NCBI GenBank assembly: GCA_015272395.1
Contig: JACYLQ010000037.1
Location: forward strand, 40,882 to 104,881
Origin: Calothrix sp. C42_A2020_038
GTDB taxonomy: Bacteria > Cyanobacteriota > Cyanobacteriia > Cyanobacteriales > Nostocaceae
DNA: 64,000 bases
Reading direction: 5' to 3'
Shown here: positions 1-64,000 of the stretch, piece after piece
Numbering within the stretch: the first letter of the stretch is position 1
Layout: each line of letters starts with the position of its first letter
The notes under the pieces: generated by a model
The model's input: only the letters and a program-made list of their open reading frames with translations
What the model was told of the DNA's origin: nothing
Databases searched by the model: none
Program-made: the position numbers and the translations under genes

Positions 1-453
1 GAGGTTAGAGACAAAATCGCGAAAAGCTTGCTGTTCGGCTTCATCAGCATCACGGTCTACGGGTATAGATGCATCAGCTATTACCTCCTCCATGACCCAA
101 ATAGGCGCATTTGTACGGAGAGCTACAGCAATTGCATCACTTGGACGGGCATCGATTTCTTTTCGATTTTCGCCTTGTCGCAAGATTAAGGACGCATAAA
201 AAGTGTCTTTTTGCAGTGAGTGGATGATAACCTTTTCTAAGGACATACTCAACGCTTCAAGAATATTGACAATTAAATCGTGGGTTAGGGGTCTTGGAGG
301 TTTTTGGTTTTCCAGTGGTCCCATGATTGCTCGCGCTTGCTCTTGCCCGATGTAAATGGGCAAAGCACGACGATCTGTACTATCCTTGAGAAGTACAATT
401 GGGCTGCGGGTGATGGCATCTAATGCTATACCTGCGACTTTCATTTCAATCAT
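1..453 (-). CDS. Bifunctional nuclease family protein (DUF151), 3' end cut by window edge
   Basis: Reverse-strand translation MIEMKVAGIALDAITRSPIVLLKDSTDRRALPIYIGQEQARAIM... open to the window edge; not in the ORF track. Confidence 0.85.
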   Translation of the reverse strand, partial: MIEMKVAGIALDAITRSPIVLLKDSTDRRALPIYIGQEQARAIMGPLENQKPPRPLTHDLIVNILEALSMSLEKVIIHSLQKDTFYASLILRQGENRKEIDARPSDAIAVALRTNAPIWVMEEVIADASIPVDRDADEAEQQAFRDFVSNL

Positions 454-789
454 TTGTCAAGCCTCTACAATCCTTTAAGCGCTAGGGAAATCTGTAACAA
501 ATCATACCTAGTTATAGGAATGATTAAGATGGACGTAAACATAAGTCTTTACTCGCTATAATTGCTTCTATTAAACTCCCTATTTAATGTAAACACCAGA
601 GTAAGTCTAGTTAATTTAGTTTGATAATAATCTACTCATCCAAGTATGCCTTGAATTTGCTATTTATGTATTGATAACCTTATACAAAATCGCGTCAGAA
701 ATTATACTTAAATAATTGAGCGCAACGCGATATTTACCAGTTTATAGCAGCCAAAATTTACAGTAAATCAAGCAAGGTTGAAAAAAGTC

Positions 790-1467
790 GTGTTCACAGG
801 ATTAATTCAAGCACTAGGGAAGATTAAGCCTCTAGGGGGAGATTTTTGGGAAATCACATTTATCGGCCATTCGTTAGATGTTATTTTACAAGATTTAGCG
901 TATGGCGATAGTGTAGCAGTAGATGGTGTCTGTTTAACAGTCGAAAAAATCATAAATAATGGATTTGTGGCAACTGCTTCACCAGAGACGTTACGAAAAA
1001 CAACTTTAGGTTATTTAGCTTCCGAACACTATGTTAACCTCGAAGCATCGCTACGGGTTGGCAGTAAAGTTGGCGGTCACTTTGTAATGGGGCATGTTGA
1101 TGGTATAGGTCAATTGTTGGAAATTCGTCAAACTTCGACTTCGTGGGAGATGACTTTTAAGGCGCCAAGTTCAATTGCTAAGTATATAGTTCCCAAAGGA
1201 AGCATCGCGGTAAATGGTATTAGCTTAACTGTGGCAGAGTATGACAGTGAGGCAATGCAGTTTAAAGTAGCGGTTATTCCGTTAACTTACAAAGAAACCA
1301 ATTTAAATCAGTTGGCGCCAGGTAGTTTAGTAAATCTTGAAGGTGATATCCTGGGCAAATATGTTGAAAAATTCTTGATTTTCGGTAGGAACACAGAAAA
1401 TTTAGCTGAAGTGACTGATGATACCAGTATTACGTCAGCGTTTTTAGTAGAACATGGATATTTATAA
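790..1467 (+). CDS. ribE: Riboflavin synthase alpha subunit
   Basis: (M)FTGLIQALG..., internal duplication of lumazine-binding domains; GTG at 790 gives the usual MFTGLI start rather than TTG at 778. Confidence 0.9.
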   Translation: MFTGLIQALGKIKPLGGDFWEITFIGHSLDVILQDLAYGDSVAVDGVCLTVEKIINNGFVATASPETLRKTTLGYLASEHYVNLEASLRVGSKVGGHFVMGHVDGIGQLLEIRQTSTSWEMTFKAPSSIAKYIVPKGSIAVNGISLTVAEYDSEAMQFKVAVIPLTYKETNLNQLAPGSLVNLEGDILGKYVEKFLIFGRNTENLAEVTDDTSITSAFLVEHGYL

Positions 1468-1483
1468 AAGTTGTGAGTTAAGA

Positions 1484-1514
1484 GTAGAGACGCGAGGAAC
1501 CGGAGCGTCTCTAC
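1484..1514. repeat. Palindromic repeat GTAGAGACGC-N11-GCGTCTCTAC between convergent genes
   Basis: Exact 10-bp stem; same unit at 5172-5202 and, with one mismatch, at 56131-56161. Confidence 0.8.
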
Positions 1515-1520
1515 TTTTAA

Positions 1521-3293
1521 CTAATTTGGTTGTTCGGGCACTTGTGCAGTTTGTATAGACTGCCTTAGCTGTGAAAGAGCGTATTGTAAATATACACCTG
1601 GGTCTGTTGCCACCCAACCTTCGGGTGTAAGTCGGCGTACTTCAAAATGAAGGTGGGGACCTGTGGAATTACCTGTACTGCCAACTAAACCAATAACTGT
1701 ACCTTGCTGTACCCATTGACCTGGTTGGACAAATAGTTGTGACATGTGACCGTAAAGAGTCTGCACGGCGCCGTTGTGGTTGAGAACAGCAGTTAAACCA
1801 TAACCACCAATAAAGTCAGCAACTTCGACCTGACCCGTAAATGCAGCAACAACTGGTGTACCCATTGCAGCACCTAAGTCGGTACCAGAGTGGAATCTAA
1901 CATCACCTGTAATTGGGTGTCTCCGCCAACCAAATATTGAAGTAATGGATGCGGGTACTGATAAAGGGAATATTAACCCGTTCGGGTTGTAGGCAATTGT
2001 GGAACCCGAATAAGCTACACGGGGCAAAGTAGACTCTAGCGGGATGTTGTAAGCAACTTTACTATCGCGTGGCACCACATTGACTGCGTTTACGGGTGGT
2101 GGTAAGGCGCCTCCATCAGGTTTAGCAGCTAATGGTAGTCCGGCAGCAAAATTACTTGGTGAAGGGATAAAGCGATTTGGGTGATATGTATTTTTGCTAG
2201 ATGAAATTGCAACAGTTGGGGCAGTTAGTGCTACTTTTCGTTCAGCTAAATTGGCGACCTTCGAGTGGGCGGCTAATAGTGTGCGAGGGATGTTGCGAGT
2301 TACATCAACGACATTTCCATTTAGATTATCTACTACACTACGTTTGGCAGCAATTCGGCGCCAACTTGCTTGGTTTTCTGTTGTAGCAGTACGCTTTGTG
2401 GTGTTACTAGTTGTGGCAACGTTGATATTTTGGCTCTTTCTAATCCAATTAGGTTTAACTGCACGTTCACTATCATTATCCCTATTAGCAGTAGTGCGTT
2501 CTCTCAAAGAAGCAGTTACAGGTGCCTTAACACAACTGTCATTTACAGCACCACGAACTAAAACCGAACGACAACCACTAGAACGCTCAGTTAAAATTAC
2601 TGTGTCAGGAGATTGATATTTACCAGTGTTTCCTGCACTGTAATCAGTCGGGTCTATATAAGCATTGTTGTAATCTTTCAGCTGTTCAGCGGTGTTGACA
2701 GGTTTACTATTCCGTAATACCTCCGGTAGCCGACTTGGTATCTGAGCAGTATTTTCACGGTTCGGTTCTTTTAGCTGTGTTGCTTCAACTGGGTTTTTAC
2801 GAACGCGCGCTTCTGGAACAGCTTCGTTGCGTGGCGAATCAGCAACTTTAGGTCTTAAATTTCTAATAGGTGGAATTTCCGTTGTTGGCTCGTTTTGGTT
2901 TGTTTTCCGAGCTTGGCGCAAACGCTGTATAGCTTCAGATGTTTGACTTGAGCGACGTATTTTTGGTGCCGACTCCGAAGCTTGCTGTGCATCATTTTTT
3001 TTCAGGCGTTCGCGCAGTCGAGAATGACGCGACGAAAATTCATTTGCTGCCGACGATTCTTTAGATGGACTGGGATTACGCTCTATTGTAACTTTTGGAG
3101 CCGATTCTTTTGGTTTTTGCGTGTTTTCCGTAGTCGGCACAATGTTATCAATTGCCGATTCGGTCTGAGCAAGCACCAAACCGCTGCTCATGAAACTAAT
3201 GCTACTTAGCCAACAGAGACTTTGGGCACCCAAAGAGCGATGCCATGAACTTCTTAGGTTACGGGCGTTTTTGCGCTGCGTCATGTGTTCCAC
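1521..3293 (-). CDS. M23 family metallopeptidase / murein hydrolase activator
   Basis: C-terminal FGWRRHPITGDVRFHSGTDLGAAMGTPV...GHMSQLFV...STGNSTGPHLHFEVR M23 signature. Confidence 0.88.
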   Translation of the reverse strand: MEHMTQRKNARNLRSSWHRSLGAQSLCWLSSISFMSSGLVLAQTESAIDNIVPTTENTQKPKESAPKVTIERNPSPSKESSAANEFSSRHSRLRERLKKNDAQQASESAPKIRRSSQTSEAIQRLRQARKTNQNEPTTEIPPIRNLRPKVADSPRNEAVPEARVRKNPVEATQLKEPNRENTAQIPSRLPEVLRNSKPVNTAEQLKDYNNAYIDPTDYSAGNTGKYQSPDTVILTERSSGCRSVLVRGAVNDSCVKAPVTASLRERTTANRDNDSERAVKPNWIRKSQNINVATTSNTTKRTATTENQASWRRIAAKRSVVDNLNGNVVDVTRNIPRTLLAAHSKVANLAERKVALTAPTVAISSSKNTYHPNRFIPSPSNFAAGLPLAAKPDGGALPPPVNAVNVVPRDSKVAYNIPLESTLPRVAYSGSTIAYNPNGLIFPLSVPASITSIFGWRRHPITGDVRFHSGTDLGAAMGTPVVAAFTGQVEVADFIGGYGLTAVLNHNGAVQTLYGHMSQLFVQPGQWVQQGTVIGLVGSTGNSTGPHLHFEVRRLTPEGWVATDPGVYLQYALSQLRQSIQTAQVPEQPN

Positions 3294-3379
3294 TAGTATA
3301 CTTTGGGTAATTAGTTAGTACAGAGATAGATTTTGAGATGTAGTTGATTTTGAATCAGTGATTCAGAAAAATTTTAAAT

Positions 3380-4210
3380 TTATTCAGAGGATTTACTATA
3401 GCCCAAACTGATTGTACCCGGAGACAAGAAAAAATCTGGTGTATCTACTGATTTTGAATCCAAAGTTTCCATGCGAACATGGAGACACCCTGTAGATGTT
3501 ACCCCAACTACGGTACCCAAAACATCATCTAAGTAAACTCCTTCTCCAATATTTGTCAATAAACTGGTGTAGTTAGGCAAGAGTACATCTACTCCTTTTT
3601 GAGTCATACATTCAATACCGGATTCTATACCAAGCAGTACCTGAGTAGCGAGCATTTCAATATTAGATATCGTAGGTATTGCTGTAATATCTTGCTGTAG
3701 CCATGATTCCAAATTAATACCTGTCGTGGGGACTGAGTTTGACCAGTTAATACCAACACCAATCACGGCTTGGCTAATTTTGCCATAGCTGATTTTGGTT
3801 TCTGTTAAAATACCCCCCAACTTGAATTTATTCAAAACTAAATCGTTAGGCCATTTAATCGCAACAGGGATGTTGCAGTTTCGCAATTGTTTAGCAATTC
3901 CCCAAGCAGTAGCAAAGGTTAACTGGTAACTATTCTGCACTTCTATATTTGGTGTGATAGCGACCGAGAGGTATAACCCACCTCTTGATGACAACCACTG
4001 GCGCCCCCATTGTCCACGTCCTGCTGTTTGCTGCTCCGCAATGACTACAGTCCCTGAAGGGGCACCTTCTTGTACTAATTTCCACAATACTTGATTTGTT
4101 GAAGTGACGTTATCGTACAAATGTAGCGAAAAAGGTAGATAACGACTTTGACGCGCGCTGTTGTTGGCTGCTTCTAAAGCTGCTTCGATTTTTTGTTTGT
4201 CGAGTTCCAC
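3380..4210 (-). CDS. birA: Biotin--[acetyl-CoA-carboxylase] ligase
   Basis: TSTNQ..., AEQQTAGRGQWGRQW, IKWPNDLVLN...KLGGILTE motifs. Confidence 0.9.
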   Translation of the reverse strand: MELDKQKIEAALEAANNSARQSRYLPFSLHLYDNVTSTNQVLWKLVQEGAPSGTVVIAEQQTAGRGQWGRQWLSSRGGLYLSVAITPNIEVQNSYQLTFATAWGIAKQLRNCNIPVAIKWPNDLVLNKFKLGGILTETKISYGKISQAVIGVGINWSNSVPTTGINLESWLQQDITAIPTISNIEMLATQVLLGIESGIECMTQKGVDVLLPNYTSLLTNIGEGVYLDDVLGTVVGVTSTGCLHVRMETLDSKSVDTPDFFLSPGTISLGYSKSSE

Positions 4211-4361
4211 AGCAGTTAATACAATTAGGACGCTTGTTAAACTAGCATAAAAAATTATTGGTTAAACTATTATCTAAGAGCTTACCGATTAAGGGGATGT
4301 AAAATTTCCAACTATCAAGATCAACGTGGTTGACAAAATTTAATTTTATTTCTGGGGTTAG

Positions 4362-5165
4362 TTGACAATGCATAAGTGGCACTGGCGTACTTGGGAAGAA
4401 TTACCGTACTTAACTTGTAGTTTATTAGAAGCGTTTCCACATGGTTTTTTTACCCAACAATTTGTGGGAAAACCGCCATTAGAATTGACAAATGTACTAC
4501 ATAGTGAGGCTTCAGGATATCGTCTTAAGCAAGTACATGGTAATGTTGTTTTAACTCCACAGGAGATAAATAACAAGCTTGTAAAAGGTGGTGATGATGT
4601 CGAGGAGGTTGGAGATACGACGCTTGTACACGGTGATGGTATAGCTAGTGATCAGCCTCAGCAAGCTGTATGGGTTGCTAGTGCAGATTGTACACCAGCA
4701 CTAATTGCTGATACTAAAACAGGTGCTGTGGCAGCAGTACACGCAGGATGGCGTGGTACAGCCAAAAAAATTATACCAGTAGCAATTGGGCGCCTAGTGT
4801 CCCAAGGTAGTAAGTTAGAAGACTTACGTATCGCGCTCGGTCCGGCAATTGCAGGTGAAGTGTATCAAGTCTCAATCCAAACTGCTGCCGAAGTCGGCGC
4901 CACAATTTCATCACAAGACTCAGAAGAGAAAATAATAGAAACCCTGTTAGAACAGCCAAACTCACCGATATTAGATGACCCAGAACCAGGTAAAGTCCGC
5001 TTAGATGTGCGACGGGTAAACGTAATGCAAATGGAAAGTATGGGAATAAGTGGCGAACAAATAGCTGTTTCTCCTTACTGCACTTTTCAAACTCCCCAAC
5101 ACTTCTTCTCTTACCGACGCGACAAAATGAAAAAAATACAATGGTCAGGAATTGTTAGTAGATAG
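4362..5165 (+). CDS. pgeF: Peptidoglycan editing factor PgeF (YfiH family)
   Basis: LKQVHGN, ADCTPALIADTKTGAVAAVHAGWRGTAKKI motifs. Confidence 0.9.
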   Translation: MTMHKWHWRTWEELPYLTCSLLEAFPHGFFTQQFVGKPPLELTNVLHSEASGYRLKQVHGNVVLTPQEINNKLVKGGDDVEEVGDTTLVHGDGIASDQPQQAVWVASADCTPALIADTKTGAVAAVHAGWRGTAKKIIPVAIGRLVSQGSKLEDLRIALGPAIAGEVYQVSIQTAAEVGATISSQDSEEKIIETLLEQPNSPILDDPEPGKVRLDVRRVNVMQMESMGISGEQIAVSPYCTFQTPQHFFSYRRDKMKKIQWSGIVSR

Positions 5166-5171
5166 TTAGGA

Positions 5172-5202
5172 GTAGAGACGCGAGCAACCGGAGCGTCTCT
5201 AC
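5172..5202. repeat. Palindromic repeat GTAGAGACGC-N11-GCGTCTCTAC
   Basis: Exact match in stem to the 1484-1514 copy. Confidence 0.8.
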
Positions 5203-5213
5203 GGAGTTGGAAA

Positions 5214-5426
5214 TTGTCAGACTGGAAAAGTTTCACACAAGGCTTGAAGAACGGCAAGCAATACAATGCTGATCTCTCAGCTTCGTATAATATTGGTGCT
5301 AGATATTGGTACTCATTAATTGTGGGAGATAAGTATTTTTCTAGAGTGTTCGTAGGCAAAAGTTCCAACGACACACTGAGGACGCCAGTAACTCTGGATA
5401 CGTTGAGAAGTCTTAAGGTTTCTTAG
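5214..5426 (+). pseudogene. C-terminal remnant of TnpB (IS200/IS605-group) transposon-associated nuclease
   Basis: WKSFTQGLKNGKQYNADLSASYNIGARYWYS...TLRTPVTLDTLRSLKV resembles the RuvC-III region (ADLxASYNIGAR) and tail of TnpB; rest of gene absent. Confidence 0.7.
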
Positions 5427-5430
5427 CGAA

Positions 5431-5465
5431 AGAATCCCCAACTATATTGCTTGCAATTAGTTGGG
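5431..5465 (+). mobile_element. Putative IS200/IS605-type right-end hairpin / omegaRNA remnant
   Basis: gaatCCCCAACTAtATTGCttGCAATTAGTTGGGG hairpin directly after the TnpB tail. Confidence 0.55.
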
Positions 5466-5510
5466 GTGCGTTCAAATATACAATATCCCTTTTTGCTTTT
5501 TGGAGCCTGA

Positions 5511-6356
5511 ATGTCGGAACAGCAACAAAATACTCAACCTAGGTTGGGATGGTCATTACAAGAAAGAGATACCAGGTATATTAAATCATTGATGCCAATT
5601 TGGGAGTTGCTGTACCGCTATTACTTTCGTGTACAAACGAGTGGTTGGGAAAACATACCCAATGATGCTCCAGTTTTACTTGTAGGTTCGCATAATGGTG
5701 GTATTGCGGCGCCTGATATGCATATGATGATGTATGACTGGTTTGTTCGATTTGGTGTCGAACGTCGAGTATACGGGTTAATGCATCCTAAAGCTTGGCA
5801 AGTTAGTCCAGAAATCGGTCAACTAGCAGCGAAATTAGGAGCAATTATCGCACGTCCACGGATAGCAACAGCAGCACTCCGTACTGGTGCCAGTTTATTA
5901 GTATACCCTGGTGGTCCCCAAGATTTATTTCGACTGCATTCAATGCGTCATCAAATATACTTTCACAAACGACAAGGTTTTATCAAACTAGCACTGCGTG
6001 AAAATGTACCTATTGTTCCGGTAATATCAACTGGCGCCCACGATACATTAATTATCCTAAAAGATATATACCCAATCGTACAGAAAATACACGAAATGGG
6101 AATTCCCTGGCTGATGAATGTAGACCCCGAAGTATTTCCAATATATTTAGGTTTACCGTGGGGATTAGGGATTGGTCCTTTACCAAATATTCCATTTCCT
6201 GTACAAATTCATACTAGAGTATGCCCACCAATTGTATTTGAAAGGTATGGTAAAGAAGCGGCATTAGATAAAGTTTATGTTAATGATTGTTATGAAATGG
6301 TTGTTAGTAAAATGCAGTATGAATTGGATATATTGGTAAAAAATAGTCACGTTTAG
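5511..6356 (+). CDS. Lysophospholipid acyltransferase family protein (PlsC-like)
   Basis: PVLLVGSHNGGIAAPDM; LVYPGGPQDLFR motifs. Confidence 0.75.
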   Translation: MSEQQQNTQPRLGWSLQERDTRYIKSLMPIWELLYRYYFRVQTSGWENIPNDAPVLLVGSHNGGIAAPDMHMMMYDWFVRFGVERRVYGLMHPKAWQVSPEIGQLAAKLGAIIARPRIATAALRTGASLLVYPGGPQDLFRLHSMRHQIYFHKRQGFIKLALRENVPIVPVISTGAHDTLIILKDIYPIVQKIHEMGIPWLMNVDPEVFPIYLGLPWGLGIGPLPNIPFPVQIHTRVCPPIVFERYGKEAALDKVYVNDCYEMVVSKMQYELDILVKNSHV

Positions 6357-6541
6357 AACCTCCACTACCCCAACAAATTCAGGGGGTTAGGGGAATCAAA
6401 TTATGATTTTAAAAGATAATGTTACCTACTCTCTAAAAATTCATCAACCGTAATGAGTGCGAAAGGAAATACGCAGCATATAAAACAGGCGCCTCAACCA
6501 AAAATGAAAGTGTTGGCGCCAATATTTGAATTAACTACAAT

Positions 6542-7285
6542 TTATTCAACACCAAATTCAACCGATACAACAGCGGTAATATCCTTATCTATGGATGAGG
6601 TATCGTAAATACCAGAATCACTAACAGCAGTTGAGTTACGTGATGTGATTTGGAACACACCAGTTTTTGCACTACGTACTGCTCCGATTCTATTTCCTGT
6701 GCTGCGAGCAATTGCTTCTGCTCTGGCTTTAGCGTCCTTAGTAGCCTCGCCAACCATCTCGACTCGTAATTTGCTAAGTTGTGTATATAAATATTCAGGT
6801 GGTTCAGAAACAATAGGAATGCCTTCATTTATTAGTTCGGTCGCTTGCTGCGATAGTTGACTTATCCGTTCAACATCAGACGAGCGAATTTCATAGCGTT
6901 GGTTGAGACGGTAAGCTAATATATTCCCAGTTTCACGTCCATTTATGACTTCGGGAACTGTAGATGTATCGATAGAACTTGGTGTTATTTCGTTATCGGG
7001 CACTTGTCTCTGTTTAAGATAACCTTGCAATCGTTCGCTACGACTTTTAAGTTCTTGATACGCAGCCTGGGCTGTTGGTTGCTGACTAGAAACCGATACT
7101 CTCCAAATAATATAGTCTGAACGAATAGGGCGCTTTGCCGAACCTGTCACTGTCACTACATCAGTTTGTCTTAGATTACGAATTGCACTGGCGCCGATAA
7201 ACGAACCAGCTACCAACGCGAGGGATAAAGCAAATAACCCACTAAACAGCTGAGGAAAACGTTCGCGAAAAGATGTATTTTGCAT
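6542..7285 (-). CDS. SIMPL domain-containing protein (DUF541)
   Basis: VVTVTGSAKRPIRSDYIIWRVSVSSQ... SIMPL pattern. Confidence 0.85.
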   Translation of the reverse strand: MQNTSFRERFPQLFSGLFALSLALVAGSFIGASAIRNLRQTDVVTVTGSAKRPIRSDYIIWRVSVSSQQPTAQAAYQELKSRSERLQGYLKQRQVPDNEITPSSIDTSTVPEVINGRETGNILAYRLNQRYEIRSSDVERISQLSQQATELINEGIPIVSEPPEYLYTQLSKLRVEMVGEATKDAKARAEAIARSTGNRIGAVRSAKTGVFQITSRNSTAVSDSGIYDTSSIDKDITAVVSVEFGVE

Positions 7286-8150
7286 ATAATTTTGTTAAGA
7301 AATAAAGTTATCCACCGCTAATTCGTCATGAGCCAATATTCCATGCACCACAAGCTCTGCCATGACATAAAATTAGCTAGGATATTAACTACTTGGTCTG
7401 CATTTATAGTTCCTGAACCATTATCTAAACTTTATACTTATAATGTTAGTTCAAACGCCCTGGCGAAAGCCAAGGACGCAGTACCCTTGGGGTTTTAACC
7501 CACATTCCGCACCCCAGGCGCCACATGCAATAAATCAGTACTGGAAAACTATAAAGTACATTTGATAATTATGAATTTAATGAGAATTTATATTATTAAT
7601 ACTGGTTTTGATGTATTAATCAATTTTTACATGGTAAAATTTCAACACAATATTATGAAGGAAAAAATTACTTTAAGTTATGTGTTGCACTAACTATAAA
7701 CTAGGTAAACACTTATTTTATCTTCCATAAATATTACACCAATCAGCAAACTAAAATTAAGTGTAATTTAAACAAATTTAACAAGAGTATAGTAGTTTCA
7801 CTTAAACAGATAATGATTGGATGGCGCCTTTGCATCATTGATAGTTGTTTGCAGCTTGGGGCGCAAAATGTTAGTTCAAGCGTCGAAGCAACGATATTTA
7901 ATTAACAATAATGTTTTTAATGTTTTTTAGAATGCGCTACACTTATGCTCGTTCCTATTAAGTAGTATTATTAATATTAATATTTTTTTACTATCCACGT
8001 AAGTGCCAGAACATTAAAAATTACACAATCCAATATTCTAATCAAGCGGAGGCACGGTATCTAAAACTGCACCGACGCAAGGTAAACGGCGCCTCAAAGA
8101 CACCTAAAAATGTGAAAATATAAATAAATACTTTACTAAATACCTACTGT

Positions 8151-8348
8151 ATGTCTAATTTTAAAGATATTGAAGTTCAAAATCTTGACCATTTAGGTAT
8201 AGTTGCAGGAATAATTGATTCAATTGGATTAGTAGAAATAATTAATAATTTATTAGGATTCGGAAAACGCAACTATGCTTGGCTTACTGATGTACAACAG
8301 GAAGTGTTACACACGCTTGAAAAACCATACGGTTTGATTGAAACTTGA
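8151..8348 (+). pseudogene. IS1634-like (DUF4277) transposase remnant, internally deleted or truncated
   Basis: N-terminus MSNFKDIEVQNLDHLGIVAGIIDSIGLVEIIN is characteristic of DUF4277 transposases; only 65 aa. Confidence 0.75.
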
Positions 8349-8376
8349 CAGAAGCAAAAAATTTAAATTTTAGCGT

Positions 8377-9132
8377 TTAAGAATCGTAAAGAGATTTTAA
8401 GTGTGTCGGTAAGTCTATTTCACAAAACTCTGTAGCAGGAGTAGTGGGTAAACCACTTAGCTCAAATAAATCTCTGATTTTTCGCGTAATAATTTGGATT
8501 AAAGTGCCATTTTTATCCAGTTCAAATATATCGCTTTTATTCAGAACAACTATTATCTTATTTGTTTTAGCATGAAAAATTATTTGGCGAAGTCTACAAT
8601 CACGAACTGCTCTTTGTTTAGAACTTCCTGCTTTTGGAAAACCGCTTGCTCCATTGAGCGTAAAAAAAATACCAAGACCTGAACCTGTTAGGTTTAAATC
8701 CATGATGCTACATAAACGAGCAAATTGCTTATCAGGTAAGGGGTAATTTGTTGCTTTTGCTTCAACTACAATATCTCTTTTCTCTGTATTAAGGTATAGC
8801 AGCTTACAAACATTTAACCAGGCAATATCATCTCCACTGACTAACAAATCATATTGAGGACCTGCTGACTGGAAGCTTTTGATGCTTTGGACACCCTTTA
8901 ATCCTTTAAATACCAGTACAACAATCTGTTCTAATAGCTTTCCTGCTTCTTGTGTTTGCGATTGTGTTGGTTTTGTTAACTGTATATACTTATCTAATTT
9001 GTCTAAATAATCAGAAAGCCTTTTGTCTGCTTGATATAAATAAGAAGCTAATGTGTTTAAGCCTGGTTCACCTTGCTCAAGTTTTTCCATTGCATCGATA
9101 ATGACTTGAACAAGTTGGTCTTGACTATACAT
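8377..9132 (-). CDS. Hypothetical protein, candidate PD-(D/E)XK-fold nuclease
   Basis: QYDLLVSGDD...KRDIVVEAKATNYPLPDKQ: an Asp followed by an ExK motif in a beta-strand-like context; last gene of a 3-gene minus-strand cassette. Confidence 0.55.
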   Translation of the reverse strand: MYSQDQLVQVIIDAMEKLEQGEPGLNTLASYLYQADKRLSDYLDKLDKYIQLTKPTQSQTQEAGKLLEQIVVLVFKGLKGVQSIKSFQSAGPQYDLLVSGDDIAWLNVCKLLYLNTEKRDIVVEAKATNYPLPDKQFARLCSIMDLNLTGSGLGIFFTLNGASGFPKAGSSKQRAVRDCRLRQIIFHAKTNKIIVVLNKSDIFELDKNGTLIQIITRKIRDLFELSGLPTTPATEFCEIDLPTHLKSLYDS

Positions 9133-9165
9133 AAATTAGGTTTTAGATTAAACAAATTCTATTGG

Positions 9166-9510
9166 CTACTTGAATTCTGCCATTAAATCAAAAGATAGCT
9201 CATCATAATTGTCTATACTTTTATCACAATTTGGGCAAGTCCAAGGTAAATTAGGAAAACCTTTACCATATGGAATTGCTCCTACTGGAACTTCGGGTTC
9301 ACAGTTGTGATAAATAAGAAGTTTCATCTCACAAAGTCCTTGAGCCTCGAGAACTGACAATACAGCGAGAGCTTCAGAATATTCTATTCCCAACCAGACA
9401 GCAAGTTGATGCGGCATTACTGTTGTCCATGCCTTAAGCTGCTTGCTCAGTTCCGCCTTGTGCTTTTCAGATAGGAAGTTTAAACTTCCTTTTAATATGG
9501 AGCTAGTCAT
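9166..9510 (-). CDS. Small wHTH-like/zinc-ribbon-like hypothetical protein
   Basis: MPHQLAVWLGIEYSEALAVLSVLEAQGLCEMKLLIYHNC (winged-helix-like) then PWTCPNCDKS; ATG at 9510 (TTG at 9525 overlaps upstream stop). Confidence 0.55.
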   Translation of the reverse strand: MTSSILKGSLNFLSEKHKAELSKQLKAWTTVMPHQLAVWLGIEYSEALAVLSVLEAQGLCEMKLLIYHNCEPEVPVGAIPYGKGFPNLPWTCPNCDKSIDNYDELSFDLMAEFK

Positions 9511-9521
9511 AACCCATAGCC

Positions 9522-10031
9522 TCAAAGTCCCAGTTCCTTCAGTAGAAACTTAAGAACCCCGGTACTACCACCATAATACTCCATAAAGCACTTTAAATGC
9601 TCAAAACAATCTTGAGTTGTGGAGTTGGGTTTTAGTCCAAAATAGCAGTGTGCTTTAAAAAGATTTTCCAGTTTATATTTTTTTAACTTATTTGGCTCTT
9701 GAATTGGGCCATACCAGCCTTCTTCTCCAAATTCACTTAATAGTAATGCAGGAGAATTAAGAGTTGGAGTACTCTTGTGCAAACCTATTTGAATGCTCAA
9801 CCATGTTCTAGGCTGCTTTACATACTCAAGCAATACTTCATTAGGGGTTAATTTACCTTTTTCAAGTGCATCAGCCACTTTTGAAGCTACTTCATCTTTT
9901 CTTAAGTTTCGTTGTCCCGACGAAATTAGTCCTCGTAGGATATCAGCAGTAAATTCTTTGCTAGACAAAAATTTTACACTAAAATCTCTTCCAGGTGGAA
10001 AGCCACAATCAACGAAAGCATTAATATTCAT
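9522..10031 (-). CDS. Hypothetical protein, first gene of the 3-gene cassette
   Basis: Complete 169 aa ORF, ATG start, tightly packed with the downstream gene. Confidence 0.6.
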   Translation of the reverse strand: MNINAFVDCGFPPGRDFSVKFLSSKEFTADILRGLISSGQRNLRKDEVASKVADALEKGKLTPNEVLLEYVKQPRTWLSIQIGLHKSTPTLNSPALLLSEFGEEGWYGPIQEPNKLKKYKLENLFKAHCYFGLKPNSTTQDCFEHLKCFMEYYGGSTGVLKFLLKELGL

Positions 10032-10317
10032 AGGCTGTTGTCCTAAGAAAAGACTGACGAACTTGAAACTATGTTAAAAAAAGAGCATACCATTCGGAGC
10101 AATTATTATGAAATACTTACAAGTCTCATTTCAAGTTTCGTAACTACAGTATTTAGTTTTGATTACTTAAAACCTTAAGTAATCCTCGTCTACTTTCAAA
10201 CCCGTAGCTTTTTCTGTTTATAATAATATGTTTTGCTAAAACTTCGATTTTCAATATGGGTGGGGGTTTATGTTATAGAAATATCTACTCGCTTTTCAAG
10301 AGCAATTATTTGATCTA

Positions 10318-10494
10318 ATGGCACCCGACTTGACATTAGAGATTCTTGACCAACTTCTACCCGAAAGGGTTCATAGAAACAACCCAAGAGTTGTGAAAAA
10401 GCCTGTATCAAAATTTCTCTCTAAAAAAGTTAAACACAGAGGTACTGGAAAAATCACCAATCCACAATTGTTCGTTGTTTCAAGCACTGCATAG
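10318..10494 (+). pseudogene. C-terminal fragment of an IS transposase (DDE/IS4-like)
   Basis: MAPDLTLEILDQLLPERVHRNNPRVVKKPVSKFLSKKVKHRGTGKITNPQLFVVSSTA*; 'NPRVVKxxxSKF' tail typical of cyanobacterial DDE transposases; below ORF-track length. Confidence 0.65.
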
Positions 10495-10588
10495 CCTTAA
10501 CTGAACCGTATTGGCATATAATATCAGAAATCAAGTCAACACCACGGTCAGAAAAATGTAGTCTCCAATTGGTAAATATAACTACATT

Positions 10589-10606
10589 AGCCCGCTTGCG
10601 CGGGCT
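10589..10606. repeat. Hairpin AGCCCGC-TTGC-GCGGGCT, dispersed-repeat/terminator-like
   Basis: Perfect 7-bp stem downstream of the minus-strand transketolase; followed by further hairpins to 10672. Confidence 0.55.
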
Positions 10607-10683
10607 TTGTTCGTATAGCACCATCCTTTGGGATGACGGGCAATGAGGTTGTTCGGGGCAACCCTACCCGTCTGAAGCCAAAA

Positions 10684-12906
10684 TTATCTACCAACCAGCT
10701 GCATCCCCCGCTTTGCCAAAGCATCCGCAGTCAACCCATTAAACGCCATCAACTCACCTGCACTCGCGGTAGTTTCCCCACGTTTCCAAGCAAAAGTATC
10801 CCGCGCGGCATTACTACGTAACATTACAGGTTCCAACATCGCCGAGGCGCCACCAGTAACACCAATTAAAGCATCACCACCAAACAAAGTATTAAATTTC
10901 GCATCATCAATAAACCCACCATCAGGTTCAGAGCAAGTATCCCAAGCAACATCAGAAGGACGATATAAACGACGGGGGTTAATAACAGAAACAATACGGC
11001 TTCCTATACCTTCTTGTTGAAGTAATTTAGCTGCTTCGTAAACAGGAATTAATGTCATATCCCCAATTACTGCAAACACAACCGTTTTATCTCCACTCTT
11101 GTAAACAGGGGGTATTTCTTGTAAAACTACGGCACCATTCTCTAAACCTTCGCGCGTTTGTGCAAAAGTGGTTCTAATTGTTAAAGGTGATTTACTCGCA
11201 GTAATCACAATTCCCTTATTCTTAGTAGTTAATGCCCAGTCGTAACAAACTTGGATACTATTAGCATCAGGTGGGAATACAGGGAAAACGTTTCCATTCC
11301 TCATCATCGACGCAAAGTAAGCTTCGATTTCTGGACGTTGGTGAGTCCAACCGTTACGTCCCTGTTCTAAAGCGCCTGCTGTATATAAAGTAATTGTAGA
11401 TGGTGTTGGGCGACGTAATTCTGCCATTGCTTGCGTAACTGTTTGCCAAATAGGCAACCCGTTAATCGCAAACGACTCGTAAGAACACCATAAAGTTCTG
11501 GCTCCCATTAGCGCTAAACCCGCTGCTAGTCCTGCACACGCATCTTCGTTCAACGGTTCGTAAACTTGACCGCCAGGTGCTTGGTTATACAAATCATCTT
11601 TGACAGGGTGGTTAATTTTGAGTGCTTGGTTGATATTTGCAATACCCGATGCTTCGTTACCGTCTGCATTGGTGACAAGAAAGTTTTTGTCTTTTTGTCC
11701 GACGAGACCTACCAATCTTCCCATTGCAGTAGTCGAAACTTTCGCTTCACCACCCACTTCATATTCTTCCAGAGGTAAGGCGCCGATATCAGCTAATGGT
11801 AGCTCAAATTCGGTAACAGCAGTTTTTGAAGCTGGCCCACCACCTGCTTTTTCTAAGTTGGTTCTAACTAACTGCCATACTTCGGGAGGTAACGCGCGTT
11901 CTTTAAGCGCATTTATAATATGAGCAGCATCAAGCGTATCTTTGGCATACAAGTTGTGCGACTTGGCGCCGCGTGCGTGAACACCTGCACCTTTTAATTG
12001 TTTTATTATAAATACAGTTAGTTTTCCACCAAGTGCTGATTTCGCAGCTTTATCAACATTTGCTAAAACAGAAGAAGTAAACTCTATACGCTTTTGCCAA
12101 GAGAAAGCTGTACTATCAACGTAATCACCAGGCTGGTTTTTGTCGTCGAAATCCTTCGCGTCAACTAATACAACTTCATCAAAACCATTACCTTGCCAGT
12201 ATGCTATCATCTCTGCATTCGATTTAGTCGATACCATACTATGGTGTTCTTGGCTGAAACCATTCCATACCAAAACAGGTAAGAAATTTGTTACATCTGG
12301 GTACGCAGTATGGAAATGCGCCATCGAACTGACAATGTAAGGCTCACCCAAACCACCATCACCAACAGTGAAGGGGAAAAGTTTATCACGATGTAGTAAC
12401 GCTGCTGACATTGCAAAATGCTGCCCTTGCCCTAAAGGACCAGCAGGCGCCAAAATACCAGGAATATATCCCGAAAGGTGTCCAAGAAGTCCATGCTTCT
12501 CGCGGAAGCGGTCGCGTAATTGCTGTACACAAGAAATGCCCATGTCTTCGAGCGAACGGTCGAGGAACATGGCACTGTAAAAACCAGGAGCATGGTGTCC
12601 TACTTCAGTAATAATGTTCTTGTAACCGAGCATAACAAGCGATGCATAAGCTTCAGCTTGACTTGCAAAACCACCTGGATGTCCTGATGCTTTACTTCCG
12701 GTAATTTGTAAAGTTAAGTAACGGAGTGCGTCCGCGTAAAGAAGTGTTTGGTATGCTGCGGCATCATCATTAGGGTCAACGGCATTACCATTTAATACAC
12801 TCTCTTTCCCATACTTATCAAAGTCCGGCAAAGGTTCCCCAAAATATTGTATGCCTTCACAAAAATTGGGAACTACTGAAGTTGCTTTTGGGGTTGTTGC
12901 TGTCAT
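10684..12906 (-). CDS. Transketolase-like TPP-dependent enzyme (740 aa)
   Basis: ASGHPGGFASQAEAY, GPLGQGQHFAMSAAL, VGDGGLGEPYI, C-terminal pyrimidine-binding-like domain. Confidence 0.82.
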   Translation of the reverse strand: MTATTPKATSVVPNFCEGIQYFGEPLPDFDKYGKESVLNGNAVDPNDDAAAYQTLLYADALRYLTLQITGSKASGHPGGFASQAEAYASLVMLGYKNIITEVGHHAPGFYSAMFLDRSLEDMGISCVQQLRDRFREKHGLLGHLSGYIPGILAPAGPLGQGQHFAMSAALLHRDKLFPFTVGDGGLGEPYIVSSMAHFHTAYPDVTNFLPVLVWNGFSQEHHSMVSTKSNAEMIAYWQGNGFDEVVLVDAKDFDDKNQPGDYVDSTAFSWQKRIEFTSSVLANVDKAAKSALGGKLTVFIIKQLKGAGVHARGAKSHNLYAKDTLDAAHIINALKERALPPEVWQLVRTNLEKAGGGPASKTAVTEFELPLADIGALPLEEYEVGGEAKVSTTAMGRLVGLVGQKDKNFLVTNADGNEASGIANINQALKINHPVKDDLYNQAPGGQVYEPLNEDACAGLAAGLALMGARTLWCSYESFAINGLPIWQTVTQAMAELRRPTPSTITLYTAGALEQGRNGWTHQRPEIEAYFASMMRNGNVFPVFPPDANSIQVCYDWALTTKNKGIVITASKSPLTIRTTFAQTREGLENGAVVLQEIPPVYKSGDKTVVFAVIGDMTLIPVYEAAKLLQQEGIGSRIVSVINPRRLYRPSDVAWDTCSEPDGGFIDDAKFNTLFGGDALIGVTGGASAMLEPVMLRSNAARDTFAWKRGETTASAGELMAFNGLTADALAKRGMQLVGR

Positions 12907-13145
12907 GCTAAGTACCTAAGTAATGCGTATTACAAAGAGAAGCGATTATAAACTCACCATCGGGAGCCGAATGGTGCGCTTGTCCAATTTAACAAAGATT
13001 TTACAACTTCCCGGTTCCCCCAGGTATTTGTTTTCCAAAAGACAAATATAAACATTTAAACAAGTTGCATTTTTTAAACAAAACTTAATAACTAATTTGG
13101 AGTTTCAGTGGCACAACAGAAGTAATGCTTCTCTAAAGAAAAAAC

Positions 13146-14537
13146 ATGACACTTCCAAATGGTCCGCAAACCCCTGCGGTTGTACAAATGCTTCAATGGG
13201 TCGCTACTCCCATGTCGTTTATGGAAGATTGTGCAAAACGTTATGGGGATATCTTTTCACTACAATTGAATATGCCACTAGTACTGGTTAGCAACCCACA
13301 GGCACTACAGCAAATTTTAACCAGTGACACTAAAGAATTTGCTGCTCCCAGCGATTTAAATTCAATGTTTGAACCAATGCTAGGGAAAAATTCTGTAATT
13401 ACTGTCAGTGGTGAAATACACAAACGTCAGCGACAGTTGTTAACACCACCATTTCACGGTGAACGGATGCATAATTATGCTCAGACTATCAGCAATATTA
13501 CTCAAGAAGTTATTCAAAGTTGGCAAGTAAATCAATCAATCAATCAACCTGTTTGTATTCGTTCAGCGATGCAAAGTATAACTTTGCGGGTGATAATGCA
13601 AGCTGTATTTGGATTGTACAATGGTGCCCGTGCGGTTGAACTTGAACGAGTATTAAGTTTGATGATGGATGCAGGTGGAAATTCACCTCTACGCACCTTA
13701 TTATTATATTATCCTGTACTACAACGTGATTTAGGCAAATTAACACCGTGGGGAACTTTTCTACGGCGCCGCGAAATAGTAGATAAGTTAATATACGCAG
13801 AAATTGCCGAACGTCGAGAAAATGCTAACCCATCACGCACTGATATTTTAAGTTTACTAATGGCAGCGCGCGATGTAAACGGGGAACCAATGAGCGATGT
13901 CGAATTACGTGATGAGTTATTGACTTTGCTAACTGCAGGACATGAAACAACTGCTACAGCTTTGACTTGGGCGTTTTATTGGATACATAAAATACCAAAT
14001 GTACGTGAGAAATTAATCGCAGAACTGGATAGTTTAGGTGATGAATTAGACTTGAATACGATTAACAAACTTCCATATTTAGGCGCCGTTTGTAATGAAA
14101 CTCTGCGAATTTATCCTGTAGGAATGTTAACTTTTCCGCGCGAAGTCAAAGAACCAGTGAATTTATGCGGTTATGATTTAGAACCTGGAACTTATATTTT
14201 GGGTTCTATTTATTTAACTCACCAACGCGAGGATATATATCCAGAGCCAAAACAGTTTAAACCAGAAAGGTTTTTACAAAGGCAATTTTCACCGTATGAA
14301 TTTTTACCTTTCGGAGGTGGTGTACGGCGATGTATTGGTAATGCTTTTGCTATGTTGGAGATGAAGATAGTGTTAGCGACAATTATGAAGCAGTTGGAGT
14401 TGGAACTTGTGACAACTAAAGATGTTAGACCACGACGACGTGGTTTGGTCACAGGACCAAATCAGATTATTAATATGGTTGTTAAAGGTTTGAGAGGAAG
14501 CACTGAAGTACTTACAAAAAGCGTTACAAACGTTTAA
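13146..14537 (+). CDS. Cytochrome P450 (CYP110-like)
   Basis: LLTAGHETTATALTWA, ETLRIYP, FLPFGGGVRRCIGNAFAMLEMK heme-binding motif. Confidence 0.92.
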   Translation: MTLPNGPQTPAVVQMLQWVATPMSFMEDCAKRYGDIFSLQLNMPLVLVSNPQALQQILTSDTKEFAAPSDLNSMFEPMLGKNSVITVSGEIHKRQRQLLTPPFHGERMHNYAQTISNITQEVIQSWQVNQSINQPVCIRSAMQSITLRVIMQAVFGLYNGARAVELERVLSLMMDAGGNSPLRTLLLYYPVLQRDLGKLTPWGTFLRRREIVDKLIYAEIAERRENANPSRTDILSLLMAARDVNGEPMSDVELRDELLTLLTAGHETTATALTWAFYWIHKIPNVREKLIAELDSLGDELDLNTINKLPYLGAVCNETLRIYPVGMLTFPREVKEPVNLCGYDLEPGTYILGSIYLTHQREDIYPEPKQFKPERFLQRQFSPYEFLPFGGGVRRCIGNAFAMLEMKIVLATIMKQLELELVTTKDVRPRRRGLVTGPNQIINMVVKGLRGSTEVLTKSVTNV

Positions 14538-14609
14538 TTTCGGTAATTTGGGTAGGGGTATATTTACTTGTGTAAAATCAAGATGCAGCCAAAACTATCT
14601 TTAAACCAG

Positions 14610-14679
14610 GAGCCGTGTGAAAGCATCAAGCACGGTTCTGAAGCCGAGCATGAGGGGTGACTCTCATGCTTAGGTTAAC
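14610..14679 (+). mobile_element. Group II intron 3'-end remnant (domain V-VI-like)
   Basis: GAGCCGTG...CACGGTTCTGAAGCC (domain V) followed by AGCATGAG..CTCATGCT hairpin (domain VI-like); no intron body or RT ORF. Confidence 0.65.
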
Positions 14680-14687
14680 GGAGTATG

Positions 14688-16598
14688 TCAATTCAGCAGT
14701 TCCTTGACTTTGTTGATGATGCTTACTGGGTCAATACCTTGATGTGGGAACTGTTCCCATAGTCCGCCGCAACCTTCTTTGTGGGTGGCGAGATAGTTAT
14801 ATTTGGGAGCATATCCACGTTCTAGTAACCAAGAACCAAAACGACTGCCTAAACCAGTGCGACGGTTGAAGGCTTCTACTACTAGAATAAACGGCGCCTT
14901 ACCGATTTTTGCCATCATTTCTTCATCGACAACGTTGAGAGTGGGTTTATTAATCAACCCGATATCTATTCCTTCTTGTTTGAGGCGTTCAACAGCATCA
15001 AGGGAGCGGTATAAAGCATCACCAAAGCTCACGATATAACCTTGTGTTCCTTCACGGACAACTTCATCTTTACCAGGAACGAATTTATAGCCATCAGCGA
15101 ATAATTCTTTACCGTCGCTACCTTTGATTGTAGGCACTTTGGAACGAGTCGAGAAAATAAACCGCAGTCCTGGGTCAAAGAATATTGCTTCTACACAAGC
15201 TGTCATTTGGTTAGTGTCTGCTGGGAAGTATAAACGGGTTTCGTAACCATCGTCTAAACCGTTGTCGGCGAACATGTTGTTTATACCAAAGTGGCAGGTG
15301 TTATCTGCCATATCATCGATACCTGCGTGGGAGAAGTGGCATAACACATTCGAGTAGTTCAAACGTGCCATTGTAATTTCAGAAATACACATTTCTAAAA
15401 ATGCTGAGAAGGTGGCGAAAATACCTTGCTTGCCACGTTCCATCCCAAACCCAGCAGCAGCAGAAAAGTTCCCACGCTCCATAATACCCGAAGGCACAAA
15501 AACTTCAGGGTATGCGTCGTGAATTTTCTTCAAACCGCATGAACCTTCCAAGTCGCTATCGATAACTCTAACTTTTTCTTTGCGCTCCGCTTCGCTCATC
15601 CGACTTAAAATGTTTACTACCGCTTCACCAAACACATTCCGGTTGGCGCCCCATTTATCGGTAGAACCAAGGAATGTATAGGTTTGCTTCGGTTTTTGGA
15701 TGTTCTTGAGGTGTTCGACTGCTGCTGCATGTCCGCGCGCTTCTAAATATTTGATTGCCAAATCTACAGATATTACATCATGACCATGAGTCGAACCTTC
15801 CAAACCTTCAATTCCCGGACACATTGGACGTTTGTTGATAACAGCAATTGGACCTGGGGTATTTACTGCTTCACATAAACGACTATATAAATCATCTATA
15901 TCTTCTCCTGAACCCTCAAGTATTTTCAAACCGTGACCTGTTAATGTTTTAGCAACGGTAAAACCAGGTAGATACTTAGATGGATGTCCAGCAATTGTTA
16001 CATCATTATCATCTATGATTAACTTGACATTGAGATGTGTAGCTACAGCCAAACGCGCGGCTTCTGCATCATTACCTTCCTGCTGCGAACCATCGGAACC
16101 AAGACAGAAAACAGTTTTACCAGGATTTGCCATTGCGACACCATTCACATAGGGCCACATATGGCCTAGGCGTCCAGAACTGAATTTGACACCGGGAGTT
16201 AAGCCTAGTTCAGGGTGTCCTGGTAATGTAGAATGGGCTTCACGATAACGCATGAGTTGCTGTTCTGGTAAATGACCATGCAGCGTTGACATTAAATATT
16301 GCGTTGCAACTCGATGTCCTGCTTCATCAAAGAATATCGGCACAAACTGATCTGCTGCACCTCGAAAGAATGCATCGAGAATCATTACCTCTGGTACTGT
16401 ATCGTAGGGCCCACCCGTGTGACCACCCACTCCTTTTGCTGCTCCTGTAGCTGTAAAAAAGACTATCGCATCACGACATAGTTGAATATTCGCTTTCAGC
16501 GCTTCCCTTTGCTCTGATGTCAAAGTCGAATTCGTTGGGTTCAGTGATAGATATTTATAGGTGCCGAGGTTAATTGGAAATTGAGTGGTAGTATTCAT
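14688..16598 (-). CDS. Transketolase family protein (636 aa)
   Basis: VGGHTGGPYDTVPEV, LGSDGSQQEGNDAEAARLA...LIIDDNDVTIAG TPP-binding motif. Confidence 0.85.
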   Translation of the reverse strand: MNTTTQFPINLGTYKYLSLNPTNSTLTSEQREALKANIQLCRDAIVFFTATGAAKGVGGHTGGPYDTVPEVMILDAFFRGAADQFVPIFFDEAGHRVATQYLMSTLHGHLPEQQLMRYREAHSTLPGHPELGLTPGVKFSSGRLGHMWPYVNGVAMANPGKTVFCLGSDGSQQEGNDAEAARLAVATHLNVKLIIDDNDVTIAGHPSKYLPGFTVAKTLTGHGLKILEGSGEDIDDLYSRLCEAVNTPGPIAVINKRPMCPGIEGLEGSTHGHDVISVDLAIKYLEARGHAAAVEHLKNIQKPKQTYTFLGSTDKWGANRNVFGEAVVNILSRMSEAERKEKVRVIDSDLEGSCGLKKIHDAYPEVFVPSGIMERGNFSAAAGFGMERGKQGIFATFSAFLEMCISEITMARLNYSNVLCHFSHAGIDDMADNTCHFGINNMFADNGLDDGYETRLYFPADTNQMTACVEAIFFDPGLRFIFSTRSKVPTIKGSDGKELFADGYKFVPGKDEVVREGTQGYIVSFGDALYRSLDAVERLKQEGIDIGLINKPTLNVVDEEMMAKIGKAPFILVVEAFNRRTGLGSRFGSWLLERGYAPKYNYLATHKEGCGGLWEQFPHQGIDPVSIINKVKELLN

Positions 16599-16868
16599 GT
16601 CTTTTTTCGTGAAATAAGAAGCAGAAACAAGATTTAGCTGGCTTAACGGCTAAAATCAATACATTTAACACTGCACGAATGTGCTTGAATTTAATTTAAA
16701 TCACGGATAAACGTGCAAATACCTGCACATTTTCAAACGATATTAGCTCATAGCTTCGGCTTCAGCCTTATCTTAAGAACTAAATTGTTCACTACGAACA
16801 ATACAATAAGTATAAACTCACAAACGTGCAATTTCAAGAAAAAAAACGCAACTTCCGGAAAACCAATT

Positions 16869-17633
16869 ATGCTGACTGCTGAACGACGACAATTCATCTT
16901 AGAAATTCTTCGTCGTGACAAAAAGGTGCTTTCTTCCGAACTTAGCGCTGTTCTCAAAGTTTCTGAAGATACGATACGTCGCGATTTAAGAGAATTAGCA
17001 GAAACTGGATTACTACAGCGTGTACACGGAGGCGCCTTATTGACATCTCCAGCAACAGCAAGTTATGCCGACCGTCAAAAACAGGCGCCGATAGAAAAAG
17101 AAGCGATAGCACGCGCGGCAGCGAAGTTAGTATGTCCAGGTCAGGTAGTAATTTTAGACGGAGGCACAACAACGCTTCAAGTTGCGCGGCATTTACCGAA
17201 GGACTTACAAGCAACAGTTGTAACGAATAGTCCCCCAATTGTCGTTGCTTTAGCAGAACATCCTCACATAGAAGTAGTGACATTAGGTGGACAGCTTTAT
17301 AAAAAAGCTTTAGTCAATGTAGGTGCTGCAACAATTGAAGCATTAGGAATGATACGTGCAGATTTGTGCATGTTAGGAGTTTGTAGTTTGCATCCAGAAG
17401 TTGGAATTAGCGTCACAAATTTGAATGAAGCGCATGTCAAAAGGGCAATGATAAAGAGTGCTGCCGAGGTAGTTGGATTAGCTACAGCAGTAAAACTTGA
17501 TACTGCAGCACCTTATGTAGTTGGGTCAATTCATGCTTTGACTTATTTGGTAACGGCGCCTGTTGTTCCGTTGGAAGTACTAACTTCCTACAAAGCTCTG
17601 GGTTTAACAATAATTCGCGAAGATTATATTTGA
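16869..17633 (+). CDS. DeoR/GlpR family transcriptional regulator
   Basis: MLTAERRQFILEILRRDKKVLSSELSAVLKVSEDTIRRDLRELAETGLLQRVHGGAL; internal ATG preferred to GTG at 16713. Confidence 0.92.
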   Translation: MLTAERRQFILEILRRDKKVLSSELSAVLKVSEDTIRRDLRELAETGLLQRVHGGALLTSPATASYADRQKQAPIEKEAIARAAAKLVCPGQVVILDGGTTTLQVARHLPKDLQATVVTNSPPIVVALAEHPHIEVVTLGGQLYKKALVNVGAATIEALGMIRADLCMLGVCSLHPEVGISVTNLNEAHVKRAMIKSAAEVVGLATAVKLDTAAPYVVGSIHALTYLVTAPVVPLEVLTSYKALGLTIIREDYI

Positions 17634-17720
17634 AGGTTTCTTAGCCAAGAGAGCAAACGAGATTCATGAGCCTTTGGAGATAATCAAGTTCTAATAAACT
17701 TTAACCTTGGGTATAGAAGT

Positions 17721-19385
17721 TTACGACAATATTTGTATTAAACTATACTCTTTTATCGTACCAATCACACGATGTGGAATTAAAGATTCTGGTGGTTTAG
17801 TTATTTGACTAGATTGAATCCAAGCGTAGCTATTTGGTGATACTTGCTGAAGTGAATCAACTCTTTGGACAATATTTTTAGTATAGAAATTAACTAACAC
17901 TCCAGTTTTGCCACCAACATCAACTAAGTTGACGGGGGATGATTCGAGGATTTGTGCGATTGGTTCAGTTTGAATGAACTTGCGAAACTCTGGGTTATAG
18001 TCACTAAAGATACCGTTATATCCAGCTACAGCTAAACCAAGCCAAATGGGAATTAACCATCCTGCTAACCAGTAATTTCCGAGAGTGTGAGAATTTTGAA
18101 AACGGTGACGTTGTATCCATACAATAGGTAAAATCAGCCATCCGGCGCCGACTGCTAAAATAATAGCCGCATATTTATGGATTTCTGAATTACCTATAAC
18201 TAATAGAATCACACCTGTAAGTAGTAGAAGTATGCCGATAATGCCAAAGCCGTAACTTAGATAATCGGGGATTGAAGAATTTGCTGATAATATTTTCTTA
18301 GACCCTTGTAATTGATAGTTATTTTTTTGACTAATAATCATTTGGGTGAGTGTATCTAGTCCAATTGCTGCAAGTAAAGCTATAAAAGGGAAAAGGCAAA
18401 GGCTATAGTGTGATAAGCGAGTTGAAACAAGGCTAATTTCGGTAAATAAAATTACTGGCAACCCAACTAATATTGATTTGTATTTAGCTTGCTGGCGCCG
18501 GATAGTGATAAATAAACCAAACAAGGCAAAGAAGAACCACGGGAAGGATTTAGCTGGAACATTCCACATATAAAAAATAATTCCATTTCCACCTCGTTCT
18601 TTTGAACTGACTCGAAAGACAAAATCTAATAGTTGAAAAATACTGCCACTGCCGTAGTGTAAATAACTCAGCCACAACCAAATTAATGTAGGAATCAAAC
18701 CAACTATTAAACCTAAGTATAAGTATGAATTATTTAACAAGCGGTGGCACCTATTTGAGTAAATTAAATATGGAAGTAAAGCTACAATTGGTACAACAAT
18801 CATCAAACTGCGGACTAATAAACCTAAACTACAACATAGCCCACTAGAGAAGCAGCAAAAATTATAAAGATTTTGGTTGTCGTGAGTGTATGATTCCGCT
18901 TTCAATAAAAATAATATTCCCGAAAGTACCAAAAAAACCATACTGACATCGGGAGTACCCAAACGACAATATTGTAACCAAAGAAATTCAACGCAAAAGA
19001 CAGTGGCTGCTAACCAAGCTATTTTTTTATCTAATATAATTCTGCCTATTTCATATAAAATAAATATACTCAGCGTGCCCAAAATCATGCTGGGAAGACG
19101 AACACTAAACTCATTAAGACCAAATAATTTGTAGACAATTGCAATTATCCAATAAATGCCAGGTGTTTTATGATGCGGAGTTGTCCAAGGATGTACCCAT
19201 TGATTAGAATCAAACATTAAGCGGGCACGAATCGCGTAAAGACCTTCATCGTGCGCCATTAAACTATTATTACCAGAACTAAATAGCAGTAATGGTAGTA
19301 TCCAAATTAACAGGCTGATGTAAGGTAGTGCTTGCCAGTATTGAGATTTTAACCAGACGCGAATATTTTTTTCTAAATGCAGCAT
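17721..19385 (-). CDS. Glycosyltransferase family 39 (ArnT/PMT-like) membrane protein
   Basis: MAHDEGLYAIRARLMFDSNQWVHPWTTPHHKTPGIYWI...; multiple TM segments. Confidence 0.85.
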   Translation of the reverse strand: MLHLEKNIRVWLKSQYWQALPYISLLIWILPLLLFSSGNNSLMAHDEGLYAIRARLMFDSNQWVHPWTTPHHKTPGIYWIIAIVYKLFGLNEFSVRLPSMILGTLSIFILYEIGRIILDKKIAWLAATVFCVEFLWLQYCRLGTPDVSMVFLVLSGILFLLKAESYTHDNQNLYNFCCFSSGLCCSLGLLVRSLMIVVPIVALLPYLIYSNRCHRLLNNSYLYLGLIVGLIPTLIWLWLSYLHYGSGSIFQLLDFVFRVSSKERGGNGIIFYMWNVPAKSFPWFFFALFGLFITIRRQQAKYKSILVGLPVILFTEISLVSTRLSHYSLCLFPFIALLAAIGLDTLTQMIISQKNNYQLQGSKKILSANSSIPDYLSYGFGIIGILLLLTGVILLVIGNSEIHKYAAIILAVGAGWLILPIVWIQRHRFQNSHTLGNYWLAGWLIPIWLGLAVAGYNGIFSDYNPEFRKFIQTEPIAQILESSPVNLVDVGGKTGVLVNFYTKNIVQRVDSLQQVSPNSYAWIQSSQITKPPESLIPHRVIGTIKEYSLIQILS

Positions 19386-19567
19386 TAACCTATATATATC
19401 TAAAAAGCTGGCAGTAACGTATTTGCCTTTTTGAGTTGTGTTTTCTAAGATATGTAAGGTGTCCTAACATATCATACAGACCATCTGATTCGCGATAATA
19501 AAAGATACAGATTCCGATATCATAGCTTTTTGTTTTTTGCCAAAACTAGTTATCCTAACGACTTTTT

Positions 19568-20212
19568 ATGCTGCTTAGACCAAATCAACGCACTAAGTTA
19601 GATGACACAGACGATAAGTTATTCTATTCGTTTCCGCGCTTCGTCACCCACGTTGATGAAGGTTTTATTCAACAAGTTACGGATTTATATCGGCAATTGT
19701 TGAAACCGAATACTCGCATATTGGACATGATGAGTAGTTGGGTTTCGCATCTACCCGAAGAAGTACAATTTGCTCATGTCGAAGGACATGGACTGAATGC
19801 TGAAGAACTCGCCCGTAACCCCAGATTAAACCACTATTTTGTTCAAAACTTGAACGAAAATCCGCAGTTACCTTTGAAAGATCAAGATTTTGATGCGGTC
19901 ATCAATTGTGTATCTGTACAGTACTTACAGTACCCAGAAGCAGTATTTTCAGAAATTCACCGCATTCTAAAACCTGGTAGTGTGGCAATTTTCAGCTTTT
20001 CCAACCGCATGTTTTACCAAAAAGCTATCGAAGCTTGGCGTGAAAGTTCAGAGACTCGTCGAATTGAGTTAGTGAAAAGTTATTTTCAAAGCGTACCTGG
20101 TTTTAGTACTCCTGAAGTCATCGCGCGCCAATCCCAAGTTCCTAACTTCTTACAATGGTTAGGTGCAGGTGGTGGTGACCCGTTTTATGCGGTGGTCGCT
20201 TATAAAGAATAA
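19568..20212 (+). CDS. Class I SAM-dependent methyltransferase
   Basis: TRILDMMSSWVSHLP; FDAVINCVSVQYLQYPEAVFSEIHRILKPGSVAIFSFSNR. Confidence 0.85.
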   Translation: MLLRPNQRTKLDDTDDKLFYSFPRFVTHVDEGFIQQVTDLYRQLLKPNTRILDMMSSWVSHLPEEVQFAHVEGHGLNAEELARNPRLNHYFVQNLNENPQLPLKDQDFDAVINCVSVQYLQYPEAVFSEIHRILKPGSVAIFSFSNRMFYQKAIEAWRESSETRRIELVKSYFQSVPGFSTPEVIARQSQVPNFLQWLGAGGGDPFYAVVAYKE

Positions 20213-20216
20213 GGGC

Positions 20217-20344
20217 TAGTGGTTTGTGTCATTAATTTTGGGGAGTTGTGGAACAGGTGTCTCCGCCTGTTCTATTGTTCAGGCAGGGATACCTGAACCA
20301 CAAGAGATTATTTATACTACCAAAACTTTTGACATGAACCACTA
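20217..20344. repeat. MITE-like element with ~25-bp terminal inverted repeats (TAGTGGTTYGTGTCATYAATTTTGG family)
   Basis: TAGTGGTTTGTGTCATTAATTTTGG...CCAAAACTTTTGACATGAACCACTA. Confidence 0.75.
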
Positions 20345-20469
20345 GAAACATAACTCTTAAGCCGTAATTAAGTTGTTTATACTTTCATGACATTAACCAA
20401 CTAACAAGTTAAATTCAATGTGAAGCGTTAGTAAACACGCACGAAGGTGCAGTTTAAGGAGATAATTCG

Positions 20470-20985
20470 ATGTCTTTTCCCCGTATCCGCAGAGTATTAG
20501 TAGCTTTAATGCTATCTGTTGTACTGATCACAACCACAACTGCATGTGAAACAAAGGCGCCGGGACGTTTTGACGCTGTACAGCAAGAAAGTAGTCGTCA
20601 ACGTAGTGGGCAAGCGGTTGCGAAGAATGCAACTCAAGGTAGTGAATTTAATAGGCTATTTCCACCTTCTGGTAGTGGTTATGAGCGTGTGTTTACTCAA
20701 GAGAAGAAAGGTTTTGCAGAAGCGAATTTGAAGAAAGATGGCAAAGTTGTTGCACAACTGGCAGTTTCTGACACTACTAGTACACCTGCAACTGCTGCTG
20801 GCTATTCAGATAGTACAAAGAAAATTGGTGGGTATCCTGCAAAAACATTAGGTAAAACGAAAACTTCAATTTTGGTTGGTAAGTATCAAGTCTCAGCCAT
20901 ATCGAAAGACCCGTCGTTTACCGAAAGTGATAGAGAAGCTTGGATTCAGAAGTTTAATCTAAATGGGTTATCGAGACTGAAATAA
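20470..20985 (+). CDS. Hypothetical lipoprotein
   Basis: Signal sequence with lipobox-like TTTTAC; no recognised domain. Confidence 0.65.
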   Translation: MSFPRIRRVLVALMLSVVLITTTTACETKAPGRFDAVQQESSRQRSGQAVAKNATQGSEFNRLFPPSGSGYERVFTQEKKGFAEANLKKDGKVVAQLAVSDTTSTPATAAGYSDSTKKIGGYPAKTLGKTKTSILVGKYQVSAISKDPSFTESDREAWIQKFNLNGLSRLK

Positions 20986-21034
20986 TTAAGCTCCAAAATC
21001 TAAAAATTTTAAGGAGAGTTAAGGAGACTTTGTT

Positions 21035-21922
21035 GTGAGTAAACCAATTCAAGATTTAGTTGACGAATTACCGACTAGTGGCTTGACAATTTCAATGTTG
21101 AATGCATTAGATTTTGTTGCTCCGGGTGAGTGGCAAAATATAACTGGTTTTGTCAACACAATTCAACATGTGACTGGAGAGTCTGACGACGATGTAATTC
21201 AGCAAATCGGTGAACGGGCAATATATCTTTACAACGATCGCTCGCAGGGATACCAAACTGCGATGTGGTTGTATCAAACAGTCGATAGTACTGATAAAGC
21301 GCTAGGCGCCGCAGCTTTGGCGAATAAAGTAGGTGAAAGCATTTCCCTATTAGGTTTTCTGAATAAAATTACTCCCAAGGCTGATAAAGCTCAAACGATT
21401 GATTTGTGCTTAAAAATCGTTGCTGAGTTGGTAGCGTTTTGTCAAATCAATGGTATTCCAGGTGATAGTATTGGTGACTTCGTTGCCGCATTGGGAGAAT
21501 ACGGTGGTGAGTCGTTTATACGTATGGCTGCACTAGTTTGCGTCGATGGCTTAATTCCTCTAGGTCCCAACTTTATTGATGCCGCAGCAACAAGACTTGG
21601 TGGAATGACACCCAGCGATTTAGAGCAAAATTCAACTTTTAATAACATCAAAGATACTATTCCTGGTAAAGGTTCGGGTGGTAAGCTCGATTTTATTGGT
21701 CAAAGTTTTGATTCCGTTAAAGGCTGGATGAGTAACTTGGTTGTTTCTAAAGACCTTACACCACAAAAGGTTTTAGCTAATTTAAGTAGCTTCATGCAAA
21801 TAGCAGATGATAAGTTAGACTACGTTGCAGCATTCCTCGATATGTCTACAAATTACTATGAGCATACAGGTACCCAAACTCTTGCAAGGCGCCTAATTGA
21901 ACGCGCATTCGCAGAACTTTAG
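21035..21922 (+). CDS. Hypothetical protein
   Basis: Complete 295 aa ORF, GTG start preceded by AAGGAGA. Confidence 0.7.
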   Translation: MSKPIQDLVDELPTSGLTISMLNALDFVAPGEWQNITGFVNTIQHVTGESDDDVIQQIGERAIYLYNDRSQGYQTAMWLYQTVDSTDKALGAAALANKVGESISLLGFLNKITPKADKAQTIDLCLKIVAELVAFCQINGIPGDSIGDFVAALGEYGGESFIRMAALVCVDGLIPLGPNFIDAAATRLGGMTPSDLEQNSTFNNIKDTIPGKGSGGKLDFIGQSFDSVKGWMSNLVVSKDLTPQKVLANLSSFMQIADDKLDYVAAFLDMSTNYYEHTGTQTLARRLIERAFAEL

Positions 21923-21927
21923 TTTGT

Positions 21928-21948
21928 AGGGTGGGCACCGCCCACCCT
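21928..21948. terminator. Hairpin AGGGTGGGC-ACC-GCCCACCCT between convergent genes
   Basis: Perfect 9-bp stem. Confidence 0.6.
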
Positions 21949-21964
21949 GAATATATCAAAACTA

Positions 21965-22783
21965 TTAAGGTAACTTTAAGTTAGCTGTAATCGCACTCAA
22001 AAAAGGTTCAAATACTGCAAGATTTTCATGTTTAGCGAATTTTCCACTTTTACTTGCAGGGTCGTATGCAGTATTAATTACGTATAATTTATCTCCATCA
22101 AAAGCAATATATTTGAGATGCTGTTCCTGAATCCCTCCTTCGCGTTTGATCCCAGTGAATCCATAGCGTAAACCTTGGAGTTGACCGACACTAACTTTTT
22201 GCGGGGGATATCCAGAAAAATTAATTTTATTAGTGTAACTACTTTGACGGTCTTTAGAAATAACTGCGTATTCATCTGTAACCCAGTCACCAAGAGCTGA
22301 AGTTATCTGATTTTGGTAATTGGGATTTTGATAATCAATTTTAATACCCACAGGAATACCAGCATTCATAAGCATTTTTTGAAACCTCTGTTGCTTTGCC
22401 AGTGGATAAATTCCCATCTCGACAGAACCTAAATTTTTACCGTTTGAGGAAATACACAGAAATGGTGCATCCCCATTACATGGCGCCACATTCCAGCCAA
22501 CAGGTGCAATTGTTCTTCCCAACAAACTTTTCCAAACATTACCCGAAAGTGGTTTTGAAGTTGTAACGGTAGTCGCAGCAGAAGCTGTAACTATTGGTAT
22601 CGGGCTAGATTGTGATTGTGTTGGTTGTGGTTGCACATTGTTATCGGAACTGGATTTTTTAAAAACAGATTTCAAGATGAACGGTGATAGTGCAAGTAAA
22701 ATAAGACCGATTAATAGATGATAGACTCGCAACAAATTTTCTCCTTTCGCGTGCTGTATTTTAGCCTGTTGTATTTTTAACAT
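21965..22783 (-). CDS. Hypothetical protein with N-terminal TM segment
   Basis: Complete 272 aa ORF; hydrophobic N-terminus then low-complexity linker. Confidence 0.65.
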   Translation of the reverse strand: MLKIQQAKIQHAKGENLLRVYHLLIGLILLALSPFILKSVFKKSSSDNNVQPQPTQSQSSPIPIVTASAATTVTTSKPLSGNVWKSLLGRTIAPVGWNVAPCNGDAPFLCISSNGKNLGSVEMGIYPLAKQQRFQKMLMNAGIPVGIKIDYQNPNYQNQITSALGDWVTDEYAVISKDRQSSYTNKINFSGYPPQKVSVGQLQGLRYGFTGIKREGGIQEQHLKYIAFDGDKLYVINTAYDPASKSGKFAKHENLAVFEPFLSAITANLKLP

Positions 22784-22809
22784 TGCAATATCAAATAAAG
22801 ATACAACTA

Positions 22810-22839
22810 AACCCGCCCATAGAAGTATACGGGCGGGTT
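22810..22839 (-). terminator. Probable terminator of rpsU
   Basis: AACCCGCCC...GGGCGGGTT stem just downstream of rpsU on the minus strand. Confidence 0.6.
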
Positions 22840-22884
22840 AAATAAAATACAGGAATATTAAACCAAGCTAGATTCGACTCACCG

Positions 22885-23082
22885 TTACTTGAAATGCTGG
22901 CGCATTCTGCGGTTTTGCTTACGGCGTGCAACCGCTTTGCGCTTGTGCTTCTGCAAGGGAGTCTCAAAGTGACGCTTGGTTCTAACATCCTGAAGAATGC
23001 CAGCTTGCGACACTTGACGCTTAAATCTCCGCAAAGCTGATTCTATACCTTCGTTCTCACCTAAAACTACTTGCGTCATCAC
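22885..23082 (-). CDS. rpsU: 30S ribosomal protein S21
   Basis: [55 protein letters not shown]. Confidence 0.92.
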
Positions 23083-23206
23083 TGCAACTCCTTATATCTG
23101 TGGATATTCTAACTCTTAGTGGGCAATAAAAACCAGCAGTTTCTAACGATTAATTGGAACTGCTGGGAACTACAATAGTAAAATCTTGTGGCTATCTGTT
23201 ACCAAC

Positions 23207-23512
23207 TTAGTAGCGGCGACCACCACCGCGATTTCCACCACCCCAACCTTCGCGCGATGAGCTTCTTTCTTCACGAGGTCTGGCTTTGTTTACTTTCAAA
23301 TCACGTCCCATCCATTCTGCTCCGTCCAAAGCTTCAATTGCTGCGTCTTCTTGCGAGCTGCTTTCCATCTCAACAAATGCAAATCCGCGCATCCGACCTG
23401 TCTCACGGTCAGTGGGTACCTTAACGCTACTAACTCTTCCATATTCAGCAAAAACACGTTTTAAATCATCTTCTGTAACTTGATAGGATAAGTTACCTAC
23501 ATAAATAGACAT
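23207..23512 (-). CDS. RNA-binding protein with RRM and glycine-rich tail (Rbp)
   Basis: MSIYVGNLSYQVTEDDLKRVF...RMRGFAFVEM RNP motifs, GGGNRGGGRRY tail. Confidence 0.93.
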   Translation of the reverse strand: MSIYVGNLSYQVTEDDLKRVFAEYGRVSSVKVPTDRETGRMRGFAFVEMESSSQEDAAIEALDGAEWMGRDLKVNKARPREERSSSREGWGGGNRGGGRRY

Positions 23513-23809
23513 TGGGATCTCCAAAATCGGGACACATGGAGAATTAGATTCGGAGAAACCGTTTTAAAAGCTAAAATGATTTTCACAACCGAATATAAAT
23601 CTTAGATAGGTAGTATAGCAGATTATCCTAGTCAGATGCTCTGTTTTTACGCATACCTTTACATCGTATTCGGGTCAGGGCAAGTCCTACAGGCACGCGC
23701 ATACCGTATTGTTACATCTCGATAATAATCGCTTAATATCAATTTAAAAATCAGTTAGAGGCGCCGCATGAGGGCACCCCTACATGATAACTAACTTGTT
23801 AACTTTGTC

Positions 23810-24622
23810 TTATGCTTCTTCCCACAGTTTACGTACATAATCCGGTAACCAGCTAGCTATTTCCTGAACACGTTCTTGAGAAAGTTCATCCTTGGTCGCA
23901 GAAAATACAGCTTTTACGACTTGCTCACGGTCTACTTCATGTGAAAAACCGCTTTCATTCGCAACGCGGAATAAGAAGCGATCTGAATCAATTTTGAAAA
24001 TCCCTGGACCTTGCCAAGGTGGACGAACACGGCTTAGAAGACCTACAATTGGGTTTGTATCATGCCATAAATCAGCAATTTCCATTTGCAGCGATTTGTC
24101 TTCTGTTGCAGGTAATGCTTCCTTATGTAATTCTGACTCGACACGGTCAGCTGCTTCAGTCGTCATCAAGTCCCGCATGACTCTGAAGACAACTTCAGTT
24201 ATATCTCTAGCATCAAAGATGTCTTCTATACCACCTTTCAACATTACCTTTTCTAAAAATGGCATATCTTTAGCGTTGATAGGAGGTGTCGGTTCACCTG
24301 ATGCTTTTTCTAACTCGGCTTCAATTCTGCTTAATAATTTACGTCCTTTGTCACCAATTTCTGCTGCTTTAAACTTAATTGGTTCTGGATGAAGTATTTC
24401 TTCTGGCAATTTTTCAGGTTCTGCGTAAGCATTACCAGTAAATTCTGCTTTGATAAAATGATTTTGATTGAGATAGTCTAAGTGTCCTAAAAGGTCAGCC
24501 TCACTTACACCTAGACCAGTTAAATCAGAATTATCTAATTTAACTTCATGCATTTCTTGTCCACCTTCACTAATCTTTTTCAGAATAGTGTAAATAACAT
24601 CTTTCCGAATTGTAATTGGCAT
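23810..24622 (-). CDS. YjcQ-like N-terminal plus DUF2267-like C-terminal hypothetical protein
   Basis: MPITIRKDVIYTILKKISEGG... and EVVFRVMRDLMTTEAADRVESEL. Confidence 0.65.
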   Translation of the reverse strand: MPITIRKDVIYTILKKISEGGQEMHEVKLDNSDLTGLGVSEADLLGHLDYLNQNHFIKAEFTGNAYAEPEKLPEEILHPEPIKFKAAEIGDKGRKLLSRIEAELEKASGEPTPPINAKDMPFLEKVMLKGGIEDIFDARDITEVVFRVMRDLMTTEAADRVESELHKEALPATEDKSLQMEIADLWHDTNPIVGLLSRVRPPWQGPGIFKIDSDRFLFRVANESGFSHEVDREQVVKAVFSATKDELSQERVQEIASWLPDYVRKLWEEA

Positions 24623-24694
24623 TTAACCCTCCGCAGAAATATTGAATTAATACTTACACCAACTTGTAGGTAGTAGGCTTTGACCTACTGGTCT

Positions 24695-24805
24695 GTCTGA
24701 TTTTTCACGGCATGTTTAAAACCTCTCCCCTTCTTCCCGCATCTGGAAAGGGGGTTGGAGGTTAGATTTTACGTTGGTTTTTCCACATAACGTGAAAAGT
24801 CAGAC
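24695..24805. repeat. MITE-like element with GTCTGAYTTTTCACG termini
   Basis: GTCTGATTTTTCACG at 24695-24709 and CGTGAAAAGTCAGAC at 24791-24805 (14/15 complementary). Confidence 0.7.
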
Positions 24806-24812
24806 TGGTCTA

Positions 24813-25005
24813 TGTCATCAGTTTTGGTGGGTTAGCTTGCAACGGATGAGTAATTTGTTATAACCAAAGTCTAATTTTATAAAATCAATTATCCCTTCGA
24901 GTTCGCCAGTTTGGCGGAACCCAAACCGACACCGCGCTGCCTGGTCTCACCGTTACATCCGTTCCTAATCTTTTTACACCACAAAATTAATAACACGAAC
25001 CACTA
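24813..25005. repeat. Copy of the TAGTGG-type TIR element with nested GCAACGGATG/CATCCGTT inverted repeat
   Basis: tgtcatcagttttgg...gcaacggatg...catccgtt...aaaattaataacacgaaccacta. Confidence 0.65.
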
Positions 25006-25203
25006 CCCTACAAATTGGTTATGACGCGAACAGCAAAACTTTAATTAGCGACTAAATCGTTTAAGTATTACTATCTAAGTCTTTAAGTTATGTAAAAACG
25101 CAAGGTATCAACATCTACCAGTGGTAATACTGTAAAATCTACCAATAGTTTGAATGATGACCAATTGACTAAAAAACAAAGAATCTAAACGAAACATTTA
25201 CAT

Positions 25204-26955
25204 TTATGTTTTATCTTTTCCTAGTTGCAAAGCATAAAGGTTTGCATACACTCCATTTTGAGCAATCAGTTTGGCATGGGTACCTTGTTCGATAATTTGC
25301 CCTTGTTGAATAACCATTACTTGATCTGCTTTAGTTACAGTACTAAGGCGATGGGCAATAACCAAACTGGTACGATTTTTGAGAATTTTGGCTATTGCGT
25401 CTTGTACTAATTCCTCTGTACGAGTATCAATACTGCTAGTTGCTTCATCTAAAATTAAAATTCGTGGGTCAACTAATACTGCACGGGCAATACTAATCAA
25501 TTGCCTTTGTCCTTGGCTGAGGGTAACGCCACGGGCGCCGACAACAGTATCATAACCTTGAGGTAGTGTGATAATAAACTCATGAATATTCGCTATCTTC
25601 GCTGCTGCTTCAATTTCTATACTTGTTGCATCCGGGCGCCCAAAAGCGATATTCTCAGCGATTGTACCACTAAATAAAATCATGTCTTGAAGCACAATAC
25701 CAATCTGACGACGTAAAGATGCTTGCGTGACTTTACGGACATCAATACCATCAATTTTGACGGCACCGCTAGTAACGTCGTAAAACCGTAAAATCAAGTT
25801 TATAATTGTACTTTTACCCGCTCCTGTAGGGCCAACAAGTGCTATCATTTGTCCCGGCGCCGCATTGAAACTAACACCTTTAAGTACGGTTTGATTAGGT
25901 TTATAGCCAAACGAAACATTCTCAAACCTAACTTCACCCCGAATGGGTGGCATTTCTACTGCATTAATGTCATCTTTAAGCTGTGAAGGTTCATCCAAAA
26001 GTAAGAAAATTCGCTCAAGTCCAGCCAATGCTGATTGTGCTTGCGTGTAGAACTGACTAAGAATTTGGATAGGTTGAAAAAACTGCTGCACGTAAAGAAG
26101 AAATGCTGTCACTGTTCCCACTGTCATCTTACCCACCACTGCAAGATAACCACCATATGCCAAAATTCCACTAAGTGAAAGCGTATTTAATAAATCAATT
26201 GTTGGTAAAAATGCCGCTGTCAGAGCTACTGCTTGAATATTTGCATCTCGGTTAGCCGCATTCAAACCTTGAAAATCAGCTATATTACGTTCAATTCGAT
26301 TAAATGCTTGCGCTTCCCGAACGCTACTTAAGTCTTCCTCCAATCGACTTGATAATTCACCTATACTAGTACGAGTTAAACGAAACTTTGCGCGCGCCAA
26401 ACCACTAAACAAAGTAGTAACAATAATTACTAGTGGCACTAATATGTTACTTAATAACCCTAGCCGTAAATCCACAGCTAGCATTGCTAAAGCAATTCCA
26501 ACTAAACTAAATAAACTGCCAACGATTTGAGCAATCGCGAATCCAAAAACCTGATTAACAGTACTAACATCATTGAGCAAGCGACTCATCAAGTCTCCTG
26601 CTGAACTTGTGTCAAAGAAGCTTAATGGTAATGATTGTATTTTTATAAAAATATCTTGACGAAGTTGGGCAAGTACATTTTGAGTTATCCAGTTGGTGCG
26701 AAGAATATGTCCACGAAATGCCAAAAAGCCAACCAAATACACACCTAGTACAAAAACTAGCATTTGCATCAGCCCAGAGAAATTACTTTTGGCAATGAGA
26801 TTATCAATTGACCAACCAATCAAAAAAGGCGCCAGTCCTTGAGATAAGGCGCCTATAGAAACGAAGAAAACAGCAACAGGAATTTGACGACGGTAAGGAA
26901 TCAAATATTGGGCAAAACGTCGCAATGTCGAAGGTTGAGAGTTGAGAGCAGTCAT
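25204..26955 (-). CDS. ABC transporter ATP-binding protein/permease
   Basis: Walker A GPTGAGKST, signature LSQGQRQL, Walker B ILILDEATSS, N-terminal TMD. Confidence 0.93.
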   Translation of the reverse strand: MTALNSQPSTLRRFAQYLIPYRRQIPVAVFFVSIGALSQGLAPFLIGWSIDNLIAKSNFSGLMQMLVFVLGVYLVGFLAFRGHILRTNWITQNVLAQLRQDIFIKIQSLPLSFFDTSSAGDLMSRLLNDVSTVNQVFGFAIAQIVGSLFSLVGIALAMLAVDLRLGLLSNILVPLVIIVTTLFSGLARAKFRLTRTSIGELSSRLEEDLSSVREAQAFNRIERNIADFQGLNAANRDANIQAVALTAAFLPTIDLLNTLSLSGILAYGGYLAVVGKMTVGTVTAFLLYVQQFFQPIQILSQFYTQAQSALAGLERIFLLLDEPSQLKDDINAVEMPPIRGEVRFENVSFGYKPNQTVLKGVSFNAAPGQMIALVGPTGAGKSTIINLILRFYDVTSGAVKIDGIDVRKVTQASLRRQIGIVLQDMILFSGTIAENIAFGRPDATSIEIEAAAKIANIHEFIITLPQGYDTVVGARGVTLSQGQRQLISIARAVLVDPRILILDEATSSIDTRTEELVQDAIAKILKNRTSLVIAHRLSTVTKADQVMVIQQGQIIEQGTHAKLIAQNGVYANLYALQLGKDKT

Positions 26956-27071
26956 TTAACAAAACGTAAGGACGGTTAACCAATATCCTTATTGTGAACG
27001 AAAAATCAATCTAAACCGCGACTACAATTTTCCTGATGGAAGTACGGCTTACCATATAAAAATCGATTTTG

Positions 27072-27992
27072 CTACCTCTTCCATTGCTGCAAGATATACG
27101 AATAAAACCAATCTTTATCAACTTTGTCCATCGCTAAAATCTTTCTTCCTCTTTCAACAATTTTAGTTCTGCCTTGACTTATACCTGTGGCAATAATTTC
27201 TGTTTCTACTTCTTTGACTTGAAATGCTTCCGGATCAGCTAAATACGAAGTTGCTAGCACATCCCAAGCGTAATAATCTTGGGAAATTACTAGTGCGTAG
27301 CATTGCCCTGCTAAATCAGAAACATCATACTGGCGCTGTTTGCCTATCTTTTGTACAAATTCGGGTGTAACCGGAACATTGTTAGTAATGTCTAACGAAC
27401 ATAGAATTATTTTAATTGAGCTTTGCCAGACGCGCGCAACAGCAAATGGATCCCAGTAAGCATTCCACTCGGCAGAACCATCTTGTCCCGACTCCCAGTT
27501 TTTCTCAACGTTACCAGGTACATTTAAGGCACCACCCATCCAAACTAGGCGCCGAATTTTGGTTTCAACATCCGGTGCTTGCTCTAGTGCATACGCAAGG
27601 TTTGTCAAAGGACCTGTTATTAATAAAGTTATAGGTTCAGATGCTTCCCGTAACGCGCGTATCATAAAATCTTGACCCGGTTGAGGAATTAGGGGCGTGA
27701 TATATTTATCGTGCTGATTGAGAATCGGCAGGTTATCAATTACAAAAGAATCACGACGATAAAGATAGGGAAAAGCGTTAACACCACGTACAGTACTTTC
27801 AGCAACAGGAATATCAGACTTTCCCATCAAGTCTAAAATTTTGCGTGTAGCACTGACTGCTGGCTGAATGTAACAGTCAGCAGGGGTAACAATAACACCA
27901 ATTATCTCTATATTTTCCATCGTCATTAGCAGCATGAGGGCAAGAAAATCATCAACGGCGCCATCATGGTCGAACAAAACAAGTTCTTTCAT
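27072..27992 (-). CDS. Nucleoside hydrolase
   Basis: DHDGAVDDFLALMLL; LITGPLTNLAYAL; VWMGGAL. Confidence 0.9.
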   Translation of the reverse strand: MKELVLFDHDGAVDDFLALMLLMTMENIEIIGVIVTPADCYIQPAVSATRKILDLMGKSDIPVAESTVRGVNAFPYLYRRDSFVIDNLPILNQHDKYITPLIPQPGQDFMIRALREASEPITLLITGPLTNLAYALEQAPDVETKIRRLVWMGGALNVPGNVEKNWESGQDGSAEWNAYWDPFAVARVWQSSIKIILCSLDITNNVPVTPEFVQKIGKQRQYDVSDLAGQCYALVISQDYYAWDVLATSYLADPEAFQVKEVETEIIATGISQGRTKIVERGRKILAMDKVDKDWFYSYILQQWKR

Positions 27993-28004
27993 AAAAGATA
28001 ACTC

Positions 28005-28934
28005 CTAACTTTTCACTCCTCTCTCTGTTAAAAAAGCGTCAAACATATATCTGTCAGGGAGTGATGTCTGGGCGCCTGGTCTGGTCGCAGCTATTGCACC
28101 TGCTGCGGTGCCCCAAGTCACACAACCGCGTAAAGGTAATTCTGCAACAATACCAGCGACAAGTCCACCATTAAATGCATCTCCCGCAGCAGTCGTGTCT
28201 ACTGCTTGTATAGGAAATGCAGGTATAAAAAAGTTTTCTTCACTGGTTGCACAATATACTCCTTTGGCACCAAGTTTGATAATGGCGCACTTGACACCAC
28301 GCTGTAAGAGTACCTGGGCTGCTTTTGCTGCTGACTCTTCACCGTCTACTGGAAAATTAACAAGTTGCCTTGCTTCGACTTCGTTAGGTGTAATTATATC
28401 TACTAACGAATACAGTTCATTCGGCACGTCAAATTGTACGGGAGCGGGGTCAAGAATGACTTTGACACCAGCATTATGTGCAGCTCTGGCAGCAGCGATG
28501 ACTGCTGCCATCGGGACTTCAAATTGTAACAACAACGCTTTTGCCCGTGGCAATAGATTCCTCAATCTTTCTACATCTTCATTATCTACCAGCCCATTGG
28601 CGCCTGGAATTACAATGATTTGATTTTCTCCTGCATCATCAACAATAATAACAGCAACACCAGAACTAGCAGTTGCTTCAATTGATACATTATCAGTTCG
28701 CACACCCGCAGCTTGTAGGCTATTTATGAGTTCGGCACCAAAACTATGGGCGCCGACACGTCCAACGATATACGTTGTTATCCCTAAACGGGCAACGGCA
28801 ACAGCTTGGTTAGCGCCTTTTCCACCTGGTACTTTAAAAAAATCGTGTCCCAGCAGCGTTTCGCCAGCGACGGGCAACCGAGGGGCTGTCGCGACTAAGT
28901 CGATATTAATGCTGCCGAAGACGATAACAGTCAT
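28005..28934 (-). CDS. rbsK: Ribokinase
   Basis: PGGKGANQAVAVARLG; DTTAAGDAFNGGLV. Confidence 0.92.
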   Translation of the reverse strand: MTVIVFGSINIDLVATAPRLPVAGETLLGHDFFKVPGGKGANQAVAVARLGITTYIVGRVGAHSFGAELINSLQAAGVRTDNVSIEATASSGVAVIIVDDAGENQIIVIPGANGLVDNEDVERLRNLLPRAKALLLQFEVPMAAVIAAARAAHNAGVKVILDPAPVQFDVPNELYSLVDIITPNEVEARQLVNFPVDGEESAAKAAQVLLQRGVKCAIIKLGAKGVYCATSEENFFIPAFPIQAVDTTAAGDAFNGGLVAGIVAELPLRGCVTWGTAAGAIAATRPGAQTSLPDRYMFDAFLTERGVKS

Positions 28935-29286
28935 AAAAGTATGATTTTCTAATTTTCAAATCATCAGGCATTATACTAACGGACACTTGCAACATAGCCA
29001 AATGCCTAAACACCCTCATTTTGCTCCAAAATATCCTTACCAAAGAAGTATAATTACTTAACTTTTAGTCTTTTTAATAACTTATTATTGATTTAACATC
29101 TCCCGTTGCTAGAAACAAGGGGATTCTAAACTGATGTTGCAGGGCGCGGCTTATAGCCGCACTTCGCAACGTTTACGATATGATTTGTTTAATCGCCTAA
29201 ATAAATCAATTCGTTGTAGCACTGGTTTCTACCCAACGAATCGCACTCAAAGATACCCTACCCACCTCGGCTAAGTTTAAACTTAG

Positions 29287-29592
29287 ATGTGTGGCTACTT
29301 TGTTATCGGTATCGCCTTTTTGATTGCAGGCACGGGAATGAAACATGAAGTGACATCAGTTAACACTCAAACCCCAAATATCGCTAATCAGCAAGATAAA
29401 TTACCACAAATTCAACCCACTGCTCAATCAAAAATCTAATTACTTTCAACTGGCGCAGAACCACGTCAAGAATTACGTCTAAAGCCAGTTGTCGGCATAA
29501 CTATGACTGTTAAATCATACAATGGCAAAGGTCAAGGACAAGCGCAGATGAACATGAATAAACTAATGTTATTAGTTCTAATGTATTATTAA
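29287..29592 (+). pseudogene. Decayed small-protein gene with in-frame TAA at 29437
   Basis: MCGYFVIGIAFLIAGTG...AQSKI*LLSTGAEPRQELRLKPVVGITMTVKSYNGKG... continuing in the same frame. Confidence 0.6.
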
Positions 29593-29605
29593 CTGCTACT
29601 TCACT

Positions 29606-29761
29606 ATGGGGAATGACTCCAGCGAATACCAAGAAAGAGACAACTATAAACCAGCAAATGTCAATCCAGATGAGTATGTAAGTCGAAGTAGAGGAAAATG
29701 CGGAGGAAGGATGCTAATATTTGTTTGAATCTTTTTCCTAGTATTTCTTGCCCTTATATAG
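29606..29761 (+). pseudogene. Possible small membrane protein gene with in-frame TGA at 29726
   Basis: MGNDSSEYQERDNYKPANVNPDEYVSRSRGKCGGRMLIFV*IFFLVFLALI*; the TGA splits a TM-like segment. Confidence 0.4.
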
Positions 29762-29858
29762 TTGAGCTTGGGTACTGAAATAGATAATATTTACGATTAT
29801 TAGTCCAAAACAATTTAACCAAAACACTAGTCCAAACTATCGAGGGAGGGGTGTTATT

Positions 29859-30236
29859 ATGTCCGACGTGGAAACTGATTCAACTCGTGAGGAGCGCATT
29901 AAGAACGAAATACTAGCTGATGCTGAAGACAAAGAAGACCGAGCAATGGGGTGGTATTATTACCTAGACGACTGCCTTAATTTTCCATTCAATGCCAAAT
30001 GGGCAAAAAAGGGGCGTAAAGGAACTGCACCAGAGAAAGAAGTCGAAGTCTTGGCAATGGCAACCGAGGAAGAGTGCTTACGCGACATGCTTGTGGAAGT
30101 AGTTGAAGTCGGTGGCAGCGATGAGGATGTAGATATCGCGCGTTTAACTGATTTAAAAGTGCTTAATGCTGATAGTGATACTCAGGAAGCGCTTGATGAT
30201 TGGTATTACTGGGTAAGGAAAGGTTATAAGTTCTAA
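29859..30236 (+). CDS. ccbP: CcbP-family calcium-binding protein
   Basis: REERIKNEILADAEDKEDRAMGWYYYLDDCLNFPFNAKW... acidic protein matching CcbP family pattern. Confidence 0.8.
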   Translation: MSDVETDSTREERIKNEILADAEDKEDRAMGWYYYLDDCLNFPFNAKWAKKGRKGTAPEKEVEVLAMATEEECLRDMLVEVVEVGGSDEDVDIARLTDLKVLNADSDTQEALDDWYYWVRKGYKF

Positions 30237-30255
30237 GTCCAATTAATTTAATTTT

Positions 30256-30283
30256 AAAACCCGGTTAAATAACCGGGTTTTTT
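30256..30283 (+). terminator. Rho-independent terminator of ccbP
   Basis: AAAACCCGGTT-AAAT-AACCGGGTTTTTT. Confidence 0.88.
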
Positions 30284-30351
30284 GTTGTCTATAATCCTAA
30301 GTTAAAATCAGAAATGATATAAGATATCAAGTGCTGATTAATTATGAAGTT

Positions 30352-31527
30352 ATGCCATTCAATATATTAAGTTTAGATGGGGGTGGAATTCGCGGAATAG
30401 TTGCAGCAAAAATGCTAACTATTATTGAACAAGAAATTAAACAGCCTTTGCATGAGTATTTTCAACTAATTGCTGGAACTTCTACTGGCTCTATATTAGC
30501 GGCAGCAATCGCTAGTGGGCGCCGTAGTGAAGAAATTGTAGATTTATATAAGCAGAAAAGCTCGATTATTTTTCCTTATAAAAGTCGTTTTTCAATCCAA
30601 CGTTTACCTTTAATTTTTAAACACGGGATATCTGCTCCCAAATATTCTGACACAGGTTTAATTAATATTTTACAAGGTGTTTTTGGAGATACAACACTTT
30701 TCGATATTGCTTCACCGCTTTTACTAATTATATCTTTTGATACTATCGAGCGTTCGCCTATCTTTTTTAAAAGCTGGCGCCAAGATAAAAGTTATGGAAA
30801 TGTTCCTTTATGGGAAGTTTGTGTTTGTTCTGCATCGGCGCCCACTTATTTTCCTGCCCATAAGCTTGACAAAAGAATAAATGGAACTGCACAAGGTGGC
30901 TACAGTGAAGTGATTATATTAGATGATAACGCCTCGTCAGTTGATAATATCTATAACAATATGCAAATTAGAATTATCGACGGTACAGGAAGCTTACAAA
31001 CGCGCACGATTAGGAAGTATTCAGGCTCATCTCACCAAGCAACAATATACCCATCCTGGGATACAATACCTGATAAAACTTCAGTTTATTCAATCAAATC
31101 AATTTATTCGGCAATTGATGGAGGAGTTGCAGCAAATAACCCCTCAAGTTGTGCTGTTGCCGAAGCCTTAAGACTAGGGTATGCAATTGAAGATATTCGC
31201 ATTCTGTCAATTGGAACTGGGGAACGCACGCGCGTAATACCCTTTGAAAAAGCTCAACATTGGGGTTTAATTCAATGGGCACAGCCATTAATTGGTGTAC
31301 TTTTTGATGGTTCATCGGAAATTTACCAGTATATAACTAAGCAAATTGCTCATCAACGTATACTACGGCTACAATTTAAACTCGATAGAGAATTGACAGG
31401 AAAGCGTCTGAGCGATGATATCGACGATGTAAGTCCAGAAAATATTAGTAACCTACTTGAAGCCGCACAAGTCTACATGCAGCAGCCTCATATACAAACT
31501 TCCTTACAAAAGTTTTTCAAAGAATAG
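30352..31527 (+). CDS. Patatin-like phospholipase
   Basis: LSLDGGGIRGIVAAKML (oxyanion), GTSTGS (Ser), DGGVAANNP (Asp). Confidence 0.92.
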   Translation: MPFNILSLDGGGIRGIVAAKMLTIIEQEIKQPLHEYFQLIAGTSTGSILAAAIASGRRSEEIVDLYKQKSSIIFPYKSRFSIQRLPLIFKHGISAPKYSDTGLINILQGVFGDTTLFDIASPLLLIISFDTIERSPIFFKSWRQDKSYGNVPLWEVCVCSASAPTYFPAHKLDKRINGTAQGGYSEVIILDDNASSVDNIYNNMQIRIIDGTGSLQTRTIRKYSGSSHQATIYPSWDTIPDKTSVYSIKSIYSAIDGGVAANNPSSCAVAEALRLGYAIEDIRILSIGTGERTRVIPFEKAQHWGLIQWAQPLIGVLFDGSSEIYQYITKQIAHQRILRLQFKLDRELTGKRLSDDIDDVSPENISNLLEAAQVYMQQPHIQTSLQKFFKE

Positions 31528-31621
31528 GCATCGCAAATGTTTGGACAACAGCTACTAAATGCACTGTCTGCTTCCGACATACCAGAAGTTGGGGAATTAG
31601 ATGAGCTTAAAATTAGTATTA

Positions 31622-34600
31622 CTATACTAATAATCGTAGGTGTGAACCCTGCTGGGTTTTGTTGACCTCGATACGTGCTTGAAAAGCTTCTTTGAGATGC
31701 GGCATGTGAGTTACTGTGAGGATACATGCAAAATCAGGAGCTATTGCATTTATTGCTGCGATTAGACGGTCGCACCCTTCTGCATCTTGTGTACCAAAAC
31801 CTTCGTCAACTATTAACATCTGTAGTGCTGCTCCCGCGCGTTGTGCTAATAATTTTGCCAGTGCCAGCCGGATTGCAAAGTTAATTCTAAATGCCTCACC
31901 ACCTGAGTATGTTTCATACGCGCGCGTTCCTTTAGCATCGGCAATAAGAATATCTAGTGTGTCTATTAACTTGGCATTTTTCTTAGTAGCTTTGCCGTTA
32001 CGTCCGTATCTCTGTGTCACAAATTGTATATGTAACTGATTTGCACTTAAACGTGCAAGTAATTGATTTGTCTCGGCTTCGAGCTGAGGTAATACATTCT
32101 CAATCATTAAAGCTTGAATACCATTTTTACCAAAAGCTTGCGCTAATTCCTGATAAACACGATGCTGGCTACGAGATTCTTGCAGCAACTGTTGTTGCTC
32201 TGTGTACTGAATTTGTAGGGTATCTAAATACTGTGCTTGTTGTTCAAGTCGTCCTAAATATCCAAGTTGTTCGTCAAGTTGACGGCGCCGGCTAGCTAAC
32301 TGTGCTTCTAAAACTTGTATCTGAGAACTCGGATTCGCGGTTTGTTGTAGCTGCTCAATAATAGCTTCAATTTGTGTTGTTAACTTCTGACGCTCAATTT
32401 CACGCTCTGAAACAGCAATATTCAAATCATTTAATCGTGTTTTTAGAGTTGGATATACCTGCTGGGCATTATTTAACTCTTGATAACGTATGTGCCAAGC
32501 TTGTGCAGTGCGTAATGCAATGCGGATATTATTATGTTCGGTAGTGTCGTAACCAATATCAGCTATATATTCATCCAACGCTGCTATTTCTTTTGCACAT
32601 TCAGATTCTACAGCTTCTAACTCGATTCTCCGTTCTAAATCGGTTATTTGGGTTTCTAGTTCTGGTTTACGCTGATCGATTTGTGCTTGACGCTTGGCTG
32701 CATCTTTAATTTGCCCTTGTTTTATTTCTGCCCAACGCCATCTTTCAACTTCGTTACGAGCTAAAGCATGGTCTTGCTCATCATAATTCAAAGATTGCAG
32801 GTATTCATCAAGGCGCCGTAATTCTTCCTGTTGTTCGGGAGCATAATCTCCCAAATCTAAAGCACGTTCTAATTTTTCTTTTTCAGCAGCAATATGTTGG
32901 AGTTGCATCTCGGCATCGTTACTAGACTCTAACTGTGCTGCTAATTGACCTCTCTGCTCACGCAAAGCATCACTTTGAGATAATTTTTGCGAAATATCCC
33001 GGTACTCCTGCCTCAAAACCTGGATTTCACGGTCTGAAACAGCCATTTGTTCACGAAACACCCACAACTGTCCTTCAGTATCTTTGTACTCAGCTTCCGT
33101 TTTACTTACAACGCGCTCCCAGTGATGCTCATCCAAAGGACGCTCACACAACGGACAAATTGCATTCGGTGTTTTTAACATTTGTAATTTCTGTTCCAGT
33201 TCGCCTAAAAGCCGCTCGTACTCACGCTGCTGTGCTTGTAAACGCTCGATAAAGTGGCGCCGTTCTTGACCTTTTTCTTGGACTCGTTGCAAATAAACTC
33301 GTGTTTTTTCAAGTTCTTCTATTTGCGTTGCCACTGCTAAAACTGCCTGTTGAATTTGTGGTTGGCGCCGACTAGCGCGCTGTAATTGGTTCTCAGTACT
33401 TTGAAGTTGTTCAACACGAGCTACCAAACTTGCATGAATTTTATCAAGATGACTTTGCAACTGCTGACGCTGCCGTAGTACGGGTGTAACACGCATTTGT
33501 AAGTCATCAAGATGCATCAAACGTTGACGCGAGTGAGTAAGTTTTTCTAAGGCCACCTCAACTTCGCTCGACTTGGCAAGGGTTTGTTGATTATCACGTT
33601 CTTGCTGCTGCAAAGCTTCTAATTGTGCTTGTGCTTGTTGTAACTGACGCTCAAGAGCATGAATTTGTTTGTTAAGCTGTTGCTGTTTGGCACTACGCTG
33701 CTGCTGTACACGAGTTAATTCTTGAAATTTTGCTGCTTCTGCTTCTTCTTTGATTTGCAAATTTTGGTAATGCTGATAGCCGGCTTTAATTTCATTTTCT
33801 CGTTTTAATAATTCTTCTAACTTTGCAAGTTCAGCGTTAACTCTCAAACGGTCTTTTTCTAAACGCTCGCAGTCTTGGGTTAAATTGGCGAATGAACAAC
33901 GTGCGAAGCTAAGTCGTTCTTCCCAAGATTTGCGCTGGTGTTCAATAACTTGCAAGCTTTGTAATTGAACAGTGTCAAACTGTTGCTGTTGCTGAAGTTG
34001 ATTATATTCAGCTTCTAAAGATAAACGCTGCTCTTGAATGCTGTCACGTTGAAGCAGATGAGCTTTAATTGTATCAATTGCTCGTTCTATCTCTTCTGAG
34101 CGAGCTTTTGACTGACGAGATAATTCCTTGGCTCGCTCCTCTAATTCATCATATTGATTAAGTTTTAATAATTCCGCTAATATTTCTTTACGTTCTGCTG
34201 GACGCTTAAGCATGAACTCATCTGCACGCCCTTGTCGAAGATAAGCCGAATTGATAAAAGTATCGTAGTCGAGCTTGATATGCGAATGGATTAAATCCTG
34301 TGTTGCCCTGACTCCTTTACCAGTTAAAGCTTTAAAACCAGATGGGGTTTCGATCTGAAATTCCAATACGCCTGTACCACCTCGATTCCGGGTTCTGATT
34401 ACCCGATAAATTTGCTGATTTGCTTTAAAGACAAAATCGACTCGTACATCTTTGCTGCCAGTATGGATAACATCATCTTCCGATGCGGCTCGACTTTCAC
34501 CCCAAATAGCCCAGGTAATTGCTTCTAGTAGTGAAGACTTGCCGGCGCCATTTGAGCCGCAAATACATGCTGTGTGCAATCCCTGGAAATCCAGTCTTGC

Positions 34601-34648
34601 TTCACGATACGAGAGAAAATTTTTGATAGTAAGCTGTAATGGAATCAT
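31622..34648 (-). CDS. sbcC: SbcC/Rad50-like exonuclease subunit (AAA family ATPase)
   Basis: MIPLQLTIKNFLSYREA...CGSNGAGKSSLLEAITWAIWG; coiled coils around CPLC zinc hook; YSGGEAFRINFAIRLAL. Confidence 0.92.
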   Translation of the reverse strand: MIPLQLTIKNFLSYREARLDFQGLHTACICGSNGAGKSSLLEAITWAIWGESRAASEDDVIHTGSKDVRVDFVFKANQQIYRVIRTRNRGGTGVLEFQIETPSGFKALTGKGVRATQDLIHSHIKLDYDTFINSAYLRQGRADEFMLKRPAERKEILAELLKLNQYDELEERAKELSRQSKARSEEIERAIDTIKAHLLQRDSIQEQRLSLEAEYNQLQQQQQFDTVQLQSLQVIEHQRKSWEERLSFARCSFANLTQDCERLEKDRLRVNAELAKLEELLKRENEIKAGYQHYQNLQIKEEAEAAKFQELTRVQQQRSAKQQQLNKQIHALERQLQQAQAQLEALQQQERDNQQTLAKSSEVEVALEKLTHSRQRLMHLDDLQMRVTPVLRQRQQLQSHLDKIHASLVARVEQLQSTENQLQRASRRQPQIQQAVLAVATQIEELEKTRVYLQRVQEKGQERRHFIERLQAQQREYERLLGELEQKLQMLKTPNAICPLCERPLDEHHWERVVSKTEAEYKDTEGQLWVFREQMAVSDREIQVLRQEYRDISQKLSQSDALREQRGQLAAQLESSNDAEMQLQHIAAEKEKLERALDLGDYAPEQQEELRRLDEYLQSLNYDEQDHALARNEVERWRWAEIKQGQIKDAAKRQAQIDQRKPELETQITDLERRIELEAVESECAKEIAALDEYIADIGYDTTEHNNIRIALRTAQAWHIRYQELNNAQQVYPTLKTRLNDLNIAVSEREIERQKLTTQIEAIIEQLQQTANPSSQIQVLEAQLASRRRQLDEQLGYLGRLEQQAQYLDTLQIQYTEQQQLLQESRSQHRVYQELAQAFGKNGIQALMIENVLPQLEAETNQLLARLSANQLHIQFVTQRYGRNGKATKKNAKLIDTLDILIADAKGTRAYETYSGGEAFRINFAIRLALAKLLAQRAGAALQMLIVDEGFGTQDAEGCDRLIAAINAIAPDFACILTVTHMPHLKEAFQARIEVNKTQQGSHLRLLV

Positions 34649-34934
34649 CGAGGTTTTGAGAAGTCAAGCTTTTTGTTTTTAATATATAAGAACAAATATA
34701 CGTATGTTGTTAGTGTAACTATCTCTAATCGATGTTTCTAGTCTTAAAGACCTCTATTTTACAATTGTTTACAATTTAATTTAAATTTAACTAAGCTAAC
34801 TATTCTTATTAAACAAAAAGTTTTGCTTTGAGGAGACAAAAATAATTTTTGAATAGACCTGGTGCTTCTTCCGTTGGTTTCAGCATCAGCGCTCAAATCT
34901 TGTAGATTAGCATTCTACACTTGTTTAGAGTGAT

Positions 34935-36275
34935 TTATAATCCAGCAGATTGATACAATTGTCTGACTATAGCCAAAATATTGGCGCCGTAGTTTCTATC
35001 AGGTGACCAGCGGCCCGATAATTGTTCAACTATTGGAGCAACTCCCCTTGTCACAAAACGAAATCTTGGGTCAACCACTTCTTGCGATAACGGATCGGAG
35101 CTAGCATAAGCTTTGAGATGTTGAATATGTGCCCGAACACCAATACGTGCGCTTTCAAAGGTTGCAGTTTCCGAACCACCACCGACTGTACCGAGACCAG
35201 CAAAGTTATTTTGTTCTGGCTTGATATTTTTAGTAAAGCGCAGGTAATTAGTTTCTAAACACATTTGAGAAAAGGCAATGTCATGGTTTACACCTTCGAT
35301 TGCTGCTTCTTCGATGTAAAGTTTCGGAATATCAGGAAATTGAATGGAACCAGGTTCGTTGTTATTTCGCAGAAAGATGTGTAGCTGCACTTCCTTTGTT
35401 CTGCCATTTGACATAATTTCGTTGATGGTGGGGGTTTTTGCGGCTGATTTTAAGTTAAGTGTACGTGTTGTGCTGTCCCATCCAACCGAAACACCTAAAT
35501 CTCGTAGGTCATTAGCTTTGGCGTAAACTACCTGTCGATAGCTAATTCGATGAACTTTTGGTGCGTTAGATAAATCAATTTGTAATTGGTCGGCTAAATT
35601 GATTGGAATATAAGAATTACCATTAACTAAAATTCCTTTGTCCGGATAATTTTTACCATCAATACTTATATTGATAGATGGGTAGTTTGGTTCGCTTGGG
35701 GCTGAACTTGGGTCAATCACACGACTCCATGATATTAAACCATCAGCAATACCCAAAGCGAAATCACGGCGCCGACTTTGCAATAATCTTCGATCTTCAG
35801 GACTAGTGAGGAATCCAACCTGCATCTGTAGTGCTGGAATTGATGTTTGACGACAAAATGGAACACTTCCTAAACCAGCGCTTGTATCTGGTCTTACACC
35901 ACGATTTGGTAATTGAGGAACACGTTGTAGTAAGTTTAATAGTAATAGTTCTGCATTTTTCTTGCGCTCTTCGTTATTTGCAATGTAAAAGACGCTTGCA
36001 CCACGCACCGAAGGATTTGGTGCTGCATCAGTTTGAATTTCTAAGGCAACATCAAGCCTAACCGCGCGGGCATTAATCCAGTTAATAGTTCCTCTAGCAC
36101 TCAAATCATCAGGAACCGCTAAAACTTGCCAATTTCGCGCCTGCAACTCAGAAACTATCAAATCCCGCAGTAAAATCATTTCGCGCGCTTCCGTTGTACC
36201 TCCTGCAATAGTACCTGGGTCAATTCTTCCGTTCTCTCTACCTCCGCGCGCTGCTGAAATAAATATACGTCCCAT
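34935..36275 (-). CDS. N-acetylmuramoyl-L-alanine amidase with C-terminal glucosaminidase-like domain; resembles hormogonium tapered-terminus protein TftA
   Basis: MGRIFISAARGGRENGRIDPGTIAGGTTEAREMILLRDLIV..., middle copper-amine-oxidase-N-like segment, C-terminal CLETNYLRF...QNNFAGLG. Confidence 0.75.
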   Translation of the reverse strand: MGRIFISAARGGRENGRIDPGTIAGGTTEAREMILLRDLIVSELQARNWQVLAVPDDLSARGTINWINARAVRLDVALEIQTDAAPNPSVRGASVFYIANNEERKKNAELLLLNLLQRVPQLPNRGVRPDTSAGLGSVPFCRQTSIPALQMQVGFLTSPEDRRLLQSRRRDFALGIADGLISWSRVIDPSSAPSEPNYPSINISIDGKNYPDKGILVNGNSYIPINLADQLQIDLSNAPKVHRISYRQVVYAKANDLRDLGVSVGWDSTTRTLNLKSAAKTPTINEIMSNGRTKEVQLHIFLRNNNEPGSIQFPDIPKLYIEEAAIEGVNHDIAFSQMCLETNYLRFTKNIKPEQNNFAGLGTVGGGSETATFESARIGVRAHIQHLKAYASSDPLSQEVVDPRFRFVTRGVAPIVEQLSGRWSPDRNYGANILAIVRQLYQSAGL

Positions 36276-36450
36276 TTTTCAGTATTTCCTTTGCTAAAAT
36301 TTTAGATGCAAGCGAATTAAGTTATATCATTCTTGAGTACTGAGTGTTCTAACTTCACTGCCTGTAAGATGCAATCAATTTAAGAATTTTGTAAGGTATG
36401 TGACGCTATTGGATTACTAATTTGTTTTAAGCACTCTATTCCTTACTTCT

Positions 36451-38388
36451 ATGCAAATCCCCCGCTTACACCCCGATACAATAGAGGAAGTCAAACAAAA
36501 AGCCGATATATATGATGTCGTTTCTGAATACGTTGTTTTACGTAAGCGTGGCAAGGATTATGTCGGTTTATGTCCATTCCATGATGAAAAAAGCCCTAGC
36601 TTCACTGTTAGTCAGACTAAACAGTTATACTATTGTTTTGGGTGTCAGGCGGCAGGAAACCCAATCAAGTTCTTGATGGAATTGCAAAAGCGCTCTTTTT
36701 CAGAGGTAGTTTTAGACCTCGCGCGTAGATACCAGGTTTCGGTACAAACGCTTGCACCCGAACAAAGACAAGAATTAGAGCGTCAAATTTCACTGCGCGA
36801 GCAGTTATATCAAGTTTTAGCAACTACAGCGCAATTCTATCAACATGCGCTAAAGAATTTCGGGCACAGTGCCTTGGAATATTTACGTGATAAACGTAGA
36901 TTAAAGGATGAAATAATCCAGCAATTTGGTTTGGGATATGCACCACAAGGGTGGGAGACTTTATATAGGTACTTGGTAGAAGACAAACGCTATCCTGTAC
37001 AGTTAGTTGAAAAAGCGGGTTTGATAAAACCTCGCAAAGAAGGAAACGGGTATTACGATGTATTTCGTGACAGAATAATGATTCCCATCCGCGATGTCAT
37101 GGGTCGCGTTATTGCTTTTGGTGGTAGAACAATGGGGGATGAACAGCCAAAGTATCTCAACTCCCCAGAAACAGAATTATTTAGTAAGGGTAAAAACTTA
37201 TTTGCACTCGACGCAGCTAAAAATGGCATATCTCAGTTTAACCAAGCTGTTGTTGTCGAAGGATATTTTGACGCAATTGCCCTTCATGCTGCTGGTATTA
37301 ATAACGCGGTAGCATCGCTTGGAACTGCACTTAGTATTGAACAAGTCAAGTTAGCACTGCGTTATTGTGAGTCTAAACAACTAGTTCTCAACTTTGATGC
37401 AGACAATGCTGGCACTAATGCTGCTGAACGAGCTATAGGTGAAATTGCCGATTTAGCTTATAAAGGTGAAGTTCAACTGAAAATTCTTAATATTCCTGAC
37501 GGTAAAGATGCAGATGAATACTTGTATTCCCACACCAGCCAAGAATACCAGCAATTACTTGCGACGGCGCCGCTTTGGCTGAACTGGCAAATTAATCAAA
37601 TCATTAAAGGTAAAGACCTTAAACAAGCAACAGATTTTCAACAAGCTTCGCAGCAAATAGTTAAATTACTCAAAAATATACAAAATCAGGATACTCTTAC
37701 ATATTATGTTTCTTACTGTGCCGACATCCTAAGTTTAGGGAACAGTCAATTAGTACCTTTAAGAATCGAAAATCTCTTAACACAAATAGCACCGCAAACA
37801 GCTAATTGGGCGCCTCGACACTCAATGAGTAATAGAGACGTGATACCAAAGACTATGCCCGCAGGGCTATTTAATCCCCCTCCTACACCTTCTAAAGCAA
37901 CTAGTTTACTCGAACGAGCAGAAGCTTTATTACTACGAATTTTTCTACATTGTCCAGGGCAACGTCAGTATATACTAAACATTCTTGATCAACACGATTT
38001 ACAATTTAGCCTTTCACACCACCGTTTTCTATGGCAAAAAATCTTAGAGGAAATATCAGATGAATTTAATTTAAATGTAGTATCAAAATTACAAAATATC
38101 TGCCTTGAATACCCTGAAGAAACAGCTTTGGTTTCGCATTTATTTCATCTTACAGAACAGACAAAAGCAGAAATTCAACGAGCAGTCCAAGTAATTCATA
38201 CAGCTATTACCTGCATGGAAATTGTCATGTGTGAGAAGCGTTTACAGCATTTTAAGGAGCTTTGGCAGGAAACTGACCCAGAGATAGACCGTGAAAAGCA
38301 TGATTATTATTATCAAGCATTTTTTGAAGAGAAGCTGAAGCTACAAAATTTGGATAAACAGCGGCAATTTTCAATTATTGATTTATGA
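36451..38388 (+). CDS. dnaG: DNA primase
   Basis: YVVLRKRGKDYVGLCPFHDEKSPSFTVSQTKQLYYCFGC; VVVEGYFDAIAL toprim. Confidence 0.95.
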   Translation: MQIPRLHPDTIEEVKQKADIYDVVSEYVVLRKRGKDYVGLCPFHDEKSPSFTVSQTKQLYYCFGCQAAGNPIKFLMELQKRSFSEVVLDLARRYQVSVQTLAPEQRQELERQISLREQLYQVLATTAQFYQHALKNFGHSALEYLRDKRRLKDEIIQQFGLGYAPQGWETLYRYLVEDKRYPVQLVEKAGLIKPRKEGNGYYDVFRDRIMIPIRDVMGRVIAFGGRTMGDEQPKYLNSPETELFSKGKNLFALDAAKNGISQFNQAVVVEGYFDAIALHAAGINNAVASLGTALSIEQVKLALRYCESKQLVLNFDADNAGTNAAERAIGEIADLAYKGEVQLKILNIPDGKDADEYLYSHTSQEYQQLLATAPLWLNWQINQIIKGKDLKQATDFQQASQQIVKLLKNIQNQDTLTYYVSYCADILSLGNSQLVPLRIENLLTQIAPQTANWAPRHSMSNRDVIPKTMPAGLFNPPPTPSKATSLLERAEALLLRIFLHCPGQRQYILNILDQHDLQFSLSHHRFLWQKILEEISDEFNLNVVSKLQNICLEYPEETALVSHLFHLTEQTKAEIQRAVQVIHTAITCMEIVMCEKRLQHFKELWQETDPEIDREKHDYYYQAFFEEKLKLQNLDKQRQFSIIDL

Positions 38389-38594
38389 CTTTAGCGGCTA
38401 GAGTCCCTTGGAACAAAACGACATTTAGACCTGCTGAAACTAGTGTATCTCCTTTAAAGTCTTCATTACTGCTTGCAGAAGTTGATGCACACGTACTATT
38501 AACCCGGAGGATATCCGAACCAAAAATAAAAACCATAAAACCAGCTAGTAAAGTATGTCATGAACAGTACAAAAAACAGTACAATCCCACGTGA
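38385..38594 (+). CDS. Short ORF overlapping dnaG stop (ATGA)
   Basis: 69 aa ORF with 4-nt overlap; no recognised domain. Confidence 0.3.
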   Translation: MTLAARVPWNKTTFRPAETSVSPLKSSLLLAEVDAHVLLTRRISEPKIKTIKPASKVCHEQYKKQYNPT

Positions 38595-38617
38595 TTATTA
38601 AGAGTAAAAATGTAAAA

Positions 38618-38735
38618 ACCGCAGAGTTTGCGCTCTGCGGTTCACCGGGTGATTTTTATGCGGAAACGCAATTCACTCCCGGTGAACCACCTGAAGCCAA
38701 AAATAAAAGTAACGACTTACTGTAAACATAGTTGA
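38618..38735 (-). ncRNA. Candidate small RNA ending in an orphan rho-independent terminator
   Basis: Minus strand: CACCCGGTGAACC...ACCGCAGAG-CGCAAA-CTCTGCGGTTTTTAC terminator, preceded by a folded stem with inner GCG-rich hairpin; no minus-strand ORF upstream. The 5' end is a guess from a TTACCA-N17-TTATAA promoter-like pair. Confidence 0.45.
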
Positions 38736-39103
38736 TAATGTTGCGATAAAAACTTATAATAATCCGATTATTAAAATGGTAACAGAATACAGAAGCAAAG
38801 TCAATACTTTTCAAAATCCGTTAAATCTTAGCTTAAAACAACAGGCGCCTACGCTTTGTGTCTAGACTTCAGACTTAATAGCTTAGACCATTAAATTGAG
38901 ATAGTGTTTATCTTATGAAGCGTGATCAGTTTGTAAAGCTTTATAGATAATAGGTAATAGTCAAATTGTCACTCTTCCAGGGTAAGCAAGAAATTTAAGC
39001 ATCAATTCTAAGACTATAAGCCTCGTTAAGCCGGAAACTTGCTTATAACCAGAGATACCTATTAATCGTTCACTGCACAACGTTATCGACGCATCGAGTC
39101 TAT

Positions 39104-39592
39104 ATGAAGCCCAGTTCCAAACTTTTATCAACATCTTTCAACTATCATGGTGCTTACCCTTGTCCAGTGTGCCGTGTGGGTAAAATTACTCATATGCCCA
39201 TGATGGAAGCAATGTCCTGTGATTTTTGTCAGCAAATTTTCACAGTTAATATCGAACAACAGCAACTAAAAATGCCTTCGCGACAACCCCCTCTAGTTTG
39301 GCGTTGGAATGGTTTCAACTGGACAGAAGCTCAACTTGAAGGAGTTGAATTTGGCTGGGGTTATGTTTTTGCAGCACTTGCCTTTATATTTTTACCAACA
39401 GGACTTATTGGTATAGTTGCTTACAATTTCCCCCCATCGCCAGAAGCTCCGCTTACCTGGGTACCTTATATTTGGACTACGTTAACTTTTGTATCGCATT
39501 TTACAATCATTTTATGGTTGTTTATTGAAATATATCAAGTACCGATTCGAGCATATTTACGAGCAATACGCGAGCGTTTGCTAATTCGCTAA
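39104..39592 (+). CDS. Hypothetical membrane protein with N-terminal zinc-ribbon
   Basis: CPVCRVGK...MSCDFCQQIF plus two TM segments. Confidence 0.7.
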   Translation: MKPSSKLLSTSFNYHGAYPCPVCRVGKITHMPMMEAMSCDFCQQIFTVNIEQQQLKMPSRQPPLVWRWNGFNWTEAQLEGVEFGWGYVFAALAFIFLPTGLIGIVAYNFPPSPEAPLTWVPYIWTTLTFVSHFTIILWLFIEIYQVPIRAYLRAIRERLLIR

Positions 39593-39631
39593 TTGTCATG
39601 GAGGCTAAGGTACAGGGTAGTAAAAAGTGGT

Positions 39632-39720
39632 AACGGATGTGACAGATGACTAATTTTGAATAACTAGACTTGATTTGTCACAAATTACTTATTTAATACC
39701 GTCGCCAGCCACTAGTCCCT
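39632..39720. repeat. Partial copy of the AACGGATGTRACAGAT repeat family
   Basis: Aligns by eye with 51253-51310 (aacggatgtaacagataattagttttaagtagctaaaccttgtttgt). Confidence 0.55.
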
Positions 39721-39857
39721 AATCCCTAGGCATCACAAAATTAAGAAATACTAAATTTGTGGTGCCATTTACTCAATCTACAAACAATTGCTCCTTAAAA
39801 ACAGCAGATAAGGGGCTAAATAAATCATAATTAAAATGGTAAAAATACACGTGTCTT

Positions 39858-40703
39858 ATGAGAGAACTGGAGCGATACTATCGAGTTTTAGAATTGGAGC
39901 CAGGAGCTACTCTTGATGAAGTTAACCAGGCTTACAAGGATTTAGCTTTTGTATGGCATCCAGACCGTATCCCATTAGAAAATCAGCGTTTGAGAGAGAA
40001 GGCAGAGAAAAAGCTTCAAGACATTAATGAAGCGCGCGATAAATTGCGCTCACATAAAACACGCTTTAATGTGGCATCTCGAACCACCTCGCAGACAACA
40101 TACAGACAAACATCTAGACCTGTATCACATCCGCCTCCAAAGTCTACGACTAAATCGACGACATCATATAACTCTTCACAAACCACATCTAATCCCCGAT
40201 CTGAACCAACATCTCAACCCCCATCACAAACGCAAACTACCCAAAGAGAATCTCCTTCTCCAACTCCACCAAAACCAACACCTCAATCAGGTTATCAAGA
40301 ACAAACTTATCAATCAAATTATCAACCACCCAAACAGCATCCTGATTTGAGTGGCAAAGATTACAGTAAAGCCAACTTAAGTAACCGTGATTTTTCAGGT
40401 CGAAACTTGAGTTATGCCAATCTTAGTGGCGCCAATCTTAGTGATACTTTTATGCACAAAGTAAATTTACGTGGTGCTAATCTATCTGAGGCAAATTTAT
40501 TTCGGGCTAATTTACTACTGGCGGATTTACGAGAAGCTAATTTACAGTCAGCAAATTTAATTGGCGCCGACCTTAGTGGTGCTGATTTGCGTGGCGCCGA
40601 CTTCCGTGGTGCAAGAGTTATGATTGGCGATAGAGTTCAAGTCAAACTAATTGGTGCCTTGTTAACTGGTGCTATTATGCCCGATGGTTCAGTACATGAA
40701 TAA
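39858..40703 (+). CDS. J-domain protein fused to pentapeptide repeats
   Basis: YYRVLELEPGATLDEVNQAYKDLAFVWHPDRIP J-domain; Pro/Thr/Ser linker; ANLSGANLSDT...ADLSGADLRGADF repeats. Confidence 0.9.
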   Translation: MRELERYYRVLELEPGATLDEVNQAYKDLAFVWHPDRIPLENQRLREKAEKKLQDINEARDKLRSHKTRFNVASRTTSQTTYRQTSRPVSHPPPKSTTKSTTSYNSSQTTSNPRSEPTSQPPSQTQTTQRESPSPTPPKPTPQSGYQEQTYQSNYQPPKQHPDLSGKDYSKANLSNRDFSGRNLSYANLSGANLSDTFMHKVNLRGANLSEANLFRANLLLADLREANLQSANLIGADLSGADLRGADFRGARVMIGDRVQVKLIGALLTGAIMPDGSVHE

Positions 40704-40780
40704 TATAGGGACGTGATTAATCACGTCTCTACCAATAATGTGGGAAACTTAACATTGATTAATAATTACTTCAACTGTTT

Positions 40781-41266
40781 ATGAGTACCACAATTACTGA
40801 CATCGCAGTCAAAACAATCAATGGGCAAGAGAAAAACCTTGGCGAATATGCTGGGAACGTATTATTAATTGTTAACGTTGCTTCTTACTGCGGTTATACA
40901 GGACAATATAGCGGATTAGAAAAGTTAAACAAAAAGTATCGTGATGCCGGATTGCGTGTACTTGGATTTCCTTGTAATGACTTTGGCGCCCAAGAACCAG
41001 GTACTAACGAAGAAATTGTCAGATTCTGCGACAAAAACTATGGTGTAACTTTTGACTTGTTTGACAAAGTTCATGCCAAAGGGTCTGATAAGCACCCCCT
41101 TTATGAACGACTGACGACCGCAGTTGAACCAAAAGGCGATGTATCTTGGAATTTTGAAAAATTTGTAGTTGGTAAAAATGGTGAGGTTGTCGCGCGCTTC
41201 AAAAGTGGTACTACACCGGAAGCACCAGAATTAATCGAAACAATTGAGCGTGAACTCGCCAAATAG
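40781..41266 (+). CDS. Glutathione peroxidase
   Basis: VLLIVNVASYCGYTGQYSGLEKLN; LGFPCNDFGAQEPGTNEEI; WNFEKFVV. Confidence 0.93.
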   Translation: MSTTITDIAVKTINGQEKNLGEYAGNVLLIVNVASYCGYTGQYSGLEKLNKKYRDAGLRVLGFPCNDFGAQEPGTNEEIVRFCDKNYGVTFDLFDKVHAKGSDKHPLYERLTTAVEPKGDVSWNFEKFVVGKNGEVVARFKSGTTPEAPELIETIERELAK

Positions 41267-41343
41267 TAAATAAGTTGTGAGTTGTGAGTTATTACTCATA
41301 ACTCCGAACTCCTAACTTTTCCCTCCTAACTCCTAATTTGATT

Positions 41344-42165
41344 ATGAATGTTGCAATTATCGGGTGCGGTTACGTTGGTACAGCAGTTGCTAAATATTGG
41401 CAGCAGAAAATGACGCTGGTTGTAACGGCTACTACTACCACACTGCCAAGGGTATCGGAACTTGAAACTTTTGCTCAAAAAGTATTTGTTTTACAAGGCA
41501 GTGATCACGAAGAACTAGAAAAAGTTTTACACGGACAAGATTGTGTTTTACTAAGTGTGGCGCCAAGACGAGGTAATTCCTACAAAGATACTTATCTGCT
41601 AACCGCTCAAACAGTCGCACAAGTTCTAAAAAAGTCTTCAGCCAAACAATTAATCTATACAAGTACTTGCTCAGTATATGGTGATCAAAATGGTAATTTA
41701 GTAGACGAAACAACATCTATTGCACCAACAAGTGAAAATCAGCAAGTTCTTTGTGATACTGAACAAGTGTTACTTACTGAGTTAAAAGATAAATTACATG
41801 TTTGTATATTACGTTTAGGTGGAATTTATGGACTTGGACGTGAACTAGTAAAAATTTATGGTCGAGTGGCTGGACAAACTCGTCCGGGCGATGGTAACGA
41901 ACCATCTAATTGGATCCATTTGGATGATATTGTCGGCGCCATCGAATATGCACGACATTATCATCTTCAAGGAATTTATAATTTAGTTGACGATGCTTAT
42001 TTGTCGAATCGCGAAGTAATTGACCGCGTGTGCGAAAAGCATAATCTACCCAAAGTGACATGGGATAGTTCACAAGTTTCCAACCGTAATTACAACGCTA
42101 AAATATCAAACGAGAAAATCAAAGCCGCAGGTTACAAACTCATTCACCCAGAGATGATTTTTTAA
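41344..42165 (+). CDS. NAD(P)-dependent epimerase/SDR family oxidoreductase
   Basis: MNVAIIGCGYVGTAVAKYW; YTSTCSVYGD; WIHLDDIVGAIEYA. Confidence 0.85.
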   Translation: MNVAIIGCGYVGTAVAKYWQQKMTLVVTATTTTLPRVSELETFAQKVFVLQGSDHEELEKVLHGQDCVLLSVAPRRGNSYKDTYLLTAQTVAQVLKKSSAKQLIYTSTCSVYGDQNGNLVDETTSIAPTSENQQVLCDTEQVLLTELKDKLHVCILRLGGIYGLGRELVKIYGRVAGQTRPGDGNEPSNWIHLDDIVGAIEYARHYHLQGIYNLVDDAYLSNREVIDRVCEKHNLPKVTWDSSQVSNRNYNAKISNEKIKAAGYKLIHPEMIF

Positions 42166-42166
42166 T

Positions 42167-43066
42167 ATGTTAACCCAAGATACTTCCACTCAGACACATT
42201 ACTACACTTGGCAAAATTACCGTTGTGCTTACGAGATTCGCAATCCTAATAATACATCTACTGGCACTCCTTTATTATTAATCCACCCTATTGGAGTCGG
42301 TTTATCACGGCAATTCTGGCAGCGTTTCTGCCGTGAGTTTTACAATCAAGGTCATCAAAATCAGATTTTTAATCCTGATTTACTAGGGTGTGGTGATAGT
42401 GATATGCCTGCAATACCATCCAAACCCGAATTTGAAGCACAACAGTTACAATTCTTCATTGAGAATATTATTCAGAAACCTGTAATTTTAGTTGTACAAG
42501 GCGCCTTATTTCCTGTAGCGGTTGATTTATATGAGAAAGTGCCTGATTTAATTGCCGGAATGGTATTATCTGGGCCTCCTACTTGGTCATTAATCAGTAA
42601 AGACAGACCAAAATGGCGCCAAAATTTAGCATGGGCAATATTTAGTTCAGCGTTTGGGAATTTATTTTACCGCTACGCACGCACTGAGAAGTTTTTACGT
42701 AACTTCTCAACTAAAAGACTATTTGCATCAGAGGATAAAGTTGATACTGACTGGTTGAATACTTTACGTAAAGGTGCCTCTAATATGGCTTCTCGCTATG
42801 CTGTATTCTCATTTTTAGCGGGATTTTGGCGCCAAGACTATCGTAGCAGGGTAGCAGCAATTCAAAAACCCGTACTTGTAGTTATGGGTGAAGTCGCATC
42901 AAGTATAGCTAAAGAAGGCGAACAAGAAAAAGCTAACGAACGTTTAGCTGAGTATTTAGCATGTTTACCCCAAGCACAGGGTGTTAAGATCCCAGGAAGA
43001 AATGTCTTGCCATACGAATCAACGACAGAGTTTGTAAATGCAATATCATCATTTGTTAAACTCTAA
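42167..43066 (+). CDS. Alpha/beta fold hydrolase
   Basis: LLLIHPIGVGLSRQFWQRF...FNPDLLGCGDSDMP. Confidence 0.85.
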   Translation: MLTQDTSTQTHYYTWQNYRCAYEIRNPNNTSTGTPLLLIHPIGVGLSRQFWQRFCREFYNQGHQNQIFNPDLLGCGDSDMPAIPSKPEFEAQQLQFFIENIIQKPVILVVQGALFPVAVDLYEKVPDLIAGMVLSGPPTWSLISKDRPKWRQNLAWAIFSSAFGNLFYRYARTEKFLRNFSTKRLFASEDKVDTDWLNTLRKGASNMASRYAVFSFLAGFWRQDYRSRVAAIQKPVLVVMGEVASSIAKEGEQEKANERLAEYLACLPQAQGVKIPGRNVLPYESTTEFVNAISSFVKL

Positions 43067-43179
43067 AATTTATATTTATATTGTGAAATATTGTGGAACA
43101 AGTATCTTGTAGAACGGGCATCCCTGACCGTTACTTCAATCTTCAGGGGCTTGCGATGCCCACCCCACAAGAAAAATAA

Positions 43180-43824
43180 CTAAATACTTTTGGCTTTAGT
43201 TGCTTTGCTCAAATAGTAATGCCATAGAATTCTTGTTGCTAGCGCACGCCACGGGCGCCATTTTTGGGCAATAACTTCTAGTTGGCTTGGTGTTGGACGT
43301 ATGGGCAAATCTTTTAATTGCTGATATGCAAGAATCACTCCTAAGTCAGATGCAGGAAAAGCATCAGGACGCTGTAACGACATCATTAAATATGTATCTA
43401 CAGTCCAATTACCAATACCTTTAATTTTTGTAAGTTCCGCCCGTAAAGTTGCCTCATCACCTAATTCAAGTTGATCTAAGTCAAGTTGTTTGCTAGCTAT
43501 GGCAGCAGCTAACGCGCGGGTATATGCAAGCTTCTGACGACTCAAACCTGCTGTTTGTAATTGTGAATCTTCAAAAGTAATAAAATTTTCCGGTGTTAAA
43601 GGATTAACCAAAAGTTCTAATTTATTAAATATTGCACTTGCTGAAGCGACAGAAACTTGTTGCCCTAAAATAATTCTTATAAGTCCAATAAAACCCTTTT
43701 CCCGTATCCAATTTGGTGGATATCCATAGGTTTGGATAACTTTCGCCAAGTCGTTATCACGACTCACAAGTTCTTGTATACCTAGCGTGATAGTTTCTTC
43801 TGTAAGGGGTTGGAGTATTAACAT
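43180..43824 (-). CDS. DNA-3-methyladenine glycosylase 2 family protein
   Basis: HhH-GPD: LRAELTKIKGIGNWTVDTYLMMSLQRPDAFPASDLGV. Confidence 0.88.
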   Translation of the reverse strand: MLILQPLTEETITLGIQELVSRDNDLAKVIQTYGYPPNWIREKGFIGLIRIILGQQVSVASASAIFNKLELLVNPLTPENFITFEDSQLQTAGLSRQKLAYTRALAAAIASKQLDLDQLELGDEATLRAELTKIKGIGNWTVDTYLMMSLQRPDAFPASDLGVILAYQQLKDLPIRPTPSQLEVIAQKWRPWRALATRILWHYYLSKATKAKSI

Positions 43825-43927
43825 TATGTTTTTATTTATACGCTGATAATCTTGTTATCATCAAAGATGATCTTTTGATAGGAAAGTAGTATTTTCCTTA
43901 TCGCTTCCAACATTATTATTACTAATT

Positions 43928-44518
43928 ATGCAAGTAAGAGAAAAGCGGTATTATACCGTAGAAGAATACTTAGCTTTGGAGGAAAAAGCCAACTCCAAAA
44001 GCGAGTATATAAATGGAGAGATTATTCCGATAGCAGGTGCAAGTGATAATCACAATCAAATAGCGCTAAACTTTAGTACTGAATTAAATTTTGCGTTTAA
44101 AAGACAAAATTACAGGGTTTATATAAGCGATATGCGTCTTTGGATACCAAAGCAACGTATTTACACATACCCGGATGTAATGGTTGTAGCAGGTGAATCA
44201 GAATTTTTGGAAAATCGTAAAGATATAATTACCAATCCAAAAGTAATAATTGAAGTTTTATCAAAATCTACTGAAAGCTATGACAGAGAAGATAAGTTTA
44301 AAGCATATAGTACAATACCTTCGTTTGAAGAATACTTACTAATCGAACAAGATGAAATTTATATACGGCAATATTCAAAAACAGCTAATAAGCGCTGGTC
44401 TTTACAAGAATATGATGACGAAGATGAAAAAATTTCTTTAGTGACTGTTCCGTTTGAAATTACGTTGCAGGATTTGTATAATAAAGTAAAATTTGATACT
44501 CTTCAAACAGTTCTTTAA
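43928..44518 (+). CDS. Uma2 family endonuclease (DUF820)
   Basis: YTVEEYLALEEKANSKSEYINGEIIPIAGAS...YPDVMVVAGE...PKVIIEVLSKSTESYDREDKF. Confidence 0.92.
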   Translation: MQVREKRYYTVEEYLALEEKANSKSEYINGEIIPIAGASDNHNQIALNFSTELNFAFKRQNYRVYISDMRLWIPKQRIYTYPDVMVVAGESEFLENRKDIITNPKVIIEVLSKSTESYDREDKFKAYSTIPSFEEYLLIEQDEIYIRQYSKTANKRWSLQEYDDEDEKISLVTVPFEITLQDLYNKVKFDTLQTVL

Positions 44519-44697
44519 AACGCTCTAAATTCTTTAATTATTATATCAAATTCTTCTTGGCTGTTAATAAGTTTATCAAATTTTTCAGGTTCAGGCAGGG
44601 ATGCCTGAACCACAAGAAATTATTTATACCACCAAAACTGATGACACAGACTACTAATTTGAGTAAAAGCGTCTCTGATCAGAGAAGTTGAGGAAGA

Positions 44698-46545
44698 CTA
44701 AAAGTTCTCGAATTTAGCTATTGCATCTTTCATCTTATCAATGACTTCTGTAACAGCTACGCTTCCGAGTTCACCGGACGCACGTGTACGAATACTCAAA
44801 GTGTTTGTTTCCACTTCTTTGGCGCCTATAACTGCCATTACGGGTATTTTTTGTTTTTCAGCGTTGCGAATTAGTTTACCGAGTCTGTCACCACTGAGGT
44901 CAACTTCTGCACGGATACCGACAGCGCGCATTTTAGAGGCGATATCTTTAGCATAATCTAAAAATTGTTCACTAACTGGAAGTAAACGTGCTTGTTCCGG
45001 CGCCAACCATAATGGAAAATCACCTGCGTACTCTTCGATTAAAATACCAATTAATCGCTCCAAAGAACCAAAAGGCGCCCTGTGAATCATAATTGGACGT
45101 TTGCGCGAACCATCTTCGGCTACATATTCTAAATCAAAGCGTTCGGGTAAGTTGTAATCTACCTGTACCGTTCCAAGTTGCCATTCTCTTTCCAAAGCAT
45201 CTTTGAAGATGAAGTCTAACTTCGGACCGTAAAAAGCAGCTTCTCCAATACCTAAGAAGTGGTCCATTCCCAAATGTTCTACCGCGCGACGTATTGCACC
45301 CTCAGCTTTTTCCCAGGCTTCATCAGAACCGATGTACTTGTCGCTTTCGGGGTCGCGGAAACTTAAGCGTGCTTTAAAGTTCTTTAATTGTAAACTTTTG
45401 AACACCGACAATATTAAATCGACTACATTGAGAAACTCAGAGTCGAGTTGTTCAGGAGTCACAAATAAGTGTGAGTCATCAACGGTAAAACCGCGCACGC
45501 GCGTCAAACCACCTAATTCCCCTGACTGTTCGTAGCGGTACACCGTGCCAAACTCAGCAAGTCGCATCGGTAATTCCCGATATGACCGCAGTTCGCTACT
45601 GTATATCTGTATATGGAAAGGACAGTTCATTGGTTTCATGACAAAACCAATTTCATGTGCTTTTGCTTCTTCATCCTCTGCCATCAGAGGAAACATATCT
45701 TCCTTATACTTTTGCCAATGTCCCGAAGTCTTAAATAAATCAACTTTAGCAAGGTGAGGAGTCACAACTGGTAAGTAACCGCGTTTGAGTTGCTCTTGCT
45801 TGAGATAATCTTCTAACAAAGTTCGTAGTAAAGTACCCTTGGGTGTCCATAATGGTAAACCCGGTCCTACTAAGTCGGAAAATATAAATAAACCTAACTC
45901 TTTGCCTAACTTGCGGTGGTCGCGACGCATTGCTTCTTCTTTACGCCGCTTGTACTCTTCTAACTGCTCAGTTGTTTCCCACGCCGTCCCATATATACGC
46001 TGTAATTGTGCCTTAGTTTCGTCTCCACGCCAATAGGCGCCTGCTAAAGTTTCGAGTTCAATAGCTTTTGGATTTAAATCACCAGTATTCTCAACGTGAG
46101 GTCCAGCACACAAATCCCACCACTGGTCACCTAAATGGTAAATTGTAATCGGTTCTTGTTTGATATCCGCCAAAATTTCCAGCTTGTAAGGCTCATTAAT
46201 CTTCTTAATTCGGTTTTCTGCTTCTTCTCGACTAACTTCCTCACGAATTACAGGCAGTTTTCGATTGATAATTTTTACCATCTCCTTATAAATGGATTTT
46301 AAATCCTTCTCGGTAAATGGTTCAGGATTATCAAAATCATAGTAAAAACCATTTTCAATCCAAGGACCAATTGTGACTTGCGCCTTGGGAAACAGCTTTT
46401 GGACTGCCATTGCCATAACGTGAGAAGTGGTATGGCGGATTTTCTTCAAGTTTTCCGATTCGCTAGTACGCGGTAAACTAATCTTTTCGACTGGTTGTTG
46501 TTCTGACTGTTGGGTAGTTAGTTGAGATATAATTTCTGGCGACAT
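44698..46545 (-). CDS. thrS: Threonine--tRNA ligase
   Basis: TSHVMAMAVQKLFP; MNCPFHIQIY; GGLTRVRGFTVDDSHLF; RPIMIHRAPFGSLERLI. Confidence 0.95.
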   Translation of the reverse strand: MSPEIISQLTTQQSEQQPVEKISLPRTSESENLKKIRHTTSHVMAMAVQKLFPKAQVTIGPWIENGFYYDFDNPEPFTEKDLKSIYKEMVKIINRKLPVIREEVSREEAENRIKKINEPYKLEILADIKQEPITIYHLGDQWWDLCAGPHVENTGDLNPKAIELETLAGAYWRGDETKAQLQRIYGTAWETTEQLEEYKRRKEEAMRRDHRKLGKELGLFIFSDLVGPGLPLWTPKGTLLRTLLEDYLKQEQLKRGYLPVVTPHLAKVDLFKTSGHWQKYKEDMFPLMAEDEEAKAHEIGFVMKPMNCPFHIQIYSSELRSYRELPMRLAEFGTVYRYEQSGELGGLTRVRGFTVDDSHLFVTPEQLDSEFLNVVDLILSVFKSLQLKNFKARLSFRDPESDKYIGSDEAWEKAEGAIRRAVEHLGMDHFLGIGEAAFYGPKLDFIFKDALEREWQLGTVQVDYNLPERFDLEYVAEDGSRKRPIMIHRAPFGSLERLIGILIEEYAGDFPLWLAPEQARLLPVSEQFLDYAKDIASKMRAVGIRAEVDLSGDRLGKLIRNAEKQKIPVMAVIGAKEVETNTLSIRTRASGELGSVAVTEVIDKMKDAIAKFENF

Positions 46546-47132
46546 CGGCTGTTTTACCTTTGGCGAAGCAATTTTGACTTGTAATTATTTAACTTGTACT
46601 TTTGCAGAAAAATACTTTCGATTCTAACATGGCAAAGGTTTGTGAATCATAAGCGTGTTAAAAAAGCTTGGCATCAATTCAGCCATAGGAATTAAGCTTT
46701 CAGAGAGCAGGCACACACAAACTTGAACCAGGAAATACTGCTTTCAGGCGATAATTACTCTAATAATTCTTAATAAAATATTCATATTCATTTCATTTTT
46801 ACTTTAGTCAGCTTGAATGTTCAGTTCTCTGTAAACATCTGTCTTCTGAGGCATTGACTAATTATAATCATGAGGATTTAAAATAAAAGGCCAAATCAAT
46901 TTGCTTTTAATTTCCTGTAATGTTAACTTTAATATTCAAACTACAAGGTTAATCTGTTGGTATAGCCCAATCACAATTACAAATGATAATTATGATTTAT
47001 TGGCTCTGTATCTATGTTAACGGTAGTTTTGGCTGTAGATGATAAATTCGTCAAAGACTTAAATCGCACACGTGTTCTCTATCTACTAAAGCTCTCACAG
47101 GAAATAAATAGAATCTATTATAATAGTATTTT

Positions 47133-47172
47133 GTAGCCGTTGCTACAAAATGACGGATATGGAATGTATTGT
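47133..47172 (+). promoter_or_regulatory. NtcA-type promoter (TGTA-N8-TACA plus TAN3T -10)
   Basis: TTTTGTAGCCGTTGCTACAAAA; GTA 47133-47135, TAC 47144-47146, then 20 nt, then TATTGT at 47167-47172; 80 nt upstream of the DUF2605 ORF. Confidence 0.6.
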
Positions 47173-47252
47173 ATGATTCTATGAAAAATGAATGTTAAGA
47201 ATCGTTAAAAAAGTTAATATTAATAAGAAAGTTAGAAGTATGCTTCTCATTT

Positions 47253-47570
47253 ATGCAGGACTCAAATTTGTCGCAACCGGAACTACTTAAATCGGTTTTA
47301 GAGCCTCTGTTGGAGGATTTTCAGTATTGGTTTGCGCGCGCGCGCAACTTGCTGGAGACTGAGCGGATTAATTTTATGAGTACAGAGCAGCAGTCGGACT
47401 TGCTATTGCGAGTAAAGCAAGCGCAAGAAGAGGTAATTAGCGCAAAAATGCTATTTACCGCGACAGAAGGGCAAGTTGGAATCGATATGGAAGCTTTAAT
47501 GCCTTGGCATCAGCTGGTTACCGAATGCTGGAATGTAGCTACACGGTTTCGCCAAGAGCGGAGAGCGTAG
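47253..47570 (+). CDS. DUF2605 domain-containing protein
   Basis: QPELLKSVLEPLLEDFQYWFARARNLLETERINFMS. Confidence 0.8.
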   Translation: MQDSNLSQPELLKSVLEPLLEDFQYWFARARNLLETERINFMSTEQQSDLLLRVKQAQEEVISAKMLFTATEGQVGIDMEALMPWHQLVTECWNVATRFRQERRA

Positions 47571-47956
47571 TTATTTACCTAGATTCATTCTGATTAGCAA
47601 GATTCTGGATTTAAATTGAGATAAATCAATGGCTTGATTAGATTTATATTTAGTCGATTAGTACATTAAAACTACTGTGAAATAAATGATATAACCAATT
47701 TATCTTTGAGTGAAAAGTATATTATGCTACTTGATATTCAAAAATCTGAAATGTAGCTAAGTATCTAAGTTAAAAGTTTTCGAGTGTCATTCAAAAATGA
47801 ATACATTCATATAGATTCACAAACTCAATCGCAAATTCAAATCGAGTTTTCATCAACTTTATTTCCATTAGTTCCCATTACCACAGCGCAAGCTGATGTT
47901 TTACTGGTATCGATTTATAAACCTTTTAATAACACGCTGCTCTTGGAGGAAGCCTT

Positions 47957-48277
47957 ATGTTACACCTTATTTACATTCTTGCTTTTACTATCCTAGCCAT
48001 TATTGCTGTTGCGAACTTAATTCGTAACCTGATTATGTTTAGTTTCGACAGAGAGCGGACTTATACATCAAGACCAACGCAAGGTAATAGCTATGGCTAT
48101 TTGGGTTCCAGACAAAAATTTGTACCTCATCCAGAATTATTAGATAATTCGGGCAATTTAATCAAAGAGCCTTTGTTAGTGATGCGCTCGATAAATGTTG
48201 AAGACGCGCGTCAACAGCTTGATGCAATATTTGAAGCATCCCCAGGAAAGAAAACCGATGTTCAAGAAGAAAAGTAA
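47957..48277 (+). CDS. DUF2973 domain-containing protein
   Basis: MLHLIYILAFTILAIIAVANLIRNLIMF...HPELLDNSGNLIKEPLLVMRSI. Confidence 0.8.
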   Translation: MLHLIYILAFTILAIIAVANLIRNLIMFSFDRERTYTSRPTQGNSYGYLGSRQKFVPHPELLDNSGNLIKEPLLVMRSINVEDARQQLDAIFEASPGKKTDVQEEK

Positions 48278-48351
48278 AGTCAGCAAGTAGGATTTAGGGG
48301 TTAGGATTTATGTTGATGGTTTCCTCTTTAACTCATCACTCATAACTAATA

Positions 48352-48473
48352 GTTAGTGTCATCAATTTTGGTGGTATAAATAATATCTTGTGGGTCAGGC
48401 ATACCTACCTGACCAATGCACAAGCAATAATACCTGTGCTACAACATATCAAAATTAATGACACGAACCACTA
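48352..48473. repeat. MITE-like TIR element (TAGTGG family)
   Basis: agtgtcatcaattttggtgg...atcaaaattaatgacacgaaccacta. Confidence 0.7.
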
Positions 48474-48504
48474 ATGACTCCTAACTCCTAACTCGTGACT
48501 TGAT

Positions 48505-50781
48505 TTACGCTTCAATAACTACTCTTAAGTTGCCTCGTTTTTTAGCTACACGGCAAGCTGTTGTATTTCCAGAACGTTCAAATTCCAAATCGAGAATAGT
48601 TGGGCCGACACGTAGATTGTGTAAACAGAGGTGACTGATTGATTCTGGTAAAGCGGGGTCAATAATTCTTAGGCAGTTATTTGGAGCATCGGGTACAAGG
48701 TTAACAATCATTTGTATTAGTTGGAAAATGCTACCAGTTGCCCATGCTTGAGGTGAACAGGCTACAGGATACTGAACTGGGGCATTGTCACCATCGCGCT
48801 CATAACCACAAAGTAATTCAGGTGGACGTTGATAGGGTTGAACACTAGTCATATCAACTAAAGCTTGGAAAACTTCGAGTGCCTGGTCAATAAGACCAAG
48901 AGAACGTAGACCCATAGCAATCATTGAGTTGTCATGAGGCCATACTGAACCAATATGGTATCCCATTGGATTATACGCGGGTGATAAACTACTCAAAGTT
49001 CTGATACCCCAACCGTTGAACATATCCGGCGCTCGTAATCTTTCAGCAACGCTATAAGCTTTTTCTGGAGTAAATATACCGAGTTGGAGGCAGTGACCTG
49101 GGTTAGAGGTTATACTATCAACTTGTTTACCATCACCATCTAGAGCAAGCGCACAAAAGTCCTGGTCTTCCATCCAGAAATCGCGGTTAAAACGTAGTTT
49201 CAGATTACGCGCTTCCTCAGTCCAACGGTCTGCTAAATCTAAACGTTTTTTCATGCGAGCAATTTCAGCTAAACGTAATTTAGCAGCGTAGACATAGGCT
49301 TGTACTTCACATAATGCGATTGAACCATATGCTAATTCACCCTTACGGTTAACTATACAATCGCCCGAATCTTTCCAGCCTTGATTTGCTAAACCTAGCT
49401 TTGATGTACGGTGATAACTTAAGTAACCAGTATCCTTCATATTTCGGTCAATCCAATCCATTCCAGAGAGCGCATTATTCCAAAGATGTTCTAGCGTTTC
49501 TCCATCATGTGTCCAAGCATAGTACTCAGCGTAAAGCATTAGCCATAAAGGAGTCGCATCAACCGTTCCGTAGTAAGGGGTGTGTGGTACTTCCTGACAA
49601 CGTGCTAATTCTCCAAATCGCAATTCGTGCAAAATCTTGCCTGGAGCTTCTTCACGCCATTCATCATCTGTCTTTCCTTGATATATGGCAAGCAAAGTCA
49701 AAGTTTCCTTCGCGATTTGAGGATTTAACATCAAAGTTTGCGATGCTGTAATTAATGAGTCACGTCCGAATAGCGTTGAAAACCAAGGTACTCCAGCAGA
49801 TACAGTTTTATGCTTACCAAAAGACTGTCGCAACAGATACATATCTTGTTCCGCGCGCTCAATCACTCGATTAAATATACCTTTATCAGCGCGAATCCGG
49901 GTAATTTGCTGTACCCAGTTTTGCTCCTCCATCACCTCTGCTGCTTTTGCCTGACCCAATGTTACAGGTGCGCTGACTGTTGAACTTGACTTATTATTTG
50001 TAACTGGTCTACTGCGATAACCCAATTTTTGTTTTTCATGCGGCGCCAATTCAAACCGCCAAAGTGCTGTATAACCTTTAAAATAATCTGGCTGACGATG
50101 CTGGAATTTAATCCGTGACTCCATTATTGCCCCATCCAAACCTTGATAAGCCAGCAACAATGACTTTTCGGTCGCATAGTCACCATCATGCTCATGTTCT
50201 TCTAATGGCATCTCAATAGAAGACAGTGGTTCAACTAAACGTAATAATCGACCACGTTTTTCTCTACCATGTCCGCGAACCTCAAATAAATCAGCAAAAT
50301 CAGCTTCAAAGCTGAGACTAAGCTCAAAGCTAATTGTAGTTGTACTGTAGTTAGATACTTCTATTTCTTCAAATAATGCCCCATTCAGTACAAGTTCACG
50401 ACGAATACCAATCGTATCAGGTCGTAGGCGTTCGTCAATTCGAGGATTGGTACATAAAACAGATAACGAAAATCCTTTATCAGCAGTACTACTTAGTAAT
50501 ACAGGAGAATGCCCGTCAATTTGCAACTCCAATCGACTCAAAAAGCGCGTATCTGAACAAAATAAACCCATACTAGGGTTGCTATCACCAAGACCGCACC
50601 CAGAAATATTACCTAAAGTATCTGTAACTAAAAATAAATCATCATCTTTAATAGTTAATGTTGGCTGCGGTCTAGAACTAACTACGCATGGCCATTCAGG
50701 GATAGGAATTTGTTCTGCAGGAACAAAGGTTTTTCCGTCCAGCAAAATCTTTTCCGGTGTGATTAATGTATCCGGTGTCAT
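48505..50781 (-). CDS. Amylo-alpha-1,6-glucosidase / glycogen debranching enzyme family
   Basis: N-terminal DDDLFLVTDTLGNISG...GLFCSDTRFLSRLEL; GVPWFSTLFGRDSLITASQ; GSVWPHDNSMIAMG. Confidence 0.9.
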   Translation of the reverse strand: MTPDTLITPEKILLDGKTFVPAEQIPIPEWPCVVSSRPQPTLTIKDDDLFLVTDTLGNISGCGLGDSNPSMGLFCSDTRFLSRLELQIDGHSPVLLSSTADKGFSLSVLCTNPRIDERLRPDTIGIRRELVLNGALFEEIEVSNYSTTTISFELSLSFEADFADLFEVRGHGREKRGRLLRLVEPLSSIEMPLEEHEHDGDYATEKSLLLAYQGLDGAIMESRIKFQHRQPDYFKGYTALWRFELAPHEKQKLGYRSRPVTNNKSSSTVSAPVTLGQAKAAEVMEEQNWVQQITRIRADKGIFNRVIERAEQDMYLLRQSFGKHKTVSAGVPWFSTLFGRDSLITASQTLMLNPQIAKETLTLLAIYQGKTDDEWREEAPGKILHELRFGELARCQEVPHTPYYGTVDATPLWLMLYAEYYAWTHDGETLEHLWNNALSGMDWIDRNMKDTGYLSYHRTSKLGLANQGWKDSGDCIVNRKGELAYGSIALCEVQAYVYAAKLRLAEIARMKKRLDLADRWTEEARNLKLRFNRDFWMEDQDFCALALDGDGKQVDSITSNPGHCLQLGIFTPEKAYSVAERLRAPDMFNGWGIRTLSSLSPAYNPMGYHIGSVWPHDNSMIAMGLRSLGLIDQALEVFQALVDMTSVQPYQRPPELLCGYERDGDNAPVQYPVACSPQAWATGSIFQLIQMIVNLVPDAPNNCLRIIDPALPESISHLCLHNLRVGPTILDLEFERSGNTTACRVAKKRGNLRVVIEA

Positions 50782-51250
50782 TCTCCAGTTTCCACGTAAT
50801 AACAGGTCTAGTTTTCTTCGTCAAAAAAGCGTCAACAGGAAAAAATGTGCCACCTTTTCAACTTTCTGTTGCTGAGTCAATTGGGCAACCAACAAAATGC
50901 CCGTACCAACTCAGTTGGTAAATAAAGTATAAAATTTACACAGAAATTTATTAATTTATGTAAATTTTGAGAAATCTTATAGATTATAGCGTTAGAGATA
51001 GAACCTAAAGCAACCGAATGGTGAAGATTTCCACACTATTGAATGTTAATTTCACGACACAAATCAATCGAAAGTATTATTACAGCTTCTAGTGATAAAT
51101 AATGGCTAAGAATAAAATGTTTTATATTTATTTAAATTATATATCTACGAAAACGGCTTTATTTGTCCAATAAGAACAAAATAGCCTATAAATAACCTTA
51201 ATCGGGGGTTGCAAATGTAATAGCTTAAGTAAGATAGTGGCAATGGATAA

Positions 51251-51465
51251 TCAACGGATGTAACAGATAATTAGTTTTAAGTAGCTAAACCTTGTTTGTA
51301 ATAGATAAAAAAATATCATGTCCCGTTAATTACCTACCCCAGTAAAGACGTTACATGTAACGTCTCTACAAGGTTTTTATTAAGGTTACGCTACCGGACA
51401 TGATATAACCTATCCGCTACATCCGTTGCAAACCAACTACCCAAAATTGATGACACGAACCACTA
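51251..51465. repeat. Composite TIR element abutting glycosyltransferase stop codon
   Basis: aacggatgtaacag...catccgttgcaaaccaactacccaaaattgatgacacgaaccacta; internal palindrome gacgttacatgtaacgtc. Confidence 0.65.
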
Positions 51466-52488
51466 GATTAGAACCATTGAATAAGCACGTTCGTACTCAT
51501 CAGCCATTGTTTCGACGCTAAAGCGGCTAACCACATACTCACGACAAATGTGACGGTCTAGCTTCATTGCCTGGGGAACCATTTCAATCATGGCTTCAAG
51601 CGAATGACAAACATAACCAGTTTTGCCGTGAGCAATAACTTCTGGTACGGAACCAAGACCCATACCCACCACAGGTGTACCTGTTGCCATCGACTCAATC
51701 ATTACTAAACCGAATGGTTCACGCCAAGTAATAGGAAATAAGGTTACGGATGCTCCTGCTAAAAGTTTCACTTTTTCTTCGTGAGAAACTTCACCTAGAA
51801 ACTGAATTTGCTCACCATCAATTAGCGGTTCAACTTGTTCGTAATAAAATTCTTTATCCACAACATCAACTTTACCTGCCATTTTTAATGGCAAACCAAT
51901 TGCATGGGCTATTTTAATAGCTTCAAGCGGCCCTTTTTCTGGCGATATGCGCCCAACAAAAGCTAAATAAGCTGGTTGTATGGGTTCTGAGTTGAAAGCG
52001 TAAACAGACGTATCAATTCCGTTATAGACAGTATGAATGTAATTTAATCCTAAACGGGGTTCACGCTGTGCCTCACTAATACTTATGAACTTTTGCCAAG
52101 CAAAGCGGCGGTATATTTTTTCGTTCTCTGAGGTAAAGGCACCGTGGAGTGTATGAACAGTAGGCGTTTTGACAAAGCTGCTGTAGCTGAGAGTTTGGTA
52201 ACCGAAATGAGAGTGAATAACATCAAAATGGTGTGCGTTTTGGTAAACATCAGCAAGAAGCATATGCTCATAGATACCCGGTTCTTGAATATTTGGGTCG
52301 ATTCGTAGTGCTTGTGGATGTACCGTTCTAAGTTTTGCTGCCGTTATTGAATCTCCAGAAGCAAATAAAGTTACTTCGTGACCACGCCGAACTAACTCAT
52401 CTGTTAAAAGCTTTACAATTAATTCGATACCACCATAACGTTTGGGAGGTACACGCTCCCATAAAGGGGCTATTTGAGCAATTTTCAT
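51463..52488 (-). CDS. Glycosyltransferase family 4
   Basis: IAPLWERVPPKRYGGIELIVKLLTDELVRRGHEVTLFASGDS; FVGRISPEKGP; EPFGLVMIESMATGTPVVG. Confidence 0.92.
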   Translation of the reverse strand: MKIAQIAPLWERVPPKRYGGIELIVKLLTDELVRRGHEVTLFASGDSITAAKLRTVHPQALRIDPNIQEPGIYEHMLLADVYQNAHHFDVIHSHFGYQTLSYSSFVKTPTVHTLHGAFTSENEKIYRRFAWQKFISISEAQREPRLGLNYIHTVYNGIDTSVYAFNSEPIQPAYLAFVGRISPEKGPLEAIKIAHAIGLPLKMAGKVDVVDKEFYYEQVEPLIDGEQIQFLGEVSHEEKVKLLAGASVTLFPITWREPFGLVMIESMATGTPVVGMGLGSVPEVIAHGKTGYVCHSLEAMIEMVPQAMKLDRHICREYVVSRFSVETMADEYERAYSMVLI

Positions 52489-53481
52489 GTTTCACCTAAT
52501 GCAGGGAAATACTGGTATACCTGTTGTATACCTGTTTTAAATTCGTGATAGTCTTTCAGCACACTTTCGCGTATGCACACAATCAGTGAACATTTATACA
52601 GATATACTAATGCCTACTGCTATTTAGCAAAAGACCTAATCAGAAAGAAAGTAAATTCTAAAATTTCTTTTTTCCAAGGCATAGAAGAATAATTTATCTG
52701 CTTTTGATTGAATTTTTATCAAAATTATTCCCACTATCAAATCCTTTTCTGACAATGACTCAGCTAGGTGCTAACACAATATTATCTAGTGTAAAATTCT
52801 TGAAAATAAATATTTCAAAACTGATTGTTTTAAACATGATTTTGTGATTTTATAATCTCAACAGAGTTATATTACATGAATTTGCAACATAGAGCAATAT
52901 CTGTATATTGCTAAGTAAATATATTAATTATTAATTTTAGATTAAGTGTAATTATTGAGGTAAAAAAGTTTTTTTATATACTCATTTTGCAAATATGCTT
53001 TAATGTCTATCAGTAACTTATGTCGTGATTATGACTTGATATATTAATCTGGAATCAAAGCTGCGGGTTATTTGTGACTAAAAAAGATCAACTGTGCCAT
53101 ATTTATGCACCCTCTTAAATCTAACGTGTATGATATCTTGATTTGAATAGTTATGCGAGTAAAACTAATCTTTGTTGAAATACTGATACTGTTTCAAACA
53201 ATGGTAATATTATTAATACTTTTTTAATATTGCTATTTAAATTACACAACAAGGCTAGATAAAACTTAACTCACGTAGCTGAGAGTGCAATATTATAGAG
53301 GAAAGTATCCATGTATAATAAGAAAAACAAATACATATCAAACAGGGAACGAACACTTTCGGTGATGCTTTGGCAATCTTTACATATCGCAACCATATAT
53401 TTGAGTTGAAAGACCATTGTAATTTGTACAATGCAGCTGAGAGATGGTTTTTGTCTTTGATTATTGCTCTAAACAAGATAC

Positions 53482-55482
53482 ATGAGCATTTCGACTTCGG
53501 TACTGAGCGAATTGCTACAGACCCTACCCTACCTACGACCACAACTTTACTTTAAAGCTTCGTTGACAGCCCTCTCCCATGCGATGGAAGACCAAGTTTT
53601 GGCGGCTACTCTCGAAGCACCACTGGTAATTGCCAGTTTTCAGCGCGAGCGTTTTTACCGTCAAGAGGCACATCGTTATGAGCGGTTAGCACAAAGAAGT
53701 AATCAAGTATATGTTTTGGCTGCCCCGGAAACTGATTTTGCCGACAGTTCCGAGTATTACGAAAAAATTGCTTTTGAACCAGAAGATGCCCTTAGCAACG
53801 AATGGCATTTGGTCGTAATTGCCCAAAATTACGCCACTTGCCTTGTTTGTCGAGAGCTAGTGCGTTCTGTCAATCAAAATGATGAGCTACGCGAACTGAG
53901 TCCAAATTTAGATATGGATACAGCCCGAAGGTTTGAGGGAATTTGGACATCCGAGCGAGGTGTTAGTGTTAGAGCCGCTGACTTACTTTTAGCCCGGATT
54001 CAACTTTACCGACCTGAGTTAGCTAGTAAAATTAACCATGTACGAAGACGATTTGATATTGGTAAATATAAAGGTATTAGTAACCCACTATTAAAAACGA
54101 GTGAGTATGCCTGTGATATTGACACCAACCCTTTTGTACAGCGGTTAGTAACTTATCTACAGGCAAGTCAATATAAATTGCACAAAGCTTACCGTTCGAT
54201 TGCCGCACAAGCACGAAAAGAGCGTTTAGTCAACTCAATTACAACAACAATTCGACGCTCATTAAATCCACAAGAAGTACTCCATGCAGCAGCCCAGGAA
54301 TTGGGTCAAATATTAGGAGCTTGTCGTTGTTTGATTTACCGCGCCCAAGTACAGGACTTATGCGCGACGATTGAGCATGAATTTATTAGTTCCGGTGTCA
54401 TGTCGGTGAAAGGGCAAACCTGGCAGTTAGAAAACAATCCACTGTTTGCAGAAGTCGTGCAGCATAATGAAGGAGTATGTGTCGCCGATACAATGAATGA
54501 CAGTCGTACATCGAATTCGCCTGTATTGTGGAGACACGTTGAAAAGTTGGGAATTCGTTCTTGGCTACTTGAACCAGTTTTTTACCAAGGACGATTGCTC
54601 GGAATAATTGAATTACATTACTGTGGAAATTCTCCACACATCTGGCACACAGGTGAGATTGATTTGGTTAAAGCCATTGCAATTCAAATTGGCGCCGCAC
54701 TCATTCAGGCAGAATCATTTGCCAATCTCGAAGACCTGAACAGTCAACTTGAAGCACTCGACCGAACTCGCAGTAATTTAATCGCAATTACTGGGCACGA
54801 ACTTCGTACCCCACTTTCGACTATTCAAGTTTGTTTAGAAAGTCTGGCTACCGAACCGGACATGCCTTTGGAATTACGGCAAGTTATGCTCAATACTGCC
54901 TTATCAGATTCCGAGCGAATGCGCAAGCTAGTACAAGATTTTTTAACACTTTCTAACCTTGAAAGTGGTCGAGTTGAGTGGCACCCAGAATCATTAACTC
55001 TGCAAGAGTGTGTCGATTTAGCTCTCAGTCGAGTACGTGCCCGTATTACAGTTGAACAGTTACCGCAAATTACTACCGACATCGCCAAAAATTTACCCTT
55101 AGTCCTAGCTGATGGGGATTGGTTAGTTGAAGTTCTAGCCAAGCTCATAGACAACGCTTGTAAGTTCACTTCAACCGACGGCAAAATTACAATTATCGCG
55201 CGTCGCAACGGCACTCAAATGGTAGAGGTAACAGTCGCCGACACTGGTCGAGGTATAGAACCTAACCTTCTCGAAATTGTGTTTGACCGTTTCTATCAAG
55301 AAGAAGGCGCCTTGAGACGAACTGCTGGAGGTACTGGGTTAGGATTAGCGATTTGTCGCCAAATTGTCAACGGATGGGGAGGAGACATTTGGGCAGAATC
55401 CAAAGGGAAAAACCAAGGAAGCCAATTTCACTTTACAGTACCAGTCGTGGCGAAGAGTCAGGAGGTAGGAAGTAGAAGTTAG
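53482..55482 (+). CDS. DICT sensory domain - GAF - histidine kinase
   Basis: DICT-like N-terminus; ITGHELRTPLSTIQ H-box; LIDNACKFTS, VADTGRGIEPN, GTGLGLAICRQIV. Confidence 0.9.
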   Translation: MSISTSVLSELLQTLPYLRPQLYFKASLTALSHAMEDQVLAATLEAPLVIASFQRERFYRQEAHRYERLAQRSNQVYVLAAPETDFADSSEYYEKIAFEPEDALSNEWHLVVIAQNYATCLVCRELVRSVNQNDELRELSPNLDMDTARRFEGIWTSERGVSVRAADLLLARIQLYRPELASKINHVRRRFDIGKYKGISNPLLKTSEYACDIDTNPFVQRLVTYLQASQYKLHKAYRSIAAQARKERLVNSITTTIRRSLNPQEVLHAAAQELGQILGACRCLIYRAQVQDLCATIEHEFISSGVMSVKGQTWQLENNPLFAEVVQHNEGVCVADTMNDSRTSNSPVLWRHVEKLGIRSWLLEPVFYQGRLLGIIELHYCGNSPHIWHTGEIDLVKAIAIQIGAALIQAESFANLEDLNSQLEALDRTRSNLIAITGHELRTPLSTIQVCLESLATEPDMPLELRQVMLNTALSDSERMRKLVQDFLTLSNLESGRVEWHPESLTLQECVDLALSRVRARITVEQLPQITTDIAKNLPLVLADGDWLVEVLAKLIDNACKFTSTDGKITIIARRNGTQMVEVTVADTGRGIEPNLLEIVFDRFYQEEGALRRTAGGTGLGLAICRQIVNGWGGDIWAESKGKNQGSQFHFTVPVVAKSQEVGSRS

Positions 55483-55621
55483 GAGGCGCGGAGTTATTTA
55501 CAACTCGTAACTCCTGACTATTAACTTCTAACTCGAAAAAGTGTTACAGACTATGAAATAATCGCTGTATTGGAGTTGATGCAATGTTAGGATGCCGTAA
55601 AAACATTTGAGTAAAAACCTT

Positions 55622-56041
55622 ATGGCAGAACAACTTTCTGGACAAACCCCTTTGTTCGGTGGCGGCACTGGCGGCTTGTTAACCAAAGCAGCCGAGGAAG
55701 AATTTTACGCAATCACCTGGACTAGCCCCAAAGAGCAAGTTTTTGAAATGCCCACTGGTGGCGCCGCTAAAATGCGTCAAGGTGAAAACCTGCTCTATTT
55801 AGCTCGTAAAGAGTATGGTATTGCGCTCGGTGGTCAACTCCGGAAATTCAAAATCACAGATTACAAAATTTACCGGGGTTATCCAGGTGGTGAAATGACA
55901 ATGATTCACCCTGCTGACGGTGTATTCCCCGAAAAAGTTAACCAAGGACGCGAGAAAATACGTTACGTTGACCGCAAAATTGGTGAAAACCCCAGCCCCG
56001 CTCAACTAAAATTCAGCGGTAAGTATACTTACGACGCATAA
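55622..56041 (+). CDS. psaD: Photosystem I reaction center subunit II
   Basis: [49 protein letters not shown]... Confidence 0.95.
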
Positions 56042-56045
56042 CTAA

Positions 56046-56240
56046 ATTAAAGTTCTGAGTTAGGAGTTAGGAGGCGCGGAGTAATCACTTCCAACTTTTA
56101 ACTCTTAACTCATAACTTGTAGAGTTAAGAGTAGAGACGCGAAAAACCAAAGCGTCTGTACGGAGTCAGGAGTTAGGAATCATCATTTACAACTCATAAC
56201 TCATAACTCATAACTCATCACTTATAACTCCTAACTATTT
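56046..56240. repeat. Cluster of heptamer-like short repeats (TAACTCC/TAACTCA and complements) with one GTAGAGACGC palindrome
   Basis: gagttaggagttagg...aactcttaactcataactt...aactcataactcataactcataactcatcacttataactcctaac. Confidence 0.8.
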
Positions 56241-57749
56241 ATGATTTTTCCCGACTTTTCTCAGTTTTCTGAATTAGCAAAACAAGGTAATTTTGTACCA
56301 GTTTACCAAGAGTGGGTTGCCGATTTAGATACACCTGTTTCGGCTTGGTACAAGGTATGCTCTGGTCAGCCTTACAGTTTTTTGCTGGAGTCAGTTGAAG
56401 GTGGAGAGAAAATCGGACGTTATAGTTTAGTTGGTTGTAACCCTTTGTGGGTTTTAGAAGCGCGCGGAGAGCAAACAACACAAACGCATCGAGATGGATC
56501 GCAAGCGTCATTTGATGGCGATCCTTTTGACGCACTTGCACATTGTTTGGCGCCTTACCAACCCGTTAAGTTACCAGAGTTGCCACCAGGAATTGGTGGT
56601 TTATTTGGGTTTTGGGGTTATGAACTGATCAGGTGGATAGAACCACGGGTGCCAATTCATCAACAAGATGACCGTAATATACCTGATGGATTATGGATGC
56701 AGGTTGATCATTTGTTGATATTTGACCAGGTAAAACGGAAGATTTGGGCGATCGCATATGCAGATTTACGCGGTTCCAATACAAAGGAAGCATATGAAAA
56801 AGCAGTTGAGTGCGTTACGCAAATGGTAAGTAAGTTGTCTGCACCGCTTGAACCTGCAAAAACAATTTTAGAGTGGAAACCTCCTACACTACAGTCGCAT
56901 CCGACAGAAAATGAATATCAAAGCAATTTCACGCGCGAAGAGTTTTGTCGCAGTGTTGAAAAAGCGAAGGAATACATTAAAGCTGGTGATATTTTTCAAG
57001 TCGTTATTTCCCAGCGTTTAACTACTGAGTATACTGCTGACCCATTTTCGCTTTACCGTTCGCTACGTCAAATCAATCCTTCACCCTATATGGCGTTTTT
57101 TAACTTTCAGGACTGGCAAATTATTGGCTCTAGTCCAGAAGTGATGGTAAAAGCAGAAAAAGATGCTGAGGGTCATAATATTGCAACGCTGCGTCCAATT
57201 GCTGGTACAAGGAAAAGAGGTAAAACTCCTCAAGAAGATGCTGCGTTAGCTGAAGATTTGTTACAAGACCCCAAGGAAATTGCTGAACATGTCATGTTAG
57301 TAGACTTAGGACGGAATGATTTAGGACGTGCATGTGAAAGTGGTAGCGTTTGTGTTGATGAATTAATGGTTATTGAGCGTTATTCCCATGTCATGCATAT
57401 TGTTAGTAACGTTATCGGTAAACTGGCGCCTAATAAAACAGCGTGGGACTTAATGAAAGCTTGTTTCCCTGCTGGTACAGTCAGTGGGGCACCAAAAATT
57501 CGAGCAATGGAAATTATTAATGAGTTAGAACCATCTCGCCGAGGTGTGTATTCCGGTGTATACGGGTATTACGATTTTGAAGGACAATTAAATACTGCGA
57601 TTGCAATACGGACAATGGTCGCGTATGGAGGTAAGGTGAGTGTACAAGCTGGCGCCGGGTTAGTTGCTGACTCGGAACCAGAGAAGGAATATGAAGAAAC
57701 ATTGAATAAAGCGCGCGGGATGTTGGAAGCGATCAAGTGTTTGAGTTGA
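56241..57749 (+). CDS. trpE: Anthranilate synthase component I
   Basis: IGRYSLVG; SPEVMVKAE; RPIAGTRKRGKTPQED; AGTVSGAPKIRAMEII. Confidence 0.92.
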   Translation: MIFPDFSQFSELAKQGNFVPVYQEWVADLDTPVSAWYKVCSGQPYSFLLESVEGGEKIGRYSLVGCNPLWVLEARGEQTTQTHRDGSQASFDGDPFDALAHCLAPYQPVKLPELPPGIGGLFGFWGYELIRWIEPRVPIHQQDDRNIPDGLWMQVDHLLIFDQVKRKIWAIAYADLRGSNTKEAYEKAVECVTQMVSKLSAPLEPAKTILEWKPPTLQSHPTENEYQSNFTREEFCRSVEKAKEYIKAGDIFQVVISQRLTTEYTADPFSLYRSLRQINPSPYMAFFNFQDWQIIGSSPEVMVKAEKDAEGHNIATLRPIAGTRKRGKTPQEDAALAEDLLQDPKEIAEHVMLVDLGRNDLGRACESGSVCVDELMVIERYSHVMHIVSNVIGKLAPNKTAWDLMKACFPAGTVSGAPKIRAMEIINELEPSRRGVYSGVYGYYDFEGQLNTAIAIRTMVAYGGKVSVQAGAGLVADSEPEKEYEETLNKARGMLEAIKCLS

Positions 57750-57751
57750 GA

Positions 57752-59134
57752 CTACTTTTTACCAAAAAGTCGCTTGAGCATAGGTAGCTTACCTTCATAA
57801 GGTGGATACAAAACTTTCAGATCAAATACAAAATTCCGCTTCAAAACACTTTTGTAATGGGAAAAAACATCAAAACTAGCTTTGCCGTGATATTTACCAA
57901 TTCCACTATCTCCGACACCACCAAAAGGTAATGAAGCTACCCCACAGTGTTTGATTGTATCATTGATACAAACACCACCAGATGAAGTTTCACGTAATAT
58001 CCGCGCTTGCAAATCTTGATTATTAGTAAATAAGTACAAAGCCAGTGGTTTGGGACGATAATTTATAGCTGTAATTACCTCATTAATGTCTTCGTATTCA
58101 ATCACAGGAAGAATTGGACCAAAAATTTCTTCCTCCATGATAGAATCCTGCCATAAAACATTATTGATTATGGTTGGAGCAATAAATAGTTGCTCTGAAT
58201 CACATTCCCCACCAAGATAAATATCTCCTTTGAGATAATTAACTAATCTAGTATAATGTTTCTGGCTAATGATTCTAGCGTAATCTACACTATTTATGGG
58301 ATTCTGACCGTAAAATTCTTTGAGGCTATCTGCGATTGCTGTTAATAAATCCTGTTTAATAGATTTATGTACTAACAAATAATCAGGTGCAATACAAGTT
58401 TGTCCAGCGTTTAAAAACTTACCCCATGTAATGCGTCGCGCGCTCACTTCAAGATTTATATCTGTATCAACAATACAAGGGCTTTTACCCCCTAATTCCA
58501 GGGTAACAGGTGTCAGATGTTTTGCCGCCTCCTTCATAATAATTTTGCCAACCGCTGTACCACCTGTAAAAAAGATATGGTCAAACTTTTCTTGTAGTAA
58601 CTCTTGAGTGGTTTCTACTCCTCCTTCAACAACAGTAATATACTCAGATGGAAAAATATTTGATATTACCTTATTAATCACGTGCGAAGTATTAGCAGCA
58701 ATCTCAGAAGGCTTAATAATTGCACAATTACCAGCAGCAATTGCTCCCACTAATGGTAGTAAACTCAATTGAAAAGGATAATTCCAGGGGCCTATAATTA
58801 AAGCAACTCCTAATGGTTCAGGATATAAATAAGCTGACCCAGGTAAAAAAGTAAATTCAAGCCTTTTTCTTTGAGGTTTTACCCAATTATTCAAGTGCTT
58901 AATAGTATCAGTAATTTCAGTAAAAATTAGCGACAATTCTGCACCATAAACTTCAAACTCAGGTTTATTTAAATCAGCTTTTAACGCTTGAGTAATCTCC
59001 AAATCATATTTGATTATAGCTTGTTTTAAGTTTTGTAATTGTTCGATACGAAAACTAACATCTCTGGTAGCACCTGTGTGAAAGAATTGACGTTGTTTAC
59101 TAACAACCTCACCAATGAGTGATTGACCAATCAT
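57752..59134 (-). CDS. Aldehyde dehydrogenase family protein
   Basis: LIIGPWNYPFQLSLLPLVGAIAAGN; TLELGGKSPCIV; NAGQTCIAPDYLLV. Confidence 0.92.
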   Translation of the reverse strand: MIGQSLIGEVVSKQRQFFHTGATRDVSFRIEQLQNLKQAIIKYDLEITQALKADLNKPEFEVYGAELSLIFTEITDTIKHLNNWVKPQRKRLEFTFLPGSAYLYPEPLGVALIIGPWNYPFQLSLLPLVGAIAAGNCAIIKPSEIAANTSHVINKVISNIFPSEYITVVEGGVETTQELLQEKFDHIFFTGGTAVGKIIMKEAAKHLTPVTLELGGKSPCIVDTDINLEVSARRITWGKFLNAGQTCIAPDYLLVHKSIKQDLLTAIADSLKEFYGQNPINSVDYARIISQKHYTRLVNYLKGDIYLGGECDSEQLFIAPTIINNVLWQDSIMEEEIFGPILPVIEYEDINEVITAINYRPKPLALYLFTNNQDLQARILRETSSGGVCINDTIKHCGVASLPFGGVGDSGIGKYHGKASFDVFSHYKSVLKRNFVFDLKVLYPPYEGKLPMLKRLFGKK

Positions 59135-59176
59135 AATTAGATGCGTTATTTACCTAAATTTAACCTTGATGAACGC

Positions 59177-59196
59177 CCCACCGCATGGGCGGTGGG
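59177..59196 (-). terminator. Hairpin CCCACCGC-ATGG-GCGGTGGG downstream of metH
   Basis: Perfect 8-bp stem after the metH stop. Confidence 0.5.
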
Positions 59197-59212
59197 AAGT
59201 ATTGAATGACTA

Positions 59213-62200
59213 CTAAGCGCTAAAATACTTAGCTACAGGATGATAGGTAATGATAGCAGTTGTACTTTGTTCTGGGTACAATTGTTCACTTTCATCCATA
59301 TACATCTGAATACGTTTGGCGCCTAGTAATTCAAGCTGTTTATACTGGTCTTGGATATTTGGACAAGCTGGGTAGCCAAAACTATACCGTGAACCTTGAT
59401 ATCTTTGTGCGAGCATATCACGAATATTATCAGGTTCTTGGGCGCCAAATCCTAATTCTCGACGGATGCGGGCGTGTGACCATTCAGCCAAAGCTTCCGC
59501 TGTTTGCACAGCTAAACCGTGAAAATACAAATAATCTGTGTATTGATTATCTTTGTATAGCTTTTGTGCAAACTCTGTAGCTATTTCCCCAACTGTCACT
59601 GCTTGCATCGGAAATACATCAATAATACCCGTTCCCTTTGGTGCAAAGAAGTCGGCTATACACAAACGGCGCCCGGAACGTTGACGAGGAAATTCAAATG
59701 CAGTAACCTCTTTTGTGGGATGGGTATCCTGACCGTCCCATATATATAATGTATTACCTTCGGAATTACAGGGGAAATACCCATATAGTACCTGTGGGTG
59801 CAGCAAGTTCTCTTCAACAACGCGCGCTTTCCATTTTTCGAGGATGGGATACACTTTCTCTTGCAAGAAAGCAGTATATTCTTCTTTTGTTTGCTCTTTC
59901 GGTTTACGGAACTGCCATTGACCTGCGATGAGTGCTTGCAAGTCTAAATGCCAGAATATTTCATCCCAAGGAATATCACCATTTTCTAGTAACTTAGTTC
60001 CCCAAAAAGGTGGTGTGGGACGTTCGATGTTTATATCAACAGCTTCAGAACGACGGGTGTCTATTTCCCTTGGTTCTTCGGGTTTTTTCTTTGTATCCTC
60101 TTCCTCCTTAAGCGCATTTCTGCCTACTTCGTTTTCGCTAGCATATTCACCCAAGAAGCCTTTAATATCGTCCCATTGGGTGGATGCTTTGGCAGGCATG
60201 AGTTTGTCCATGAAGTGTAGGTCGGAGAAAGCGTCTTTGCCGTAGATCACTCTGCCTTTGTAAGTTTTTTGGCAGTCTTCGTAAACAAACTTGGGTGTTA
60301 AGGCGGCGCCTCCTAATATTACAGGTACAGTAATGCCTTTTTCGTTGAAAGTTTCGAGGTTTTCTTTCATAAACGCCGTGGACTTCACGAGTAAACCGCT
60401 CATCGCGATACAATCTGCTTTGTGCTTTTCGTATGCTTCGATGATATTCTCCACAGGTTGTTTAATACCTAGGTTAATTACCTTGTAACCGTTGTTCGAC
60501 AAGATGATATCTACTAAGTTTTTGCCAATATCGTGAACGTCTCCTTTGACTGTGGCTATAATAAACGTTCCTTTGGCATTACTGGCGCCGTTTTCATTTT
60601 TCTCCATGAAAGGTTCGAGGAAAGCGACTGCTGCTTTCATCGTTTCGGCTGACTGTAGTACAAATGGTAGTTGCATTTGCCCTGAACCGAACAAGTCACC
60701 TACTACTTTCATACCATCGAGTAGGAAAACATTGATAATGTCCAAAGCCGGGTGTTTTTCTAGTGCCTGTTTTAGAGCATCTTCTAAACCGATGCGCTCA
60801 CCATCAATAATATGACGTTTGAGACGTTCTTCAATCGGAAGACTTTCGTCAACACCTTTGTCGCGTTTAGTTGTTACTCCTTCAAATAATGTTGTTAGCT
60901 CTGCCAAAGGGTCATAAACACAGATGTCACCTTCAAACTTGCGTCGATCATAAATCAAATCGCGGCACACTTCTTGATGTTTGGCTTCAATTTTCGCAAG
61001 CGGTAATATTTTATTGGCGCTGACAATTGCTCCATCCATTCCTACTTGCATTGCTTCATGCAGGAACATTGAGTTCAATACTATCCGTGCCGCAGGATTT
61101 AATCCAAAGGATATATTCGATACACCAAGCATAAAATGACAGCCAGGTAAATTCTCACGAATTCTCTGAATAGCTTCTATCGTTGCTTTTCCGTTTTCTC
61201 TGTCTTCTTCAATCCCTGTAGAAACAGGTAGAGCTAAAGTATCAAAAAATATTTCATGTGCTGGTATACCATATTCAATGGCGGCACGATACGCGCGCTG
61301 GGCAATTTCAAATTTCTTATCAGCGGTACGTGCCATCCCTTCTTCGTCGATAGTACCAATAACGACTCCGGCGCCGTATTTCTTGGCAAGTTCCAATACC
61401 TTAAAAAATCTTTCTTCGCCGTCTTCGTAGTTAGTAGAGTTAAGAATACACTTACCACCTGCTACCTTCAGACCAGACTCCATTTTTTCCCATTCTGTCG
61501 AGTCAAGCATTAGAGGCAAGTTTACATTATTAACGATGCGGGATACTAACTCGCGCATATCGCGCACACCGTCACGCCCTACATAGTCAACGTTAATATC
61601 AAGGACATGGGCGCCTTCTTTAACTTGGGCGCGCGCTATTGAAACGAGTCCATCCCAGTCTTCAGCGTTGAGCATTTCGCGGCATTTCTTAGAACCGCTA
61701 GCGTTTAACCTTTCTCCTACAATTAAGAAAGAATTATCTTGAGTGTAATTTTGTGTGCTGTATATTGACGCAGCTGCAGGTTCTAACTGTGGATGGCGTT
61801 CAGCAGGTTTGAGTTGTTTGGCTATTTCAGCAAGTTGTTGAATGTGCGCCGGTCGTGTCCCACAGCAACCCCCTATCACTTGGACACCCAGGTCTTCAAC
61901 AAAGTGCATTAAATGCATCCGCAGTTCCATTGGCGTAAGTCTATAATGCGCTTGTCCACCAACGTTTTCTGGTAAACCCGCGTTTGGGACACAGGAAACT
62001 ACAAACGGCGAATGTTCACTCAAATACTTGATGTGCGGTTTCATCAAGTCAGGTCCTGTGGCGCAGTTCAAACCGAGAATGTCTATTTTATATGGTTCCA
62101 GTATAGTCACAACGGCATTTATTTCCGTTCCTACTAACATTGTCCCCATTGTTTCCATAGTTACGGAAACCATTATTGGGCGCCTGTCACCTTTGAGTGC

Positions 62201-62746
62201 AAACACTTCTTCGACAGCGTTGAGTGCGGCTTTAATTTGCAACACGTCTTGACATGTCTCAATAATAAATAAATCTACACCACCATCCCAAAGTGCATCA
62301 GCTTGTTGGGCAAAAGCATCTTTCATCGTGTCGTAGTCGATATGTCCTAATGTTGGTAACTTCGTACCTGGACCCATCGAACCAGCAACAAAACGAGGTT
62401 TTTCTGGTGTCGAAAATTCCGCAGCACAACGTTTCGCTAGTTCTGCCGCCGTTTTGTTGAGGTAATAAACTTGATCTTGCAGGTTATACTCAGCAAGTAC
62501 AGTAGATGTACCGCCAAAAGTATCCGTCTCGATCACATCGGCGCCTGCTGCTAAAAAGTCGCGATGAACTTTGGCTACAGCTTCTGGGTTTGTGTGAACA
62601 AGATACTCGTTACATCCCTCGTATTCGGCGCCGCCAAAGTCAGCAGCAGTTAAATTTTGTGCCTGCAAGTTCGTACCCATCGCACCATCAAACACAATGA
62701 CGGGACGGTCAGGACTGTGCAAGCGTTCAAAAAAGGAATTAGGCAT
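59213..62746 (-). CDS. metH: Cobalamin-dependent methionine synthase
   Basis: Hcy-binding [11 protein letters not shown], pterin-binding, B12-binding [17 protein letters not shown], activation domain. Confidence 0.96.
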
Positions 62747-62995
62747 ACTTTATGTTTAAATTAAGTTTCTGTGGAAACATTGGCGTGCCTTGTTCCACTT
62801 AACTTAATATTCTGCCTAATATTTAGTGATTTTGAATAATTGCATTTATACTGAAATATTTCAAGGTTTTGTAAATTAGAAAGCAATCTTTATCCGTCTA
62901 AATACTGTTCAGCACAAATGTGTGTATAATTTGCCTAGTTTTTACCAAAAGCTTGATATTAAAATAACATCAGGTAGTGTGGGTAATGATTGGCA

Positions 62996-63919
62996 ATGCG
63001 AGATAGCGTCTGGATAACTAGATTGCTGGCGATTTCTCTAGTAATCTTAGGTGTAATTGTGTTTATTGGTAGTAAAGACGTATCTAGTGATAAATACACG
63101 AATAATCCGAGTTCGGAACAAGCTGCTTGGAGTCCTGCAAAGGTACAGTATCAATCAGATATCAAGCCACAGGTTCGTCAAACAGACCAACCAATAAATA
63201 GTCCAACAGTACAAACTAATAAAGAACTAGCTAAACAAACAACTCAGGTGCAAGCTGCACAAAAAACAAAGCAAGTAAGTAAACCGAAATTACCTAAAAG
63301 TACATTTACAACTACTGCTGCTTTTAAAAGGTACAAACCTGAATATGTAGTTGCTTGGGCGGACCCAAGTAATTATGGTGATAGATATGCGACTGATATT
63401 AACGGTAACCCTGTTAGTAACCCACCAATTATTGTTCTCCACGAAACCTCAAATTCTGCACAGAGTGCTGTTAATACATTTAGAACCAACCATTCACAAA
63501 ACGAAGACAGGCAAGTCAGTTACCATACTCTAATTGCGCGTAATGGGTTAGTTGTTTACCTTGTTCCACCAGATAAACGGGCGTTTGGCGCCGGAAACTC
63601 AGTCTTCGATGGTCCCAATGGTGCAGAAACCGTACAAACGAATCCGGTTTTGAAACCTTCTGTAAACAACTTTGCTTACCATGTGTCGTTGGAGACACCA
63701 CCAGATGCATGGGATAAAAATGTAAGTAACCATAGTGGTTATACAGATGAACAGTATAATTCGCTAGCTTGGTTAATTGCACAAAGCGATGTTCCTGACG
63801 AACGAATTACTACCCACCGTGCAGTTGACCGTTCTGGACAAAGAATTGACCCAGTAAGTTTTGATTTTGACAAGTTCTACAGCATACTTCATTCGTTCCG
63901 AAAAGCTACAAGAACTTAG
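62996..63919 (+). CDS. N-acetylmuramoyl-L-alanine amidase (Amidase_2 type)
   Basis: PPIIVLHETSNSAQSAVNTF...QVSYHTLIARNGLVVYLVPPDKRAFGAGNS...VSLETP. Confidence 0.85.
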   Translation: MRDSVWITRLLAISLVILGVIVFIGSKDVSSDKYTNNPSSEQAAWSPAKVQYQSDIKPQVRQTDQPINSPTVQTNKELAKQTTQVQAAQKTKQVSKPKLPKSTFTTTAAFKRYKPEYVVAWADPSNYGDRYATDINGNPVSNPPIIVLHETSNSAQSAVNTFRTNHSQNEDRQVSYHTLIARNGLVVYLVPPDKRAFGAGNSVFDGPNGAETVQTNPVLKPSVNNFAYHVSLETPPDAWDKNVSNHSGYTDEQYNSLAWLIAQSDVPDERITTHRAVDRSGQRIDPVSFDFDKFYSILHSFRKATRT

Positions 63920-64000
63920 CTATTCAGATTCCTCCACAAAATCTATACACCGATATCGCAACGGCGGGGTAGCCCCTATTTTTAAATATGGGGGTAAGCC

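Follow-up and report, generated by a model that had tools for sequence, protein, structure and literature searches.

We propose that three co-directional genes, here called A, B and C, in their intact form probably make up a mobile operon in which a nuclease effector defends the cell against phages or other invading DNA, and that the copy described here is decaying. This copy lies in a 64,000-nucleotide stretch of DNA from Calothrix sp. C42_A2020_038, which we refer to as the window. In our model, the sensor or activator would be A, which is the largest of the three and the one most often found broken. B, which combines a helix-turn-helix-like domain with a zinc site, would be an adaptor coupling A and/or DNA to C. 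C would then cut nucleic acid once A and B have triggered it. The defence function is the least certain step of this model, and we infer it from context, i.e. from the neighbouring genes, the mobility and the patchy distribution of the cassette. The initial annotation had put forward a candidate uncharacterised defence or mobile-element system; a nuclease-bearing, mobile and defence-like cassette, found in some cases in defence-gene neighbourhoods, agrees with this proposal, but the copy in the window is not intact.

In the window, three tightly packed open reading frames on the minus strand occupy positions 9522-10031 (gene 1, here A), 9166-9525 (gene 2, here B) and 8377-9132 (gene 3, here C), as initially annotated. 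Comparison with relatives gives the following features:

9522-10031, minus strand: remnant of gene A, 169 aa, in which residues ~1-111 and ~319-376 of a protein of ~376 aa are fused in frame.
9690-9698, minus strand: deletion junction, at which GAGCCAAAT is the one copy left of a 9-bp direct repeat; in Calothrix PCC 7103, this repeat (GAGGCAAAT) stands on both sides of the 621 bp lost from the window.
9166-9510, minus strand: gene B, 114 aa, with a helix-turn-helix-like domain and an H-x-C...C-x2-C zinc site, shortened by a TAG at 9166-9168.
9148-9165, minus strand: in-frame remainder of gene B past the premature stop, which reads PIEFV and TAA and corresponds to the C-terminal tail in relatives.
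8377-9132, minus strand: gene C, 251 aa, open, encoding a predicted PD-(D/E)XK nuclease; E68, D95, E124 and K126 do not vary across 21 sequences.
10032-10290, minus strand: conserved upstream region, probably the promoter region, which accompanies the cassette within the genus, its sequence being shared with the genus copies.
8254-10291, minus strand: segment shared, by sequence comparison, with cassette copies located elsewhere in PCC 7103 (8344-10290) and FI2-JRJ7 (8254-10291).
8151-8348, plus strand: N-terminal remnant of a transposase (DUF4277) that abuts the downstream end of the cassette.

The three reading frames had been described as complete, and this description does not hold. In relatives, gene A encodes ~320-400 aa, typically 375, and its full length is 376 aa in PCC 7103 (L024) and Calothrix FI2-JRJ7 (L026). 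The window gene aligns to the first ~111 and the last ~58 residues of the full-length protein and is without ~207 aa found in every full-length relative. In PCC 7103, GAGGCAAAT occurs twice in exact form, at nt 333 and at nt 954 of gene A, on either side of the part that is missing in the window; in FI2-JRJ7, the first copy has the similar sequence GAGCTAAAT and the second is exact. Because this pair of repeats in PCC 7103 corresponds to a single copy in the window, gene A has evidently lost 621 bp (207 codons) in frame by deletion between short direct repeats. In a structure model of A, the deleted part makes up most of a predicted domain rich in beta strands. Gene B evidently starts at the ATG at 9510, which encodes a methionine common to the relatives, and not at the TTG overlapping A that had been suggested as an alternative start. 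The TAG at 9166-9168 sits at the Q of EFKQPIEFV in PCC 7103, where the nearest relatives read Q-P-I-E-F/I-V, and removes the last six residues of B; PIEFV and a TAA are still encoded beyond it.

Gene C is open. Its pairwise dN/dS is 0.27, which shows that it has been under purifying selection for most of its history. Along the window lineage, 11 nonsynonymous substitutions accompany one synonymous substitution, as compared to 50 and 47 on the other branches pooled (Fisher p 0.011; 199 codons of the window, L024, L026 and L031), a rough test since the L031 branch includes the path to the outgroup. This skew is consistent with relaxed selection on gene C in the window lineage. With two of the three genes truncated and selection on the third seemingly relaxed, the window copy is not an intact system. 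It is a degenerate, decaying copy, and the operon is most likely dead in Calothrix sp. C42_A2020_038. As such, this copy illustrates a route by which a nuclease operon may decay, in which the putative sensor breaks and the putative nuclease stays open. The lack of GGCGCC sites in the cassette, to which the initial annotation had drawn attention, carries no weight: 2.3 sites are expected, P(0) is ~0.10 and 12% of same-size windows in the 64 kb have none, so that we reject avoidance in favour of chance.

Protein C contains the motifs QYDLLVSGDD and DIVVEAKAT, on which its earlier reading as a PD-(D/E)XK nuclease was based, and the conserved residues and the predicted topology both support this reading. 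The four invariant residues, which are retained in a distant copy on a virus contig, provide the catalytic D...(D/E)xK and the helix-A glutamate by which the superfamily is recognised. In the AF2 model (pLDDT 79), a helix (57-76) is followed by three strands (81-87, 95-100 and 120-126), a helix (134-146) and a strand (151-158), i.e. the alpha-beta-beta-beta-alpha-beta order of PD-(D/E)XK folds. In this model, D95 opens the second strand and E124-x-K126 closes the third. Thus, the predicted fold agrees with a nuclease, but none of the individual Foldseek matches reaches significance (best E 6.5e-3, TM below 0.35). By our count, about a third of the top 50 matches are to proteins with PD-(D/E)XK folds, such as Rpb5, MspJI, EcoO109I, Avs4, SfsA, Cap4, Kpn2I, EcoT38I and Hef. 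C is similar to members of this superfamily (Cap4/DUF4297, the Avs4 nuclease domain, MspJI and others) in its E...D...ExK residues, its modelled topology and these weak structural matches. It differs from them in having a helical domain of its own at the N-terminus and a conserved DLP-x-x-L tail at the C-terminus, and in matching no Pfam, PADLOC, NCBIfam, PHROG or PDB family at the sequence level.

In protein B, H68, C70, C92 and C95 are invariant across relatives; they include the CPNC noted initially and likely form a zinc site that follows an N-terminal region resembling a winged helix. Zinc-finger matches of B in a PDB sequence search are short C-x2-C matches only, and we set them aside. 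The model of A (pLDDT 83) has helices around a large beta domain and gives no significant match in Foldseek searches of the PDB and BFVD; matches to CENP-N and CENP-L superpose with an rmsd of 11-18 and were rejected. Scans of A, B and C against Pfam, PADLOC, NCBIfam and PHROGs give nothing above noise, and the same is true for their full-length relatives against Pfam and PADLOC, for the models of PADLOC-DB 2.0.0 and for a PDB sequence search with the cassette proteins. We found no description of an A-B-C family in the literature searched. The family is without a name or model in the databases searched, in line with the initial view of it as uncharacterised and of gene 1 as a protein of no recognised family. 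The clear three-gene anatomy and the intact copies in named strains make its function directly testable.

Outside the window, intact A, B and C have ~375, ~120 and ~250 aa, and the order A-B-C is conserved at nearly every locus for which the contig extends far enough. Of 293 genomes of the order, 12 have gene A and 12 have gene C, and 10 of them have both (Fisher 4e-15); the non-shared cases are fragments, remnants or one B-C pair without A. Our scan of the genome collection recovered 18 cyanobacterial loci, some of them from the same genomes, and one further locus (L041; JAHLLS010000006.1) with an intact A-B-C in a metagenome-assembled genome labelled Deltaproteobacteria (Myxococcota). Because its neighbours are genes for adenylate kinase and a Mur-ligase-family (folC-like) protein, this locus probably represents a real transfer across phyla; no other carrier was found among 247 genomes of that phylum. 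All three genes are also present on a virus contig (IMG/VR records L095 and L096, identical in sequence here), with A at 38% identity and a serine recombinase ~4 kb from the cassette. The viral-contig copies were recovered with A and B as queries, and gene C as query gave no match in the phage collection or the viral contigs. Thus, the three-gene synteny on which the proposal of a functional unit depended is kept across cyanobacteria, the myxobacterial genome and the virus contig.

Besides the window, A alone is broken or absent and C open in Dolichospermum ST_sed8, Symploca SIO2E6, G046 and G052. C alone is truncated in G055, and both are frame-broken in Calothrix rhizosoleniae. These cases only hint at preferential loss of A, since draft assemblies may add false frame breaks. 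This pattern bears on whether A-B-C could be an addiction module similar to toxin-antitoxin systems, in which a toxic nuclease C is held in check by B (and A) for selfish maintenance rather than immunity. A small co-directional operon that is patchy, mobile and in one case plasmid-borne, and that adjoins VapBC- or YoeB-type loci in several genomes, would suit such a module. However, no known toxin-antitoxin family matches. Moreover, the loci with a lost or broken A (the window, Dolichospermum, Symploca, G046 and G052) retain open B and C frames, so that A cannot be an antitoxin needed by cells bearing C; B may still be an antitoxin of C. We therefore regard an addiction module as unlikely. Because cells that have lost A keep B and C open, C is presumably harmless without A, and this favours A as an activator over A as an antitoxin, as in the defence operon that we prefer.

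Five cassettes have defence or candidate defence genes nearby: type I restriction-modification genes and Cas12k (L015), the reverse transcriptase and NERD-helicase of a DRT system (L024), AAA15 and DUF3226 (L030), a Mokosh-like helicase (L020) and an NsnA/GmrSD-like gene (L036). Among neighbouring proteins, about 12 of 116 match PADLOC models at E <= 1e-30, as compared to 3 of 116 in 20 control regions (p 0.015), and 11 versus 1 without generic kinase and protease models (p 0.003), all protein counts being approximate and taken from family tallies. Counted per locus, the difference (5 of 23 versus 1 of 20; p 0.13) is not significant. Apart from the shared alaS position in six genomes described below, we found no additional conserved neighbour gene across loci.

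In one case, A-B-C is cargo of a type V-K CRISPR-associated transposon (CAST; contig C11 of G012, L015 597-15721 and L093 3209-6270). The order at this locus is CRISPR array, Cas12k, N-terminal part of hsdM, A-B-C, C-terminal part of hsdM, hsdS, a macrodomain gene, a VapBC-type pair, hsdR, TniQ, TnsC and TnsB. Here, the cassette sits within a type I restriction-modification locus, between a part of hsdM that covers positions 2-528 of the PADLOC model and a part that covers 532-833. Defence genes are enriched among the cargo of Tn7-like transposons, and unknown systems are expected among their uncharacterised cargo (Benler et al. 2021, PMC8649781). The A-B-C copy that travels together with type I restriction-modification, macrodomain and VapBC-type genes follows this theme and adds a concrete uncharacterised module to the cargo of a Cas12k transposon, whereas most copies, including the one in the window, are not placed on such transposons.

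A predicted PD-(D/E)XK nuclease, with one copy inside a type I locus, could also be a component of a restriction system, modification-dependent and type IV-like or else type II-like, that cuts DNA directly with no separate activation step. At other loci, no methyltransferase lies alongside the cassette and none recurs among the neighbours, the only one being that of the type I system at L015, and we consider this reading slightly less probable again than an addiction module, although cutting of modified DNA in a type IV-like manner may still apply. As for the defence operon with a triggered nuclease, its arrangement of three genes, the middle one encoding a small protein of helix-turn-helix type, is also that of the ABC-3C or 'middle component' conflict systems. 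It differs from these in that the cassette contains no ABC ATPase, that B matches no Pfam middle-component family and that no ATPase recurs beside A-B-C across loci.

The cassette has evidently spread horizontally. Gene C is present in 3 of 7 genomes of the window's genus, and the six congeners all retain the genes that flank the orthologous site but have no cassette there; two of these six carry it elsewhere. For instance, in PCC 7103, sequence corresponding to window position 7432 is followed by that corresponding to 10521, leaving an empty site, and the cassette is on another contig. The sequence common to the window, PCC 7103 and FI2-JRJ7 is limited to 8254/8344-10290. Thus, homologs are not fixed in relatives, as they would be for a housekeeping locus; the cassette is mobile and patchy. 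The vehicles include the mobilizable plasmid pTCL26-01_F of Nostoc sp. TCL26-01. Transposase debris had been reported on both sides of the window copy; it is present on one side (the DUF4277 remnant), but the other has only a short dispersed sequence (~10521-10644) that recurs in several copies near the orthologous locus in congeners. The transposase-like stretch 8254-8348 forms the same junction after the cassette in the window and in FI2-JRJ7, and is absent there in PCC 7103.

That the cassette mobilises itself, with nuclease C and DNA-binding B acting like TnsA or homing enzymes, would fit its movement as a unit of ~2.4-2.8 kb whose flanks differ between close relatives, but is the least probable reading, and a very improbable one. 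We found neither terminal inverted repeats nor a clear signature at the boundaries, and A, B and C contain no domain of an integrase or recombinase; an autonomous transposon would have terminal inverted repeats and a recombinase. The cassette also rides other vehicles (plasmid, CAST, virus contig), and one site after alaS is common to six genomes.

In these six Nostocales genomes (L025, L027, L028, L030, L035 and L040), the cassette lies 93-205 bp downstream of alaS, which encodes alanyl-tRNA synthetase. This position resembles long residence rather than a defence island and speaks against the defence reading. Because the cassette tree does not unite the six copies in a single clade (AU p 0.012), and because the group of Calothrix and the window falls within the same clade of 11, the tree suggests that the alaS site is old in this clade and that the Calothrix lineage moved away from it.

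Going further, we speculate, with somewhat less confidence than we place in a defence operon as such, that A-B-C is a new defence system in which A has a new sensor fold, B is a helix-turn-helix-like/zinc adaptor and C is the PD-(D/E)XK effector, that it is spread by plasmids, V-K CASTs and proviruses, and that viruses may counter it with a decoy inhibitor. The candidate decoy is an 85-aa protein that has only the zinc domain in common with B, encoded on a 78-kb virus contig (L097 4947-5201; IMGVR_UViG_3300032431_000003). It is 65% identical to the zinc domain of B over 52 residues, has no A or C nearby and is possibly a decoy or anti-defence protein.
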